Source: Prosthecobacter sp. SYSU 5D2 (lineage in GTDB: Bacteria; Verrucomicrobiota; Verrucomicrobiia; Verrucomicrobiales; Verrucomicrobiaceae). From it: a stretch of DNA of 64,000 nt. A program made the translations under genes and the position numbers. Positions 1-64,000 of this stretch are shown in pieces; within the stretch, counting starts at the first letter, position 1; every line of letters starts with the position of its first letter. The DNA lies in assembly GCF_039655865.1 (NCBI RefSeq), contig NZ_JBBYXL010000010.1, positions 62,001 to 126,000 on the forward strand. The letters are read 5' to 3'. The notes under the pieces are model-generated. The model made no database searches. It saw only the letters and a program-made list of their open reading frames with translations, and was not told the origin of the DNA.

Positions 1-464
1 CCACGGCGGTGAGCCCGACGGCGGTGCAGGTTGCGCTCCTGCTGGCCAATTACCAGGCGGCAACGGAAGGACTGCTGACGAAAGTACCGGAAGAGGAGAG
101 GCCAAAGATCTGGAAAGAGGAGCCACCCGCCAAGCCGGGGGCCAATCGCGTGAAGATTGAGGTGGAATGGAAGGTGGGCGAGGAGACGAAAAAGACCCCG
201 CTGTCCCAGTGGGTGCAGAATTCCGATACGCGGAAGCCGCCGCCGGATCTGGAAACCTGGGTATTCAATGGATCGTATATGGATGAGCGGGGTTTCATCG
301 GAGAGCACGAAGGCTCCATTATCGCCGTATGGCTGGACCGGGGTGCGCTGATGAATTCCCCGGCCGAAGGCGCCTGGGACGACAGCCTGTGGATCTCCCT
401 GCCAGCCAATATTCCTGACGAAGGCACCCCTGTCACCGTGATCATTACCCCAGCCCAACCATGA
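1..464 (+). CDS. YdjY-like domain protein, C-terminal part (5' partial)
   Basis: The reading frame is open to the window edge, so the true start lies upstream; the GTG at 9 is only the first possible start codon inside the window. The visible ~150 residues resemble the YdjY-like family of PVC exported proteins: a hydrophobic VQVALLLANY stretch, a VEWKVGEE strand, an LSQWVQNSDT segment, ETWVFNGSYM, and an acidic end leading to a GTPVTVIITP strand. The biochemical role of the family is not established. The stop overlaps the next start (ATGA at 461-464), so the two genes are translationally coupled. The family call is from remembered sequence pattern; the function is unknown. Confidence 0.6.
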   Translation, partial: TAVSPTAVQVALLLANYQAATEGLLTKVPEEERPKIWKEEPPAKPGANRVKIEVEWKVGEETKKTPLSQWVQNSDTRKPPPDLETWVFNGSYMDERGFIGEHEGSIIAVWLDRGALMNSPAEGAWDDSLWISLPANIPDEGTPVTVIITPAQP

Positions 465-1633
465 AACTCATTGCCGCATTGTCCGTGTCCCTGATGCTAC
501 CCTCTATGCTCCTGGCCCAGAGCGGCACTCAGGCCGCCCGGCACGAGTCTTTAAAACAGGAGATCCGCCTGGCGTATGACCGGGGGCTGGCCTTTCTGAA
601 AGGGAAGCAGAATGCGGAGACGGGGCAGTGGGGAGATGCGGAGCCAGTGGCCTTCACCGCGCTGGCCATCACCAGCCATCTGCTGGCCCCGGAGCGCCAA
701 CCGGGGGATGCGCTGACGCCGGAGATTGAGAAGGCCTATGATTTCCTTTTGAAAAATGTGCAGCCGGACGGCGGCATTTATGTGAAAGCCCGCGCCAATT
801 ACAACACTTCTCTGGCGCTGACAGCGCTGATGCTTAGTCCCAAGCCACAGAATGAACAGACGCTGCTGGCGGCCCGGCGTTTCATCATCGGCCAGCAGAA
901 TGACTTTGATGAAAAGGGCAAGGCGGACAATCCCTTCGACGGCGGAGTCGGCTACGGCACACCCAAGCCGGACAAACCCGCCCACGCAGACCTTTCCAAC
1001 ACCCACTTCGCCCTGGAGGCGCTGTATTATTCCGAAGCCCTGCTGGCGGACAAAGGGGATGCCGGAAAGGATGAGCCGAAGCTCAATTACGCAGCGGCCA
1101 TCCAGTTCATCCAAAACTGCCAGAACCGCCCGGAAACGAACAAGGCCTCCTGGGTAAGCACCGACAAGGCGGATGCAGGCGGCTTCGTGTACAGCCCAGG
1201 AGAGACCCGTGGCAAGGTGACGACCACGCCCGATGGCCGCACCGCCCTGCGCAGCTACGGCAGCATCAGCTATGCAGGCATGCTGAGCTTCATCTATGCC
1301 GGGCTGGACAAGAGCGATCCCCGGGTGAAGGCGGTCATGCAGTGGCTGAGCGAGAACTACACGCTGGAGGAAAACCCAGGGGTAGGACCTGAGGGACTGT
1401 ATTATTATTACCACACCATGGCCAAAGCCCTGGCCATCGCCGAGGTGGATTTCCTGAAAACCAAGGATGGCAAGACGGTGGACTGGCGGGCAGACCTCGC
1501 GGAAAAGCTGCTGAACATCCAGCAGGGAGACGGCTCATGGGCCAACAGCACCGGCCGCTGGATGGAAAGCGACCAGGTGCTGGCCACCTCCTACATGCTG
1601 ATGGCGCTGGCGCGGGTGCATGAGAGCCTGTGA
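461..1633 (+). CDS. Secreted prenyltransferase/squalene-oxidase repeat (terpenoid cyclase toroid) protein
   Basis: 390 residues. A Sec signal peptide is clear (about residues 1-19, hydrophobic LIAALSVSLMLPSMLLAQ). The mature part has repeated alpha-alpha toroid motifs of the ISOPREN_C2-like superfamily: FTALAITSHLL, NTSLALTALML, THFALEALYYSEA, SYMLMALARV, with QPDGGIYV and QQGDGSWAN turns of the QW/GxW type. Real squalene cyclases are much longer and carry a DxDD motif, which I do not see, so an enzymatic cyclase role is unlikely. In PVC bacteria such proteins are usually exported and uncharacterised. The start overlaps the upstream stop by ATGA, so it is in an operon with the YdjY-like gene. 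Confidence 0.75.
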   Translation: MKLIAALSVSLMLPSMLLAQSGTQAARHESLKQEIRLAYDRGLAFLKGKQNAETGQWGDAEPVAFTALAITSHLLAPERQPGDALTPEIEKAYDFLLKNVQPDGGIYVKARANYNTSLALTALMLSPKPQNEQTLLAARRFIIGQQNDFDEKGKADNPFDGGVGYGTPKPDKPAHADLSNTHFALEALYYSEALLADKGDAGKDEPKLNYAAAIQFIQNCQNRPETNKASWVSTDKADAGGFVYSPGETRGKVTTTPDGRTALRSYGSISYAGMLSFIYAGLDKSDPRVKAVMQWLSENYTLEENPGVGPEGLYYYYHTMAKALAIAEVDFLKTKDGKTVDWRADLAEKLLNIQQGDGSWANSTGRWMESDQVLATSYMLMALARVHESL

Positions 1634-1671
1634 CAGGATTCAGTCGGACGGTACCGCTCTTTCGGGATGGC

Positions 1672-1726
1672 TTTTTTATGATTTAGAAGGTTGACGTTTT
1701 TGACGGTTCCCTACTAAAAAAGAGGA
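1672..1726 (+). promoter_or_regulatory. Duplicated upstream element, copy 1 (promoter-like)
   Basis: TTGACG at 1691-1696 and TACTAA at 1712-1717 are separated by 15 nt, preceded by a TTTTTTATGATTT tract from 1672. The same layout, base spacing and distance to the start codon (9 nt after TACTAA) recur before the next paralogous gene. This may be a promoter with a very short leader, or an operator; the 15-nt spacer is short for an ordinary sigma-70 promoter. Confidence 0.5.
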
Positions 1727-3493
1727 ATGTACCTGAGAGCCAATACCTTTTCATTGTGGCTGTTCAGCCTGGGGATGGCGTCGTGCCTGTCCCTGGCGGC
1801 TGCACCGGTAAAAATGGATCTGGATACGGTGATCAACTGGGATTCACCGGAGATTGTCTCCATCAGTGCGGTGGAAGATTTGATGCTTCCATTACGCGAG
1901 TATCGGAAGGAGTACAAAGGTGACGCGGAAGCGCCGGGGGATAGTTGTACCTGGCAAAGTTTTTCTCCAAAAGACTTTCAGTTCAGCTTTTTCGGAGAGG
2001 AAATGGAGCTCGAAGCGGTTCACCTTGGTCGTAGCAGCAGAGGCAATGCCAGCTTCAGTTTTAGAACTCCATCGAATAAAAAGTCCCCTGGTCTGGAGCA
2101 CAGGATTGAGAGGCAGGTGACAGACAAGATGCGTGTGGTGGCCAGGAAGGAAGTCTTTCCAGGTGGAAAACGCACTGTAGTTACCTGGCGAAATCAGAAC
2201 TGGATGGTGATGCTCGGTACACGTTTGGAAGGTAGCAAGGGTGAGAGAGAGATAGAGCTCGACATCCTGAAGTTAAATTCTGCAGACACGACTAAACCAG
2301 CCGCTCCGGCTCAGGTGATTGTCATGGATGTGAACGTGGATCTGGACTTCCTGCTGAATCTGGGGGAGCTGTGGAACTGCACGGCGGATGATTTTGAAAA
2401 AATCTACCGGGCTAAAAAAGGCACGGACCAGGAGCAGCCGCCCCAGTTCGAGTGGCTGAGTGAGGACCGCTCCCGGGCGCGCTTTTCCCGGAAGCTGTTT
2501 TCGAACCTGGAGGTGAAGATGACCCTCTTTGCCAAATCCACCAAAGTGGATGAGGCGATCGTGGAGTTTGTGAATGGCCGTGCTGCGCGGGTGACCATTT
2601 CCCTCTATAACCGGGGAGACTCCGGAGACATTCAGCCTGACCTTTTTGACCAGATTTATAAAACCACGGGCAAAAACCTGGGACAGGTCATGAAGGTGGC
2701 ACCGCGCAACATCTCCCAGACCACCACCTCCGCCGTGAAGACCGTGAGCTGGCAATGGAGCAGCCCGGTGGGGATCGCGCTTCTGGAGCACAATGACTAC
2801 CGGACCGGCCGGTCGGTGGGAAAGCCCGAGTTTCTGCGGATGAAGCTGGCCAATCCCCAGCAGGCAGACTGGAGCATCGGCAAGCTGACCGTGGGTGTAC
2901 AGCGTATGGCGCTGATGAAGAACATCACGAAGATGGATAACGGGGACGTGTATATCTCCGGAGTGCCAATGGTGGACCAGGGGACGAAGGGCTACTGTGT
3001 GGCGGCGAGCTGCCAGCGCCTGTTTGAATACATGCAGATCCCCTGTGACCAGCACGAGATCGCCCAGCTGGCGGATGTGGATTCACAGTCCGGGGTGGAC
3101 ATTTTCACCATGCAGAAGAGCCTGGGCAGAATTGATGGGCACTACAAAGTCATGTTCAAGCCGCACATCAACCCGGAGCAATTCTACGGTGCCAACAGGA
3201 AGCGGCGCATTTCCCAGAGGCAGTTTGCCGTCATCATCAAGGAGCATGTGGACAAGGCGGTGCCGTTGCTCTGGGCGCTGGAGCTGGGACGCTTCCCGGA
3301 AAACCCGCCCCTGCCGAATGGCGGGCAGGTCAGCGGCGGGCACATGCGCATGATCATCGGCTACAATTCCGCCACTCAAGAAGTCATCTTCAGTGATTCC
3401 TGGGGGGCGGGGCATGAGATCAAACGCATGTCTGAATCCGGGGCCTATGAAGCCACCGTGGGGCTGTACACGATGTCACCACGGGGACTGTAA
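1727..3493 (+). CDS. Secreted papain/C39-like cysteine peptidase, paralogue 1
   Basis: 588 residues with a signal peptide (about 1-25, ending SLAAAP). The N-terminal ~200 residues are a variable region of unknown function. A conserved middle domain begins near NVDLDFLLNLGELWNC. The C-terminal ~177 residues look like a C39/papain-fold peptidase: DQGTKGYCVAAS gives the oxyanion Gln418 and nucleophile Cys424, SGGHMRMIIGYN gives His539, and FSDSWGAG gives Asp557. Substrate unknown; it probably acts in the periplasm or outside the cell. The next gene is a tandem paralogue almost identical over the last ~380 residues but different at the N-terminus. The ATG at 1727 has purine-rich AAAAAGAGGA directly in front, so initiation may be leaderless-like. 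Confidence 0.75.
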   Translation: MYLRANTFSLWLFSLGMASCLSLAAAPVKMDLDTVINWDSPEIVSISAVEDLMLPLREYRKEYKGDAEAPGDSCTWQSFSPKDFQFSFFGEEMELEAVHLGRSSRGNASFSFRTPSNKKSPGLEHRIERQVTDKMRVVARKEVFPGGKRTVVTWRNQNWMVMLGTRLEGSKGEREIELDILKLNSADTTKPAAPAQVIVMDVNVDLDFLLNLGELWNCTADDFEKIYRAKKGTDQEQPPQFEWLSEDRSRARFSRKLFSNLEVKMTLFAKSTKVDEAIVEFVNGRAARVTISLYNRGDSGDIQPDLFDQIYKTTGKNLGQVMKVAPRNISQTTTSAVKTVSWQWSSPVGIALLEHNDYRTGRSVGKPEFLRMKLANPQQADWSIGKLTVGVQRMALMKNITKMDNGDVYISGVPMVDQGTKGYCVAASCQRLFEYMQIPCDQHEIAQLADVDSQSGVDIFTMQKSLGRIDGHYKVMFKPHINPEQFYGANRKRRISQRQFAVIIKEHVDKAVPLLWALELGRFPENPPLPNGGQVSGGHMRMIIGYNSATQEVIFSDSWGAGHEIKRMSESGAYEATVGLYTMSPRGL

Positions 3494-3525
3494 AGGAGCG
3501 GGATTTGGGTGTACAGCCGCTGAAT

Positions 3526-3580
3526 TTTTTTATGATTTGAAGGATTGACGACGCTGGGAATTTCCTACTAAAAAAGAAGC
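3526..3580 (+). promoter_or_regulatory. Duplicated upstream element, copy 2 (promoter-like)
   Basis: Second copy of the element at 1672-1726: TTTTTTATGATTT tract, TTGACG at 3545-3550, a 15-nt spacer, TACTAA at 3566-3571, and again 9 nt to the ATG. Conservation of the words and of every spacing, while the spacer sequence differs, suggests the element is functional rather than merely a recent duplication. Confidence 0.5.
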
Positions 3581-5368
3581 ATGAGCATAAGTGGGAGGAT
3601 TTTACTGTCGTTGCTGCTGTTCCAGACTCTGGTTCTGGGTCAAAACGCCCATGGCCAGGACAGCATCCATGTCAGCCTGGCATTGGAGTGGCATAACCCT
3701 TATGAAGTTCCTTTGGGAAACCTCAAAGCTTTGCTGGATCCGGTCAGCGCCCATGTGAAGTCCAATGGAAATCCGGCGGTGACCAGCGATGGCAAAATAC
3801 GGGAAAAGTTAAACTGGTTCGTCGGCGCTGATGAGAACCGCAAGGTGACGGTCTTCAATGACCAGTTCGTCATCCATAATATCGCCGTCTGTACTTTGGA
3901 TGCCATCCCCTGCCGCTACGAGCTGCTGCTAAAAAACGTCGGAGACCAGGAGACGACGATGAGGATGGTGCAGCAGTTTCTGACGGAGGCACTCCAGCTG
4001 GAACCTCAGACAGGCTCCATCGTCTCCCGTGGACCTCCGGAAACCCGGCGGAAATTGCTGATCTGGCGGCACGCAGAACAGACGGTGATGGTCAGTGCCT
4101 TGGGGGAGGACAGGATGCAGATCAGCATGACTTCCAAGATTTATGAGTCGGAGCTCAGGCCGTCTGTTCCGTCAGTGGCCGGCTCCAATCCCCCGCGTCT
4201 GGAGAAGGCCATAGACCTCGATTTCCTGCTCAATTTTGGGGAGCTGTGGCAGTGCACTACGGAAGCCTTTGAGCAAAAGTATCGTGCCATGAAGGTAAAA
4301 GATCAGGGGCCGCCGCCTGATTTTGAGTGGCTGAGCGCAGACAAATCACGTGCGCGCTTTTCTCGCAAGCTGTTCGCCAACGTGGATATGAAACTGACAT
4401 TGTTTGCCAAATCCGTGAAATTGGATGAGGCGGTTGTGGAGTTTGTGGATGGTCGCGCTGCTCGCGTGACGATGTCCCTGTACAACCGGGGCGATTCTGG
4501 CGACATCCAGCCTGACAAGTTCGACGAAATTTTTAAAACGACGGGTAAAAATCTGGGGCAGGTGCTGAATGTGACCCCGCGCAACATCTCCCAGACCACG
4601 ACTTCTGCAGTGAAGACGGTAAGCTGGCAGTGGACCAGTCCCCTGGGCATCGCGCTGCTGGAGCATAATGATTACCGAACCGGCAGGTCGATTGGGAAGC
4701 CTGAATTTCTGCGGATGAAGCTGGCCAATCCCCAGCAGGCAGACTGGAGCATCGGCAAACTGAGCGTGGGGGTGCAGCGCATGGCGCTGATGAAAAACAT
4801 CACCAAGTCGGACGAAGGGGATGTGTACATCTCGGGTGTGCCAATGGTGGACCAGGGGACGAAGGGCTACTGCGTGGCGGCGAGCTGCCAGCGGCTGTTT
4901 GAATACATGCAGATCCCCTGTGACCAGCATGAGATCGCCCAGCTCGTCGATGTGGATGCCGTTTCGGGGGCCAATATTTTCGACATGCAGAAGAGCCTGG
5001 CCAAGATTGACGGGCATTACAAAGTCACCTTCAAGCCGCACATCAACCCGGAGCAATACTACAGCACGGCAGGCAAGCGGCGCATCTCCCAACGGCAGTT
5101 TGCCGTCATCATCAAGGAGCATGTGGACAAGGCGGTGCCCCTGCTGTGGGCGCTGCAACTGGGGCGCTTCCCCGAAAAGCCACCGCTGCCGAATGGCGGT
5201 CAGGTGAGCGGCGGTCACATGCGCATGATCATCGGCTACAATGCCGCCTCCAAAGAAGTCATTTTCAGCGATTCCTGGGGAGCTGGGCATGAAGTCAAAC
5301 GCATGTCAGAGGAGCACGCTTATGAAGTCACCGTGGGGCTCTATACGATGTCGCCCAGAGGACTGTGA
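3581..5368 (+). CDS. Secreted papain/C39-like cysteine peptidase, paralogue 2
   Basis: 595 residues with a signal peptide (SISGRILLSLLLFQTLVLGQ). The domain plan matches the gene before it: a divergent N-terminal ~210 residues, then a shared domain beginning AIDLDFLLNFGELWQC, then the peptidase domain with Gln425 and Cys431 (DQGTKGYCVAAS), His546 (SGGHMRM) and Asp564 (FSDSWG). The C-terminal halves are nearly identical, so the pair is a tandem duplication with either gene conversion or strong constraint on the catalytic half. Both end SPRGL. The N-terminal difference suggests different targets, inhibitors or partners for a common catalytic unit. Substrate not predictable. Confidence 0.75.
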   Translation: MSISGRILLSLLLFQTLVLGQNAHGQDSIHVSLALEWHNPYEVPLGNLKALLDPVSAHVKSNGNPAVTSDGKIREKLNWFVGADENRKVTVFNDQFVIHNIAVCTLDAIPCRYELLLKNVGDQETTMRMVQQFLTEALQLEPQTGSIVSRGPPETRRKLLIWRHAEQTVMVSALGEDRMQISMTSKIYESELRPSVPSVAGSNPPRLEKAIDLDFLLNFGELWQCTTEAFEQKYRAMKVKDQGPPPDFEWLSADKSRARFSRKLFANVDMKLTLFAKSVKLDEAVVEFVDGRAARVTMSLYNRGDSGDIQPDKFDEIFKTTGKNLGQVLNVTPRNISQTTTSAVKTVSWQWTSPLGIALLEHNDYRTGRSIGKPEFLRMKLANPQQADWSIGKLSVGVQRMALMKNITKSDEGDVYISGVPMVDQGTKGYCVAASCQRLFEYMQIPCDQHEIAQLVDVDAVSGANIFDMQKSLAKIDGHYKVTFKPHINPEQYYSTAGKRRISQRQFAVIIKEHVDKAVPLLWALQLGRFPEKPPLPNGGQVSGGHMRMIIGYNAASKEVIFSDSWGAGHEVKRMSEEHAYEVTVGLYTMSPRGL

Positions 5369-5415
5369 GAGGCCAGGGAGGGGCGGCCGGAAAAAGTGGC
5401 GGGTGCGAATAAATA

Positions 5416-5437
5416 ATGCAGTTCACTTGAACTGCAT
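5416..5437. promoter_or_regulatory. LexA-like palindrome upstream of uvrA
   Basis: Perfect 10-bp arms around a 2-nt centre (ATGCAGTTCA, CT, TGAACTGCAT), which contains GTTC-ACTT-GAAC. The LexA motif reported for Verrucomicrobia, as I recall it, is TGTTC-N4-GAACA; this site matches the GTTC-N4-GAAC core with A/T flanks reversed. It lies 30 bp before the uvrA start, a typical place for SOS repression. The palindrome is seen directly; LexA binding is inference. Confidence 0.6.
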
Positions 5438-5467
5438 CGGGCGTAACTCTAATCTGCCCCCACCCCC

Positions 5468-8400
5468 ATGCCGAAGAAATCTGCCGCCAAGTCTCCTGCC
5501 CCGAAAGCTGTCGCCAAAGTTGCCGCCGATGTGATCGGAAGCACCCAGGAGAGTCCGTGCTCCTCAAAAGTTGTTGCCGATGTCATCCAGGTACGGGGGG
5601 CGTGGCAGAACAATCTGCAGGGGATCAATCTGGATCTGCCGCTGGGGAAACTCTGCGTGGTGACCGGGCCGAGTGGATCGGGCAAGTCGTCGCTGGCGTT
5701 TGATACGATCTATGCGGAAGGGCAGCGGCGGTATGTGGAGACGTTCTCGCCTTACACGAGGCAGTTTTTTGAGCGCATGGACAAGCCGAAGGTGGACGCC
5801 ATCCATGGCATCCCGCCGGCCATCGCCATTGAGCAGGTCAATAATATCCGCTCCACGCGCAGTACGGTGGGCACCATCACGGAGATCAATGACTACCTGA
5901 AAATGCTCTTCCCGCGCCTGGCGGAGGGGCAGTGCCCGGAGTGCCATCGGCCGGTGAAACCGGAGACGCCGGAAAGCATCCAGCATGAGCTGCTGACGAC
6001 CTATGCCGGGCAGCAGGCGATGATCTGCTTTGGCGTGCCCGTGCCGCCCGGAACGGCGACGGAGGATTTTTTCACCTTTGTGCAAAGCCAGGGTTACCTG
6101 CGCCTTTGGGTGTATGGGGAAGCCGTGCGCACGGATGAGCCGGAGGCCATGAAAGGGCGCAAGCTGCCGGCGGTGGCGATGGTCATCCAGGACCGGCTGG
6201 TGCTGGAGCCTAACCAGAAGTCGCGCCTGAGCGAGGCGGTGGAGGCGGCGTTGCGGCTGGGGAAGGGGCAGGTGACGGTGTTCAGTTTCCAGTCTTCAGT
6301 TTCCAGTGTTCAGAAAGGGGCAAAATCGAAGGCCAATGTTGAGAAGTTGAACAATGGAATCGGAAAACTGAACACTGAAAACGGAACACTGAACACTGTT
6401 TCTTTTTCCACGGACTGGCGCTGCGCGGACTGTGACATCCAGCTCCCGCCGCCGACGCCGGGGCTGTTTTCTTTTAACAGTCCCATCGGGGCCTGTCCGA
6501 CCTGCAAGGGGTTCGGGCGGACGCTGGGGCTGGATCTGCGGAAGGCGATGCCGGATGAGTCCCTGAGCATCCGGGGCGGGCTGGTGAAGGCGTTTTCGGG
6601 CAGCACGTACCGGGAGAGCCAGGACGATTTGGAAAAGGCGGCGCGGCGCAAGGGGGTGGATCTGGACACGGCCTTCTGCGACCTGCCGGAGGATGAGCAA
6701 AAATGGGTGGTGGAGGGCGCGGGCACGGACCCGGAGGAGGCCTGGCGGGACGGGGAATGGTATGGGGTGCGTGGGTTCTTCAAGTGGCTGGAAGCGCGGT
6801 CTTATAAGATGCATGTGCGCATCTTCCTCAGCCGCTTCCGCGCTTATACCACCTGTGCGGATTGCGATGGCGGCCGCTTGAAAAAGGATGCTTACAATTT
6901 CCGCATCACGGGTCGCACCATTGCGGACTTGTGGAACCTGCCGGTGACGGATCTGCTGCCGCTGGTGCAGAGCTGGCACGTGACGCCGGGGGACAATGCC
7001 ACGCAGATGCTGCGGGATGAAATCGCGGGCCGCTTGAGCTATCTGGACCGTGCGGGCCTGGGCTACATCCACCTGGACCGGCTAACAAGGACGCTCAGCG
7101 GCGGGGAGCTGCAACGGGTCAACCTAACCACATGTTTAGGAGCGTCTTTGGTGAACACGCTGTTTGTTCTGGACGAGCCGAGCATCGGCCTGCATCCGCG
7201 TGACATCGGACGGCTGATCGGCGTCATGGAAGGGCTGCGCGACAAGGGCAATACGCTGCTGGTCGTGGAGCATGAGGAGTCCGTGATGCGGGCCGCGGAT
7301 CATGTCATCGAAATCGGTCCCGGTCGCGGAGACAAGGGCGGGCACCTGGTCTATGACGGGCCTTTGAGCGGGCTGGAGAAGATGAAGGGCTCGCTGACGG
7401 CGGATTATCTGACAGGGCGTAAAAGCATCACGGTGCCGGAGAAACGGCGGGTTGTGAAGTTTGGGGCGGCGGCTAAAGCAGGGGCCAAGGCCCAGAAGCT
7501 GCCTAAAGGCGGAACTCCGAACGGGGAGGCGACGGCGTCGCTTTTGATTAAAGGGGCGCGGCAGAACAACTTGAAAAACCTGGATGTGGAGATCCCGCTA
7601 GGGGTGTTTTGCTGCATCACGGGGGTGTCGGGCTCGGGCAAAAGCACGCTGGTGCATGAGGTGCTGTATCGCAATCTCCAGCGCCTGCGCGGGGAGGTGG
7701 GGGAGGATGAACCAGGCCGTGTGCGCAGCATCACCGGGCATGAAAATTTGAGCCAGGTGATCATGGTGGACCAGTCGCCGCTGGCGCGCACGCCACGCAG
7801 TACGCCGGCGGTGTATGTGGGTGCGTTTGATACGATCCGAGCGCTGTTTGCGGAAAGCGATGATGCGAAGGCGCAGGGCGTGATGCCGGGGTTTTTCTCG
7901 TTCAACTCGGGCGAGGGGCGCTGCGAGCGCTGCATGGGCAACGGCTTCGAGAAGATCGAGATGCAGTTCCTCAGCGACCTGTATGTGACCTGCCCGGAGT
8001 GCGAGGGGAAACGTTACCAGCCGCACGCCTTGAAGATTCATCTTCAAGGGCGCAGTATCCATGATGTGCTGGGGCTGACGGTGGAGGAGGCGGCGGAGTG
8101 GTTCGCCAAACTGGAGGCACCTGCGGGCAGTGGCACTCCGCGGGCGGAGGCTTCTTTCCTGCGCAAGGCGCAGCAGGTGTCCGGGCAGCTTTCCATCCTG
8201 GTGGAGGCGGGTTTGGGTTACTTAAAGTTAGGCCAGCCGCTGAACACGCTCTCCGGCGGTGAGGCGCAGCGCTTGAAGCTGGTGGGGCATCTCATCGAAA
8301 ATGCAGGGGAAAAGGATGCGGACATGAAGTCGGCCCTGCTGCTGCTGGATGAGCCTACGACGGGCCTGCACTTTGATGACATTGCGCTTTTGATTAGGCT

Positions 8401-11320
8401 GCTGCAAAGGCTGGTCAATGAAGGCAACAGCCTCCTGGTCATCGAGCACAATGTGGATGTGATCCAGTGTGCGGACTGGGTGATTGACCTGGGGCCGGAT
8501 GGCGGTGCGCTGGGCGGGCAGCTTGTTGTCGCGGGCACGCCGGAAACGGTGGCCGCCTGTGCGGAATCGTGGACGGGCAAGTATCTAGCGGAGAAATTCG
8601 GCGCGGGCAGAGCAGAGACGCGGGTGGCTGAACGGGCGGCTGAATACAAGGTGAAAAAAGCAGCGGCCCCGGTGGCTGCGACGCCGAACACCATCAGCAT
8701 CCGGGGAGCGCGTGAGCATAACCTGAAAAACATCTCCATCGAGATCCCTCGCGATGAGTTTGTGGTGGTGACGGGTCTGAGCGGCAGCGGCAAATCGTCC
8801 CTGGCCTTTGACCTGGTTTTTGCCGAAGGCCAGCGGCGGTTCCTGGACAGCATGTCCGTGTATGCGCGCACCTTTGTGGAGCAGATGGAGAAGCCGGAGG
8901 TGGATGTCATCAGCGGCGTGCCGCCAACGGTGGCCATCGAGCAGCGCATCTCGCGCGGCGGTGGCAAGTCCACGGTGGCGACGGTGACGGAGGTGTATCA
9001 TTTCCTGCGCCTGCTGTTCGCCAAGCTGGGAACGCAGTATTGCCCCAAGTGCGATGTGCCGGTGCAGAAGCAGAGCCTGAGCGCCATCACTCAGACCGTG
9101 GTGGAGCGGGCCAAGAAGGGGCCGCTGCAGGTGCTCGCGTCTTTGATCAAAGCTCGCAAAGGTTTCCACACGGACGTGGCGGAGGCGGCGGCCAAGCAGG
9201 GCATCTCGCTCATGTTGGTGGATGGCCAGTTCCTGCCGACGGCGAATTTTGAAAGGCTGGAGCGGTTCAAGGAGCACAGCATTGATGCCGTGGTGGGCGA
9301 GGTGAAAAAAGGCGCGTCCGCTTTGGAACTGAGGCCGGTGTTGGAAAAGGCGCTGAAGATGGGCAAGGGCACGGTGAAGCTGTGGCTGCCGGGCAATACC
9401 TCCCAGGTGCTGAGCACGGAGATGAGCTGCCCCAAATGCGACCTGTCCTTTGAGGAGCTGGACCCGCGCCTGTTCTCCTTCAACAGCCCGCATGGCTGGT
9501 GCCCGACCTGCCGTGGATTCGGCTTCAAGGTGTCGGCCAGAGGGGCGACTCCGCGGCGGGATGACATCTCGCAGCTTGAGGCGGAGATGGAGGAGGAGCG
9601 GCGTCTTTCGCGCGGGGCGGATGATGAGGAAGAGGAAGGCGAGCGCCAGCTCTGCCTGGCCTGCCAGGGCTCGCGGCTGAATGAAACGGCGCGTTATGTG
9701 CGGCTGCAGGATTTCACCGTACCGGTGCTGAATGCGCAGGCGGCGCAGGATGCGGCGGAGGCGGTGAAGAAGCTGACCTTTAGCGGCACGGAGGCCATCA
9801 TCGCGCGGGACATCCTGGCGGAGATCGAGCAGCGGCTGCACTTCATGAAGGAGGTGGGTTTGGGTTACCTTCAGCTCAACCGCAGCGCGGATACTCTGAG
9901 CGGTGGCGAGGCGCAGCGCATCCGGCTGGCGGCGCAGCTGGGCAGCAATCTGCGCGGCGTGTTGTATGTGCTGGATGAGCCGACCATCGGCCTGCATCCG
10001 CGTGACAATGAGCGGCTGCTGGATACCCTGGTGGCCCTGCGGGACAAGGGCAACTCCCTGCTCGTGGTGGAGCATGATGATGACACCATGCGCCGGGCGG
10101 ATACCATCATTGACCTGGGGCCTGGGGCCGGACGTTTTGGGGGCGAGGTCATCTCGCAGGGGAATCTGGCGCACATTTTGAAGGATGAAAAAAGCGTCAC
10201 CGGACACGGGCTGATGAACCCTTTTAAACATCCTCTGCGTGGCGAGTGGCGGGACCTGCCGCCGGCGAAGAGCAAAGACGGCTGGCTGCGCATCCTGGGT
10301 GCCCATGCCAATAACCTGAAGGACATTGATGTGCAGATCCCCGTGGGGCGGCTGACCGTCATCACCGGCGTCAGCGGCAGCGGCAAGAGCACCTTTCTGC
10401 ATCAGGTGCTGTTCCCCGGCATGAAGAACCTGCTGAGCAAGGAGAAGAAACGCAAATCGCCTAACCAATTGTGGAAAACGATCACCGGGGCGGACAGCTT
10501 CGGGTTTGTCTATGAGGTGGACCAGTCGCCCATCGGCAAGACCTCGCGCTCCTGCCCGGCCACCTATGTGGGCGTGCTGGATGACATCCGCAAACTCTTC
10601 GCCCAGGTGCCCATGGCGCGTGCGCGCGGCTATGAGGCGGGGCGTTTTTCCTTCAATACCGAAGGTGGCCGCTGCGAGGCCTGCCAGGGCAATGGCAACG
10701 TGAAGGTGGAGATGAACTTCCTGCCCACCACCCGTGTGCATTGCGAGATCTGCAACGGCCTGCGGTTCAATTCCGCCACCCTGGAAGTGGAGTACAACGG
10801 CAAAAACATCGGCCAGGTGCTGAAGATGAGCATCACCGAGGCGGCGGAGTTCTTTGCCCATCAGCAGCGCATCGCCCGGCCCTTGCAGCTCCTGGCGGAC
10901 ACGGGCGTGGGCTACTTGCAGTTAGGCCAGCCCAGCCCCACCCTCAGTGGTGGCGAGGCCCAGCGCATCAAGCTCGTCACCGAGCTTAGCGGCGGCGTCT
11001 CCCGCTCCGCCACGGAGAAACTGCGCGGCCTGAAGAACCAGAAGAAGAACCTCTACCTCATCGAGGAACCCACCATCGGTCTGCACATGCAGGACGTCGG
11101 CCGCCTCATTGACATCCTGCACCGCCTCGTGGACGACGGCCACACCGTCGTCGTCATCGAGCACCACCCCGACATCTTCGCCGAAGCCGACTACATCATC
11201 GACATCGGCCCCGAGGCTGGGGCTGATGGCGGCCAGGTGGTCGCGGCGGGAACCCCGAAGGAAGTGGCCAATCACAAGGTCAGCCGCACGGCACCGTTTT
11301 TGAAGAGGATTTTAGGGTGA
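5468..11320 (+). CDS. uvrA: Double-length excinuclease ABC subunit A (two fused UvrA copies)
   Basis: 1950 residues, about twice a normal UvrA (~940). UvrA is the damage-sensing ATPase of nucleotide excision repair, acting with UvrB and UvrC. Four P-loops are visible: GPSGSGKSS near residue 67, GVSGSGKST near 719, GLSGSGKSS near 1104 and GVSGSGKST near 1634. Four ABC signatures (LSGGE[LA]QR) lie near 541, 932, 1478 and 1828. CxxC zinc modules occur in each copy ([40 protein letters not shown]). Chlamydiae are known to have a similar fused UvrA, so this is a PVC trait. Residues ~273-311 come from an inverted repeat embedded in frame. The start is preceded by an alanine/lysine-rich leader of ~35 residues; a later start is possible. 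A LexA-like site lies just upstream. Confidence 0.93.
6283..6398. repeat. 31-nt imperfect inverted repeat inside uvrA
   Basis: Arms at 6283-6313 and 6368-6398, 26 of 31 positions complementary by hand alignment, with a 54-nt middle. The arms are built from CAGTTTCC/CAGTGTTCAG and CTGAACACTG words. The element is read through in frame by uvrA and encodes a Ser/Asn/Thr/Lys-rich insert before a CxxC zinc module. It resembles intergenic repeats of this genome type. Confidence 0.75.
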
Positions 11321-11461
11321 GAGAGATTAATTTTATAGTAAAGAATCATGCTGACTGCGCCAGGAAATTGCCCTAGCTTAATTTAGAAGCGGATTAAAAA
11401 TCAAATCCTAAGAGAGCAAATATATTAGTTGAGTTATTTGTCGTAACTGTAATCATGCAGC
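11321..11461. other. AT-rich spacer before the putative defence gene
   Basis: About 140 bp, abruptly richer in A and T than the uvrA gene it follows. TTGAGT and TAATCA hexamers with a 15-nt spacer lie close to the start of the next gene and could be a weak promoter. No terminator hairpin or clear direct repeat is seen. The composition shift marks the left edge of probably acquired DNA. Confidence 0.4.
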
Positions 11462-14400
11462 ATGTCGGTCGAAAAAACTGGTCCTAAAGGTTATGAAGTC
11501 CAATACCTCCTCACGCTATGGCTTGGGTTGCTGCATGAAATTGACGAACCAGGCAAATCAACTCTACAAGTTGAAGGATTAGAAGATGCAGAACTTATCT
11601 TGCGAGTAGATTCTGAAGAACTGCAGTTCTCTATGCAGTCAAAATATCAAGAGGGCGATCTAGATGCCCCTGTCCTTGCTGAGTGGCTAGCTCATTTTGG
11701 TTCTCGTCAGGCAACCGAATGTTTGATCCATCGCTTACAGAATAATCCGCAATTGGTAGCGCTTCTCATCACGAAACGGCGATGTGCCGATAACACAAAG
11801 GGATTCATTAGACCATTGGGAGAATTTAACCCTCACAAGCAACCTCCATTGACGAAAGATGGTCTGTCTTTATTGTGCAAAGGGTTAACAAGAATATTTA
11901 GAGCAAAAGCAACTAAACTTGAGGAAGCAAGGGCGGATGTATGCCAGAATCTAGCGGAGACTCTGGAACAAGCTGGTCTAACGGATATGTGGAAGCGGAT
12001 TGTGATATGGGACCAACTGACTGAAGATGAGGTTGAGCAGCGTGTGCTGCGGTCATTAGAGCGATTCCGGATTCCTGCTATAACACGTCCCACTATTATA
12101 GGTCTTTTGCTGCAAGAGATCAGAAAGGGACGTGATTCCGGTAATGATGTAATGCCTGCTATTCGCAACCTGCTAAAGAAGCATGATGTTAAAAGGATGC
12201 AGTTGGCACAACTAAACCTTGCTAGGCCAGAGGAACAAATTTTAGTTGGCATACTTGAGTCGAAAAAAATACTTTGTCTGACGGGAAGGCCTCAGTCTGG
12301 TAAGTCACACCTCGCTTGTTCGATTGCCCAGTCAATGCAGGATCGCGGCATTGATTGTCTCAGAACGGATGATGTGCAACAAGCAATAAATTTTTTAGAT
12401 CCTTATACACTAGAAACAAAGCTTGTAGTTCTGGATGATCCCTTTACCTTTGCGCATGATAGATCTAAAATGCGTTACCGTATCAGTCAACTGGCGCGGA
12501 AAATTGCCGGTCAACATCGATTAATCATTACTGCTAGAATAGAGGAGCTAGAAGGAATTGCTCATAGAATAGGTTGGGTAGTCAAAGATGCGTATGGTTC
12601 AGAATGGTACGATGTTACGGTAATAAATAGAGAATTTTGCTTCGTTCTTTGGAATCACCTCAAGCGAACACATACCGTACATGAAAAAATTAACCGCATC
12701 ATTGAGGAACATTTTAAAACGGCACTGGAAACCGAACTTCTTCAGCCAGGGCAATTAGATCATCTCGCCCGTAATCAGCCTTCAACTAGCGATTGGGGAG
12801 CTGAGGCAGTACTGAGTCTTGCCCGCTTTAATGCACCCATGATTGCAGACCAACTTTGCTCTGACGATGAAACACGTTTGCTTCAGTTGGTTCTAGGAAT
12901 GTGCGCCGCCGGTTTTAATGGGATGTCAGAAATTGAGATCCAATTTGCATTACAGAAAGAATTAATTGGTTCTGGAATGCATCCAGATAGCCTGGGAAGA
13001 ATGATAAGCTTAGGCCAAGGCAACGTCGATCAAGATCCCGACCGGGATTTTCCTGAATACGAAGCCCTTTTCAGGATTTCTTCAGAAATCAAGACACAAC
13101 TACGTTCTTTTGAAAGAAAAGGATATCTTCGATTTAGTGTAGATCGTTGGCAGTTCTCCCATCCCGATTACCGGGAAGCTTTTCAAAGAAGATTGTTGTT
13201 GGAACCACCATCTGCGCAAGAAGATGTTATAGATTTATTTCGCAGAGCGTTTGAATCCCTCGATTCAGAGGTTGGCCAGTCGGCGTGCAGATTTCTTTCG
13301 TTGTGGTTGTCACAATGGAATCCAATTGATAGAGCGCTTAAAGAGCAAATTATCAAACACGCAAATAAGGCTGCGAAACGAAGCATTTTCCCTCATGTCC
13401 GCGGTTCATTGTTAATGATTCTTTTGACTGAGTCAAATCACCAAACTACTGAAGATTTACTTTATTTGGCAAAAAATGTGGAGGCGAGTATGCAGGCAAT
13501 TCTTTGGAAAGGAAATACCCCTTGGATTCACAATTCCTCAAAGGGTTGGTTTGCGGATTACTCGCGTAAAGAAAGGCAAATAAGTTCACAGGAATTGAAT
13601 ATGGCAATGTCTTCATTCGAAGGTAATCAGCCTTGCCAAAATCTACCCAATAGAGTTGCGGATGCGTTCAATACAGTATTCATGCTCAGGAAGGCCGGGT
13701 TTACTCCTAGTGTTGCCATCTTGCGGACCTTGTTAAAAAGTGATCAGGTTTTTATCCGCGCTGATGCTGCAGAGGTAAGTTTACAGTGGGGCATTATTGC
13801 TAATGAAGAAATTAGGAATTTGATTTTTTCAGATGATCATCCTTTTGTGAAAGCGAGAGTAGTCAATAAGTTAATAAAAGGATGGCCAGGTTTCAAGAGC
13901 GTTGGCAACTTAACTGAAATATGTAAGTCAGCCGCCAAAGCTTTAGAGGGCCCTGCTGTGGCAGTTATTTGTTGTCACTCTTATTTTAATCTTTATACTG
14001 AAATTAATGAGGATCCTGATTATTGGAGCAGTCTTGATGACAATGACTGGCAAATATTATGGAGTTATTGGGCGAAATCGGCTGTAAGCATACTTCGAAC
14101 TCTTGCGCCTCTTCATTATAGAATTGCGACGGACGAGTATTATGCCACCGCTAGGGAATCAGCATCCTTTGTGAGCGCTGATGATTTCTTCGCGCTATCG
14201 TCTGCTTGGATAGATTGGATTGAGGAGCAATTAAAATATAGCTTTCTTGACGATTGGGCATTATCCGTAGTGGATTGTTGTTTTGAAGCTAAAAACTTGT
14301 CGACGCACCAACGTAATCAAATAGCCAAGAGGATGTTGAGTGTCGATTCAACCGATGCATGCGGCATGGCTGTGAGAGATCTTATGGATCATTGGGCAGA

Positions 14401-15370
14401 ACTCTCCATCTGTGAAATCGAGTCATTGTTGCACTGCCTTAGGTCCTCCCGAATTGATGCATATTGGCTGAAATCCATCGCGTTGACACGGGCTGACGTT
14501 TCCATAGAAATTATGCCAATACTAACGTCAACGACTGATTTTTTTAGTTTACCTGCAACTGAAAGCGTTAATGCGCTAGTTCCGTCTATGCGGTATGCTT
14601 GTATGGCGCTTACGATGGGATATGTCGGCTATTGTTCTGCGTTTGGTGTAGCTGAGAATCGTCGTTATTTTTGGGATAACATACTTTTTTCCGTGCTGCA
14701 GAATCCCGCTGATTCTATGTTTCAAGCGAGCGTTTGTCACCTTCTTGATCGGATCGTTAATCGAAAAAATAGTTCAGATCTGACGAAGCTGTGGGAATCA
14801 GTTTGCAGCGCACCTGATGCCGACACTAGGGGAATTCTAATTCGAGAATTACTCAGCTGTAGTATTGGGTGGGGCAGTCAACGTTTGGGGGTAATCTGGC
14901 GACTTTTTCTCATGATTAAAATGCCTGCTCAAGAGCGTCAGGGGTACATTGATCAGCTTGTTTCTTGTATTGAGAGCCTTGATCTTAAATACAGGGGCGT
15001 GCAGGAGTTGAGTAAGCTATTGGGAGAGGAGTTTTTTAAAACGGAAATTCTTTCAAGAATGTCGAATGACTTGGTTGGGTGGAGATTATTTAAAATTATG
15101 TCAGGTGCAGTCGAATCGGAAGATCAGACACTTTTTGCTAATGCGTTAATCGCTTTTTACACAAGCTCCCCTCCTCGCCTAGTTTCATTTCATGACTGGT
15201 TTCATGATATGGTTGCTGATTGGAAATTCGATAAAGCGAACGAATTGAAGAAGGTGATAAAAGATGCCCGTTCTAAGAGTATCGAAGTGGCCAGGCATCA
15301 ACGTGATGAATACGACGGTTTTCGTATTCAACTGAAAGATTGGGCAACTCCCCATTTAACAGATTGTTGA
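11462..15370 (+). CDS. Putative anti-phage STAND NTPase with N-terminal Cap4/DUF4297-like nuclease
   Basis: 1302 residues, visibly AT-rich (by eye 40-45% GC against 60% or more around it). Residues ~8-70 look like the dsDNA endonuclease domain seen in Cap4 and Avs effectors: YEVQYLLTLWLGLL, then VEGLEDAEL (Glu38, Asp42), then FSMQSKYQ, with a Q-x-K (59-61) in place of the usual E-x-K. A P-loop GRPQSGKS is at 275-282, a Walker B-like KLVVLDDPF at 320-328, and a sensor-like RLIITAR at 353-359, which fits nSTAND3-type NTPases. The remaining ~850 residues are helical with HEAT-like stretches, the usual sensor region of STAND proteins. It stands alone between uvrA and a DUF1592 gene. Expected role: recognition of a phage product, then DNA cleavage. 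The family call is my pattern recognition, not a search. Confidence 0.65.
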   Translation: MSVEKTGPKGYEVQYLLTLWLGLLHEIDEPGKSTLQVEGLEDAELILRVDSEELQFSMQSKYQEGDLDAPVLAEWLAHFGSRQATECLIHRLQNNPQLVALLITKRRCADNTKGFIRPLGEFNPHKQPPLTKDGLSLLCKGLTRIFRAKATKLEEARADVCQNLAETLEQAGLTDMWKRIVIWDQLTEDEVEQRVLRSLERFRIPAITRPTIIGLLLQEIRKGRDSGNDVMPAIRNLLKKHDVKRMQLAQLNLARPEEQILVGILESKKILCLTGRPQSGKSHLACSIAQSMQDRGIDCLRTDDVQQAINFLDPYTLETKLVVLDDPFTFAHDRSKMRYRISQLARKIAGQHRLIITARIEELEGIAHRIGWVVKDAYGSEWYDVTVINREFCFVLWNHLKRTHTVHEKINRIIEEHFKTALETELLQPGQLDHLARNQPSTSDWGAEAVLSLARFNAPMIADQLCSDDETRLLQLVLGMCAAGFNGMSEIEIQFALQKELIGSGMHPDSLGRMISLGQGNVDQDPDRDFPEYEALFRISSEIKTQLRSFERKGYLRFSVDRWQFSHPDYREAFQRRLLLEPPSAQEDVIDLFRRAFESLDSEVGQSACRFLSLWLSQWNPIDRALKEQIIKHANKAAKRSIFPHVRGSLLMILLTESNHQTTEDLLYLAKNVEASMQAILWKGNTPWIHNSSKGWFADYSRKERQISSQELNMAMSSFEGNQPCQNLPNRVADAFNTVFMLRKAGFTPSVAILRTLLKSDQVFIRADAAEVSLQWGIIANEEIRNLIFSDDHPFVKARVVNKLIKGWPGFKSVGNLTEICKSAAKALEGPAVAVICCHSYFNLYTEINEDPDYWSSLDDNDWQILWSYWAKSAVSILRTLAPLHYRIATDEYYATARESASFVSADDFFALSSAWIDWIEEQLKYSFLDDWALSVVDCCFEAKNLSTHQRNQIAKRMLSVDSTDACGMAVRDLMDHWAELSICEIESLLHCLRSSRIDAYWLKSIALTRADVSIEIMPILTSTTDFFSLPATESVNALVPSMRYACMALTMGYVGYCSAFGVAENRRYFWDNILFSVLQNPADSMFQASVCHLLDRIVNRKNSSDLTKLWESVCSAPDADTRGILIRELLSCSIGWGSQRLGVIWRLFLMIKMPAQERQGYIDQLVSCIESLDLKYRGVQELSKLLGEEFFKTEILSRMSNDLVGWRLFKIMSGAVESEDQTLFANALIAFYTSSPPRLVSFHDWFHDMVADWKFDKANELKKVIKDARSKSIEVARHQRDEYDGFRIQLKDWATPHLTDC

Positions 15371-15573
15371 CTAAATTGGCCTGCACTGAGGATTCGCTTC
15401 GCGGCGTTGCGCAAGGTGCGGACCACTCCAGCTAGGCGGCTACGCCGCAGGGTTTTGATTGTGGACATGAGTGTCCGCGCTCCGCTTGAAGCATCCGCCG
15501 GTGCGTTTCTTCGAAAAAACCGGGGGTGGCGCAGTCGTAGTATTGGGCTACCTTTTTTGAAGACTGCTTGAGA
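15371..15573 (-). repeat. Interspersed repeat with hairpins (RGHSCPQ-type element)
   Basis: About 200 bp without a gene. It contains GCGGC-TA-CGCCG and a GTGGACA-TGAG-TGTCCGC hairpin (around 15460-15480). Read on the minus strand, the hairpin region spells the ERGHSCPQSKP peptide that I recall from many spurious Verrucomicrobia and Planctomycetes ORFs, followed by a TLRRSRLAGVVRTLRNAAKR frame. I read it as one copy of a dispersed genomic repeat, not as a protein gene. Confidence 0.5.
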
Positions 15574-17547
15574 ATGATTCCCCCCCAATTTGAAATGACG
15601 GCTGGTGACGTGTTGGCCAGAGGGCTGGGGCGTGGGTTTTTGCAGGCGCTGACGCTGATGGGGGCGCTGAGCCTGGGGATGGGTGGAGTGGCGAGGGCTG
15701 AGAAAAAGGTGGTGGGGGAGGCGGACGCGGAATTTGAGGTGCGGCAGGCGGAGGCGAAGGAGTCTTTTAAAAAGGGGGTGGCTCCTTTTGTGAAGACGTA
15801 TTGCATCGAGTGCCACGGCAACCGGCGGACGAAGGGCGGGCTGAACCTGGAACCGGCGCTGAAACATCCGGGCGAGGCGTCGGCGAGCCGGAAGTGGTTG
15901 CAGGCGTTTGCCAATGTGAATGCGCATGACATGCCGCCGGATGATGCGGACCAGCCTGCGCCGGAGGAGAGGCAGCAGTTTTTGGACAGCCTGGGGCAGG
16001 TGAAATACCTGAGTGCGAAGGATCCGGGGCCGTTTGTGATCCGCCGGCTGACGAAGATGGAGTATGGCAACACGCTGCACGATTTGTTCGGGGTGGATGT
16101 GGACGTGGCGCAGGAGCTGCCGGATGAGGTGGCGGGGCAGGGGTACCTGAACTCGCTCTCCCCGATGCAGACGGAGCAGTATCTGGGCATCGCCAATGAG
16201 GTGCTGGACCGCATCCTGGCGGCACCAGGGAAGCCGCCGACGGCGGTGCAGAAACGTCTGTTTGGCGAGCCGCCTGCGGCCGGGGCGGATCCCCGGGAGT
16301 CGGCGAAAAAGGTGGCCCGCTCGGTGGCGAGGCGTGCCTTTCGGCGGCCGCCCTCGGAGGACGAGGTGGAGGTGCTGGTGGGCGTGTTTGACCTGGGGCT
16401 GGCGAACAAGCTGGACTACCCGGAAGCGCTGCGGCTGATGCTGAAGGCGGTGCTGGTCTCCCCGCAGTTTCTTTTCATCACCCCGGCGCGAGAGGCGGTG
16501 GCGGGGAAGGTGATCGTGCCGCTGGATGACCATCAACTGGCCTCGCGCCTGTCTTACCTACTGTGGGCGACGATGCCGGATGCGGAGCTGTCTAAGCTGG
16601 CGGATGCGGGCAAGCTCCACGAGCCTGCGGTGCTGAAGGCGCAGGTGAAAAGGCTGCTGGCGGACCCGCGTTCGCGGGCGCTGTTTGACGGCTTTGGGGC
16701 GCAATGGCTGGGGCTGGGCAGCCTGGACAGCAAGACCTTTGACCCGAAGAAATTCCCGCAGATGACGCCCGCGATGCGCCGGGCGATGTATGACGAGGCG
16801 CGGCTGTTTTTTGACAGCATCGTGCGGGGCAACCGGAGCGTGGTGGCTTTCATTGACAGCGACTACACGTTCCTGAATGCGACCCTGGCCAAGATCTATG
16901 GTCTGGAGAAAAGCGTGACGGGCGACGAGATGCAGCGGGTGGCGCTGACGGACCGGAACCGGGGCGGCATCCTGGGCATGCCTGCGGTGCTGGCGACGAC
17001 CTCCTTCCCCAACCGCACCAGTGCGGTGAACCGCGGGGTGTGGGTGCTGGAGCAGGTGCTGGGGGAACACGTGCCGCCCGCCCCGCCGAATGTGCCGGCC
17101 CTGGAAAAGCAGGACAAGAACACGGTGGCCAATCTGACCCTGAGGCAGCGCACGGAACTGCATCGTACGAATGTGGTGTGCGCCAACTGCCACAAGATCC
17201 TGGATCCCATCGGCTTCGGTTTGGAGAACTTTGACGCCATCGGCCGCTGGCGTGACAAGGACGATACCGGCGGAGAGATTGACGCGGGGGGCGAGCTGCC
17301 GGGCGGGAAACGGTTTTCCACACCCCAGGAGCTGAAAAAGATCATTGCTGCACGAAAGGATGATCTGGCCCGTAATTTAACGGAGAAGCTCATGGCTTAC
17401 GCGCTGTGCCGGCAGCTTGAAGGTTATGACCACATCGTGGTGGACCAGCTCATGAAAACCATCGCGCAGGATGGTTATCGGATGCAGACTCTCATCACGG
17501 AAATCGTCACCAGTTATCCTTTCCTGAACCGCCGGGTCAAAGACTGA
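15574..17547 (+). CDS. DUF1592 (PSCyt-type) cytochrome c-like protein
   Basis: 657 residues from this ATG; a TTG at 15568 or ATG at 15595 are alternative starts. A hydrophobic export segment ([18 protein letters not shown]) leads to a c-type haem motif, CIECH, in [18 protein letters not shown] (PSCyt1-like). Then come the linked domains typical of the family: DUF1587 ([17 protein letters not shown]), DUF1595, DUF1592 ([19 protein letters not shown]), DUF1588 ([20 protein letters not shown], then [19 protein letters not shown]) and DUF1585 near the end ([13 protein letters not shown]). A second CxxCH, CANCH, is visible. Function is unknown; these proteins are abundant in planctomycetes and verrucomicrobia and always sit beside DUF1552 partners, as here 18 bp downstream. 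Confidence 0.9.
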
Positions 17548-17565
17548 GCCCCCCTTTTTATTGCC

Positions 17566-18948
17566 ATGACAAGCAAACACCTCATTGATCGTCGCAGCTA
17601 CCTCAAAGGCCTCGGAGCCAGCCTGGGATTGCCGCTTTTGGAGACCATGGGCTGGGCGGATTCCGTCAAAGGCCGGGCGGTGGTGAAGCCGCCGGTGCGC
17701 ATTGGTTTCATGTACATGCCGCATGGAGTCATCCCGGAGCAATTTTGGCCCACCTCGCCCGAGACCTACCTGAGCGCCCCACCGCCTGCGCTGGAATCCC
17801 TGCGGCCTATTTTGGACCAGTGCCTGCTCATGAAAGGCATCTCCGGCGTGGGCATTGCCCCTTTCAGCGGGGCACCGCATGCGCTGGAGCTTTCCACCTG
17901 GCTGACGGCGACGCTGCCGGATGCGAGCAAAAGGAACCAGATCCACATCGCCATTTCCGCCGACCAGATCGCCGCGAACTACATCGGCGCAACGACCGCG
18001 CTGCCGTCCCTGGAACTGGCCACCATGCCGCAGACGCACAAAGAAAACCAGGAGGGCCTGAACGAAGGCTACTACTCCCATTGCAGCTACCGCTCCCCCA
18101 CCCAGGCGATGCCAGCGGAGATCAATCCGCGCAATGTACTGAATCGTTTGTTCGGCAAAACCGACCGGCCCGGCAGCAGCCGGAAGGCGGATCCGCTGGA
18201 GCGGCAGATGCTGGACCTGGTCATCGGAGGCGCCCGCGAACTGCGCAAAAAACTGCCCCATAATGACCAGCAGAAACTGGATGAATACCTGGACAGCGTG
18301 CGCTCCGTGGAACGCCGGATCGCCGCCATCGAGATGCGGCAGAAAGAGGCCGCTTTGGAAAAAGCCGGAGTCGCCGCCAGCAAACGCAGCGCCACAGACT
18401 CGCCGCCGATTGAGGTGCGCATTCCCGATGGCGACAAACGCAGCGAATACATGCAGGTGATGTGCGACCTGAATGTGCTGGCCTTCCAGACGGACACCAC
18501 CCGCGTCAGCACCTACATTGGCTCTACGCCCAATGGGGTCTCGTATCCGGAGCTCGGATTCACGGATTCGCACCACTCCCAGACCCATCATAACCATGAG
18601 GCTGTCAAGGTGGGGAAGGTGCAGGCCATCACGGCCTTTAACATCAGCCAGTTTGCCTACATGGTGAAAAAGATGGCCGCCCTGCGCGAGGGGGATGGCA
18701 GCCTGCTCGACAACTGCATCATGATGTGGGGCTCCGGCCTGGAAGATGGTAACAAACACAGCCGGGCGAACCTGCCCTTTATCATCGCGGGCAAAGGCGG
18801 CGGCTCTGTCAACACGGGCCGTTTCCTGGCTGATACGAAGGGTAATCAGGGGGACCTGCTGACCACGTTATTGACCTGTGCGGGAGTGCCGCTGGACCGG
18901 CCCATTGGCATTGCGACGAAGAAGATCGAGGCGATGATGAAGGTCTAG
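17566..18948 (+). CDS. DUF1552 domain protein
   Basis: 460 residues. The start has a Tat-like leader ([20 protein letters not shown]). The body is the DUF1552 family: [48 protein letters not shown], and [23 protein letters not shown] at the end. It follows the DUF1592 gene by 18 bp on the same strand, the standard pairing in PVC genomes, so the two are probably exported and work together. The biochemical role is not known. The fold is alkaline-phosphatase-like in related DUF1501 proteins, but I do not see a complete metal site here. Confidence 0.9.
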
Positions 18949-19019
18949 GGCGTTGGGGCATGGGGCAGGTGAGAATTGGGTGGGCAGGGCGTGGGTTTTG
19001 ATCTAGTTTTTGGATCACC

Positions 19020-20288
19020 ATGATTTCACGTCGTACTTTTCTCAGAAATTCCGGTCTTGCGCTTGGCGCGGCCTCCTTGCCAGCTTTTGCCCAGTCTGCT
19101 GGGAGCCAGAAGACCGTTTTGCTGCAATGCGCCTGGGCGACGAAGAACATTGGGGACATCGGGCATACGCCGGGGACGTTGCGCTTCCTGGAGCAGTATC
19201 TGCCGGAGGCGAAGGTGATCCTGTGGGCGGCAAATACCAATGAGGCGGTGGATGCGATGCTGATGAAACGGTTCCCGAAGCTGGAGATCGTGAAGGGGGC
19301 GCTGTCGAAAGAGGGCGGGGCGGTGCAGGAGGCGATCCAGCGGTCGGACTTTTTCCTGCGCGGGCCAGGGATGGGGCAGTCCACAGATTTCATGATTTAC
19401 TGCAACAAGATCGGCAAACCTTGGGGCTTGCAGGGGCAGTCGTATTTCCCGGACATGGTGAAGGGGCCGGGCGGGGAGGAGAGGGTGAAGCTGCTGAACG
19501 GGGCGGCGTATATTTACTGCCGCGACTCGAAGACGCTGAAGCTGCTGCAGGACGTTGGCGTGAAGCCACCGGTGCTGGAATTTGGGCCGGACGGCTGCTT
19601 TGGCATTGATGTGCGGGATGAGGAGAAGGCGCTGGCGCGGATGAAGAAGCACGGGCTGGAGGAGAAGAAATTTATCACCCTGCAACTGCGCACGCACTCG
19701 CCAACGAGCCCGGGGGTGGATGACAAGCGGCCGCAGAAGCTGAACCCGCTGAATCCGACGCCGGAAAACATCGCGGATGATACGCGCCGGGCGAAGGTTT
19801 ATCAGGACCTCATCGCCATGTGGGTGAAGGAGACGGGGTATAAAGTGGTGATCGCGCCGGAGGTTTACAAAGAGATGGAGTATAACAAGAAGTTCATCTA
19901 TGACACGCTGCCGGATGACCTGAAGAAGCATGTGGTGAATTTTGACGAATTTTGGAATGTGGACGAGGCCTGCTCCTTCTATGCACGTGCCCACACGGTG
20001 ATCTGCCACGAGCCGCACACGCCCATCATGGCCCTGGCGATGGGGACGCCGATGATGCACACGTTTTCCGAGTTTCACTCGCCGAAGTGCTGGATGTTCA
20101 AGGACATCGGCCTGGAGGAATGGGCCCCGGAATTTGATGCGACCCCGGCGGAGAAGATGTTCGAGATCCTGATGGGCATCCACAAGGACTACCCCGCCGC
20201 CGAGGCGAAGGTGAAGAAGGCGATGGCCTATGTGGAGGAGCGCGCGAAGTCCCAGATGACGGTGCTGAAGGGGATTATTAAGGCGTGA
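19020..20288 (+). CDS. Polysaccharide pyruvyl transferase-family protein with Tat-type leader
   Basis: 422 residues. The N-terminus SRRTFLRNSGLALGAASLPAFA is a textbook twin-arginine signal. The rest resembles the PS_pyruv_trans family: TKNIGDIGHTPGTLRFLEQYLPEAKV, a DFFLRGPGMGQSTDF segment, FITLQLRTHSPTS, and a C-terminal CHEPHTPIMALAMGTPMM that fits a nucleotide-sugar/pyruvate-site loop. Classical members are cytosolic and use phosphoenolpyruvate; an exported one would not have that donor, so this is probably a divergent exported function. Stand-alone after the DUF1552 gene with a 70-bp gap. The family call is good, the chemistry is uncertain. Confidence 0.75.
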   Translation: MISRRTFLRNSGLALGAASLPAFAQSAGSQKTVLLQCAWATKNIGDIGHTPGTLRFLEQYLPEAKVILWAANTNEAVDAMLMKRFPKLEIVKGALSKEGGAVQEAIQRSDFFLRGPGMGQSTDFMIYCNKIGKPWGLQGQSYFPDMVKGPGGEERVKLLNGAAYIYCRDSKTLKLLQDVGVKPPVLEFGPDGCFGIDVRDEEKALARMKKHGLEEKKFITLQLRTHSPTSPGVDDKRPQKLNPLNPTPENIADDTRRAKVYQDLIAMWVKETGYKVVIAPEVYKEMEYNKKFIYDTLPDDLKKHVVNFDEFWNVDEACSFYARAHTVICHEPHTPIMALAMGTPMMHTFSEFHSPKCWMFKDIGLEEWAPEFDATPAEKMFEILMGIHKDYPAAEAKVKKAMAYVEERAKSQMTVLKGIIKA

Positions 20289-20338
20289 TGGGGTGTCGCT
20301 TGTGAGCGTGTTTGGCAGCAGACCAGGGCGGGGAAGGA

Positions 20339-20397
20339 TGGCAAAAAGATGTTGGGTAAAAGATGAAAGCCATTTTTTACCCAACATCTTTTTGCCA
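20339..20397. repeat. Perfect 23-bp palindrome with 13-nt loop (GGGTAAAAAGAT-family repeat)
   Basis: Arms 20339-20361 and 20375-20397 are perfect reverse complements; loop 20362-20374. The arm contains GCAAAAAGATGTTGGGTAAA. The same words, in the same order, occur at both ends of the GxxExxY gene at 50.7-51.5 kb. It lacks the GC-rich stem plus T-run of an ordinary terminator, although it might still end transcription of the upstream gene. Confidence 0.8.
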
Positions 20398-20485
20398 GCA
20401 TCTTCGGGGCGAGGTCCAATAGTACGTGCAGCCATCACTTCGGGCGGAAAAGGTGGGTGACTGGGGGCGTTATGTGAGGCTCATC

Positions 20486-21238
20486 ATGAACGACCTTCCT
20501 CTTTCCAACCGAATGGCCATCGTCACGGGCAGTGCGCGTGGCATTGGCTATGCCATTGCTGAACGTCTGCTGAAAAATGGGGCGGGGGTGTGCCTGTGGG
20601 ATGTGGATGCGGGGGCGCTGGAGGCGGCGCAGGCGGCGCTTTCGGAATTTGGGAAAGTGGTGACGGCGCAGGTGGATGTGACAAGCGCGGAATCCACGGA
20701 GGCGGCTGCGCAGAAGACGCTGGCGGAGCTGGGCAAGATTGATCTGCTGGTGAACAATGCGGGCATCGCGGGGAACAATGCGAAGACCTGGGACCTGCGG
20801 CCGGAGGACTGGCAGCGGGTGATGGACATCAATCTCACGGGCACCTTTCTCTGCTGCCGGGCGGTGGTGCCGCATCTGCTGGCGAACGGCTACGGGCGGA
20901 TCGTGAACGTGGCATCGGTAGCGGGGAAGGAGGGAAACCCGAATGCGGTGCACTACAGTGCCTCGAAGGCGGGGGTGGTGGCTCTGACGAAGAGCCTGGG
21001 CAAGGAGCTGGCGACGTCCAATGTGCTGGTGAACTGCATCACCCCGGCGGTGATCGAGACGGACATCCTGCGGCAGATGACGCAGGCGCACATTGACTAC
21101 ATGCTGGCGAAGATCCCGATGGGCCGGTTTGGTCAGAAGCAGGAGGCGGCGGCGCTGGTGGCGTGGCTGTGCTCCGAGGAGTGCTCCTTTTCCACGGGGG
21201 CGGTCTTTGATCTTTCCGGAGGCCGGGCGACCTATTGA
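20486..21238 (+). CDS. SDR-family oxidoreductase (FabG-like)
   Basis: 250 residues; the ATG at 20486 has GAGG at 20476-20479, a good ribosome-binding site, so the longer open frame from 20426 is not used. Classical short-chain dehydrogenase features: TGSARGIG cofactor loop (residues ~13-20), NNAGIAG, the catalytic Ser in VASVAG, and Tyr/Lys in HYSASKAG. The C-terminal SFSTGAVFDLSGGRATY is typical of 3-oxoacyl-ACP reductase and sugar-dehydrogenase-like SDRs. The exact substrate cannot be told; without other fatty-acid genes nearby, a sugar or polyol substrate is as likely as acyl-ACP. NADP or NAD dependent, cytosolic. Confidence 0.88.
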   Translation: MNDLPLSNRMAIVTGSARGIGYAIAERLLKNGAGVCLWDVDAGALEAAQAALSEFGKVVTAQVDVTSAESTEAAAQKTLAELGKIDLLVNNAGIAGNNAKTWDLRPEDWQRVMDINLTGTFLCCRAVVPHLLANGYGRIVNVASVAGKEGNPNAVHYSASKAGVVALTKSLGKELATSNVLVNCITPAVIETDILRQMTQAHIDYMLAKIPMGRFGQKQEAAALVAWLCSEECSFSTGAVFDLSGGRATY

Positions 21239-21440
21239 GAATTTATTATCAACTGTTTTTGAGGGCCTGGAAGCCGGGTAAATCCAGGTTTTTAACTCGT
21301 CAAGCGGGTGGAAAGTGGCTACAGGTGAAGCTCACCTTGTCACCGCCAGCGTTGACAAACCCGCTCGCCGCTCCTTTTTAGCCACCCCCTCCCCCAAAGG
21401 GAAGACGCCACAACCCATCTGATCCGCACCTTTTCCCACT

Positions 21441-22607
21441 ATGGACTTCATTGCCAAAAACATCGCCGAACTTTCGCCCTCCATGACCTTAGCCATCACC
21501 AGCCAGGCCAAGGCGCTGAAGAAGCAGGGTGTGGACGTCCTGAGCTTTGGGGCGGGCGAGCCTGACTTTGACACGCCAGCGCACATCACGGCTGCTGCCA
21601 TCGAGGCACTGAACACGGGCAAGACCCGCTACACGGAAAGTGCCGGCCTGCTGGAACTGCGCGAGGCTATCGCCGCGAAGCTGCTGGTGGACAACGGCCT
21701 GCAGTATGACCCCTCCCAGATCAGCGTGAACTGCGGTGCGAAGCACTCCTGCTACAACGCCATCGCCGCCTGTGTGAATCCTGGCGATGAAGTCATCATT
21801 CCGGCCCCTTACTGGACGAGCTATCCTGAGATGGTGAAGCTGGTGGGCGGCATCCCGGTGGTGGTGGAAACGAAGGTGGAAAACGACTGGAAGATCACCC
21901 CGGAAGAGTTTGAGGACGCCATGTCCCCGATGACCAAGATGATCATCATCAACAGCCCCGGCAACCCGACGGGCTCGGTTTATACCAAGGAAGAACTGAA
22001 GGCCCTGGGCGAGATCGCCACCGGAGAGGATATCCTGATCCTGTCTGACGAGATTTATGAAAAGCTGGTCTATGGTGAAAACCAGCACGTCAGCATCGCC
22101 AGCATCAGCAAGGAGATTTTCGACAACACCATCACGGTGAACGGTTTCTCCAAAGCGTACGCGATGACCGGCTGGCGCCTGGGATATACCGCGGCACCGA
22201 AGCGCATCGCTGAGGCCATTGACACCATCCAGAGCCACACGACGAGCAACCCGACCACCTTTGCCCAATACGGCGCCATCGCCGCCCTGGTGGGTGACCA
22301 GCAGATCGTGGCTGACATGCGTGACGAGTTCGACGTGCGCCGCCAGTATATGCTGAGCCGCCTGCAGGCTATCAAGAACATCACCGTGGTGGAGCCGCAG
22401 GGCGCGTTTTACTTCCTGGTGGGCATTGAGCCCATCGGCATCAAGTCCGTCAACTTCTGTGAAAAGCTGCTGAGCAAGGGCAAGGTGGCCGCCGTTCCGG
22501 GCGTGGCCTTCGGTGCGGAATACACCATCCGCTTCAGCTACGCCACGGGCCTGGACGTGATCAATGCCGGCATGGACCGCTTTGAAGAGTTCTGCGGCCA
22601 GCATTAA
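21441..22607 (+). CDS. aspC: Aspartate aminotransferase-type PLP enzyme (class I)
   Basis: 388 residues, normal length for the Ig subgroup. Motifs: SFGAGEPDFDTP near the N-terminus, YTESAGLLELREAIA, NSPGNPTGSVY, ILSDEIYEKLVY, and NGFSKAYAMTGWRLGY, in which the Lys binds PLP; IRFSYATG near the end carries the substrate-carboxylate Arg. It transfers the amino group between aspartate and 2-oxoglutarate, though prephenate or other substrates cannot be excluded from sequence. Cytosolic. A strong intrinsic terminator follows at 22631-22659. The 200-bp region before it holds no recognisable element. Confidence 0.88.
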   Translation: MDFIAKNIAELSPSMTLAITSQAKALKKQGVDVLSFGAGEPDFDTPAHITAAAIEALNTGKTRYTESAGLLELREAIAAKLLVDNGLQYDPSQISVNCGAKHSCYNAIAACVNPGDEVIIPAPYWTSYPEMVKLVGGIPVVVETKVENDWKITPEEFEDAMSPMTKMIIINSPGNPTGSVYTKEELKALGEIATGEDILILSDEIYEKLVYGENQHVSIASISKEIFDNTITVNGFSKAYAMTGWRLGYTAAPKRIAEAIDTIQSHTTSNPTTFAQYGAIAALVGDQQIVADMRDEFDVRRQYMLSRLQAIKNITVVEPQGAFYFLVGIEPIGIKSVNFCEKLLSKGKVAAVPGVAFGAEYTIRFSYATGLDVINAGMDRFEEFCGQH

Positions 22608-22630
22608 GCTGCGGAATACCCGATTCACCA

Positions 22631-22659
22631 AAAGGCAGGCCGAAAGGCCTGCCTTTTTT
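22631..22659 (+). terminator. Rho-independent terminator of the aminotransferase gene
   Basis: Perfect 11-bp stem (AAAGGCAGGCC / GGCCTGCCTTT) with a GAAA tetraloop, ending in six T (22654-22659). It also stands between this gene and the convergent glycine dehydrogenase gene, and the A-rich left side allows some function on the other strand. The same stem word is used near 58.3 kb. Confidence 0.92.
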
Positions 22660-22776
22660 GTGTATGCCCGCCCAGCTTTTTCCTGGATGCGGGCCGTTTC
22701 CGTGAGGTTCGGAGCGCAGGCTGCTGCGTGCAGCCTTCATGACCGGCGGTCATATCCATTAGGCCCGTAGGCACCC

Positions 22777-25608
<2,832 letters not shown>

Positions 25609-25679
25609 TTCGCACGACCAGTGGAGCCAGAAATGTCCCCGATGCAATCAGTGCTTCCCGCCCGCCGGTGATTTCATCT

Positions 25680-25757
25680 CATCCAAATGTGCTTCATCCA
25701 AACGTGTTTGGATGAACTGTGCTTTGTCAAAACACGTTTGGATGACTTAAATTCCCG
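25680..25757. repeat. Islet-flanking repeat, left copy
   Basis: Contains TCATCCAAAC-GT-GTTTGGATGA (10-bp arms) and a third GTTTGGATGAC unit, ending in AAATTCCCG. On the minus strand it reads as ~15-nt units of the TTTGRATGAARCACA type. The last 37 bp match the right copy at 27119-27155 at about 27 positions in the same orientation. Confidence 0.6.
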
Positions 25758-26039
25758 CCCGTTCGTAGGCTGGATGTGTTCGGCGCTAATCAGCCCGCTG
25801 CTCCAAGGCTTCCATCGCCGAACTATCCGGCTTTCTTTGAATGCACGGAGGCCTTCCAGTCTCCGCCTCATTCGCAAAAACCAGCGCAGGTACAAACGCC
25901 CACCACTGGGAAAAAGTACCTCCAAAGAAAGCAGGATAGTTCTGCGGACGACCTGTTCCAGGACCACGAACTCATTGGCGCAGAACACATCCATTCTACG
26001 TTCCCAGCTCTGAAAGAGAGGGGCAAACAGGCCCACCTT
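25758..26039. other. Spacer without an assigned gene in the accessory islet
   Basis: About 280 bp. Open frames exist on both strands (minus to 25674, plus from 25776), but none shows a recognisable family, ribosome-binding site or codon pattern. The minus-strand frame runs into the flanking repeat and ends in an SSKHVWMKHIWMR tail made only of repeat sequence. It may be a decayed gene or part of the repeat element. Confidence 0.4.
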
Positions 26040-26513
26040 CTAGATGCACTCGATAAAATACGTCTGCTTGTGCTGCCCCGCCGTCAAATGCCGGAGAGCG
26101 GCCTCCGCATCCGCGTGGCAGGGGTAGTCTCCCATATGAAACTGCACGCCATTGTCATCTTGGCGGATCAATCGGGCTGGAGGGAGTCGGGCCTCGTCTG
26201 CTAGCCAGCCAAGATCCGCACTGGTCAGACAGAGTGCGATCAAGGCCTGGTCTACATGCAACCCGAGGTCCCCCGGTTTCACATACAGGGTCATGAGATC
26301 CTTCCGTGGGGATAACTCATAATGTTGAAGTGAAAAAATCAATCCGCCCGGGTTCACAAACACTGCAAACTTCCCAGGTCCCAGCCCATCTTCGATTTCC
26401 GGCTCCCACTCAATCGCGTGACCGATCTCCAGCGACTCAGGCGTGCGAAACAAACAGGCTCCCTCGGTCAAATGTGGCCCTGTAAACTCGCTTTCTGAGA
26501 TTTGACGGATCAT
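26040..26513 (-). CDS. Hypothetical protein in accessory islet (157 aa)
   Basis: 157 residues, acidic, no signal peptide and no membrane segment. It begins MIRQISESEFTGPHL and contains FAVFVNPGGLIFSLQHYELS, a strand-rich stretch, then a helical segment LHVDQALIALCLTSADLGWL. I do not recognise the family. It lies 21 bp downstream of the other islet gene on the same strand, with no clear Shine-Dalgarno sequence before either start, and both are less GC-rich than gcvP beside them. Small acidic soluble orphans in such islets are often immunity proteins of polymorphic toxins, but nothing in the sequence proves this here. Confidence 0.55.
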   Translation of the reverse strand: MIRQISESEFTGPHLTEGACLFRTPESLEIGHAIEWEPEIEDGLGPGKFAVFVNPGGLIFSLQHYELSPRKDLMTLYVKPGDLGLHVDQALIALCLTSADLGWLADEARLPPARLIRQDDNGVQFHMGDYPCHADAEAALRHLTAGQHKQTYFIECI

Positions 26514-26534
26514 GGGGATGGATGGGCGGAGAGA

Positions 26535-26942
26535 TCAGAAGCCGTAGTAACTTCGCCAGGTATCAAGGGTCGCCTGGGGCGTCCACTCGTCAAAATCTCC
26601 AGCCTTTTCACAGACAGCCAGATACTTCAAGACGGCAGATGCCTCCGGGGCGCTTGCCCGAGAGAGATAATCTTTGGTTGCGGTCAATCCTGCTCCGCAA
26701 AGTAACTGAACATCGAGGCCACACCCTGCATCGAAGCTGGACTGCTTTGCTTCCCAGATGAGAAGCGCGTCTTCAGGATATCCCAAACTGAAGAGCTGAA
26801 GACACAATGTCCGGAGCATTTCTTCCCCGCCTTCTCCTTGCCGCTCAAACTCAATCTCCAAACCAAGGAGCCGTTGAATTTCGTTTCGATGTTTTAGTTC
26901 TGCTGGCAGACCGAATTTCAGCCATGCTTCGTTGCTTGTCAT
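26535..26942 (-). CDS. Hypothetical protein in accessory islet (135 aa)
   Basis: 135 residues from the ATG at 26942 (MTSNEAWLKFGLPAELKHRN); the frame continues upstream to 27017 but only with non-ATG starts. Acidic, alpha-helical. The second half, LLIWEAKQSSFDAGCGLDVQ followed by LLCGAGLTATKDYL and YLAVCEKAGDFDEW, matches a pattern I have met in uncharacterised proteins of several phyla that look like stand-alone immunity proteins. Function unknown. Probably co-transcribed with the 157-residue gene downstream. Its composition is closer to that gene than to the chromosomal neighbours, which supports acquisition as a unit. Confidence 0.55.
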   Translation of the reverse strand: MTSNEAWLKFGLPAELKHRNEIQRLLGLEIEFERQGEGGEEMLRTLCLQLFSLGYPEDALLIWEAKQSSFDAGCGLDVQLLCGAGLTATKDYLSRASAPEASAVLKYLAVCEKAGDFDEWTPQATLDTWRSYYGF

Positions 26943-27020
26943 GATGTGACAGTGCTGAGGATCAGTGAACCTGCAACTGGACAGATCTGGCCCAACCCTC
27001 AGGTAATGGAGAGGCAAGAT

Positions 27021-27155
27021 TCACGCCTCTGGTCCGCGCCAGGCTGCCTCTAGCGCCTCCAGTTCCCGCTTTTTTTCCCGGAAGTTCATCACGAACTGAA
27101 TGTATTTCATCAAAACGTATTTCATCAAAGTATGTTTTGATGACTGGTATTCCCG
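27021..27155. repeat. Islet-flanking repeat, right copy
   Basis: From 27104 to 27155 it has TTCATCAAAAC units and an inverted TTTTGATGA arm, ending GGTATTCCCG in parallel with the left copy. On the minus strand it forms a short open frame of about 34 codons (starting MKYVLMKYIQF, ending at 27021). I regard this as repeat-derived but cannot exclude a small gene. Confidence 0.5.
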
Positions 27156-27159
27156 ACTC

Positions 27160-28698
27160 TCACCCCACCCCGCGTTTCAGCAGGTTCGCCGTGATCCGCT
27201 GCACCCGCTCATCCGGGCCGTGGGGCCGGGAGAAGTGGCTCCAGGGAATCATGTGCCCCGGCGGGCTGCTCAGGCCCTGGCTCCAGAAGATGGTGCTCGC
27301 ATTGAACACATGGTTTCCCTTCGGCCCCTCGAAGATCGTCGCCGCATATCGGCCCAGGCGTGTGCCACCGGCCCACACGTTTCCTTCGGCGATGACCTCC
27401 AGGCTGGCACGCTGCACATCCGGGTCGCCGTGAAATTCCCAGCCCACCAGGCCGGGAATGCTCTCGCCCGCTTTCATTCCGGTGCCTTCATACAGCCAGT
27501 GCTCCGGCTTCGTGCAGGTCCAGTCGCCACCGCCGTTGAAGGGCACCACCGTGCGTGCACCGATGATGTCGCGCTCATCCGGCCCAGGGTTTTCAAACGG
27601 CCCCAGTACCTTTGCATAGGCCTCCTTCTCCTCCTCGCGGAACTCGCCAAAACATGTTTCCCGCGTCAGCCGGCGGTTCGCCTCGCCCTTCGCATTCGGC
27701 GTGAAGGGCGTCACCATATAGACATCATTGGCGGACAGCCACAGCACATTCAGCCCTTCCTCAATGCCCTTCTTCACGTTTTCATACTGTCGCAGGTCCC
27801 AGTATTCATCGTGGCCGATGCTGATCATCGTCTTGCAGCGCTTTAAGTTAGGCGCGTCCAGGTTGTCCACATTGGAGCAGTAGGTCACATCGTAGCCTTC
27901 CTTCTCCAGCCAGTAGCACAGCGGGTATTCCCACAGCAGAAACTCACCGCTGCCCATGCTCTGCGGATTGTCCAAAATCTGCACATACTTCCCATACGGC
28001 CGGTCAAAGCTCACGCTCACGCCCGGTGCATGGGCCGCCCGTGGATCCGTATAAAGCGACTCATTCACCGGCCAGCGGTTGTAGGCCTGCCAGGTGCTGT
28101 CACTGCATTGGAAGAGGATGTCTGCAGGCCGCTCATCCTTCACAATGAAGATCACATAGCTCTGCCAGTAAGGAAGGTCCGCCGCCTCTGGCAGCGTGGA
28201 CAGTCGCCCCAGATAGACCCCGCTTGGCCAGTCTTCCGGAATGGTTAGGCTGGTGGAAACCTCCCACTGGCACTCCCGCAGGCGCGCCTCGCCCATCTCC
28301 GGCACCGGCTGCGTACTTCCTTGTAGCGGCCCCAGCGTCGTCATCAGGCGCGATCCGACACCGCCATAGTAGCCCATGCGGAAGATCTCCAGGCTGTAGC
28401 GCCCGGCAGGCTTGCAGCTCACAAAAAAGTCCAGCTTCTCCCCCGCCTTCACGGACTGCCGGGAGCAGTATCCTTCGATCACCGATGACCGGAACGACTT
28501 CGATCCATCCGGCCGCATCCGTGTGAGCTGAAAGTCCGCGCCCGGCTTGGCATTCTCCTTCGTGATCAGATCCGGCTGCCGCTCGCGCCTGGCTCCGGCA
28601 CCCGTGGCGGCACTTTCTGCTCCTGGCAGAGCCGCAGCCGTGAGCTGCGCACCGATGACCGCCGCACTGCCCGTTTTGATGAATTCCCGTCTGTCCAT
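27160..28698 (-). CDS. N,N-dimethylformamidase beta-subunit-like exported protein
   Basis: 512 residues from the ATG at 28698 (MDRREFIKTGSAAV, a Tat-type leader); an upstream extension to 28749 is open but unlikely. The body matches the large-subunit-like domain of N,N-dimethylformamidase: a beta-rich N-terminal part (SVKAGEKLDFFVSCK, LEIFRMGYYGGVGSR, IPEDWPSGVYLGRL), then LFQCSDSTWQAYNRWP, VDNLDAPNLKRCKTMISIGH and DEYWDLRQYENVKKGIEEG. The true enzyme hydrolyses formamides using an iron site in this subunit plus a small subunit; no small subunit is nearby. As an exported single protein its substrate is unknown. It ends 5 bp from the islet repeat. Confidence 0.75.
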   Translation of the reverse strand: MDRREFIKTGSAAVIGAQLTAAALPGAESAATGAGARRERQPDLITKENAKPGADFQLTRMRPDGSKSFRSSVIEGYCSRQSVKAGEKLDFFVSCKPAGRYSLEIFRMGYYGGVGSRLMTTLGPLQGSTQPVPEMGEARLRECQWEVSTSLTIPEDWPSGVYLGRLSTLPEAADLPYWQSYVIFIVKDERPADILFQCSDSTWQAYNRWPVNESLYTDPRAAHAPGVSVSFDRPYGKYVQILDNPQSMGSGEFLLWEYPLCYWLEKEGYDVTYCSNVDNLDAPNLKRCKTMISIGHDEYWDLRQYENVKKGIEEGLNVLWLSANDVYMVTPFTPNAKGEANRRLTRETCFGEFREEEKEAYAKVLGPFENPGPDERDIIGARTVVPFNGGGDWTCTKPEHWLYEGTGMKAGESIPGLVGWEFHGDPDVQRASLEVIAEGNVWAGGTRLGRYAATIFEGPKGNHVFNASTIFWSQGLSSPPGHMIPWSHFSRPHGPDERVQRITANLLKRGVG

Positions 28699-28781
28699 CC
28701 CAGCTATACGGCGGAGCGCTGGCCGGTCTTCTCCGCCATCCGCCGCCACGTCACGGAAGTATCAGATTTCGGACCCCGGCG

Positions 28782-29141
28782 TTACTTGGCCTTCGGCATC
28801 GCCTGGATCAGCAGATTGAAAAACTCATTTTCATCCGCCGTCATCCCGTCGCGCTCCAGCAGGTTTTTTACGATGCCCAGCACCTCCGCCTGCACCGTCT
28901 TGGTGGTGAATGCGGCTGATCTTTCCGTCAGGTAGTCCACCACGCTGTCGTCATCCTCGCTCACCTCACGCGCCCGGGCGAAGGACTCCTCAATGAACAG
29001 ACTCTTCGGGTATTCCGACTTCCAGCCCTTGGACACAAAGGCGGACTGGATCAAATCTTCTTCCACCAGCGAGATGTGCGCATCCGCATAGATGGAAAGG
29101 GAAAGCAGGTCAAAAAGGGCTTCGCGCTGGGGTTGGGTCAT
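28782..29141 (-). CDS. TerB-like small protein
   Basis: 119 residues from ATG 29141 (MTQPQREALFDLLSLSIYAD); an alternative start lies three codons upstream. All-helical, acidic. The N-terminal LFDLLSLSIYADAHISLVEEDLI and the C-terminal ERDGMTADENEFFNLLIQAM fit the TerB/DjlA helical domain, in which acidic residues bind divalent metal. Such proteins are linked to tellurite resistance or membrane stress modules, but no other ter gene is here. It lies 83 bp upstream of the DMFase-like gene on the same strand; operon membership is possible, not shown. Confidence 0.55.
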   Translation of the reverse strand: MTQPQREALFDLLSLSIYADAHISLVEEDLIQSAFVSKGWKSEYPKSLFIEESFARAREVSEDDDSVVDYLTERSAAFTTKTVQAEVLGIVKNLLERDGMTADENEFFNLLIQAMPKAK

Positions 29142-29208
29142 GGCGCACACCCTGGCAACAGGCGGCCCAGGGTCAAGCCGCTTGATGCCAGAGACGTTAT
29201 TTTATGGT

Positions 29209-30873
29209 TTATGAGGCCCGGTTCACCGCGCTCACCACCGCCTTGATGGAGGCCAGCTCGATGTTCGTATCCACTCCAGCACCCCAGACCGTTTTGCCAT
29301 CCGGCAGGCGGATCTGGATGTAGGCCAGCGCACTCGCCTCTGACCCGCTGCTGAGGCTCTGCTCCCGGAAGTTCGCCACCTCAAACACAGGCGCGCCTCC
29401 GTCCAGGATCATGCCCTGGACAAACGCCGCGATGGGCCCGTTGCCCGTGCCCGTGATGGCCATCTCCACGCCATTCTTCAGCAGGCTGCACCGGCAGGTG
29501 AACACACCGTCCACCCCGTCTGCATGGAAGTGATGCAGCGCATATGGGCTCTCCCTTTGGATGTACTCGTTCCAGAACATGTTGCGCAGCTCTGCCGCCG
29601 TCACCTCACGGCCCAGGCTGTCCACCAGATCATTGGCGATGGGGCCAAACTCCCGCTGCATGTCCTTCGGCAGCTCAATGCCAAATTCGCTCTCCAGCAG
29701 ATAAGCCACTCCGCCCTTGCCGCTCTGGCTGTTCACCCGGATCACCTCCCGGTATTCCCGGCCGATGTCGTTGGGGTCAATCGTCAGGTAGGGCACATCC
29801 CACAGGGACTTGTGCTCCTCATATCCCGTCAGCCCTTTCTTAATCGCATCCTGATGGCTGCCGCTGAAGGCCGTGAAGACCAGCTCCCCCGCATACGGCT
29901 GGCGCGGTGGCACTGTCATCCCCGTCGTGCGCTCATACATGTGAATCAGCCCGCTCATGTCGCTGAAATCCAGGCCCGGCGAGATGCCGTGCATGTACAG
30001 GTTCATCGCCACCTGCACGATGTCCAGATTGCCCGTGCGCTCCCCGTTGCCAAACAGCGTCCCCTCCACCCGGTCCGCGCCCGCCAGCAGGCCCAGCTCC
30101 GTCGCCGCCGTGCCCGTGCCACGGTCATTGTGGGTGTGCAGGCTGATGATCAGGCTCTCGCGGTTTTTGATGTTCGTGCAGATCCATTCGATCTGATCCG
30201 CATACACATTCGGCATCGCCACCTCCACCGTGTCCGGCAGGTTCAAAATCATCTTCCGCTCCGGTGTCGGCTGCCACACATCCATCACCGCCTCGCTGAT
30301 CTCCTTGGCAAATTCCACCTCTGTCGCGCTGAAGCTCTCCGGGGAATACTGCAGCGTCACCTGCGTGCCCGTCTCCTCCAGCCTGTGCAGCCGGTCCTTG
30401 ATCATCTGCGCCCCCTTCACCGCGATGGCGATGATCTCCTCCTTCGTTTTGCCAAACACATACTTCCGCTGCGCCGGCGACGTGGAGTTATACATGTGGA
30501 TCACCACCTTCTTCGCCCCCAGCAGAGACTCCACCGTCTTCTCGATCAGGTCCTCCCGCGCCTGCACCAGGCACTGGATCGTCACATCCTCCGGGATGCG
30601 CTTCTCCTCAATCAGCCTTCGGTTGAAGGCAAACTCTGTGTTCGAGGCGGAAGGGAACCCCACCTCGATCTCCTTGAACCCGCACTTCACCAGCGCATCG
30701 AACATCTCCAGCTTTTGGGACACATTCATCGGCACCGCCAGCGCCTGGTTGCCATCGCGCAGATCCACACTGCACCACATCGGTGCCTGGGAAAGGTGGC
30801 GCGCCGGCCATTGACGGTTCGGCAGGGAGATCAGCGGAAACGGCTGATATTTGGAGGACGGATTCTTCAACAT
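29209..30873 (-). CDS. leuA: 2-isopropylmalate synthase
   Basis: 554 residues, the long LeuA type. It condenses acetyl-CoA with 2-oxoisovalerate, the committed step of leucine synthesis, in the cytosol. Seen directly: VDLRDGNQAL (metal and substrate site), EVGFPSASNTEF, SLHTHNDRGTGTAATELGL (metal-binding HTH), GADRVEGTLFGNGERTGN, and a C-terminal regulatory domain (GTGNGPIAAF, ASALAYIQIRLPDGKTVWGAG) which binds leucine for feedback inhibition. Start MLKNPSSKYQPFPLISLPNR is the family's usual N-terminus. The ~320-bp region upstream holds no visible attenuator or T-box. No other leu gene is adjacent. Confidence 0.95.
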   Translation of the reverse strand: MLKNPSSKYQPFPLISLPNRQWPARHLSQAPMWCSVDLRDGNQALAVPMNVSQKLEMFDALVKCGFKEIEVGFPSASNTEFAFNRRLIEEKRIPEDVTIQCLVQAREDLIEKTVESLLGAKKVVIHMYNSTSPAQRKYVFGKTKEEIIAIAVKGAQMIKDRLHRLEETGTQVTLQYSPESFSATEVEFAKEISEAVMDVWQPTPERKMILNLPDTVEVAMPNVYADQIEWICTNIKNRESLIISLHTHNDRGTGTAATELGLLAGADRVEGTLFGNGERTGNLDIVQVAMNLYMHGISPGLDFSDMSGLIHMYERTTGMTVPPRQPYAGELVFTAFSGSHQDAIKKGLTGYEEHKSLWDVPYLTIDPNDIGREYREVIRVNSQSGKGGVAYLLESEFGIELPKDMQREFGPIANDLVDSLGREVTAAELRNMFWNEYIQRESPYALHHFHADGVDGVFTCRCSLLKNGVEMAITGTGNGPIAAFVQGMILDGGAPVFEVANFREQSLSSGSEASALAYIQIRLPDGKTVWGAGVDTNIELASIKAVVSAVNRAS

Positions 30874-31194
30874 GACAGTACAGGAATAAGGACAGCTTTA
30901 ACAAGATTGGCAGGCTTTGCAGGAAGGAATTTCCTGAAATAACCGGAGGCAGGATGCCGCATCGTGACGGCAAAGCATGGCGAGGAAACACGGGCCGCCT
31001 ACCCTAGCGTAAGTCGCAGGGAAAGGAGAGAAAGAGCCAGGGCCAAAGGGTTCACCCCCTAAAATAGGCACACCCGCGCCCGAACGCACGCAGTTTTTTC
31101 CAACAGCGAAATTCTGGATTCAAAGTGAAAATCTCCCAGCCTCACCTTGCCAAACCTCCGCACCCGCCTAACATGTGATCGCTGCATGCAGCAC
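30874..31194. other. Spacer between leuA and tRNA-Ser
   Basis: About 320 bp that must hold the leuA promoter (minus strand) and the tRNA promoter (plus strand). I see no convincing hairpin leader, repeat or gene in it; short frames on either strand lack family features. Confidence 0.4.
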
Positions 31195-31284
31195 GGAAGG
31201 GTGGCTGAGTGGTCTAAAGTACCTGACTCGAAATCAGACGTGGGGGCAACTTCACCGTGGGTTCGAATCCCACCCCTTCCGCCA
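31195..31284 (+). tRNA. tRNA-Ser (anticodon CGA), CCA encoded
   Basis: Acceptor GGAAGGG (31195-31201) pairs with CCCTTCC (31274-31280); discriminator G 31281 and CCA 31282-31284 are encoded. The anticodon loop CTCGAAA gives anticodon CGA, reading UCG serine codons. The long variable arm typical of tRNA-Ser (around GTGGGGGCAACTTCAC) and the T-loop GTTCGAATC are present. Confidence 0.95.
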
Positions 31285-31286
31285 TT

Positions 31287-31308
31287 CTTCGCCGGCTCAA
31301 CGGCGAAG
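31287..31308. other. Hairpin directly after tRNA-Ser
   Basis: 8-bp perfect arms (CTTCGCCG / CGGCGAAG) with a 6-nt loop, starting 2 nt after the CCA end. No T-run follows, so it may be a processing or weak termination signal rather than a classic terminator. Confidence 0.4.
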
Positions 31309-31615
31309 AGTGCCCTCCGAAGCTTGGCCTGTTTGCCAGTGCGTCGAGAGTAGCGTCCCCGGATGATGCGGGTGTAATCTTCAAGGCTTTCTTTCATCAG
31401 TCGTGGCTCCATCAACCACGGGGTCCTCTTTTATGAGGCACTGCGGTTCGTACCATTCCCAGGCATTTCTCTGGTCCATCGCCCTTTCCAGGTGTATTCT
31501 TTGAGGGTAGCGACTGCCAGTCTGGTGCCCGCTCCAACTTTCGGCCTCGGGATTCCTTTTGTGACCCACATGGTTCTTTGCAACAATCTCAGGCTGTGCT
31601 TGTCTCACGCCTTCC
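31309..31615. other. Spacer between tRNA-Ser and the gsp cluster
   Basis: About 300 bp with no convincing gene. Minus-strand frames run through it, one of them continuing across the tRNA, but they have no recognisable domain. It presumably holds the promoter of the type II secretion genes. Confidence 0.4.
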
Positions 31616-32875
31616 ATGCCTAATTTTGCCTATCAAGCTGCCGATGCCACAGGTCGCGATGTCTCCGGGACCATCGAGGCCCAGGATCGTACCACTGCGC
31701 TGAGACAGCTCACAGGCAAAGGATTGCAGCCTTTCAAGATCAGCGAGGCCTCCGCCAAGGCAACTGCGGCGGGCAAAGCGGCGGCCGCCAAGGCCAAAGC
31801 GGGCGAGCCTGTGGATGAAACGGCGCCCATCAAACTCAGCAACGGCCAGCTCCAGCTTTTCACCGAAGAACTTTCCGAACTGCTCGAGGCCGGCATGCGG
31901 CTGGAAGCCGCGCTGAAGCTCATGGAAGGGAAGGGCACCGCTGGCACTCACAGCCGTATCGCCCGCCGTCTTGGTAATCTGATCCGGGAGGGCCACCCCT
32001 TCAGCAGCGCCTTGCGCCAGTCCTCCCCCTCCTTTGGCGAGCTCTTCTGCTCCGTCGCCGCCGCCGGTGAGGCCGGCGGTTCCCTGGCCGATGCTATGAA
32101 ACGACAGGCCCAGTACCTCGCCAGCGTCCGCGAGATGCGCAGCCAGGTGGCCGTGGCGCTTATTTACCCAGGATTCCTGGTGACCTCTGCCATCGGAGTT
32201 ACCATTCTTTTCACGACCTTTCTCATCCCCCGGCTCAGCGTCATGATGTCCAACATGCGAGGAGGTGTGCCCAAAGGCATTCAATTCGTCATGGCGGTGT
32301 CGGATTTTACCCGGACCTATTGGTGGCTCATTCTCGCCGCTATGGCCTTAATTGCACTGGCGTTTTGGGTTTGGTCAGGGTCCAAAATGGGTCGTCCTGT
32401 ATGGGATCAGACTAAGTTGAAAATTCCCCTCATCGGGAATGTTTTGATGACCAGTTTTCACAATCAGTTTTTGGAAACTCTGGCCAGTCTATCAGGAGGC
32501 GGTTTGCCTTTGCTCAAAGGCCTGGAGCTGGCATCACGTGTCTCCTCCAACCAGTTTATTCAGAAGCAGCTTGAGCATGTGACGGCCAGCGTGCGTGACG
32601 GTGCCTCTCTCTCGCGCGGTCTCGAAAAAACTTCACTTTTCCCTATTAGGCTCCTGGAAATGGTGCGCATCGGCGAGCATACCGGCGATCTCAGTGGGAC
32701 GCTCCGCCGGACTGCTGACCGGTGCGGTCGTGAGCTGAGCAAAAGCCTGGAGAAAATGATGGCGCTCATGCAGCCGGTCATCATTCTTGTCATGGCCGCC
32801 CTCGTCGGTGTCATGGCCTACATCATGATCTCCGTGATCTTCGAAACCGTGTCTGCCATGAAAACTCGCGGGTGA
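31616..32875 (+). CDS. gspF: Type II secretion inner-membrane platform protein GspF
   Basis: 419 residues. An N-terminal cytoplasmic domain (FAYQAADATGRDVSGTIEAQ), an Ala/Lys-rich linker (~48-70), and two T2SSF domains beginning near residue 80 (LFTEELSELLEAGMRLEAAL) and near 280 (FLETLASLSGGGLPLLKGLE). Three membrane segments: ~180-205, ~235-255 and ~388-410. GspF links the GspE ATPase to pseudopilus assembly in the inner membrane. It opens a six-gene cluster with pseudopilins G, H, I, J and K, which fixes the assignment to type II secretion rather than type IV pili. GspE and GspD are not in the window after it or before it. Confidence 0.88.
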   Translation: MPNFAYQAADATGRDVSGTIEAQDRTTALRQLTGKGLQPFKISEASAKATAAGKAAAAKAKAGEPVDETAPIKLSNGQLQLFTEELSELLEAGMRLEAALKLMEGKGTAGTHSRIARRLGNLIREGHPFSSALRQSSPSFGELFCSVAAAGEAGGSLADAMKRQAQYLASVREMRSQVAVALIYPGFLVTSAIGVTILFTTFLIPRLSVMMSNMRGGVPKGIQFVMAVSDFTRTYWWLILAAMALIALAFWVWSGSKMGRPVWDQTKLKIPLIGNVLMTSFHNQFLETLASLSGGGLPLLKGLELASRVSSNQFIQKQLEHVTASVRDGASLSRGLEKTSLFPIRLLEMVRIGEHTGDLSGTLRRTADRCGRELSKSLEKMMALMQPVIILVMAALVGVMAYIMISVIFETVSAMKTRG

Positions 32876-32942
32876 TAAATAATCCTTCGCTAGTAACTAA
32901 TCCCGAACGTTTTCCTTCGCACTGCCACCAATACTTTACTTC

Positions 32943-33392
32943 ATGAACATAACACACATCCAGTCAACTGCCCCGGCACGATCTTTCCACCGCCTTTTGA
33001 ATCCTGTCAGAAAGGCTTTTACCCTGATGGAAATGATGCTCGTGCTGGCCATTATTGCCCTGTTGATTGCGATTGGAGCGGTGGCATTGCAAAACGTTCA
33101 GGGAGGCGCCGAAATCACAGCCGCCGAAGCCCACATGAACACCATCAAGGTGGCCATCACCCAGTATAAAACTCTCAACCGCACGCTTCCAGGAAAGCTT
33201 GAGGATCTGGTCAAACCCCCTGCAAATGCCCGCGTAAAGAAATCATTGCTCAAAGATAGTGGCATTAAAGACCCCTGGCAGAACATTTATCAATACCGTA
33301 GCCCCGGAAAAACAAACGGTCAGCCTTATGAAGTCTTTTCCATGGGGCCAGACGGCAAGGCTGGCACTGAGGACGATGTGTATTCGGATTGA
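32943..33392 (+). CDS. gspG: Major pseudopilin GspG
   Basis: 149 residues. A long (25-residue) basic leader ends RKA, and prepilin peptidase would cut before FTLMEMMLVLAIIALLIAIG, leaving Phe1 and the conserved Glu5. The C-terminal PYEVFSMGPDGKAGTEDDVY is the calcium-binding GspG signature, and DPWQNIYQYRSPG also matches. It forms the body of the periplasmic pseudopilus. Second gene of the cluster, 67 bp after gspF; that gap is larger than others, so it may have its own promoter for high expression. Confidence 0.92.
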   Translation: MNITHIQSTAPARSFHRLLNPVRKAFTLMEMMLVLAIIALLIAIGAVALQNVQGGAEITAAEAHMNTIKVAITQYKTLNRTLPGKLEDLVKPPANARVKKSLLKDSGIKDPWQNIYQYRSPGKTNGQPYEVFSMGPDGKAGTEDDVYSD

Positions 33393-33423
33393 TCTTCACC
33401 TGGGCCCGGTGGGGGCATAGGCT

Positions 33424-33885
33424 ATGAAACTTGTACCTCCTCATCGCTCCGCTTCAGGATTTACACTCCTGGAGCTCATTGTGGTTATGAGCATCATGCT
33501 GTTGGTCATTGGTCTTGGCTTCGGCAGTTTTTCTATGCTGGATGACAATGATCCGTTTGAAAAACCGGCACAAGATCTCACTCAGATGTCCAGGTTTGCG
33601 ATCAATGCCGCTGTGCTGCAGCATCGCACGCTGACCATTGCTTTTGACAAGGAAGGGTTCGGCATTCTCGGATCAACTAACCGGGAAGGAGACTACTCAA
33701 GGGTGCCCAAAGGTATGAAAATCTTCATTCTTCGTCTGGGGGCAAGGGACTGGGAAAAGGCGGAGGGACATAATTGGCAGTTTGGGGAACAGGGGATTTG
33801 TGAACCGATCAAGGTCCGCTTCGAATCTCAGGCAGGAGTTCGCGACCTTGCTTTTCATCCCTTAACAGGAATGACCGTAGATTAA
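33424..33885 (+). CDS. gspH: Minor pseudopilin GspH-like
   Basis: 153 residues. The prepilin site is SASG followed by FTLLELIVVMSIMLLVIGLG with Glu5. The remainder is short and strand-rich: QMSRFAINAAVLQHRTLTIAFDKEGF has the GspH/FimT-like layout. Minor pseudopilin that sits near the tip of the pseudopilus. Position between gspG and gspI supports H. Sequence similarity in this family is weak outside the helix, so the letter is assigned mainly by gene order. Confidence 0.75.
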   Translation: MKLVPPHRSASGFTLLELIVVMSIMLLVIGLGFGSFSMLDDNDPFEKPAQDLTQMSRFAINAAVLQHRTLTIAFDKEGFGILGSTNREGDYSRVPKGMKIFILRLGARDWEKAEGHNWQFGEQGICEPIKVRFESQAGVRDLAFHPLTGMTVD

Positions 33886-33889
33886 CGCC

Positions 33890-34348
33890 ATGAATTTCAG
33901 AGCCCCACATCTCTATCCGGCAGGAGTGCATCGTCTTGCCGGACCCGCTCAGTCACGACGAGGAATGACCTTGATGGAGGTGCTTCTGGCGCTTGCTGTT
34001 TTCAGTATTGCGGCCATGGCTCTGGTAGGAACCCTCACGCAGATTGCCACCGTCGGTTCAGAATCTCAGCGCTTGCTCGAAATCGAACAGAGCTTGGAGT
34101 CATTGATTGATGAATACGGCAAGATGCCGCAAGTCCGCGAGATGGACGAGCAGATCAAGCCGGGTTCTGATGGCGTCGCCTACCGGGTCGTCATCCAGCA
34201 GGTGAAGGACCTGCAAAACCAGGATGGCCGCTTTTTGCAAAACACCTTTCGCATCCTCGCCGTCGCGCGCTGGGATGAAGGCGCTGGCCCCATTGAAATG
34301 CAGGCGGAAACTTACCGGTATGCAGGCGCTTTCCTGCCTATTAACTGA
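33890..34348 (+). CDS. gspI: Minor pseudopilin GspI-like
   Basis: 152 residues. Leader ends QSRRG, then MTLMEVLLALAVFSIAAMAL with Glu5 after cleavage; the MTLMEVLLAL start is characteristic of GspI. The body continues LVGTLTQIATVGSESQRLLE and YRVVIQQVKDLQNQDGR. It is thought to nucleate the I-J-K tip complex. It starts 5 bp after the gspH stop, so the genes are probably translationally coupled. The letter rests on helix sequence plus order. Confidence 0.78.
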   Translation: MNFRAPHLYPAGVHRLAGPAQSRRGMTLMEVLLALAVFSIAAMALVGTLTQIATVGSESQRLLEIEQSLESLIDEYGKMPQVREMDEQIKPGSDGVAYRVVIQQVKDLQNQDGRFLQNTFRILAVARWDEGAGPIEMQAETYRYAGAFLPIN

Positions 34349-34359
34349 AGCTGCAACGG

Positions 34360-35112
34360 ATGAAAACACGTCTTTCCCATGCAGCCTCTGCCACCGCTTT
34401 CACTTTGCTGGAGATGGTGGTGGCGATGTCAGCTTTTCTTCTGCTCATGGGTGGGATCTTTGCCATCGCAAATGGCACGATGGAACTGGGCAGCGACTTG
34501 GCCATCATGCAAGAGAGGTCACTGATTCGGCAGAATTTTATTTCGTTTTTACGCCGCTCGTTTCGCAACCTGCCGGGGGATGCGGAACTGCGGCTGACGG
34601 TGACCGCGCGTGGCAGCTCCTATGTGCCGAGCCTTAATTTTGTCAATGGCGGTACGTCCTTCACGCCTGGGACGCCGCTGCCGCCGGAGACCAGTGTGGA
34701 CCTTTTTGCCGAGGAGCGTCCGGGAGGGTACCTGCGGGTGGGTCTGCGCCTGCTGGATGAGCGGCAGACCCGGGCGCTGCGCTCCGGGCAAAATGTGCAG
34801 TATGCCCGGGGACAGGGCAGCATCCCGTTGCTGGACAATGTCAGCCGCTTTGAATGGCGGTATTACGATTCCGCCACCAGCCGGTGGGAAAACAACTGGA
34901 AGCAGGCCCGCCGGCCTTTGATGGCGGAGCTGAACCTGAAGCTGGATGACGGCTTTGAAACCCGCGCGGTCTTCTGGATTCCGCCGGTCATTCCTAACTC
35001 AGTATCAGGCATTGGCATGGGGGTGCCGGTGGCTCCTGTAGTGCCCAACCCAGATGGTTCAGTTCCTGACCCTGATAATCCGGAACCGGATCTGGAGGTG
35101 CAACCTGAATGA
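34360..35112 (+). CDS. gspJ: Minor pseudopilin GspJ-like
   Basis: 250 residues. Prepilin site ATA before FTLLEMVVAMSAFLLLMGGI, Glu5 present. The larger periplasmic domain (LIRQNFISFLRRSFRNLPG, VSRFEWRYYDSATSRWENNW) and size fit GspJ. The C-terminus is a Pro/Asp/Asn-rich low-complexity tail (VVPNPDGSVPDPDNPEPD), unusual for the family. The stop overlaps the gspK start by ATGA. Part of the I-J-K tip complex of the pseudopilus. Confidence 0.78.
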   Translation: MKTRLSHAASATAFTLLEMVVAMSAFLLLMGGIFAIANGTMELGSDLAIMQERSLIRQNFISFLRRSFRNLPGDAELRLTVTARGSSYVPSLNFVNGGTSFTPGTPLPPETSVDLFAEERPGGYLRVGLRLLDERQTRALRSGQNVQYARGQGSIPLLDNVSRFEWRYYDSATSRWENNWKQARRPLMAELNLKLDDGFETRAVFWIPPVIPNSVSGIGMGVPVAPVVPNPDGSVPDPDNPEPDLEVQPE

Positions 35113-36047
35113 TGCAAACCGGGCTTATAACTTCCCATGTCCAGCAGGTCCGCCAGCGTGGTGCGGCCCTGCTGGCGGTGCTGTGGGTCATCGCACTGCT
35201 TATCGGCCTGGTGGCGGCTACGTCCCTTCTGCTCATGCAGGACATCGAGATGGCGGCTGTGAAGCGACAGGTCTTCCGCGCGCGGATGCTGTCGGAGGCG
35301 GCCCTGGCCATCGCTATGAATCCGGATCTCAAGGCGGATGATCCCCTGCTGCGCCGTCAGGTGGCGGAAGATGAGGCTTTCATCGTCGAGATGACCGGTG
35401 AGGACGGGCTGCTGAACCCAAATGTCCTGCTGCAGCGCGAAGACCGGGAGACCTTGCGCCGGGTTTTCATGTACTGGGGGATGAATGTACAGCAGGCGAA
35501 TACCTTGATTGATCGTTTGTTAGACTGGGTGGATGTAGATGACTTCAGCCGCGTGCAGGGCGGAGAGAAGAAGCTTTATAACATCGCCGGCATGCCCTTC
35601 AACCGGCCTTTCCGTTCCATTGAGGAGATGGCCCTGGTCAGCGGCATGGAGCTGGTGGAAGAGGGCTATCCCAACTGGCGGAGCTGGTTTAGCATCTATG
35701 CCAGCGGGGTCCTGGATGTGAATGAAGCCCAGCCTGAAGTCATCGCTGCCGTGACGGGCACGGACATCCGTTATGCCCAGACTCTGCGGACCCAGCGCCT
35801 GGGCCGGGATGGCATCCTCAACACTCTGGATGATGCCCCCGTACCGGACATTGCCAGCGCCATGGCCATTCTGGGCCTGTCCGCCAATGATCCACAGGGT
35901 TTTTCCAGCATCCTTTCTGTGCAGAGCGCCACCCGCCGCATCCTGGTGACGGTAAGGGTCGGTGACCTGGAGCGCCAGACCGCCGCCGTTGTGCGCGGAG
36001 CCATCGGCCAGGGCACCACGGCCATTCTTTGGATGGGGGAAAATTAG
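35109..36047 (+). CDS. gspK: Minor pseudopilin GspK
   Basis: 312 residues, the largest pseudopilin, as expected for K. The processing site RQRG is followed by AALLAVLWVIALLIGLVA; Glu5 is absent, the known hallmark of GspK. Later segments (MTGEDGLLNPNVLLQ, LIDRLLDWVDVDDF, LDVNEAQPEVIAAVTG) match the GspK saposin/helix-hairpin body. The tip subunit caps the pseudopilus. Overlaps gspJ by 4 bp. The stop meets the convergent DUF1501 gene (stops overlap at 36044-36047), so the plus-strand operon ends here without room for a terminator and without gspE, D, L or M. Confidence 0.88.
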   Translation: MMQTGLITSHVQQVRQRGAALLAVLWVIALLIGLVAATSLLLMQDIEMAAVKRQVFRARMLSEAALAIAMNPDLKADDPLLRRQVAEDEAFIVEMTGEDGLLNPNVLLQREDRETLRRVFMYWGMNVQQANTLIDRLLDWVDVDDFSRVQGGEKKLYNIAGMPFNRPFRSIEEMALVSGMELVEEGYPNWRSWFSIYASGVLDVNEAQPEVIAAVTGTDIRYAQTLRTQRLGRDGILNTLDDAPVPDIASAMAILGLSANDPQGFSSILSVQSATRRILVTVRVGDLERQTAAVVRGAIGQGTTAILWMGEN

Positions 36048-37282
36048 GCCGCTTTGGCTCCTGACATCAAGCCCACCGGTTGGATGGGCAGATCCGGAAA
36101 GACTTTATTTGCTTCTTCGTCAGTCAGTCCCACGCTGCCTTGCAGGATCTCCGCAAAGACCTGCCGGCAGTCCGTTTCGGTGAGCAGCCCTCCCGGTCCA
36201 GGGGTGTTGACGTTCACGTCATCATCCGCTTGGATGGGCCATTCACCCATGATCTGGCCGCCTTTGACGCGGTCGCCCAAAGCCATCAAGGCAAAGCCCC
36301 GGCCATGATCGGTGCCCAGCGAGGCATTCTCATAGACCCGCCGGCCAAATTCAGTGGTGACCATCAGGGTATATCGTTGCCGATGATCTTTGAGATCGCT
36401 ATCCAGGGCGGCGAGGCCTTCGGCCAGCAGGCGGATCTGCCCGGCCTGGGTGCCGCTGCTTCTGCCTTGGAAGAAGTGGGTGTCCCAGCCACCCAGATCA
36501 ATGCAGGCCACTTGTAAACCGATCCGCGCTTTGACCAGACGGGAAATCTCCCGCAGGCCGCTGCCAAAGGGTCCGTCGGGATATGCGGCCTGTGGTCCGG
36601 CAGCATCGCCGGTCTGCTGCAAGGCGGAGACCCGGCGGAAGAGATCCAGGGTCTCAACACCACGCCTGCCCAGCAGGGTGACATCGGCTCCATAGAGGGC
36701 GTTGAGCGACCTAACAAAAGATGCTTCTTGATTGCCTGCGGACTTGATGCTGATATCCTCCAGCTTTTCCAGTACGCTGACGGCCGGTGCGCCGCGCAGG
36801 GATTCTGGAAGGGCGGTGCCAATGGCCACGGCGGAAAGCGGAGAGGGATTGTCGCCGTTGCGGGTGCGGAGATAGCGCCCCAGCCAGCCTCCGCCAGCAG
36901 CGATGCCGTGCATGGAATCGCCATGCTCCATCTGGTCCTGACACTCGAAGTGAGAGCCGCTGGTGTTGTCCACCCCGACGGATTGCACCGCCCCCAGCCT
37001 GCCTTCCCTGAAGGCCGTCTCCAGGGGCTTCATGGCGGGGTGCAAGGCATAACGGTCATTGAGCCGGATGGCTGCATCGCCGGAAGGGCCAGGGGCCTGG
37101 ATGGCGAGAGAGGGGCGCAACCGGTAATAGCGGTCATCAGCATAGGGCACCCACAGGTTCAGCGTGTCGGCACCGCCGCGCAGGAAGACGTGAATGAGGG
37201 TGTGCTCCTCCGCGGCTTCGGCCATGGAGCGGGTGGCAAAGGCAAGCCTGGTCAGCAAAGAGCGGCGGGTGAAGGAAGGCAT
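36044..37282 (-). CDS. DUF1501 domain protein
   Basis: 412 residues. An N-terminal Tat-like leader (FTRRSLLTRLAFATRSMAEA) and the DUF1501 body: LIHVFLRGGADTLNLWVPYAD, YALHPAMKPLETAFREGRLG, DNTSGSHFECQDQMEHG, DLGGWDTHFFQ and TEFGRRVYENASLGTDHGRG. DUF1501 has an alkaline-phosphatase/sulfatase-like fold, but its substrate is not known. It is the second gene after the DUF1800 gene, with 1 bp between them, the classic pair. The pair is exported and found widely in planctomycetes, verrucomicrobia and some proteobacteria. Confidence 0.9.
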   Translation of the reverse strand: MPSFTRRSLLTRLAFATRSMAEAAEEHTLIHVFLRGGADTLNLWVPYADDRYYRLRPSLAIQAPGPSGDAAIRLNDRYALHPAMKPLETAFREGRLGAVQSVGVDNTSGSHFECQDQMEHGDSMHGIAAGGGWLGRYLRTRNGDNPSPLSAVAIGTALPESLRGAPAVSVLEKLEDISIKSAGNQEASFVRSLNALYGADVTLLGRRGVETLDLFRRVSALQQTGDAAGPQAAYPDGPFGSGLREISRLVKARIGLQVACIDLGGWDTHFFQGRSSGTQAGQIRLLAEGLAALDSDLKDHRQRYTLMVTTEFGRRVYENASLGTDHGRGFALMALGDRVKGGQIMGEWPIQADDDVNVNTPGPGGLLTETDCRQVFAEILQGSVGLTDEEANKVFPDLPIQPVGLMSGAKAA

Positions 37283-37283
37283 G

Positions 37284-38774
37284 TCAGCATCTCTGAAAGG
37301 CCGGACTGGCCAGGATGAGTCCGACGGTGGTTTGATCTGAACCTGAGGCGATGGCTTCCAGTTCGGCGGGGGTGGGAGTGCGGCCCGTGAAGTGGGCGAA
37401 CCAGCGGGGGAGTTCCGGCTCCGGCTCCTTGTCGCGCAAGGCCCGGTGCAGCGGGTTCAGGTCTGTTCTGGCCCCTGGCTGCTTGTTGGCGGCGAGGGCA
37501 AAGGCGAAGTTCCAGCGCCACATCAGGGTGCCCATCCAGGGCAGTTCATCATCGGGATAGCCATCAGGAGTGGGATATTGGAAGAGGCCGTGGCCCATGC
37601 GCTGCAGCGGTTCCAGGATGCCCTTTTCCGCCTGGGTATCCGCCGCCAGGGCGCGCAGGGCGGAGACCATGAACTTGAAGGGCCGCTTCAATAGCTGGCC
37701 CTGGCTGACGGCAAATTCATCGGACTTGAAAAGCACTCGCAACAAGTCCGGGATGCTGCCCTGGGTGCGGGTGAATTCGGTGCTGAGGCGGCTGACAAGG
37801 CTCTCGGGCGGTTCCGGGCTGACGAAGCGACGACAGAGCTTTGTGGCGATGAACCGGGCGGTCTGCGGATGGGTGCAGACGATGTTGATGAGATGATCGA
37901 CATCCTTGGGGCCGCCACCTGTGGGGATGGTCTGCCCAAGCACCTTCTTCTCGCCATCGTCATGCCAGTCGGGACGAAAGTAGGATTCGCCCTGGTTCAG
38001 AGCAAAGACGCGGTTCCGATCAAAGGTCCATCCGCTCAAACAGCGGGCGGCCTCATAGACATCCTGCTGGGTATAGCCGCCGTGAACACCCAAGGTGTGC
38101 AGTTCCAGAAGTTCGCGAGCATAGTTTTCGTTAGGCCGGTCCTGGGTGTTTTTGCGCACTTTGTTTGTCTGCCCGTCCAGATAGACCAGCATGGCGGGAG
38201 AGGTGGCGGAGGCGCGAATGAGGTCGCTGAATTTTCCCAGGGCATGCTTGCGGATGACGTCCCGGTCATCGCTGGGTTTCAAGTAGATGCAGTCGCCTTT
38301 TTCGAGGTCAATGTTGAGGTGGTCGGTCCAGAATTCCACCATGACTTCAAAGAGCTGGCGGCGGCTGTAAATGGCCCGCAGCAGGGAGTGACGTGTCAGT
38401 TCCTCACGCAGGACTGGCTTGCGGTATTCATAGGCATTGCCGGCACTGAAATAGAGGGATTCGAAGCGCTCGGCCCGCAGGTCGCAGGCGGTGTCGGAGA
38501 TGGAGCTGGGATTCAACTGCTCTTCGATCCAGGCATCGTGGCCCATCTTTTTCAAGCGGGTAAGGTCGCCGGGCCAGGGGCCGAAGGCGGCTCGGGAAAG
38601 TAGGTGGAAACCCGGGTCTGTTTGTGCGCTGGCGGGCACATCAAGGCGGTCAGGAACAGACTCGCCTAACCAACTGCGGTTCACGGAGGTGGTGATGCGG
38701 TCACATGAGGCGAGCATGGCGGAGGCCCCTCCACCAAGGGCGGATTTGAGCAGGTGGCGGCGATCCAGCTTCAT
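37284..38774 (-). CDS. DUF1800 domain protein
   Basis: 496 residues from ATG 38774 (MKLDRRHLLKSALGGGASAM, Tat-like, with a possible lipobox LASC); the frame is open 10 codons further. DUF1800 signatures: LLSRAAFGPWPGDLTRLKKMG, MVEFWTDHLNIDLEKGD, NENYARELLELHTLGVHGGY, TQQDVYEAARCLSGWTFDRN and DGYPDDELPWMGTLMWRWNF. Function unknown. It is transcribed with DUF1501 downstream and probably with the membrane-protein gene 10 bp upstream. The DUF1800/DUF1501 set is expected to work outside the cytoplasm. Confidence 0.9.
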   Translation of the reverse strand: MKLDRRHLLKSALGGGASAMLASCDRITTSVNRSWLGESVPDRLDVPASAQTDPGFHLLSRAAFGPWPGDLTRLKKMGHDAWIEEQLNPSSISDTACDLRAERFESLYFSAGNAYEYRKPVLREELTRHSLLRAIYSRRQLFEVMVEFWTDHLNIDLEKGDCIYLKPSDDRDVIRKHALGKFSDLIRASATSPAMLVYLDGQTNKVRKNTQDRPNENYARELLELHTLGVHGGYTQQDVYEAARCLSGWTFDRNRVFALNQGESYFRPDWHDDGEKKVLGQTIPTGGGPKDVDHLINIVCTHPQTARFIATKLCRRFVSPEPPESLVSRLSTEFTRTQGSIPDLLRVLFKSDEFAVSQGQLLKRPFKFMVSALRALAADTQAEKGILEPLQRMGHGLFQYPTPDGYPDDELPWMGTLMWRWNFAFALAANKQPGARTDLNPLHRALRDKEPEPELPRWFAHFTGRTPTPAELEAIASGSDQTTVGLILASPAFQRC

Positions 38775-38784
38775 GCGTGTGATT

Positions 38785-39303
38785 CTAAGCGGAGGCCGTT
38801 TCAACAGCAGGCAGCACGGGAGTGGCAGGGGCGGGCTGAGGCGCCTTCATGAAGCTGGCACGCAGAGCGATTCCCCAGCCAAGGATGGCGATGAGTGGCA
38901 GCAGCACCACCCAGCCTACAACGGGCAGAAGGGCGCACAGAACCAGGGCCAGGCCGCCTTGTTTGGTCTGCCTCCAGGGGGCGGCCTCAGGCCAGAGCCG
39001 CTCGCCAATGAGGGCTGCGATACCGCCAGCCCCGATGAATCCCCAGGCGACGATGATGCCGCCGAGGAGGACCGCCAGTGCACCCATTTTGGGGAGCTTG
39101 GAGAGAACAATGATCAAGACGATGCTGCCTGTCAGCGGCACCAGGCCGAGGAGGAAGCATTTCAAGAGCCCCCGGCTGGCGACCTCGCGCTGACGGGCGA
39201 CGGTCTCCGGCCAGAGGCCGCGTGCGAGCAGCCAGAGGGCGGGAAGGGCGATGACAAAACCGGCGGCAATGAGCAGCCACATGAGAACGGTGGAAAAGAG
39301 CAT
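38785..39303 (-). CDS. Small integral membrane protein, unknown
   Basis: 172 residues with about four membrane helices: VLMWLLIAAGFVIALPALWL, LLGLVPLTGSIVLIIVLS, MGALAVLLGGIIVAWGFIGA and LALVLCALLPVVGWVVLLPL. The C-terminus is a Pro/Ala-rich cytoplasmic or periplasmic tail. No family recognised. It ends 10 bp before the DUF1800 start, so it heads the three-gene minus-strand operon and may anchor or help export the DUF1800/DUF1501 pair; this is inferred from position alone. Confidence 0.65.
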   Translation of the reverse strand: MLFSTVLMWLLIAAGFVIALPALWLLARGLWPETVARQREVASRGLLKCFLLGLVPLTGSIVLIIVLSKLPKMGALAVLLGGIIVAWGFIGAGGIAALIGERLWPEAAPWRQTKQGGLALVLCALLPVVGWVVLLPLIAILGWGIALRASFMKAPQPAPATPVLPAVETASA

Positions 39304-39432
39304 GGTGGTGGAATACAGACAGCCAAACGCGGCCAGGAAGGGGCCGGTAACGAGGTTTTATTGTGCCGCCATTTTTTGCGTCCTTTCCTTGGAAGCTTGC
39401 GGTGAGGCTGGCGTTATTCTTTGTTCTTAAAC

Positions 39433-40671
39433 ATGAAATTGCTGACCGTTGTATTCCTTTCCTTGGTGACCTTTGCCTCTGCTGAACAAGTGGGGCCGTG
39501 GAACCTTGATGAGCTTAAAAAGGCCCCTGCCATGAAGTGGGTCAGCGAGGCGGAGCCGGTGCATTCGCTGGTTTATACGGGAGAAATTTACAACGACAAA
39601 CCGACGGAGGTTTTTGCCTTTTATGCCTCTCCGATCACGCTCGGCAAGGCCAGGAAAGGGGATACGTTTCCCGGTGTGGTGCTGATCCATGGCGGCGGCG
39701 GGACGGCCTTTGTCGAGTGGGTGCATTTGTGGGCGAAACGCGGTTATGCGGCCATTGCCATGGACCTGTCCGGGTCGCGTCCGCCTCATCCTCAGTTTGA
39801 TCCGCAGACGGGGGAACTGAAGGACTATCCGCGCAATGGAGAGCCGCGAACCCGGCTGGAGAACGGCGGGCCGAACCATGGCCGGGATGAAAAGTTTGAC
39901 AGCATCGGAGGCAGCACCTCCGACGACTGGCCTTTCCACGCGGCGGCCAGTGTGATACGGGCGCATTCGCTGCTGCGCTCCTTGCCGGAAGTGCAGGCGG
40001 AGAATACGGCGGTGACGGGCATCAGCTGGGGCGGTTATACCACCTGTCTGGTAGCCTCCTTGGATGACCGGTTCAAAGCGGCGGTGCCCGTGTATGGCTG
40101 CGGCTTTTTACACGAAGGCGAATCCGTCCAGAAGCCAGCCATTGACGCGCTCGGGGAGCGTCGCGCGGATTGGATCCGCGAATACGATCCCGGCAGCCTG
40201 CTGCCCCGCTGCCGCGTGCCCATCCTTTTTGTGAACGGCACCAACGACATCCACTACGTCCTGGACAGCTACATGAAGAGCTACAACGTCGTGCCGGGTG
40301 AAAAGCAGATGCGTATTCAGGTGAAGATGTCCCATGGTCACCCGCCCGGATGGGCACCGGAAGAGATCGGCCTCTTCATTGATTCCAAATGCCGTGGCGG
40401 CGTGCCCTTGGCCGTACCGGGCCAGCCTGTGGTGGATGGGGATCAAGTGAAGGCCAGCTATACGAGCAAAGTGCCCGTGAAGGAAGCGAAGCTGCACTAC
40501 ACCACCGATGAGGGATTACGCTCCTCACGCAACTGGACGACTGTAGATGCCACCGTGAGCCAGGGTGAAGTATCCGCCCCGAAACCGCCGAAGGAGGCGA
40601 ATACCTGGTTTATGACCCTGACGGATGAACGCGGAGCGATGGTTAGTACGACGGTGGAGTTGGTACCGTGA
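39433..40671 (+). CDS. Secreted alpha/beta-hydrolase (acetylxylan-esterase/dienelactone-hydrolase-like)
   Basis: 412 residues from ATG 39433, signal peptide MKLLTVVFLSLVTFASA. Alpha/beta-hydrolase: oxyanion region VVLIHGGGGTAFVEWVHLWA, RGYAAIAMDLSGSRPP, nucleophile Ser in GISWGGYTT (GxSxGG), acid residue near VNGTNDIHY, and a His in MSHGHPPGW. The C-terminal ~90 residues (YTSKVPVKEAKLHYTTDEG) look like an Ig/fibronectin-like add-on domain. Family members remove acetyl groups from plant polysaccharides or hydrolyse other esters; the neighbours (sulfatase, XylR and ROK regulators) favour a polysaccharide substrate. Exported. Confidence 0.82.
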   Translation: MKLLTVVFLSLVTFASAEQVGPWNLDELKKAPAMKWVSEAEPVHSLVYTGEIYNDKPTEVFAFYASPITLGKARKGDTFPGVVLIHGGGGTAFVEWVHLWAKRGYAAIAMDLSGSRPPHPQFDPQTGELKDYPRNGEPRTRLENGGPNHGRDEKFDSIGGSTSDDWPFHAAASVIRAHSLLRSLPEVQAENTAVTGISWGGYTTCLVASLDDRFKAAVPVYGCGFLHEGESVQKPAIDALGERRADWIREYDPGSLLPRCRVPILFVNGTNDIHYVLDSYMKSYNVVPGEKQMRIQVKMSHGHPPGWAPEEIGLFIDSKCRGGVPLAVPGQPVVDGDQVKASYTSKVPVKEAKLHYTTDEGLRSSRNWTTVDATVSQGEVSAPKPPKEANTWFMTLTDERGAMVSTTVELVP

Positions 40672-40674
40672 AGG

Positions 40675-40941
40675 TCACTCGTAAACGCCCCTGCGATGGC
40701 CAACGGCCACGACCAATACAATCAGTTCTTTATCCCTAATCTGGCAAAGGATGCGGTAATCACTGACCCGGTATCGCCACAGCCCTGCCAGGTCCGCTTT
40801 GAGTCCCTTGCCAAAACGACGAGGATCTTCATCTCCGGCCACCCGTTCGTCGAGGTAGGCAATGATGTCGCGTTGCGCCTGCTTGCCGAGTTTGCGCAGT
40901 TCCTTCAATGCGCGTGCGTCAAATCTATAGACCCAGTTCAT
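40675..40941 (-). CDS. RelE/ParE-family toxin
   Basis: 88 residues. Compact RelE fold pattern: MNWVYRFDARALKELRKLGK, QRDIIAYLDERVAGDEDPRR, LAGLWRYRVSDYRILCQI, ELIVLVVAVGHRRGVYE. The Arg/Tyr-rich LWRYRVSDYRI and the final GHRRGVYE are the RelE-type active-site side chains for ribosome-dependent mRNA cleavage, although ParE-like gyrase toxins share the fold. It is the second gene of the pair and its start overlaps the antitoxin gene by 17 bp. It is convergent with the esterase gene, 3 bp from its stop. Confidence 0.88.
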   Translation of the reverse strand: MNWVYRFDARALKELRKLGKQAQRDIIAYLDERVAGDEDPRRFGKGLKADLAGLWRYRVSDYRILCQIRDKELIVLVVAVGHRRGVYE

Positions 40942-41131
40942 GCTTCACATCCTCGGCGGAATAGGTCCTGGCGGGACGCTCCAGGCGTTGCGTGGCCAGG
41001 TAGATGTCCTCCAGGTCATCGAGATGTTCGAGGATCGCCTGGCGGGCGTAGAAGGTTTTTGTGCGGCCGGTTCTGTCTGCCAAATGCTGCAGGCGGCTTT
41101 CGATTTCTGGATCTAGACGGATGGCGAGCAT
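40925..41131 (-). CDS. RelB/RHH-type antitoxin
   Basis: 68 residues. MLAIRLDPEIESRLQHLADR followed by TGRTKTFYARQAILEHLDDL is a ribbon-helix-helix DNA-binding domain of the RelB/DUF6290 type; the C-terminal ~25 residues (TQRLERPARTYSAEDVKHEL) are the toxin-wrapping tail. It neutralises the RelE-like toxin encoded downstream and normally represses its own promoter. A 7-bp-arm inverted repeat at 41149-41164 lies 17 bp upstream of its start and is the likely operator. Confidence 0.88.
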   Translation of the reverse strand: MLAIRLDPEIESRLQHLADRTGRTKTFYARQAILEHLDDLEDIYLATQRLERPARTYSAEDVKHELGL

Positions 41132-41148
41132 TCGGCTATCCTAAATCC

Positions 41149-41164
41149 GCTATACGTGTATAGC
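41149..41164 (-). promoter_or_regulatory. Putative operator of the toxin-antitoxin operon
   Basis: GCTATAC-GT-GTATAGC, 7-bp perfect arms, 17 bp before the antitoxin start. On the minus strand a TTGCTA and TAGGAT pair with a 17-nt spacer overlaps it, which would give a nearly leaderless transcript. The inverted repeat suits a dimeric RHH repressor. Confidence 0.6.
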
Positions 41165-41208
41165 AAGGCGTAAGAACGTTTGGCGGCCCGAGTCTGAAGA
41201 AGGCCGAA

Positions 41209-42630
41209 TTAGGGCTTCGGGACGTTGGAGTCATTACCGGGTTTCCACCATTGGTTGAGGAGGTGGCGGAGGGTTTTGACGTCTTGGGGGCGGGATTTGG
41301 CGAGGTTGGTTTTTTCCTGGGGGTCTTGGACGACGTCGAAAAGGCTGACTTCTTTGATGTAGGCGCGCCAGGCGGTTTTTTCCTGGTGGGGGTGGGGGAG
41401 GATGAGCTTGAGGGGGCCGTGACGGACCCAGCGGTAGGCGATGTCTTTGGAGGGGCGGCTGAGGGCGGTGGCATCGCCGGGGTAGATTTCGCCAAAGACG
41501 GGCTGGTCCTCCAGTGGGGCGCTGCCCTGGGCGGCGGGCCAGAGGCTGCGGCCGGGGAGGCCGGGGATGGAATCGGGGCTGCCGAGGGCATCGAGGACGG
41601 TGGGGAGGAGGTCCACGCTGCTGACGAGCTGCTGATGGGTGGCGGGTGTGACCTGGCCGTCCCAGCGGATGAGGATGGGGGTGCGGAGGCCGTCTTCAAA
41701 GGGGGAGTATTTGCTTTCGCGAGTGTGGAGAAATTCGCCGGGGTGGTTTTTATCGGGTTTCTGGTCGGGGGTCCAGCCGTTGTCGGAGATGAAGACGATG
41801 AGGGTGTTTTTGGTTAGGCTACGGGATTCGATCATGGCGATGAGCTCGCCGACGGTGTCGTCAAACTGGCTGATGGAGGCGAGGTAGGGGATCTTGTGAG
41901 CAGGGATGCCTTTGTCTTTATAGAGGTCGAAATAGCGCTGGGGGGAATCGTGGGGCTGGTGGGGGAGGTAGGGGGCATACCAGACGAAGAATGGCTGCTT
42001 GCCGTCCACGCGGTCGATGAAGTCGGCGATGGGCTGCATGGTTTCGCGGCCGATTTGCAGGCCGTGGTCGCCGTTGCCGTGGGCGGCAAGCTCGCCGTTT
42101 TTCATGGTGCGGTTGCCGCCGTAGTCCTGGCCGGGGCGGGGCTCAAAGATTGTCATGCCTTCGGTGAAACCGGCATTGGAGAAATGGCCTTCCCAAAATT
42201 TGCCGGTCTGAAAGGAACGGTAGCCGAGCTGGCCGATGGTGCGGGGCAGGGTGGGCTGGTTGCGGAGGAGGCCGAAGGCGGGGCTGCGCACTTTTTCGTA
42301 TTCGGCGCGGGATTGCATTTTGGCGAAGCCGCTGTTCCCCGGAGGCGGGTGGTTATAGGTGAGGCCGCTCTGGTGCGGATAACGGCCGGTGAGCATGACG
42401 CCGAGGGAGGGGCTGCAGAGGCTGGTGGTGACGTAGCCATTGGGGAAACGGGCGGACTGGGAGGCGAGCTTGTCCAGGTGCGGGGTGAGGGCTTCCTTGC
42501 TGCCCATGAATCCGAAATCGCGATACGCATGGTCATCGGCGATGATGTAAACAATGTTAGGCCGGGCGGGTGCGGTGAGGGCCAGGGCGGGGACTGCGAG
42601 GCAGAGGAGGCTGAGCAGGAGGGTGCGCAT
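41209..42630 (-). CDS. Secreted sulfatase (CSPSL variant)
   Basis: 473 residues with a signal peptide (LLLSLLCLAVPALALTAPA). Sulfatase metal site RPNIVYIIADDHAYRDFGFM, the formylglycine region SLCSPSLGVMLTGRYPHQSG, and FISDNGWTPDQKP and EIYPGDAT later. The canonical formylglycine signature is C-x-P-x-R; here the Arg is Leu, a variant I recall from a PVC sulfatase subgroup, so maturation of Cys is likely but not certain. Hydrolyses sulfate esters of polysaccharides or other substrates in the periplasm. Neighbours are a XylR-type regulator and an esterase, pointing to sulfated glycan use. Confidence 0.88.
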   Translation of the reverse strand: MRTLLLSLLCLAVPALALTAPARPNIVYIIADDHAYRDFGFMGSKEALTPHLDKLASQSARFPNGYVTTSLCSPSLGVMLTGRYPHQSGLTYNHPPPGNSGFAKMQSRAEYEKVRSPAFGLLRNQPTLPRTIGQLGYRSFQTGKFWEGHFSNAGFTEGMTIFEPRPGQDYGGNRTMKNGELAAHGNGDHGLQIGRETMQPIADFIDRVDGKQPFFVWYAPYLPHQPHDSPQRYFDLYKDKGIPAHKIPYLASISQFDDTVGELIAMIESRSLTKNTLIVFISDNGWTPDQKPDKNHPGEFLHTRESKYSPFEDGLRTPILIRWDGQVTPATHQQLVSSVDLLPTVLDALGSPDSIPGLPGRSLWPAAQGSAPLEDQPVFGEIYPGDATALSRPSKDIAYRWVRHGPLKLILPHPHQEKTAWRAYIKEVSLFDVVQDPQEKTNLAKSRPQDVKTLRHLLNQWWKPGNDSNVPKP

Positions 42631-42688
42631 GATCCCTGTTAAAACTCACGCGGGAAGGGATCTTGTTCAGCCTTTGCGCAGGAGATTT

Positions 42689-43843
42689 TCAGATTTTGCG
42701 GCGCTGGCGGTACTGGCCGGGGGTCTCGCCCTGTCGTTTGCGGAAGGCTTCGGCCATGTACTGGGGGTGGGTGAAGCCGGCACGCTCGGCGATGGCATCG
42801 AGGGTGAGGCTGGTCTGGGCGAGGAGGCGCTCGACGAGGCCAAAGCGGATGCGGTTGATCTCCTCCCCGGGGGAGCGGCCGATCTGTTTTTTCATCTGCC
42901 TTTCGAGCGCACTCCGCGAGAGGGAGGCGGCACGGGCGACGTCGTTGACGCTGATGTTTTCGGTGGCGTGCTGGCGGATGTAGGTGAGGGCGCGGGCGAG
43001 GCGGGGGTCTTCTACCGCGACGATGTCCGATGACTGGCGGATGACGAAGTCACCGGCGGGGAGGAGTGTTCGGTCCGGGGGGCGGATGCCGTTGCGGATC
43101 CAGGCATCGAGCATCTGGGAAGCGGCATAACCAACTGCCTGACCACGAAGCTGTACGCTGGAAAGAGGTGGCCAGGCTGTCTCGCAGAGGAGCTTGTCGT
43201 TTTCGGCCCCGACGATGGCGACTTCTTCCGGGACGGAAATGCCGGCGCGGCGGGCGGCATCGAGCAGCCAGAAGCCGAGCTGGTCGTTGCTGGCGAAGAC
43301 GCCGACGGGTTTTTCCAGTCCGGTGAGCCAGTCGGCCAGGGCCTGCTGATGCTCATCCCAGCGTGGGCGGTGGCTGGGGGAGAAGGCTTCGAAAACTGGG
43401 CAGTCGAAGCCTTCGGCCTGAACGGTCTCGGTGAAGCGGAGAATGCGCTCGCGGAAGAAATCCAGAGACGGATCCAGATAAGCGGCGAACCTTTGGAACC
43501 CACGGCTGCGGAGGTGAACGGCGACGCGGACGCCTATTTCACTGTTGTCCATGCCGACAAAGGGGAAGGGCTGGTCGGGGGAGGAATCGCGCAGCTCGAT
43601 CACGGGGAGGCCGGTGGCCTTCAGCCTTTGCAGCATGGCGGCATCGCCGGTACGGGCCAGGATGCCATCGCCGGGCCAGTCCTCCAGCCAGGCGGGATAA
43701 CTGGAAAGAAGATCACGCGGCTCAAGATAAATGGACCAGGGGCCGTGCTCGGCCACATAACGGCGCACGCCGGCGACGATGTCCTGCCCGTAAGTGCGGG
43801 AGGTATCCACGAGGATGGCGATCTGCGGGATGTGAGGTGTCAT
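42689..43843 (-). CDS. XylR-type transcriptional regulator (LacI-like sensor, AraC DNA-binding)
   Basis: 384 residues. The N-terminal ~275 residues are a periplasmic-binding-protein-like sugar sensor: QIAILVDTSRTYGQDIVAGV, LPVIELRDSSPDQPFPFVGM, VGVFASNDQLGFWLLDAARR, and ISVPEEVAIVGAENDKLLCE. The C-terminal ~100 residues are two AraC helix-turn-helix motifs: ISVNDVARAASLSRSALERQ and LTLDAIAERAGFTHPQYMAE. This fusion is the E. coli XylR architecture, used for sugar-induced activation. The sugar cannot be told. It lies 58 bp upstream of the sulfatase gene on the same strand and may regulate it. Confidence 0.9.
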   Translation of the reverse strand: MTPHIPQIAILVDTSRTYGQDIVAGVRRYVAEHGPWSIYLEPRDLLSSYPAWLEDWPGDGILARTGDAAMLQRLKATGLPVIELRDSSPDQPFPFVGMDNSEIGVRVAVHLRSRGFQRFAAYLDPSLDFFRERILRFTETVQAEGFDCPVFEAFSPSHRPRWDEHQQALADWLTGLEKPVGVFASNDQLGFWLLDAARRAGISVPEEVAIVGAENDKLLCETAWPPLSSVQLRGQAVGYAASQMLDAWIRNGIRPPDRTLLPAGDFVIRQSSDIVAVEDPRLARALTYIRQHATENISVNDVARAASLSRSALERQMKKQIGRSPGEEINRIRFGLVERLLAQTSLTLDAIAERAGFTHPQYMAEAFRKRQGETPGQYRQRRKI

Positions 43844-43876
43844 CGGAGCCAGACCGGCGTGTGAGGGCCGCCGCGC

Positions 43877-45016
43877 TTATCTAATCGTGCCGGACTCAGG
43901 AGTCCAGGCTTCCATGGCCAGGCTGGCAGCGCCGAGGGCACCGGCTTCATCACCGAGGGTGGAAGGCAGGATCTCCGGGGGCATGCCGCGCAGCACCGGG
44001 GTGAGCTGGAGAACCTGCTGAGTGATTTCCTGGCAAAAACGCTCGCCCAGGACCGTCAGGGGACCATGGAGAAAGTAGGCTTTGGAGTCCAGGATGAGAT
44101 GCAGCAGGCTCATGACGCGGGCGTAGTCGGCAATGACTTTTTTCCATTCCGGGCCGGTGGAGCCTGCATAAAGCTGAAGGGTGGACCAGAGATCTGGGGG
44201 GAGCGGGGCCTGGGGGCCTGCGCCGCTGAGCCTGCGCCAGACGGCGGGGGCGGTGAGCACATCGTGCAGTTCCTTTTCATTGCCACTTAGGGGCCAGGGC
44301 CAGCGGCCGATCTCCCCGGCGGCGAGATGGCTGCCATGGACAAGCTGGCCGTTCTTCATGATGGCGATGCCGAGGCCGCGGCGGGGGCCAAGGATGACGT
44401 AATCATCCATCTCGCGGCCGCCGCCAAACCAGCGCTCGGCGAGGGCGACAGCGCGGAGGTTGTTTTCCATGGTGACGTGGACGGGGAAGTCCTGCCTGAG
44501 GTCTGCCACCAGCGGGACATCCCGCCAGTCGGGAATAAAGGAATACAGCATGGCCACGCCGGTGGTGGGATTCACCAGTCCAGGCACACCGACGCCCATG
44601 GACAAGAGCTTGCCAGGGGCGGACTGGCTGAGTTCCACGACGGCCTGTTTGATTTCATCAAGCACCATGCGGGTATTGGCCTCAGGCGGGAGCGGCCGGT
44701 GAATGGAAAGGTCTTTTTTACCCGCAAAATCCACCCGGACTGCCTGGATGCGCTCCGCATTGAATTCCACCCCGGCGAACCAGCCCGCATTTTGCACCAG
44801 GCTGAGCCTGCGCTGGGGGCGGCCCATTTTTCCCTGCTCCAGACCGCCTTCGATGACATATCCGAGAGCGATAAGGTGGTCCACATAGATGCCGACGGTG
44901 GAAGGGGAGAGGTGGGTGACCTTGGCCAGAGTGCTGCGGGAAGTGGCGTGCTGCCCGCGCAATTGAAGCAGGATCGTGGCGAGCAGGGAAGATTGGTCAG
45001 CAGGCTTGGTGCGCAT
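43877..45016 (-). CDS. ROK-family transcriptional repressor, paralogue 1
   Basis: 379 residues. An N-terminal winged HTH (residues ~20-60: ATSRSTLAKVTHLSPSTVGI) and a ROK sugar-binding domain (WFAGVEFNAERIQAVRVDF, LSMGVGVPGLVNPTTGVAML, VILGPRRGLGIAIMKNGQLV, GSHLAAGEIGRWPW). The kinase Asp of ROK enzymes is replaced: MENNLRAVALAERW has Asn where D is usual, and the CxCG zinc motif is absent, so this is a regulator without kinase activity. It shares its whole plan with the ROK gene 73 bp upstream. The ligand is probably a sugar. Confidence 0.85.
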   Translation of the reverse strand: MRTKPADQSSLLATILLQLRGQHATSRSTLAKVTHLSPSTVGIYVDHLIALGYVIEGGLEQGKMGRPQRRLSLVQNAGWFAGVEFNAERIQAVRVDFAGKKDLSIHRPLPPEANTRMVLDEIKQAVVELSQSAPGKLLSMGVGVPGLVNPTTGVAMLYSFIPDWRDVPLVADLRQDFPVHVTMENNLRAVALAERWFGGGREMDDYVILGPRRGLGIAIMKNGQLVHGSHLAAGEIGRWPWPLSGNEKELHDVLTAPAVWRRLSGAGPQAPLPPDLWSTLQLYAGSTGPEWKKVIADYARVMSLLHLILDSKAYFLHGPLTVLGERFCQEITQQVLQLTPVLRGMPPEILPSTLGDEAGALGAASLAMEAWTPESGTIR

Positions 45017-45089
45017 GAATGGCCCTATTAAGTGGCCTATCTCTCAGAAATGCGAAACTAATTTTGCATTCGAAGAGTCGGATCCGACA

Positions 45090-46241
45090 TTATTTTTCGG
45101 CATCCGGTTTCCATTTTTCCATCGCGAGGCTGGAGGCACCGAGGGCCCCGGCTTCATCCCCAAGGCTGGAGGGGAGGATCTGGGGGGGGATGGAACGGAG
45201 GGCGGGCATGAGGCGGACGGTGGCGGCGGAGATGTCCTGGCAAAACCGGCTGCCGAGGGCGGTGAGGGGGCCGTGGAGGAAGTAGGCCTGGGCATCCAGA
45301 AGGAGATGAAGCTGGCCGATGATGCAGGCGTAATCGGTAATGATTTGCTGCCAGACGGGGCCAGTTTCTGAGGAGAAGACCTGGAGGGCGGTGTGGAGAT
45401 CCGCCGGCTGACGGGTGCGTGGGGAAGCTCCAGAGAGCCTTCGCCAGACGGCGGGGGCGGTGAGGGCATCATGCACTTCTCCGCCGGGCTGGCCTGGCGA
45501 CCAGGGCCAGCGGCCGATCTCCCCGGCGGCATGATGGCTGCCCCGGAGGAGGCGGCCCTGGTTCATGATGGCGATGCCGAATCCGCTGCGCGGGCCGAGG
45601 ATGACGTAATCCTCCAACTGGCGGCCGCCGCCGAACCAGCGTTCGGCCAGGGCGATGGTGCGGAGGTTGTTTTCCAGCGTGACGGGGACTTTGAACCGGG
45701 TGGCGAGCCGGGAGCTGATGGGCACGTTTTTCCAGCCGGTGAGGAATGCATACTCCAGGCCCAAACCACGAAGCGGATCCACCACGCCGGGTGCGCCGAC
45801 GCCGATGCCGAGAAGGGGGCCGGGGGTCTTGCGGTCCATGGCGGTGATGAGGGTGGCGATCCGTGACATGACCTGGGCGGCGGTGGCATCCGCAAGCAGC
45901 GGGTATGACTGGCTGGTGATGAGCTGGCCGGAAAAGTCCACACTGGCGATCTGGATGCGCTCCGCATTGAACTCGATGCCGGCGAACCAGCCTGCCTCTG
46001 CCACGAGGCTGAGGGAGCGCTTGGGACGGCCCATTTTTCCCTGCTCCAGGCCCGATTCACACAGGTGGCCGGAGCGGATGAGGTGGTCCACATAAAAGCC
46101 GGCCGTGGTGGGGGACATGCGCATGAGGTCCGCCAGCGTGCGGCGGGAGGCGGCCTGGCCGCTGCGGATGAGAAGCGCGGCAGCGGCGAGGTTTCCACGG
46201 ATTTCTTCAGAGCTTCTCATAGCGGGCGAATCCTGAATCAT
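45090..46241 (-). CDS. ROK-family transcriptional repressor, paralogue 2
   Basis: 383 residues from ATG 46241 (MIQDSPAMRSSEEIRGNLAA); ATG 46220 or a TTG at 46280 are alternatives. wHTH: AASRRTLADLMRMSPTTAGF. ROK domain: WFAGIEFNAERIQIASVDF, LGIGVGAPGVVDPLRGLGLE, LENNLRTIALAERWFGGG, VILGPRSGFGIAIMNQGRLL, GSHHAAGEIGRWPW. As in its neighbour, the catalytic Asp is Asn and the zinc CxCG motif is missing. Both genes carry an identical LEQGKMGRP linker between HTH and sensor, evidence of tandem duplication. Target genes unknown; the FAD protein gene ends upstream 43 bp away on the same strand. Confidence 0.83.
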   Translation of the reverse strand: MIQDSPAMRSSEEIRGNLAAAALLIRSGQAASRRTLADLMRMSPTTAGFYVDHLIRSGHLCESGLEQGKMGRPKRSLSLVAEAGWFAGIEFNAERIQIASVDFSGQLITSQSYPLLADATAAQVMSRIATLITAMDRKTPGPLLGIGVGAPGVVDPLRGLGLEYAFLTGWKNVPISSRLATRFKVPVTLENNLRTIALAERWFGGGRQLEDYVILGPRSGFGIAIMNQGRLLRGSHHAAGEIGRWPWSPGQPGGEVHDALTAPAVWRRLSGASPRTRQPADLHTALQVFSSETGPVWQQIITDYACIIGQLHLLLDAQAYFLHGPLTALGSRFCQDISAATVRLMPALRSIPPQILPSSLGDEAGALGASSLAMEKWKPDAEK

Positions 46242-46284
46242 TGGCCGGTGGGGCGGGATCGGACAAGGCTGAAATGACAACGGG

Positions 46285-47718
46285 CTAGATCATGTATTCC
46301 ATCATGACGGGCAGTGCATCGTCCGCAGGGCGCTGGCCCAGGATCAGTTCGGCCACACGGCGGGCTTGCACGCGCAGTTCCGGCACGGCGATGCTCTCCC
46401 AAAGGGTGCCGCGCAGAAGGGGACCGAGGGCGAGCAGCCAGGGGGAAGGCGTGCCGGAGGGGGAAAGGACGGTGTGAACATTTTCCGTGTGGATGCCCAT
46501 GTCCATGGGGTCCGGGGAGATGAGGCCACGGCGGAGGAGATTTTGCAGAAGGGGGGAGGTGGTGGCGCTGAAGCGGATGTGCGGGCCGGTGGCATTGAGC
46601 ACGAGGTCCCCCAGGAGCTGCCTGCCATTCTGAAGATGTACGGCGATCTGGCTGCCGGAGGCGGCGACGCGGGTGATGCCGGCGGCGTGGACTTGAAGCT
46701 GGCCGGTGAGCTGGGCGCTCGTGATCTGCGCATGGATATCCGGGGCGATGCGATGGCGGAGGACATTCCAGCGGGCGGCATGCTGGCGGAGAAAGGTGGT
46801 GCGCTCCGCAGGGGTGAAGTTTTCCCAGATGCGCTGGGTGTGGGGCCGGAGGCGGTCCACAATGATGGCGGGATTGGCCCCGAGTTCGCGCAGCCGGGCG
46901 CAGTGCTGCTCCATGAGGGCGAGGAGTTTTTCCAGGCCAAGGGTAGCGAGATCCACATCGGGTGGCGGGAAGTCCGGATACTCAATGCCGCGAAAGTGGG
47001 CGTGCGGCAGCCAGCCGTGGCGGGAGACGGCGTGGATGCTGCCCTGCCAGCCGAGGGTGCGCAGGGTGATGAGGGCATCTACGGTGGTGAGGCCCGTGCC
47101 CAGGATGACGATGCTGCCGCCCTGGGCAGGGAGGCGCTGGTGCCAGGGCAGCCAGGGATTGCCAGTCCAGGCTGGGTGGTCCTGCAAGGTCTCTGCGCCC
47201 GGGAGACCGGCGGGGGCTTCATTGCCGCAGGCCAGGACGATGCGGTCAGCGGGGATCTGGCGGCCATCGGCCAGGTGGATGGTTGTGCTGTCGCCGGTGT
47301 TTTCGATATCCACTGCTTCCCCGGCGATGAAGCTGGTGGTGACGGGCGTCATGCTTCCGGCTGCCTGGAGATGGTGATGCAAAAGGGAGCGCAAATAGTC
47401 CCCATAGACCTGGCGGGGGATGAAGCGCTCGCGCAGTTCATGATCAGGCACGGCATCGAAATCCGAGCGCGTGCGCAGCCACTGGAGCAGGTGGTCCGGC
47501 TGGTCCGGCAGGGCGGACATGTTGCGGGCGGCGACGTTCAGCAGATGCTCCGGGCGCACAGTGGAGTAAGCGACAACGCGTCCGGCTGCCCCCGCCGAAT
47601 GGACCAGGGTGATATTCAGCGGGCGGGTGTTGAGGCGGGCCAGATTGACGGCAGTCATGAGGCCGCTGAAACCGCCGCCGATGATGGCCACGTGAGGATC
47701 CTGGGTGCGAGGGGTCAT
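46285..47718 (-). CDS. FAD/NAD(P)-binding oxidoreductase
   Basis: 477 residues from ATG 47718 (MTPRTQDPHVAIIGGGFSGL); a TTG 8 codons upstream is less likely. Rossmann FAD motif GGGFSGLMTAVNLARL, then HLLNVAARNMSALPDQPDHL, a hallmark of the NAD_binding_9-type flavoproteins, and a second nucleotide motif SIVILGTGLTTVDALITLRT. C-terminal NATGPHIRFS and GTLWESIAVPELRVQARRVA. Such proteins are seen with siderophore/hydroxylase and sulfur metabolism genes; the exact reaction is unknown. It is divergent from the FMN-reductase gene across a 94-bp region holding an ATATTGCAATAT palindrome, so the two may be co-regulated. Confidence 0.8.
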   Translation of the reverse strand: MTPRTQDPHVAIIGGGFSGLMTAVNLARLNTRPLNITLVHSAGAAGRVVAYSTVRPEHLLNVAARNMSALPDQPDHLLQWLRTRSDFDAVPDHELRERFIPRQVYGDYLRSLLHHHLQAAGSMTPVTTSFIAGEAVDIENTGDSTTIHLADGRQIPADRIVLACGNEAPAGLPGAETLQDHPAWTGNPWLPWHQRLPAQGGSIVILGTGLTTVDALITLRTLGWQGSIHAVSRHGWLPHAHFRGIEYPDFPPPDVDLATLGLEKLLALMEQHCARLRELGANPAIIVDRLRPHTQRIWENFTPAERTTFLRQHAARWNVLRHRIAPDIHAQITSAQLTGQLQVHAAGITRVAASGSQIAVHLQNGRQLLGDLVLNATGPHIRFSATTSPLLQNLLRRGLISPDPMDMGIHTENVHTVLSPSGTPSPWLLALGPLLRGTLWESIAVPELRVQARRVAELILGQRPADDALPVMMEYMI

Positions 47719-47776
47719 GCTGTTTTTATCCAGAAGGGACAATTTTTGCGCTTGTTAATCGCGGGTGTCCAGTCAC

Positions 47777-47800
47777 ATATTGCAATATTGGAATAATTAA
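47777..47800. promoter_or_regulatory. ATATTGCAATAT palindrome and CAATATTG motif, divergent promoter region
   Basis: 12-bp perfect palindrome at 47777-47788 overlapping CAATATTG at 47783-47790, followed by an AT-rich GAATAATTAA. The same CAATATTG with an AT-rich tail recurs at 48367-48386 before the monooxygenase gene. Shared operator or promoter for the flavin genes is inferred. Confidence 0.5.
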
Positions 47801-47812
47801 TCCCTTTTGCTG

Positions 47813-48364
47813 ATGCAAGCCCTCGTTGTCTCCACCGCCCTCAAGCCCGGCAGCAAAACGCTGACTGGGGCACATGCCGTCAAGGCCAGCCTGGAAGAGC
47901 ATGGGATGTCGGTGGATCTCGCGGACCTGGCGGCGGAGCCGCTGCCGCAGTGTGACGGAGCCTCCTGCTATGCCGATGAGGCGGTGCAGGCGATGACGCG
48001 ACGGGTGCAGGCGGCGCAGCTCATTGTACTGTGCTTTCCGGTGTACAACTATCAGCCAAACGCGGCCGCGAAGAGCTTTGTTGAACTGACCAACAACGGC
48101 TGGAAGGACAAGGTGGTGAGCCTGGTGGCGAATGCGGGCGGTGACCGGTCCTACCTGGCTCCGCTGCCTTTGGCGAACTCGCTGATGGTGGACCATGGCT
48201 GCGTGATTGTGCCGCAGTTTCTCTATCTTTCCCCGGGCTCGTATGGGGAGGACCAGTCACTGAAACTGGAGGGGCCGGAGCTGGCCCGCTTTGAGAAGCA
48301 GATGCGCGCGGCCTGCCACCTGACGCGGACATGGGCACTGCGGGAGGGGAGAACGGAGATTTAA
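47813..48364 (+). CDS. NADPH-dependent FMN reductase
   Basis: 183 residues from ATG 47813 (MQALVVSTALKPGSK); a TTG two codons upstream is an alternative. Flavodoxin-like fold: the phosphate loop STALKPGSKT binds FMN, and FPVYNYQPNAAAKSFVELTN with VSLVANAGGDRSYL fit the family. It supplies reduced flavin to a partner monooxygenase; the SsuD-like gene 62 bp downstream on the same strand is the obvious partner, making an SsuE/SsuD-type two-component system for sulfonate or similar substrates. Whether the substrate is an alkanesulfonate is not shown by sequence. Confidence 0.82.
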   Translation: MQALVVSTALKPGSKTLTGAHAVKASLEEHGMSVDLADLAAEPLPQCDGASCYADEAVQAMTRRVQAAQLIVLCFPVYNYQPNAAAKSFVELTNNGWKDKVVSLVANAGGDRSYLAPLPLANSLMVDHGCVIVPQFLYLSPGSYGEDQSLKLEGPELARFEKQMRAACHLTRTWALREGRTEI

Positions 48365-48366
48365 TC

Positions 48367-48386
48367 CAATATTGAAAAAATAATTC
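48367..48386 (+). promoter_or_regulatory. CAATATTG motif before the monooxygenase gene
   Basis: CAATATTG at 48367-48374 followed by AAAAAATAATT, 53 bp before the SsuD-like start. Matches the motif at 47783 in the region upstream of the FMN-reductase gene. Confidence 0.4.
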
Positions 48387-48426
48387 AGCCGTTTCGTTTT
48401 AACCTTTTCTACCCTCTTATCTGACC

Positions 48427-49578
48427 ATGACTCCCCCCGTCTTGCGCACTGAACAAAGGCAGGCTGAAATTGCCTGGTTTTCGGCCCTTTGTGGCGATGA
48501 CTATGAATACCTGGGTGTGTATGACGGGGATCTTCGAAGCAGCTATGAACACTGCGGCGACATCGTGGAAAAGGCGGATGCACACGGGTTTCAAAACATT
48601 CTTTTGCCATCTGGATGGATCGTGGGGCAGGATGCGCTGAGCTTTGCCTCGGCAATGGCTCCGCAGACGAAGCAGATCAACCAGCTGGTGGCGCTGCGCA
48701 TGGGAGAGGTGTGGCCGCCGATGCTGGCGCGGGCCATAGCGACAGCGGACCACATCGCCAAAGGCAGGTTGTGCATCAACATCATCTCCTCCGACATGCC
48801 GGGGATGAAGGAGAGCAATGAGGTGCGCTATGCGCGCAGCAGCGAGATTATCCAGATCCTGCAGAAGCTGTGGGCGACGGACGGGCCCATGGAATGGAAG
48901 GGTGAGTTTTACAACTTCAGCCTGCCGACCTGCGACCCTGCAAAGCCGTATCAGCAGAATGGCGGGCCGCTGCTTTATTTTGGCGGCATTTCCCCGCTGG
49001 CGCAGGACCTGTGCGCGAAGCACTGCGATGTGTTTTTGATGTGGCCGGAGACGGAGGACCGGCTGGCGGAGACGATGCGGGGCATGTCTGAAAAGGCGGC
49101 GGGCTATGGGCGCAAGATTGACTTCGGCCTGCGCATTCACGTGATCGTGCGGGAGACGGAGGCGGAGGCCAGGGCGGCGGCTGACCGGCTGATTTCCAAG
49201 CTGGATCTGGAAAAGGGGCAGGAGATCAGGAAAAAGTCCCTGGACAGCCAGAGTGCGGGTGTGCTGCGCCAGGATGAGCTGCGGGCGCAGAGCAAGGACC
49301 TCTTTATCGAGGATCATGTCTGGTCCGGCATTGGCCTGGCGCGGAGCGGCTGCGGCAGCGCGATTGTGGGCGACCCTGACCAGGTGGTGGCCAAGATGAA
49401 CCGTTACATGGACATGGGCATCCGGGCTTTCATCCTGAGTGGTTATCCGCATCTGGATGAGTGTGATCTGTTTGCGAAGCATGTGCTGCCGCGATTGCCG
49501 ACCTGCCGGTTGAATGAAGTGCAGGGTCGGCTCGTTTCTGATCCGGTGACACCGCTGACCACGGCCCCGCGCCGGTGA
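48427..49578 (+). CDS. SsuD-like FMNH2-dependent monooxygenase (LLM class)
   Basis: 383 residues. Luciferase-like TIM-barrel flavoprotein of the alkanesulfonate-monooxygenase group: CGDIVEKADAHGFQNILLPS, KQINQLVALRMGEVWPPMLA, ADHIAKGRLCINIISSDMPG, a family core EIIQILQKLWATDGPMEWKG, GGPLLYFGGISPLAQDLCAK, and MGIRAFILSGYPHLDECDLF at the end. It uses FMNH2 from a separate reductase to oxygenate its substrate; the reductase gene is just upstream. Cleavage of sulfonates to sulfite is the known reaction of SsuD; substrate specificity here is inferred only. Cytosolic. Confidence 0.87.
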   Translation: MTPPVLRTEQRQAEIAWFSALCGDDYEYLGVYDGDLRSSYEHCGDIVEKADAHGFQNILLPSGWIVGQDALSFASAMAPQTKQINQLVALRMGEVWPPMLARAIATADHIAKGRLCINIISSDMPGMKESNEVRYARSSEIIQILQKLWATDGPMEWKGEFYNFSLPTCDPAKPYQQNGGPLLYFGGISPLAQDLCAKHCDVFLMWPETEDRLAETMRGMSEKAAGYGRKIDFGLRIHVIVRETEAEARAAADRLISKLDLEKGQEIRKKSLDSQSAGVLRQDELRAQSKDLFIEDHVWSGIGLARSGCGSAIVGDPDQVVAKMNRYMDMGIRAFILSGYPHLDECDLFAKHVLPRLPTCRLNEVQGRLVSDPVTPLTTAPRR

Positions 49579-49628
49579 GGGAGATAGTCGTTGTTTAATA
49601 CCAGCCCCGTTTTGCCTAACTAATATTT

Positions 49629-50675
49629 ATGAATTCGCCCGTCCGCTTTGTACTCGCAGGTTTTGGAGCCTGGGGGAAGTTTCATGCCCAGTCCATTGCC
49701 GGAAATCCGGAGGCGGAGCTGGTGGCAATCTCGGTGCCTTCGGAGGCTACACGAGCAGAGGCACAGGCACTTTATCCGCAGGCGCAGATCTTTGCCGATG
49801 CGATGGAAATGATCGCACAGACCGAGTTTGACATCATTGACATTGCGACGCCGAGCCACACGCATCGGGAGATCGCCGTGGCGGCAATGAGCCGGGGCAA
49901 ACATGTGCTGCTGGAGAAACCGATGGCCATCACGCTGGAGGATTGCAAAACCATCGTGGCGGCGGCGAAGGAGCACGGCGTCCATCTGGCGGTGGGGCAT
50001 GAATTGCGGCTTTCATCGCAGTGGGGGGAGATCAAGAAGATCATCGAACGTGGTACCATCGGGGACCCGCAGTATGTGCTGGTGGAGCTTTCAAGAAAGC
50101 CTTACCGCCAGGGGGCCAGCGGCTGGCGTTATGATCCGGCGCGCGTGGGGAGCTGGGTGCTGGAGGAGCCGATTCATTTCTTTGACCTGGCGCGCTGGTA
50201 TCTGGAGGGCAGTGGCGATCCGGTGGAGCTGTATGCCTATGGCAACTCCCGCGATGCGGAGCGCCCGGGGCTGTTTGATAATTTCAGCGCAATGTTTAAA
50301 TATGCGAATGGCAGTTATGGGGTGGTTTCGCAGACGCTGGCCGCCTTTGAGCATCATCAGACGGTGAAGGTGAGCGGTACGAAAGGGGCGCTGTGGGCAG
50401 GTTGGAGCGGAGCGCTGGACCGCACGCTGGAGCCGAGTTATTTCCTGAAGGTCTTCGACGGCGAGAACCTGGAGAATGTGAAGATGGAAAAGCACAGCGG
50501 CGAGGTGTTTGAACTGCGCGAGGAGATCGCCCAATGCGTGGAAATGGTGCGCACCGGAAAAGCCCCGATTGCGACGGGCCTCGATGGTCTGTGGTCCGCC
50601 GGGCTGTGCCTGGTGGCGGAGGAATCCATCCGCCAGGGCAGGCCGCTGCCGGTGGGGGAGATGCTGAAGTTTTAG
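49629..50675 (+). CDS. Gfo/Idh/MocA-family oxidoreductase (cytosolic)
   Basis: 348 residues, no signal peptide. Rossmann motif VLAGFGAWGKFHAQSIAGNP, IIDIATPSHTHREIAVAAMS, catalytic Lys in LLEKPMAITLEDCK, and HELRLSSQWGEIKKIIERGT. The C-terminal beta-sheet domain (RKPYRQGASGWRYDPARVGS, EEPIHFFDLARWYLEGSGDP) binds substrate. NAD(P)-dependent oxidation of a sugar, inositol or related polyol. It sits between the SsuD-like gene and a repeat-bracketed GxxExxY gene. The GGGTAAAAAGAT repeat begins within its stop codon, TAG at 50673-50675. Confidence 0.88.
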   Translation: MNSPVRFVLAGFGAWGKFHAQSIAGNPEAELVAISVPSEATRAEAQALYPQAQIFADAMEMIAQTEFDIIDIATPSHTHREIAVAAMSRGKHVLLEKPMAITLEDCKTIVAAAKEHGVHLAVGHELRLSSQWGEIKKIIERGTIGDPQYVLVELSRKPYRQGASGWRYDPARVGSWVLEEPIHFFDLARWYLEGSGDPVELYAYGNSRDAERPGLFDNFSAMFKYANGSYGVVSQTLAAFEHHQTVKVSGTKGALWAGWSGALDRTLEPSYFLKVFDGENLENVKMEKHSGEVFELREEIAQCVEMVRTGKAPIATGLDGLWSAGLCLVAEESIRQGRPLPVGEMLKF

Positions 50676-50702
50676 GGTAAAAAGATTCTGGGTAAAAAGA
50701 TT
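50675..50702 (+). repeat. Left terminal repeat of the GxxExxY element
   Basis: Two tandem GGGTAAAAAGATT units (50675-50687 and 50690-50702), 6 bp before the GxxExxY start. Its reverse complement, with 24 of 28 matches by hand, is at 51505-51532 just after the gene. It also resembles the arm of the 20339-20397 palindrome. Confidence 0.75.
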
Positions 50703-50708
50703 TTATTA

Positions 50709-51500
50709 ATGCCTGTGGAATGTGCCATCCCATTTTCGAGACTGGAACGTGAGGAGTTTCAGCAGATGGACTATCGGGTGATGGCTTGTGCGTTTGCGTC
50801 GCATGGTGAACTGGGCCGGCATTGCACGGAGGAGATTTACAGAAATGATCTGATGGCACGTCTTGAAGAGGAGGGGATGGGGCCATTGCAATCGGAGGTT
50901 CTGGTGCGTGTGAGGCATGGCGGATTCGTGAAAGACTACCGGTTAGACCTGGTGGTGGCTGACAGGGGCATTTATGAGCTGAAGGTGGCCAAAGGAATCG
51001 CCGAAGAGCATGAAGGCCAGACGCTGAACTATCTTTTGATGACGGACTGTGCTCATGGGAAGATTGTAAATTTCCTTTCAAGCTCGGTGGAGTCACGGTT
51101 TGTTAATAACCCGATGACGCGGCTGGCTCGGTGCCGGTATTCGGTGAGCGAACATGCGTGGCGTGGGCCGGATGAACTCAGGCGGGGCTTTTTGTCCGCT
51201 GTTGAGGACCTGGGGCTGTTTCTTGAAACGGCACTGTATAACCAAATTTTGATCCATCGGTTTGGCGGTGCGGAAGTTGCCATGCAAAGCCATCCTTTAA
51301 TCCGCAATGGACGAATCTTAGGCCGCCAGCTTTTTCAAATGTGCAGTCCGGGTGAGGCTTTTCGGGTAACGGCGTTGTCTTCCAAGCTCGCAGCCCAGCA
51401 AACCAGTTTCATGAAACTGCTTGCGCTGACAAAACTCAAGGCACTCCACTGGATCAACCTGAACCGTCACGATATCCAGTTCCGAACCCTGGCCGTCTAG
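50709..51500 (+). CDS. GxxExxY-family protein with C-terminal extension
   Basis: 263 residues; usual members are ~120-140. The N-terminal half matches the GxxExxY family: MDYRVMACAFASHGELGRHC, then E41-E-I-Y44, QSEVLVRV, DYRLDLVVADRGIYELKVAK and EGQTLNYLLMTDCAHGKIVNF. The first Gly of the name motif is His here. Asp80 and Glu90-x-Lys92 give a PD-(D/E)xK-like core, so a nuclease is plausible though not shown for the family. The C-terminal ~130 residues (FLETALYNQILIHRF and onward) have no family I can name. The gene is bracketed by inverted 28-nt repeats of the GGGTAAAAAGAT type, splitting two Gfo/Idh/MocA genes, which points to mobility of the unit. Confidence 0.78.
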   Translation: MPVECAIPFSRLEREEFQQMDYRVMACAFASHGELGRHCTEEIYRNDLMARLEEEGMGPLQSEVLVRVRHGGFVKDYRLDLVVADRGIYELKVAKGIAEEHEGQTLNYLLMTDCAHGKIVNFLSSSVESRFVNNPMTRLARCRYSVSEHAWRGPDELRRGFLSAVEDLGLFLETALYNQILIHRFGGAEVAMQSHPLIRNGRILGRQLFQMCSPGEAFRVTALSSKLAAQQTSFMKLLALTKLKALHWINLNRHDIQFRTLAV

Positions 51501-51504
51501 AGAA

Positions 51505-51532
51505 AATTTTTCTACCCTCAATCTTTTTACCC
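51505..51532 (-). repeat. Right terminal repeat of the GxxExxY element
   Basis: Inverted copy of 50675-50702 (on the minus strand GGGTAAAAAGATT then GAGGGTAGAAAAATT), 5 nt after the GxxExxY stop and 10 bp before the next gene. 24 of 28 positions match the left copy. Confidence 0.75.
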
Positions 51533-51541
51533 TCATTAACC

Positions 51542-52822
51542 ATGACCACACGACGCCACTTTATCACCACGACTTCTGCGGCTGCGCTGACGGCGGCGAC
51601 CCATGCGTTTGCTGCGCCTTCGGACGGGGACATTAAAATTGCTCTCATCGGGTGCGGGGGGAGGGGGACGGGGGCTTGCAACCAGGCGTTGAGTGCGGGG
51701 TCATCCGTGAAACTGGTGGCGCTGGTGGATCCGCTGGAAGGAAAGGCGCAGGCGGCACTGGACATCCTGATGACGAAGCATGAGGGACAGATCGCGGTAC
51801 CGCCGGAGCAGGTGTTCACGAATTTTGAAGACTACAAAAAGGCGTTTGAACTGGCGGATGTGGTGCTGATCACCACGCCGCCTGGGCCGAGGCCGTTTTT
51901 GTTTGAGGAGGCGATCAAGGCCGGGAAGCATGTGTTTATGGAAAAGCCGGTGGCGACGGATGCGGCTGGGGTGCGGCGGGTGCTGGCGGCGGCGGAGGTG
52001 GCTAAGCAGAAGAAGCTGAATGTGTGCGTGGGCTTCCAGCGCCGGTATGATCCGGGTTACATGGATGTGATCCAGCGAATCCAGGACGGGGAGATTGGAG
52101 ACCTGGTGTATGGCCGGGTGTATTGGAACGGGACGTCACGTCCGGGGTTCCCGCGAGAGCCGGGGGAAAGCGAACTGCATTACCAGATTCGGAACTGGTA
52201 CTTTTTTACCTGGATGAGCGGCGACCATATCCTGGAGCAGCACTGCCATAACCTGGATGTGGCCAACTGGGTGATGAAAGGCGTGATGCCCATCCGTGCG
52301 GTGGGACAAGGTGGACGGGAGGTGCGCAAGGCGCGTGAGAACGGCACGATCTTTGACCATCACACGGTGGAGTTTGAATATGAAAACGGCATGCGCATCC
52401 TGAGCCAGTGCTGCCAGATCGGCGGCAAGTGCGCGCGCTCGGTGAGTGAGCATTTCCATGGAACCAAGGGCGTGGCGGATCTGGGCAACGGTGGCAAATT
52501 TTCCATCAATGGCCAGCCGCCGGGTGGCAAACGGAGCCGGATCAAGGAAGATCCGTATCAGCTTGAGCATGACACGTTTTTTGAAAACATCCGCACGGGC
52601 AAGGTGCGCAACGATGCGGAATACGCCGCCCACAGTACGTTGATGGGGGTGATGGGCCGCATGGCAACCTATACGGGGCAGGTGATCACCTGGGACCAGG
52701 CGATGAATTCCAAGGAAGTTCTGGTCCCGGATAACCTGACCTGGGAGACGGAACCGCCTGTGAAGCCGGATGCGGATGGCTGGTATCCGGTGGCAGTGCC
52801 GGGGACGACGATGCCGGTATGA
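51542..52822 (+). CDS. Gfo/Idh/MocA-family oxidoreductase with Tat leader
   Basis: 426 residues. Leader TTRRHFITTTSAAALTAATH is Tat-type, so the protein is probably exported folded with its cofactor. Rossmann IALIGCGGRGTGACNQALSA, catalytic Lys in FMEKPVATDAAG, CVGFQRRYDPGYMDVIQRIQ, and a C-terminal substrate domain (DHILEQHCHNLDVANWVMKG, CCQIGGKCARSVSEHFHGTK). NAD(P)-linked polyol/sugar oxidation is the family reaction; in PVC bacteria exported members are very numerous and mostly uncharacterised. It is followed by an MFS transporter gene 82 bp downstream. Confidence 0.87.
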   Translation: MTTRRHFITTTSAAALTAATHAFAAPSDGDIKIALIGCGGRGTGACNQALSAGSSVKLVALVDPLEGKAQAALDILMTKHEGQIAVPPEQVFTNFEDYKKAFELADVVLITTPPGPRPFLFEEAIKAGKHVFMEKPVATDAAGVRRVLAAAEVAKQKKLNVCVGFQRRYDPGYMDVIQRIQDGEIGDLVYGRVYWNGTSRPGFPREPGESELHYQIRNWYFFTWMSGDHILEQHCHNLDVANWVMKGVMPIRAVGQGGREVRKARENGTIFDHHTVEFEYENGMRILSQCCQIGGKCARSVSEHFHGTKGVADLGNGGKFSINGQPPGGKRSRIKEDPYQLEHDTFFENIRTGKVRNDAEYAAHSTLMGVMGRMATYTGQVITWDQAMNSKEVLVPDNLTWETEPPVKPDADGWYPVAVPGTTMPV

Positions 52823-52827
52823 ATAAG

Positions 52828-52891
52828 AAAGTGCTCAGATGGAGCGGACTGCCCTATGACTGAGCACAGCGCACTGTGAACTGAGCACTTT
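52828..52891. repeat. Intergenic inverted repeat (CTGAGCACT type)
   Basis: 11-bp perfect arms AAAGTGCTCAG (52828-52838) and CTGAGCACTTT (52881-52891), with a third CTGAGCAC at 52860-52867. It fills the gap before the MFS gene. Its words resemble the CTGAACACT words of the repeat inside uvrA, so the two may belong to one family. Confidence 0.6.
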
Positions 52892-52904
52892 TGATTTTTC
52901 TCCC

Positions 52905-54170
52905 ATGACTTCCTCTTCCTCCAAATGGTACACCGGTGTCACACGCTACCAGTGGTTGGTGCTGATTGTGGCTTCCCTGGGCTGGGTGTTTGATGCTTTT
53001 GAAGGGCAACTTTTCAACCTGACCCGCGGGGCGATGCTTTCGGAGCTGCTGGGCGTGGGGCCGGGAGACCCGGAGGCGAAGAAGTGGGGGGACATCTTCC
53101 TGGGGATCTTCCTGGCGGGGGGGACGTTTGGCGGGTTGCTGTTCGGATCGCTGGGGGACAAGTATGGGCGCAAGCCGGTGATGGTGGCGACGATTCTGTT
53201 TTACTCCATCTTCTCAGGCCTAACCTATTTTGCGACGGAGCTGTGGCACGTGGGGGTCCTGCGCTTCCTGGTGGCGATGGGGGTGGGTGGTGAATGGGCG
53301 GTGGCGGCCGCACTGGTGGCGGAGATTTTCCCCAAACATGCACGCACCCATGCAGGAGGCATTTTTCATGCAACAGGGGTGCTGGGCACCTGGCTGGCCA
53401 CGCTGACATCCATAGGAGTGGAGAATGAATGGCGGCTGGCGTATCTGATCGGCATCCTGCCGGCGCTGCTGACACTGTGGGTGCGTAGCTCCGTGAAGGA
53501 GCCTGAGAAATGGGAGGAGGCCAGGTCCAGCGGTAAACGCATGGGCAGCTATGCGGATCTCTTCGGCGATGCGCGCTGGCGCATGCGGGCGCTGCTGGGC
53601 ATGGCGCTGGCGGCGGTGGGGCTGGGCACTTTTTGGGGCGTGTGCGTGGCCACGCAAGACCTGACGCGGGAGCTGCTGGAGAAGCTTAATTATGAAAGCG
53701 GGGATGCGGAGAAGAAAGCCAAGTTTGCCTACGGTATCATCCAGGTGGCGGGGGCGGGGCTGGGCCAGCTCAGCTTTGGGCCGCTGTGCGCGCGGATGGG
53801 GAGAAAACGTACTTTTGCGCTGATGCATGTGCTGAGCTTCCTGATGGTGCTGGTGGTCTGCTATCTGCCGCAAAGTTATGGGCAGATGCTCTTCATGCTG
53901 CCGCTGTTCGGCTTTGTGACCCTGAGCATCCACTCGGGCTACGCGATCTATTTCCCGGAGCTGTTTCCGAACCATCTGCGCTCAACCGGATCCAGCTTCT
54001 GCTTCAATGCGGGCCGTTTGTTGGCAGCCCCGATGCTCATCCTCTCCGGTTATGTGAAGACGAAGGCCGATCTGCCAGATGCGGTGGCGATGATGGGCGG
54101 ACTGTTCCTGGTGGGGCTGGTCGTGCTGGCTTTCCTGCCGGAGACGAAGGACCAGGAGCTGCCGGAGTGA
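52905..54170 (+). CDS. MFS transporter
   Basis: 421 residues, about 12 membrane helices. MFS signature loops: LGDKYGRKPVMVATILFYSI between TM2 and TM3, RFLVAMGVGGEWAVAAALVA and LGQLSFGPLCARMGRKRTFA in the second half. The layout GDKYGRKP plus FLVAMGVGGEWAVA fits the proton-coupled sugar/organic-acid (aromatic-acid/H+ symporter-like) subgroup. Its location after the exported Gfo/Idh/MocA gene suggests uptake of the oxidation product or its substrate; this is inference. Inner membrane. Confidence 0.9.
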   Translation: MTSSSSKWYTGVTRYQWLVLIVASLGWVFDAFEGQLFNLTRGAMLSELLGVGPGDPEAKKWGDIFLGIFLAGGTFGGLLFGSLGDKYGRKPVMVATILFYSIFSGLTYFATELWHVGVLRFLVAMGVGGEWAVAAALVAEIFPKHARTHAGGIFHATGVLGTWLATLTSIGVENEWRLAYLIGILPALLTLWVRSSVKEPEKWEEARSSGKRMGSYADLFGDARWRMRALLGMALAAVGLGTFWGVCVATQDLTRELLEKLNYESGDAEKKAKFAYGIIQVAGAGLGQLSFGPLCARMGRKRTFALMHVLSFLMVLVVCYLPQSYGQMLFMLPLFGFVTLSIHSGYAIYFPELFPNHLRSTGSSFCFNAGRLLAAPMLILSGYVKTKADLPDAVAMMGGLFLVGLVVLAFLPETKDQELPE

Positions 54171-54216
54171 GTGGCCTTACGCTGCCTTGATGACCTTTCA
54201 GGGCCACCCGTTAGCT

Positions 54217-55233
54217 TTACTGCGCCGATGTTTTCACCACGTCGCGGGCGAGTTTCAAGACTTCGCCCCCGTGCTCCATGATGATGGATTTTTCTTTTTC
54301 GGGCTCCTTTTTGGCGGGCAGCGGGGTGCTGGGGGCACCGCTGGGGTTATAGGCTTTGATCTCGGGAAGAGGGATCTGTTTCTTTTGGCTGGTGGTGGCT
54401 GCTTGCGTGCCGGAGGCGGGTGCAGGGGGCGTCAGGGCAGGGGCGGTGGCAGGGGCGGTGGCAGGGGCGGTGGCAGGGGGTGTCGCACCGGGAGTGGGCG
54501 GAGCGGGTTTTTCGATCTCAGCCGGGGATGAAGCGGGAGGGGTGGTGGTTGCCGGGTTGGATGTGCCTGCTGCGGCTGCAGGTGGTGGGGTGGAAGGAGT
54601 GCCGGTTGCCGAAGCAGACGGTGGGGTGGCTGGCGGACTGTCGGGGGTTGGAGTGGAAACGGTGGCGGGTGAAGCTTCCGTCTTCATCTTCACGGCCTTG
54701 TACAGCAGGTTGTAATTATGCCGGATGGCAGCGGGAAAGGAGACGCGGCCGGGCTCGACGATTTTTTCGCGGAGGAGCTTGGAGGAGAGGTCGGCGACGA
54801 GGTCGGTGCCGACTTTGACGGCGCGCTCGATCTGGGGGGCCGCGACGGAGGTGGAAGCGGAGGCACCGCCTTTGATGAGCTCGCTGCTGATGGTGCGGCC
54901 CTGGAGGGCGAGGCTGCTCTGGGCGGAGACGAGGTCGCCATTGGGGGCGAAGCTGAGCTCGAGGCTGGCGTGGTCATCGGAGGCGAAGAAGCCGCGGCGA
55001 TGGTCAATGCGGACGGAGACGAAGATGCCTCCATCCGGGGAAGGGGAGACCTCGGGCTGATAGGTGCGGTAGCCGGCCTCGGACAGTTCGTATTCGGCGG
55101 CCTTGCCTTTCCGCGCCAGCCAGCCGCCCAGGCTCTCGCCAAAGGCATCCACATCCACTTCAACTTCGGCATGGGCCGGATTCAGCATGCCTAGCAGGGC
55201 GATGAGGAGCAGGGGGCGTTTCAGCATTTTCAT
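54217..55233 (-). CDS. Secreted protein with Pro/Ala/Thr-rich repeat region
   Basis: 338 residues, signal peptide MKMLKRPLLLIALLGMLNPAHA. The first ~180 residues form a compact exported domain (DVDAFGESLGGWLARKGKAA, GIFVSVRIDHRRGFFASDD) that I do not recognise. Residues ~185-300 are low-complexity Pro/Ala/Thr with a short ATAP unit encoded by a 12-nt tandem repeat (around 54430-54480), a flexible linker that could reach the cell surface. A lysine/glutamate-rich tail follows. The 12-nt repeats are likely to vary in number between strains. No operon partner. Confidence 0.7.
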   Translation of the reverse strand: MKMLKRPLLLIALLGMLNPAHAEVEVDVDAFGESLGGWLARKGKAAEYELSEAGYRTYQPEVSPSPDGGIFVSVRIDHRRGFFASDDHASLELSFAPNGDLVSAQSSLALQGRTISSELIKGGASASTSVAAPQIERAVKVGTDLVADLSSKLLREKIVEPGRVSFPAAIRHNYNLLYKAVKMKTEASPATVSTPTPDSPPATPPSASATGTPSTPPPAAAAGTSNPATTTPPASSPAEIEKPAPPTPGATPPATAPATAPATAPALTPPAPASGTQAATTSQKKQIPLPEIKAYNPSGAPSTPLPAKKEPEKEKSIIMEHGGEVLKLARDVVKTSAQ

Positions 55234-55385
55234 GGGGAGAATACGGGGAACGCTTTTAAACTGTTTCCAAAGCGGGTTTATTCAACCGGGATTGTGGGGC
55301 CGGTCATGGAGCAGGGGCGTGGACATGCTGGTAGTGCAGCGCACTCACAGACGGGGAAGTCAGAATCAGTTGGGGCCCAACTGAA

Positions 55386-56222
55386 CTACTTTGCCTTGCT
55401 GGTGTACTTGAGCAGGTTGGCGAGGGTGGAGCGCATGTCTTTGCGCTCGACGATCATGTCCACGAGGCCGTGCTGTTTCATGAACTCGGCGGTCTGGAAG
55501 CCTGGGGGCAGGTCGGCATGGGTGGTCTCTTTGACCACGCGGGGGCCGGCGAAGCCGATCATGCACTTGGGCTCGGCGAGGATGACATCCCCCAGGGTGG
55601 CGAAGCTGGCGGTGACACCGCCGGTGGTGGGATGGGTGAGGACGGAAAAATAGGGGAGGCGTGCCTCGGCATGGCGGGCCAGGGCACCGCTGGTCTTGGC
55701 CATCTGCATAAGGCTGAGAATGCCCTCGTGCATGCGTGCGCCGCCGGAGGCGGAAAAAACGATGACGGCTTTTCCCTCAGCGGTGGCGGCCTCAATGGCG
55801 CGGGTGATTTTCTCTCCAACGACGCTGCCCATGCTGGCTCCGAGGAAACGGAAGTCCATGATGGCCAGGAGGACGGGTACGCCTTCGATATTGGCACGGC
55901 CGGTGACAACAGCTTCCTTTAGGCCAGTCTTGTTCTGATAGGCTTTGACCTTGTCCACATAACCTTTGAAACCGAGGGCGTCCACGGAGTCCAGATTCGT
56001 GTCCATTTCCTGAAAGCTGCCTTCATCCACCAGGCTGGCGATGCGTTCGCCGCTGCTGATGGTGAAATGATAGCCGCAGTTGGTGCAGACGCGGAGGTTG
56101 CGGGCGAGGGTCTGCTCAAAGAGGCTCTCGCTGCAGGACGGACACTTGGTCCACAGCCCTTCAGGCATGTCCTGCTTCTTTTCACCCAGTTCGTTGACAG
56201 TGCGCTTTTTGAAAAATCCCAT
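55386..56222 (-). CDS. accD: Acetyl-CoA carboxylase carboxyltransferase subunit beta
   Basis: 278 residues from ATG 56222 (MGFFKKRTVNELGEKKQDMP). Zinc ribbon with CPSC and CTNC (residues ~27-50), then the biotin-carboxyltransferase core: FRFLGASMGSVVGEKITRAI, VIVFSASGGARMHEGILSLM, FSVLTHPTTGGVTASFATLG, CMIGFAGPRVVKETTHADLP, and the C-terminal GLVDMIVERKDMRSTLANLL. With AccA it transfers carboxyl from carboxybiotin to acetyl-CoA, giving malonyl-CoA for fatty-acid synthesis. Cytosolic. The upstream frame could extend to 56363, but the ATG at 56222 fits the family N-terminus. accA is not in the window. Confidence 0.95.
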   Translation of the reverse strand: MGFFKKRTVNELGEKKQDMPEGLWTKCPSCSESLFEQTLARNLRVCTNCGYHFTISSGERIASLVDEGSFQEMDTNLDSVDALGFKGYVDKVKAYQNKTGLKEAVVTGRANIEGVPVLLAIMDFRFLGASMGSVVGEKITRAIEAATAEGKAVIVFSASGGARMHEGILSLMQMAKTSGALARHAEARLPYFSVLTHPTTGGVTASFATLGDVILAEPKCMIGFAGPRVVKETTHADLPPGFQTAEFMKQHGLVDMIVERKDMRSTLANLLKYTSKAK

Positions 56223-56355
56223 GATGTGATGTTTGTCGGAAGACCGGTCAAGACTGGGGGCTCCATTCATCCCCGGATGGCTACCGCAGGAGCGGCTGTG
56301 GAAACGCTCCACAACCCGAACAGAGGCCCGGAGGTGACCGGACGTGAAACGGATA

Positions 56356-57147
56356 CTAACCACGCGCCACGGTAATCACCACCACTTTTTCTGCTCCAGC
56401 CTCCTGCTTTAAAATTTTGGCGCATTCATGGGCTGTGGCACCCGTGGTCAGCACGTCATCCACCAGCAGGATGCGCCTGCCTTGCAGAGGGGGAAGGGTG
56501 TGCCAGGGACGGGGTTTGCGGAGCGCAAAGGCGCGTTTGAGGTTTTGCAGCCGCTTTTTCCGGTGCAGGCGGGCCTGGGGGCTGGTACGCGAATGGCGGC
56601 GCAGAATCTGGGCGGCGGGGATGCCAGTGTGGGCGGAAAGCCTGCGGCAGAGCTCCCAGCTCTGGTTAAAACCGCGCCAATACTGGCGGGTCCAGTGCAG
56701 GGGCACAGGAACGAGCAGCCACTGGCGGAGATCTTCCCCTGCCAGCCGCGGGTCACTGAGAGCGGCGGCAAGCATGTCGGCCAGTCCGGCGCGGAGGGTG
56801 AGCTGACGTCCGTATTTAAATTGGAGGATCATTTCCCGCAGGGGCCCGTCAGCCTTGAACCCGGCGACGGCAAAATCGAAGGCGATACGGCGGCCGGCAC
56901 AGTTTTTGCAGACGAATGCCTCCGTCATCGCACCGTCAAAAGGCTCGCCGCAGACGCAGCAATAGGGAGCCTGGATTTCAACCAGTTCCTCACAACAGGA
57001 ACCGCAAAACCAGGCAGCCTTGCCTTGGTGGGGTGCATCCTCCGGCAGCGGATCCTGGCAGCCGTGGCAGACCCGGGGATAAAGCATGTCCAGAGCGGTC
57101 TGCCAAAACCGCCGGGCGGTGCGAAGGACTGGCTCGGCAACAGACAT
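56356..57147 (-). CDS. comF: ComF-family protein (phosphoribosyltransferase-like)
   Basis: 263 residues from ATG 57147 (MSVAEPVLRTARRFWQTALD); the frame runs 16 codons further upstream. An N-terminal zinc-finger region (VCHGCQDPLP, FCGSCCEELV, YCCVCGEPFD, CKNCAGRR), then a phosphoribosyltransferase fold: LVPVPLHWTRQYWRGFNQSW and the PRPP loop ILLVDDVLTTGATAHECAKI. ComF proteins aid uptake of DNA during competence in some bacteria; in others they are orphan. No other com gene is in the window. It lies between accD and the fibronectin-like gene, divergent from the latter. Confidence 0.9.
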   Translation of the reverse strand: MSVAEPVLRTARRFWQTALDMLYPRVCHGCQDPLPEDAPHQGKAAWFCGSCCEELVEIQAPYCCVCGEPFDGAMTEAFVCKNCAGRRIAFDFAVAGFKADGPLREMILQFKYGRQLTLRAGLADMLAAALSDPRLAGEDLRQWLLVPVPLHWTRQYWRGFNQSWELCRRLSAHTGIPAAQILRRHSRTSPQARLHRKKRLQNLKRAFALRKPRPWHTLPPLQGRRILLVDDVLTTGATAHECAKILKQEAGAEKVVVITVARG

Positions 57148-57261
57148 GAGGTGTGGAGAGAAAATGATCTTCTGCTGCAGCTCGCAGGAAAACAACCTGT
57201 AAGTAAGATCGTGAAAACGGATGCTCTTGCCAGCCTGCCGGATGGCTGTCTTAATGGGAGC

Positions 57262-58020
57262 ATGACACGCCTGCTATGGATGTTGGTTTGGATCTGGGCC
57301 TGCCCGCTGGCGCTGGCGGTGGAATTGCTGGGGGAGCCGCAGATTCGGGTCGTAGGTACGGAGGCCACATTGACCTGGAAGACCGATGTGGCTTGTGGCA
57401 CACGCGTGAGCTTTGGACGTGCAGAAGGAAAGCCGGATCAAAAGGTGGAAGGGCCGGTGACGGCGATTCATGAGGTGACGCTGAAGGACCTGCAGAAGGA
57501 TGTGACGTACCACTTCACCCTGGGCAGTGCCCGGCAAAAGCTGCATACAGGGAGTTTTCAGACCGGCAGTGCAGCCCTCACGCCAGCACCGCCGCAGGCG
57601 GCTCCGGCGCGCTCTTCCGTGCTGGACAAGGTGAAAGGTTTTTTCACGCCGGATGAAAAACCGGCGGCCAGTCCTGCCGCCACGCAGGCGCAGCCGCGTG
57701 CTCCGCCGACTCAGCAGACGTGGGGGCGCATGGAGACATTGCGGGATCATTTTGAAAGACACGGGCCGGATTTTCACAGTCGCTCCATGGAGGATTATGC
57801 AGCGCAGGCCTGGCACTTTCTACAACGGGCCCGCGCCGGTGAGGTGCCGATGAAATGGGATGACAGTGATGCGACGCTCAGGATCTTCGATCCAAGGACG
57901 CGGGCCTTTGCCGCCTATGGCCGTGATGGCAGGACCAAAACTTTTTTCCGCCCGGGCAACGCCTCTTATTGGCAGCGCCAGCCTGGCCGTCTCATCCAAC
58001 CTTCAAGCCTGCCTTTTTGA
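57262..58020 (+). CDS. Exported fibronectin-type III-like protein
   Basis: 252 residues from ATG 57262 (MTRLLWMLVWIWACPLALAV, a signal peptide); the open frame upstream to 56428 is an antisense shadow of comF and is not used. Residues ~25-110 look like a fibronectin III or purple-acid-phosphatase N-terminal domain: VVGTEATLTWKTDVACGTRV, HEVTLKDLQKDVTYHFTLGS. A Pro/Ala-rich linker follows, then a unique C-terminal part (WGRMETLRDHFERHGPDFHS) that I do not recognise. It probably acts outside the cytoplasm as a binding or scaffold protein. It is 7 bp upstream of the zinc-ribbon gene, so both may be one operon. Confidence 0.7.
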   Translation: MTRLLWMLVWIWACPLALAVELLGEPQIRVVGTEATLTWKTDVACGTRVSFGRAEGKPDQKVEGPVTAIHEVTLKDLQKDVTYHFTLGSARQKLHTGSFQTGSAALTPAPPQAAPARSSVLDKVKGFFTPDEKPAASPAATQAQPRAPPTQQTWGRMETLRDHFERHGPDFHSRSMEDYAAQAWHFLQRARAGEVPMKWDDSDATLRIFDPRTRAFAAYGRDGRTKTFFRPGNASYWQRQPGRLIQPSSLPF

Positions 58021-58027
58021 TCCGTCT

Positions 58028-58297
58028 ATGAAAACGCCATCATATTTCTGTCCTGTCTGTGGTTATGCCAGGTTGAAAGAACTGCCCCGCAGTGCTTCCG
58101 GCGGTCCCAGCTATGAAATCTGTCCGGCCTGTGGTTTTCAATTTGGCGTGAGCGATGACGACGATGAGATCACCTATGAGCAGTGGCGTGCGGACTGGGT
58201 GGACGGGGGTATGGAATGGACCAGCCTGGGCATCCCGAAACCGCGCGGGTGGGAAAAGCAGAAAGTGACGCTCCTGCCGAAGGAAGGAGATGCCTAA
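58028..58297 (+). CDS. CPCC-type zinc-ribbon protein
   Basis: 89 residues from ATG 58028, 7 bp after the preceding stop. YFCPVCGYARLKELPRSASG and YEICPACGFQFGVSDDDDEI give two CxxC knuckles for one zinc, followed by an acidic, Trp-rich tail (WRADWVDGGMEWTSLG). This is a widespread uncharacterised small family, often lone or near toxin loci. Function not known. A strong bidirectional terminator follows. Confidence 0.85.
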   Translation: MKTPSYFCPVCGYARLKELPRSASGGPSYEICPACGFQFGVSDDDDEITYEQWRADWVDGGMEWTSLGIPKPRGWEKQKVTLLPKEGDA

Positions 58298-58307
58298 CAA
58301 TAAATAA

Positions 58308-58337
58308 AAAAGGCAGGCCATTGCCGGCCTGCCTTTT
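58308..58337. terminator. Bidirectional Rho-independent terminator
   Basis: Perfect 12-bp stem AAAAGGCAGGCC / GGCCTGCCTTTT with a 6-nt loop (ATTGCC), T4 on each strand. It separates the CPCC gene (plus) from the convergent sigma-factor gene (minus). The stem word is the same as in the terminator at 22631. Confidence 0.92.
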
Positions 58338-58364
58338 CGGGAATGCGTTTGTAAGCTGGAACGA

Positions 58365-59267
58365 TCAGCCGAGAAGCTTGTCCTCAGCGGCGGCGGCCTT
58401 TTTCTTTTTCTTGGCGCCGGCGTTGCGGAGAGCTTTCGGAATGGGGTCTTCCTTCTTCTGCAGCGCACGGCGCAGCTTGCGCAGGGCGATGTTCTGAAGC
58501 TGGCGGATACGCTCACGCGTAACGCCGAATTCCTGGCCCACTTCTTCAAGCGTGCGGGGCTTCTGGCCGGCGAGGCCAAAGCGTGCGTCAATGATCTTGC
58601 GCTCGCGCTCGTCCAGCACGGTCAGCAGGCCGTCGAGCTGGCCATGCATGTTTTTGTGGCTGAGGAGATCGAATGGCGTCTGGGCATTTTCATCGCCGAC
58701 GATTTCACCAAACTCGGTGCTGTCGTCATCGCTGATAGGCGCGTCCAGGGAGGCTGGGCGCATGGAGGCGACCTTGAGCTGGCTGAGCTTGGCACGGTCA
58801 ATGCCGATCTCTTCGGACAGTTCGTCATCGGTCGGTTCGCGTCCCAGCTCTTCAGACATAGCCATCGCGACGCGACGCATCTTGCTGATCTTGTCCACCA
58901 TGTGTACCGGGAGGCGGATCGTCTTTGACTGGTTGGCGAGCGCGCGCTTGATGGACTGCTTGATCCACCAGGCTGCATACGTGGAGAGCTTGCCGCCCTT
59001 GTTAGGGTCAAAGCGCTCCACAGCCTTCATCAGGCCGATGTTGCCTTCTGAGATCAGATCGAGCAGCGGCAGGCCATAGTTGGCATAATCCTGGGCGATT
59101 TTAACGACCAGCCGGAGGTTGGCGCGGATCATGTGTGAGCGCGCTTCCGGGTCGCCGCGCTTGATGCGTTCGGCGAGTTCTACCTCCTGATCAGGAGTCA
59201 GCAAGTCGGTCTTGCCGATCTCCCGCAGGTAGATCTTGATACCTCCGTCGAGTTCCATGTTAGACAT
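58365..59267 (-). CDS. Sigma-70 family RNA polymerase sigma factor (RpoD/RpoS-like)
   Basis: 300 residues; a start at 59258 (MELDGG) is also possible. Sigma 1.2 (IYLREIGKTDLLTPDQEVEL), region 2 (IRANLRLVVKIAQDYANYGL, PLLDLISEGNIGLMKAVERF and STYAAWWIKQSIKRALANQS), region 3, and region 4 with HTH RTLEEVGQEFGVTRERIRQL. It lacks the long N-terminal region 1.1 and the large non-conserved insert of primary RpoD, so it is a short group 1/2 factor, possibly a housekeeping-like paralogue or a stress sigma. The Lys/Ala-rich C-tail (AKKKKKAAAAEDKLLG) is unusual. The ~240 bp upstream are AT-rich and presumably hold its promoter. Confidence 0.9.
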   Translation of the reverse strand: MSNMELDGGIKIYLREIGKTDLLTPDQEVELAERIKRGDPEARSHMIRANLRLVVKIAQDYANYGLPLLDLISEGNIGLMKAVERFDPNKGGKLSTYAAWWIKQSIKRALANQSKTIRLPVHMVDKISKMRRVAMAMSEELGREPTDDELSEEIGIDRAKLSQLKVASMRPASLDAPISDDDSTEFGEIVGDENAQTPFDLLSHKNMHGQLDGLLTVLDERERKIIDARFGLAGQKPRTLEEVGQEFGVTRERIRQLQNIALRKLRRALQKKEDPIPKALRNAGAKKKKKAAAAEDKLLG

Positions 59268-59759
59268 TACAAATATAAATACGGTGCAGTTTTGCTTTTC
59301 TTGACGCCCTGCTGAAAAACAGGGGGTCGGCAGCTTAGCATAAGGATGACTGACTTTCTCCTCATTTTTTCAAAGCAACTTTTCTGCCAAATTGATGCGA
59401 TACGGAAACGGGCCGGATTCACGGTCTCAAGGCGTGCCTTTTGACACTGTGGTTGAACTAAAGTTTGAAACGAACGTCAACAAAATTTACAGATATTTTT
59501 AAGATTTGTTAACAAATTGGATTTTTCAGGATGAGGTCATCATGAGTGATACCGGATTTTTGAGGAAGGGTTACAACTTGCAAATTCAGCCTTGCCAGAT
59601 GCTCCTGGCCTGCTATTACTCGGCAAAGAATGAAAAGCAGGTCTTTTTGAAATTTGGCAAAACACATTTATCAGTTTTTCTAAATTTTAAAAGTTTTTGT
59701 GTTAATTCTAAAAAATATCTTGCGAGCTTAAGATCTTGCAGGTTATTATGACTTCAATC
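59268..59759. other. AT-rich spacer between the sigma-factor gene and tRNA-Gly
   Basis: About 490 bp. It must hold the sigma-factor promoter (minus) and a tRNA promoter (plus). An 81-codon frame at 59506-59751 is compositionally biased and shows no domain, so I do not call it. No repeat or riboswitch stands out. Confidence 0.4.
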
Positions 59760-59833
59760 GCGGGTATAGCTTAGTGGTAAAGTTCCAGCCTTCCAAGCTG
59801 GCCATGTGGGTTCGATTCCCACTACCCGCTCCA
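59760..59833 (+). tRNA. tRNA-Gly (anticodon TCC), CCA encoded
   Basis: Acceptor GCGGGTA (59760-59766) pairs with TACCCGC (59823-59829); discriminator T and CCA at 59831-59833. The anticodon loop CTTCCAA gives anticodon TCC, reading GGA/GGG. D-arm TAGCTTAGTGGTAAAG and T-loop GTTCGATTC are intact. Confidence 0.96.
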
Positions 59834-59863
59834 GTTGTAATAATCTGACAGAAACTTTTCGCC

Positions 59864-60433
59864 ATGAGACATTTCAGCGCTCTGAGCCTCATCCATTGCC
59901 TTCTTGGCCTGGCTTTCACGGCTATTGCCCCTCTTGCCCAGGCACAATCTGGCGGATGTGATGATATTTCACGGGATGTTGCAACGGCGATTCAGAATGA
60001 TCCTTCAAAGGCTCTGATGATTGTGGAAGATGCGCTTGTGATCAATGAATCTTGCGCCTGCGAGATCATCAAGGCCGCAATCATTGCTTCCCAGGCTGAC
60101 AGCGCGATGGTGAACCAGATCGTCCAGACTGGCATTTCGGTGGCCCCAAAAATGTCCGGAGTGATCATGGACTGCGCGACAGCGGTGTCACCGGCGGCGA
60201 TGAGCAGCGTGAGCGCCACGACGACGGCTTCTTATGAGCCTACAGATTCCGGCAAGAATCCTGACAAGAACCCGCTGCCCATTGTGGCCCCCGCTGAGGA
60301 AGATTTCATCATGAGCCCAAGCATTCGCGGGGTGTATCTGATCCAGCCGCCGCCAACAGGCTTTGTCCCTTGTGATCCCAAGTATCGCAAGTGCTATGAC
60401 AAGCCAACTTCCCCGTGCTTTTGCACGCCCTGA
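59864..60433 (+). CDS. Small exported Cys-containing protein
   Basis: 189 residues. Signal peptide LIHCLLGLAFTAIAPLAQA. The mature protein has an acidic helical first part (CDDISRDVATAIQNDPSKAL, NESCACEIIKAAIIASQADS) and a Pro-rich second half ending CDPKYRKCYDKPTSPCFCTP; the cysteines probably form disulfides. No family recognised. It begins 31 bp after tRNA-Gly and 50 bp before the beta-barrel gene, so it may belong to the exopolysaccharide export locus that follows. Confidence 0.65.
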   Translation: MRHFSALSLIHCLLGLAFTAIAPLAQAQSGGCDDISRDVATAIQNDPSKALMIVEDALVINESCACEIIKAAIIASQADSAMVNQIVQTGISVAPKMSGVIMDCATAVSPAAMSSVSATTTASYEPTDSGKNPDKNPLPIVAPAEEDFIMSPSIRGVYLIQPPPTGFVPCDPKYRKCYDKPTSPCFCTP

Positions 60434-60482
60434 AACCGGGAATCATTGTTGAGCCACCCTCAAACCTCATCCCTCCCCGACT

Positions 60483-61679
60483 ATGTGCATTCCCAATGCT
60501 ATGATTGTTACGGCCTTTTTGGCCGTTTTTGCTACGTCGGCTTTTTCTCAAGGGCTTACAGCGGTACGGGATTTTTCGGGTGATTTTGGTGAGGATCAGC
60601 CCCTGACCTTTAGCGTCACCGGCCGTGGCGGTTATGACTCGCTGAGCTACAAAGTGCAGTCGCCGTTTTTGCAGGATTTCGACTCCTATTACATTCAGGG
60701 CGGAGTCGGTTTGACGTACGCAGATGCAGATCCGACGACGCCCTGGAGCATCGGGCTTGATCTGGGTGCCATCCACTATCTTGACGGCATTCCCCGTTAT
60801 GATGATACCTTCTACAATGCCCGGATCGCGTTCAACATTGCTCATCAGATAAACCAAAGGCTGAAAATCAGCAATAATTTCTACCTGACGTATGAAGCAG
60901 AGCCGAATGTGGCGATGGGCGGGTCCACCACGCTATATAACGGACAGTATCTTTACGGGTTCAATAATTTCAATGTCAGCTATGCATGGTCCCAGCGTTT
61001 CTCCACGACAACATCGTTGACGGTGGATGCGATTTCGTATGAGGACGATGTGGTCTCCGGCCTGGAAGACCGGCTGTCGGTCCTGATAGCCCAGCAGTTC
61101 AGCTACGCGCTGACGCAGCGGACCAGCCTGGCTGCGGAATACCGTTACCGGATCGTCGAATTTGCTGAGCGTGATGATGTAAATTCCACCTCCCACTTCG
61201 CCCTGGTGGGTGTGGACCATGCCTGGAGCGAGCGTTTTTCCGGATCATTCCGTGTGGGTGCTGAATTCTTCAAATCTGACCGCGCTGAAAACACCTCCCC
61301 ATATGGAGAAGTGGCAGCCAGTTACCTGGTGGCCCGCAGGACCACAGCCCGCTGGTTTGGCTCCGTCGGCTATGATTCGGCTGAAATTGGCGGTTTCGAC
61401 ACTCGCTATGCGGTACGCACCGGCCTGAATGTGAATCACCAGATCACCAAGCGAGTCGGGATCAATGGAGGTGCTTCGTATGCCTACAGCACCTTCGATG
61501 GCGGTGGCGGCAGGGATGTCACGGAGCATTCACTCCTGCTTTCCACAGGACTCTCCTTCCAGATGCTGGAAAACCTTTCTCTGGACGCCCGCTACACCTA
61601 CTCCATCCTCCAGTCGGACGACTCGTTGCGTGAATTCAGCCGCAACAATGTGTCGCTGGGCGTGACCGCCTCCTTCTAA
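60483..61679 (+). CDS. Outer-membrane beta-barrel protein
   Basis: 398 residues; start ATG 60483, or ATG 60501 (MIVTAFLAVFATSAFS), which has the better signal peptide. Strand-rich with alternating hydrophobic residues through YYIQGGVGLTYADADPTTPW, WSIGLDLGAIHYLDGIPRYD, LKISNNFYLTYEAEPNVAMG and a final aromatic-ended strand VSLGVTASF, the usual C-terminal signature of outer-membrane barrels. It resembles the beta-barrel BBP2/exopolysaccharide-associated outer-membrane family often encoded beside BY-kinases. It could form or anchor the export channel. Gene order supports a role in the exopolysaccharide locus; direct evidence is absent. Confidence 0.75.
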   Translation: MCIPNAMIVTAFLAVFATSAFSQGLTAVRDFSGDFGEDQPLTFSVTGRGGYDSLSYKVQSPFLQDFDSYYIQGGVGLTYADADPTTPWSIGLDLGAIHYLDGIPRYDDTFYNARIAFNIAHQINQRLKISNNFYLTYEAEPNVAMGGSTTLYNGQYLYGFNNFNVSYAWSQRFSTTTSLTVDAISYEDDVVSGLEDRLSVLIAQQFSYALTQRTSLAAEYRYRIVEFAERDDVNSTSHFALVGVDHAWSERFSGSFRVGAEFFKSDRAENTSPYGEVAASYLVARRTTARWFGSVGYDSAEIGGFDTRYAVRTGLNVNHQITKRVGINGGASYAYSTFDGGGGRDVTEHSLLLSTGLSFQMLENLSLDARYTYSILQSDDSLREFSRNNVSLGVTASF

Positions 61680-61789
61680 TCAGTTTCAGCCAACAGCCCA
61701 AATCTCCCGCCAGCGCCCGGCTTTCTTGTCGGCGCTGGCGGGTTGATGAAATCCCGGTTCTCTAACTTTTCCAGATAATCAACACAGCT

Positions 61790-63982
61790 ATGCGCGAAAA
61801 TGGAAATGAACTTCAGCAACAGGCCCTGGACTCCTGGCAGGTCATCCGCAACCGCTTTGGCCTGATCATCCTGTCGTTTCTCCTCGTCTTCGCCACGGCG
61901 GCCATCATCACCTACATCATGCCGCGCAAGTATCGCGGGCGGGTGGAGATGAAAATTGAGCGCATCCAGAACAAGGTGCATGTCTTCCAGCGGAGCACGG
62001 AAGACATGATGGCCCCCAGTGATGTGGTGATCAAGAACGAGTTTGAGAGCATCACGAAGCCGGAAACGCTTTATCCCGTCATTGAGAAGCTGGATCTGCA
62101 AAAACGCTGGGCGCTGCCCAACCGGCAGGCGGCGCTCTCGAAATTGAAAGGCAATCTGGACACGCAGTCGAGCGTGCGTTCGGATTTTGTCGTCATCGAG
62201 TTTTTTGATCCGGATCCGGTGCTGGCGGCGGAGGTGGCCAATGCGGTCTATCAGAGCTACATGACACGCCGGGTGGAGGTGGAATCCAAGCAGAAGCAGG
62301 ATGCCCTGGCCATGCTCGGCAAGCAGATATCCGAGCAGGAACAGCTGCGGGACCAGGCGCGGCTGAAAATGCAGGAAGCCCGGAAAAAGGGGAACATTGT
62401 CGGGGAGTGGTTTTCCAGTGGTACGAATTCCACCGCGCCCGGGGCGAACCTGCGCACGACGGAGGATTCCATGGTCATGACGCGCGAGCAGGCGCTGCTG
62501 CAGGCGGATCTGGAGGTGCAGTCGCTGCGGGCAGAGATCGAGGAACTCAGCAAGCTGGAGGGAGATGAACTGGTTTCGCGAGCATCGGGCCTGAAACTGG
62601 AGAATACCAATGTCACAAGCATGATGGCAGAGCTGAACAAGCTGCAGGTGACACGTGAGGGTCTGGTGAATGCCGGGCGGGGACGTAAGCACCCGGAGGT
62701 GATGGGGGTGGACAGCCAGATCGTCCTGTCCAAACAGCTCATCCTGGATGCGGTCAAAGCGCACCTGGCGGCCTTGCAGACGCGGCTGGACTTTGCGCAG
62801 AAGCGTTATGAGGCCCTGAAAAATTCCAATGAGGATGCTAAGGCGGAGATGTTCGACCAGCAGTCGGCACAGAATGATTACAAGACGGCGGTGGATGATG
62901 TGGCCTACATTGAGAACCTGCTTCTGCAGCTCAAGTCCAGCTACTTTGAGACCAAGGCCGGGCTGGAGCTGGTGAAATCTCCCGCCACCCTGTATGCAAA
63001 GGCGGAGCCTGAGGGCAAGCCGGCCAAGCCCAATGTGGCGCTGAACCTCGCGCTGGGCGGGGTGCTGGGGCTGATGCTCGGGGTGGGGCTGGCCTTCTTC
63101 CTGGAGTACATGGACACGTCGGTGAAGAGCCTGGATGATGTGGAGCGTTTCCTGGGTGTGCCGGTGCTGGCGGTCATTCCCAAGGACGTGGCTGTTTTGC
63201 ATCGTGCCAGCGGCTTTAACCCGGATGCGGAGGCCTACCGAATTTTGCGGACTAACATTGAGTTTAACAGAAGGAATCCGGATGCGAATTGCATCACTGT
63301 GACCAGCGGCGGTGCCGGGGAAGGGAAGTCCACCACGCTTTGCAACCTGGCCTTTGTCTGTGCGCAAGGAGGCTACAGCGTGCTGCTGATTGATGCGGAT
63401 CTGCGCCGTCCGCGCATGCACACTCTGTTTGATGTCAGTAACGCAGTCGGCCTGACCAATTATCTGACCACGAATGTGCAGCTGGAGGAGGTGGTGGTGC
63501 GCACGCCGGTGGATAACCTGTATTTCCTGCCCAGCGGCATGCTGCCGGCGGACAGTGCCGGAGTGCTGAACTCCCAGCGGATGTCCGAGCTGATTGCCGA
63601 TGCGAAAAGCCGATTCGACCTAGTGCTCATTGATTCACCACCCATTCTGGGGGTCAGCGATGCATCGGTGCTTTCCAATGAGGCGGATCTCACACTCATC
63701 GTGGTGCAGCATCGCAAGCTGCCCCGTCACATGCTGATGCGGGTTAAGCAGACGGTGGAAAATGTCGGTGGTACGGTCCTGGGCGTGGTGCTGAACAATG
63801 TGGATCTGCGCAGCGACTCGCAGTACCAGTACTACACCAGCTACTACACTTATTACTCGCCTAACAACACGGCGGCTCCGGCGGGCAGCAAACCTGAAAA
63901 GCGTAAAAAACAGGTCCAGCCGGGGCATGTGGCCCAGGCATCCCCTGCACCTTCGCAGACTCCCCGTGGCGATCTTTTTTAA
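61790..63982 (+). CDS. Polysaccharide co-polymerase with tyrosine autokinase domain (Wzz + BY-kinase)
   Basis: 730 residues. TM1 near residues 26-48, a Wzz domain, a long coiled-coil periplasmic part (~165-380), TM2 near 418-440, then a BY-kinase: Walker A SGGAGEGKST near 506, Walker A' LLIDADLRRPRMH near 531, Walker B FDLVLIDSPPI near 611. A tyrosine cluster QYQYYTSYYTYYS near 679-692 is the autophosphorylation tail. It controls chain length and export of an exopolysaccharide in the inner membrane. The preceding barrel protein may be the outer-membrane partner. It ends 18 bp before the window edge; glycosyltransferase genes probably follow. Confidence 0.93.
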   Translation: MRENGNELQQQALDSWQVIRNRFGLIILSFLLVFATAAIITYIMPRKYRGRVEMKIERIQNKVHVFQRSTEDMMAPSDVVIKNEFESITKPETLYPVIEKLDLQKRWALPNRQAALSKLKGNLDTQSSVRSDFVVIEFFDPDPVLAAEVANAVYQSYMTRRVEVESKQKQDALAMLGKQISEQEQLRDQARLKMQEARKKGNIVGEWFSSGTNSTAPGANLRTTEDSMVMTREQALLQADLEVQSLRAEIEELSKLEGDELVSRASGLKLENTNVTSMMAELNKLQVTREGLVNAGRGRKHPEVMGVDSQIVLSKQLILDAVKAHLAALQTRLDFAQKRYEALKNSNEDAKAEMFDQQSAQNDYKTAVDDVAYIENLLLQLKSSYFETKAGLELVKSPATLYAKAEPEGKPAKPNVALNLALGGVLGLMLGVGLAFFLEYMDTSVKSLDDVERFLGVPVLAVIPKDVAVLHRASGFNPDAEAYRILRTNIEFNRRNPDANCITVTSGGAGEGKSTTLCNLAFVCAQGGYSVLLIDADLRRPRMHTLFDVSNAVGLTNYLTTNVQLEEVVVRTPVDNLYFLPSGMLPADSAGVLNSQRMSELIADAKSRFDLVLIDSPPILGVSDASVLSNEADLTLIVVQHRKLPRHMLMRVKQTVENVGGTVLGVVLNNVDLRSDSQYQYYTSYYTYYSPNNTAAPAGSKPEKRKKQVQPGHVAQASPAPSQTPRGDLF

Positions 63983-64000
63983 ACGGGTGTATATTGGATC

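Follow-up and report, generated by a model that had tools for sequence, protein, structure and literature searches.

Lineage-specific tandem repeats bracket many GxxExxY genes and also occur without them, suggesting a form of selfish or mobile DNA not recognised so far

A GxxExxY gene of Prosthecobacter sp. SYSU 5D2 was found to lie between two inverted arms built of short tandem units, and arms of this kind, with units of differing sequence, accompany most of its long-form relatives. The repeat unit is lineage-specific and follows the sequence of the GxxExxY protein, gene-less copies of it are dispersed in the genomes, some genomes have the gene and others lack it at a site with the same two neighbours, and the catalytic residues of a PD-(D/E)XK nuclease are conserved. 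Bracketing repeats together with scattered gene-less copies suggest selfish or mobile DNA of a type that has gone unrecognised. We consider it somewhat probable, on comparative grounds, that the unit is a REPIN/RAYT-like (REPtron-like) element run by a repeat-specific PD-(D/E)XK nuclease instead of a transposase, whose protein would bind the repeats, nick or cut them, and so spread and move them. The link between the protein and its own repeats provides a concrete, testable substrate, and with it a first testable job for the GxxExxY family. Dispersed, short-period intergenic repeats occur in many environmental bacteria, and the same link might explain them. If the reading is true, a second, unrelated enzyme class would stand beside the REPIN/RAYT system.

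The gene, its arms and its protein

The window, which is the whole stretch of 64,000 nucleotides that was analysed, contains the following features at the site of interest:

49629..50675, + strand: upstream neighbour, Gfo/Idh/MocA oxidoreductase by Pfam; its stop codon overlaps the left arm
50674..50704, + strand: left arm, with tandem units 50675-50687 and 50690-50702 oriented towards the gene
50709..51500, + strand: long-form GxxExxY gene, 263 aa (TIGR04256 E 1.8e-19; PF13366 E 1.3e-19)
50763..51080, + strand: PD-(D/E)XK domain (PDDEXK_3 match, residues 19-124)
50946-50948, 50976-50978 and 50982-50984, + strand: catalytic codons D80, E90 and K92
51129..51497, + strand: C-terminal half, residues 141-263, probably a degenerate nuclease-domain copy without catalytic residues
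51503..51533, - strand: right arm, an inverted copy, with units 51520-51532 (exact) and 51505-51517 (2 mismatches)
51542..52822, + strand: downstream neighbour, Gfo/Idh/MocA oxidoreductase by Pfam

Each arm consists of two tandem 15-nt units, GGGTAAAAAGATTnn, and over their 31 nt the two arms are complementary at 27 positions (87%). These are the same objects as the 28-nt inverted repeats pointed out by a sequence-only reading of this DNA, which had also let the left one start within the upstream gene's stop codon and had placed the whole unit between two Gfo/Idh/MocA genes. Both statements hold: the left arm begins inside the TAG of the upstream gene and ends 4 nt before the ATG, the right arm starts 2 nt past the stop codon, and the second Gfo/Idh/MocA gene begins eight bases further on. 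The inverted-repeat score between the upstream and downstream flanks was 23 for the GxxExxY gene; since the score did not exceed 15 in 44 further ORFs, taken from a mechanical list for the window, or 16 in 2000 base shuffles of both flanks, the arms are not a product of chance. Neither arm, folded singly, outdoes its shuffled versions (z 0.42 and -0.73), and no Rfam match was found between window positions 49500 and 53000. The gene has a lower G+C content (0.533) than its two neighbours (0.60). It is the single gene between the arms, and both adjoining genes are oxidoreductases by Pfam, leaving no place here for the partner methyltransferase of a restriction-modification system. A short motif, CACTGTGAACTGAGCAC, was also noted at 52872-52888 ahead of an MFS gene; a version of it in reverse complement is found beside a dispersed repeat (L004), and it perhaps marks a further dispersed family.

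The protein belongs to the family by both curated models (TIGR04256, 70.2 bits with a cut-off of 35; PF13366, 71.1 bits with a cut-off of 22) and differs in having a second half that resembles a dead copy of the domain, the PDDEXK_3 match covering the first half of the 263 residues. In alignments of 49 and of 73 relatives, from which truncated and some redundant members were left out, D80, E90, K92 and Q104 do not vary, and neither does the GxxExxY residue E41. Values of dN/dS were 0.08-0.22 in 11 pairs; the gene is under purifying selection. Asp80 and Glu90-x-Lys92, singled out beforehand as the marks of a possible nuclease, have thus been borne out as conserved residues of a selected gene.

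In the predicted model (pLDDT 97.2, pTM 0.90) the helix/strand order of the first half is repeated in the second. Profile alignment of the halves with hhalign was in register over 97 columns, with GxxExxY on a similar motif and the catalytic residues falling on Q210, R219 and T221; the match itself was weak (probability 1.6%, E 0.031). Predicted alone, the second half was modelled at pLDDT 95.1 and had no Foldseek match at E 0.001. Its best structural alignments were nuclease folds, with a Z of 6.0 for 4ic1, which can reflect a common arrangement, and of near 5 for restriction enzymes. From helix/strand order, profile alignment and fold matches the second half is likely to be a degenerate, catalytically dead copy of the nuclease domain; we call the duplication likely and not proven because the profile similarity is of low significance, Foldseek gave no match and the Z is modest.

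For the full-length model the best fold match is 4ic1 (Z 8.4 over 101 residues, rmsd 3.5; Foldseek E 5e-4), the structure of SSO0001, which we take to be a Cas4; 4r5q, titled Cas4, follows at Z 6.5, and Cas4, Dna2 and Hjc structures are all among the fold matches. The genes directly adjoining the window gene are metabolic by Pfam. By sequence, no relative with a solved structure was convincing (best E 0.21), absence from structure lists not being evidence, and no defence family was matched by the window protein. All 49 aligned members match PDDEXK_3, and the 4 families listed for them at E 0.01 include no transposase family, Y1_Tnp among those absent.

Repeats around related genes

When the protein was searched against 48 genomes from the genus, 53 near-full-length matches were listed, counting the window's own and one cut by a contig end, besides partial matches. 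Flanks were scored at 51 of 55 loci (left out were L051, at a contig end; L074 and L075, truncated; and L102, with a broken frame), and an inverted repeat with a score of 17 or more between the upstream and downstream 200 nt was present at 49 of them, L082 and L090 being without one. The mean score was 26.8, versus 12.0 (sd 5.1) for mispaired flanks. The 99th percentile of the mispaired flanks was 31, above most own scores and exceeded by 11 of the 51; it is this high because relatives share repeats, and as the mispaired control contains relatives with the same repeat, neighbouring ORFs are the fairer test. The unit sequences differ by lineage (GGGTARAAARATT, GGCAAGAAGATT, GACAGCAGAAT, GGTAAAAGATT, GGCAAAGGAATG and others), and many of the genes have on either flank two dimers in inverted orientation, separated by a short spacer.

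Similar results were obtained in a wider scan of public genomes, in which 80 of 113 loci were kept. Except for two titled simply 'bacterium', the records are named after groups of Verrucomicrobia, Planctomycetes, Lentisphaerae or Kiritimatiellae, so that nearly all carry a PVC label. Leaving out five with cut flanks, 60 of 75 named relatives scored at least 17 (15 fell below), versus 5.4% of mispaired flanks and none of 31 neighbouring ORFs (Fisher p 9e-16 for the latter comparison). Twenty-three of the 75 are shared with the genus set; among the 52 beyond it, 38 passed. One scan of viral contigs yielded no relative of the long form, and plasmids yielded only partial, weak matches, in 4 records.

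GxxExxY genes are common: PF13366 matches were present in 46 of the 48 genus genomes and in 69 of 145 sampled across the phylum. The expectation that every copy would carry the same inverted repeats proved right insofar as repeats accompany these genes widely, and wrong in its literal form, the unit sequences being lineage-specific and the two other PF13366 genes of the window genome having no flanking repeat at all (scores 11 and 8). L002 of the window genome, which is G000 (G000:C4:44328-44678), is a second sort of GxxExxY gene without a flanking repeat; many other members of the genus have genes with a comparable score, and this type is perhaps a domesticated form.

The relation between repeat and protein was examined in 94 long-form elements (less than 95% protein identity), using the 4231 pairs with unlike distant flanks. 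Pairs with similar repeats (17 or more) made up 0.08, 0.07 and 0.11 of those at 25-30, 30-35 and 35-40% protein identity, and then 0.28, 0.52, 0.78 and 0.92 at 40-50, 50-60, 60-70 and 70-95%, the last class consisting of 12 pairs. Repeat and protein similarity were correlated (rho 0.30), and none of 300 permutations gave as strong a value. As repeats and proteins change together in pairs whose wider flanks are unlike, gene and repeats stay together at different locations.

Shorter GxxExxY genes have the same layout. In the genus, 21 of 28 scored above 16, versus 12% of mispaired flanks (L025 was left out, and L002 and L044 were scored separately, at 8 and 29). Elsewhere in the phylum, 23 of the 29 genes used out of 30 (L436 was left out) reached 17, versus 5.9% of mispaired flanks and one of 16 control ORFs, which scored 37. 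The period of the repeat tracks the protein form: it is 14-16 nt in 57 of the 66 self-repeating arms of long-form genes (78 arms examined) and near 9 nt for the shorter genes. Of 46 arms examined in the latter, 37 were self-repeating, 27 of them with a period of 8-10 nt and another 9 with one of 17-19 nt, roughly the double. Some of the open frames grouped as 'shorter' have 230-350 codons or more, and individual ones may contain a second domain.

Gene-less copies and sites with and without the gene

The window unit, searched as GGGTAAAAAGATT, has 14 copies in the 5.87-Mb window genome, with 0 for the reversed control. Three are the element's own and the other 11 lie in 10 places, at six of which a second tandem unit was found (up to 2 mismatches); at all 10, no PF13366 gene and no inverted partner (up to 2 mismatches) was detected within 1.5 kb. 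Across the genus, nine genomes have the gene or a remnant of it at the window's site, and six of them have at least three off-site copies, versus 1 of 39 others (p 4e-5), these 39 including five without a detected upstream gene and seven with possible eroded traces. The highest counts, 30 in G006 and 45 in G007, belong to genomes with mere remnants at the site, while in G005 and G014, which have the gene, the searched unit is absent outside it. Judged from mechanical, unannotated ORF lists, most dispersed copies of this family fall between long ORFs or at their ends. One dispersed dimer, ahead of a gene that we take to be mutS, is common to G000 and G006 and absent in G001, G002 and G005. A short-insertion comparison of the fetched loci gave nothing useful on the dispersed copies.

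Two further families were followed. The 25-mer dimer GACAGCAGAATGGGGACAGCAGAAT was searched in the 48 genomes with up to 2 mismatches, its control giving 0 throughout. Nineteen of the 20 exact copies are in G010 (7), G039 (5) and G040 (7), the genomes whose long-form gene carries this unit, and one is in G034; outside the genes' own flanks the figure is 14 of 15. With mismatches allowed, 14 further genomes gave 1-8 matches each, mostly to a sister variant flanking other long-form genes. Among 30 fetched loci (L304 and L319 gave no dimer by pattern, and three were gene flanks), 18 of the 22 distinct gene-free places are inverted dimer pairs, 16 inward and 2 outward, and four are single. The second family, TGGTAAAAGATTNGGGGTAAAAGATT (up to 2 mismatches, flanking copies included), has 4-8 copies in all five genomes with a matching gene, many of them within a few kb of it, and at least four copies in 3 of the 43 genomes without one (p 3e-5). 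G030 holds 23 copies of a dimer of this family, TGGTAAAAGATT, some in spaced groups, and no matching GxxExxY gene was found there. The 12-mer unit GGCARGAAGATT was rejected as a specificity probe, being too short: its counts, 0-10 per genome, peaked in G012, which is among the three genomes expected, but were low (5 each) in the other two. Repeats at scattered gene-free sites, named at the outset as something that would speak against the idea, do exist; their supposed lack of association with the gene does not, as they occur mostly, with exceptions, in genomes with the matching gene.

The upstream Gfo/Idh/MocA gene, which marks the orthologous site, was found in 43 of the 48 genomes, the site being cut or broken in two of these (G019 and G025). 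Gene and repeats follow it directly in G000, G005, G011 and G014. A decayed gene remains between the repeats in G036, the inverted pair alone in G017 and G041, a dimer in G007 and part of a unit in G006; in G002 and G024 only 13 bp precede the same downstream gene, and the other genomes have short gaps or other genes, seven with eroded-looking traces. Sites with and without the gene, which the sequence-only reading had proposed to compare, thus do occur between the same two neighbours. In a tree of the upstream gene (one gene with 41 sequences, not a species tree) the four gene-bearing genomes stand in three places. One old insertion with repeated losses fits the site at least as well as fresh insertion, and repeated insertion at one site would fit too. 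Of the earlier notion of a minimal mobile unit, the compact gene-plus-repeats unit is real; its movement is a hypothesis. At another site, the place of the long-form gene of G039 is taken in G040 by an 80-bp gene-less hairpin with the same outer ends, an inverted pair that folds as DNA at -32.2 kcal/mol (z -10). No target-site duplication was established, the compared empty sites being too diverged with one genome per species, and in the same one-genome-per-species search no insertion event was caught in progress. At L005, the spacer ahead of the downstream gene contains a palindrome, TTGTGAAATTTTTCACAA, that resembles a Rex operator and has matches at many places in the six relatives searched.

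One possible explanation for these arrangements is that the arms are operators, bound by the protein or by another regulator to control the gene, with the dispersed copies as the regulon. The arms are indeed within 2-4 nt of the window gene and the dispersed copies of its family mostly avoid the interior of long ORFs; however, a gene-less hairpin stands in G040 where a relative has the gene, genomes within a single genus have anywhere from 0 to 45 copies, and the repeat periods differ between long-form and shorter genes, implicating the nuclease rather than a common regulator. We regard this explanation as unlikely. An additional scenario, also improbable in our judgement, is that the protein protects the genome by trimming or resolving repeat hairpins, the genome coming to depend on it in an addiction-like manner. 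The stable hairpin of G040, the strong purifying selection on the gene and the presence of Cas4, Dna2 and Hjc among the fold matches would all suit such a role, but G006, G007 and G030 have many repeats without the gene, and the repeats are therefore not lethal in its absence.

Relation to known systems and a possible mechanism

REPtrons consist of RAYT (TnpA-REP) genes with their REPs and REPINs and, as described in three reports on them, have the gene between repeats, related gene-less doublets that form hairpins and are dispersed, and an enzyme and repeat that change together (PMC3116915, PMC8266576, PMC3733652). The GxxExxY units are alike in all these respects, although inverted doublets, the rule among the gene-free places of the 25-mer family, are seen at none of the 10 in the window genome. 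They differ in the enzyme, a PD-(D/E)XK nuclease where that of REPtrons is a Y1 HUH transposase, and in the single arm, which consists of a few tandem units and is not a palindrome; the window arms alone do not fold.

That another enzyme such as a RAYT-type transposase moves the repeats, the GxxExxY genes having picked up repeat ends as passengers, appears very unlikely: Y1_Tnp genes do occur in 47 of the 48 genomes (ten matches in G000), but the inverted repeats of at least 17 at 19 of their 28 scored loci are, by eye, for the most part palindromes rich in GC and do not resemble the tandem units beside GxxExxY genes, for which reason RAYT mobilisation was set aside, and GxxExxY repeats follow the GxxExxY protein sequence. 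Insertion sequences and MITEs share the terminal inverted repeats and, like the GxxExxY unit, occur with and without the gene while keeping their outer ends, but no transposase domain was seen in the 49 GxxExxY members scanned. We know of no PD-(D/E)XK enzyme that integrates DNA alone. In the one open-access library covered, GxxExxY and PF13366 appeared in passing mentions, with no functional study, and no report linking a GxxExxY nuclease to repeats was found.

The preferred reading, a REPtron-like element run by a nuclease, would work as follows. The GxxExxY protein would be a sequence-specific nuclease that recognises the repeat of its own lineage. In the long form, the active domain and the probably inactive copy may act as a built-in pseudo-dimer reading two tandem units 14-16 nt apart, and the shorter form may read units about 9 nt apart. 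Its substrates would be the inverted arms that enclose the gene, together with the copies that lie elsewhere without a gene; cutting or nicking at the arms, followed by host repair or replication restart, could lead to their being copied or excised. Gene-less hairpins would in this way spread and persist, and the gene would stay at a few old locations and often be lost.

The working logic is REPtron-like and the enzyme is of another class, so that the unit would stand beside REPtrons as something new. More tentatively, GxxExxY genes at large may constitute a class of selfish DNA, so far undescribed, that extends over several bacterial phyla and in which a repeat-specific PD-(D/E)XK nuclease, without a transposase or integrase, maintains and spreads its own tandem-unit repeats, their spacing set by the number of nuclease domains; we see this extension as quite possible, if short of probable. 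GxxExxY genes were also scored on plasmids of five phyla, where 3 of 8 reached 17 (Gemmatirosa, Bacteroides and Bernardetia). On a Sphingomonas parapaucimobilis plasmid (L355), the GxxExxY gene lies between annotated fabD and fabG, with gaps of 33 and 2 bp, and visible short-period repeats are confined to its upstream side.
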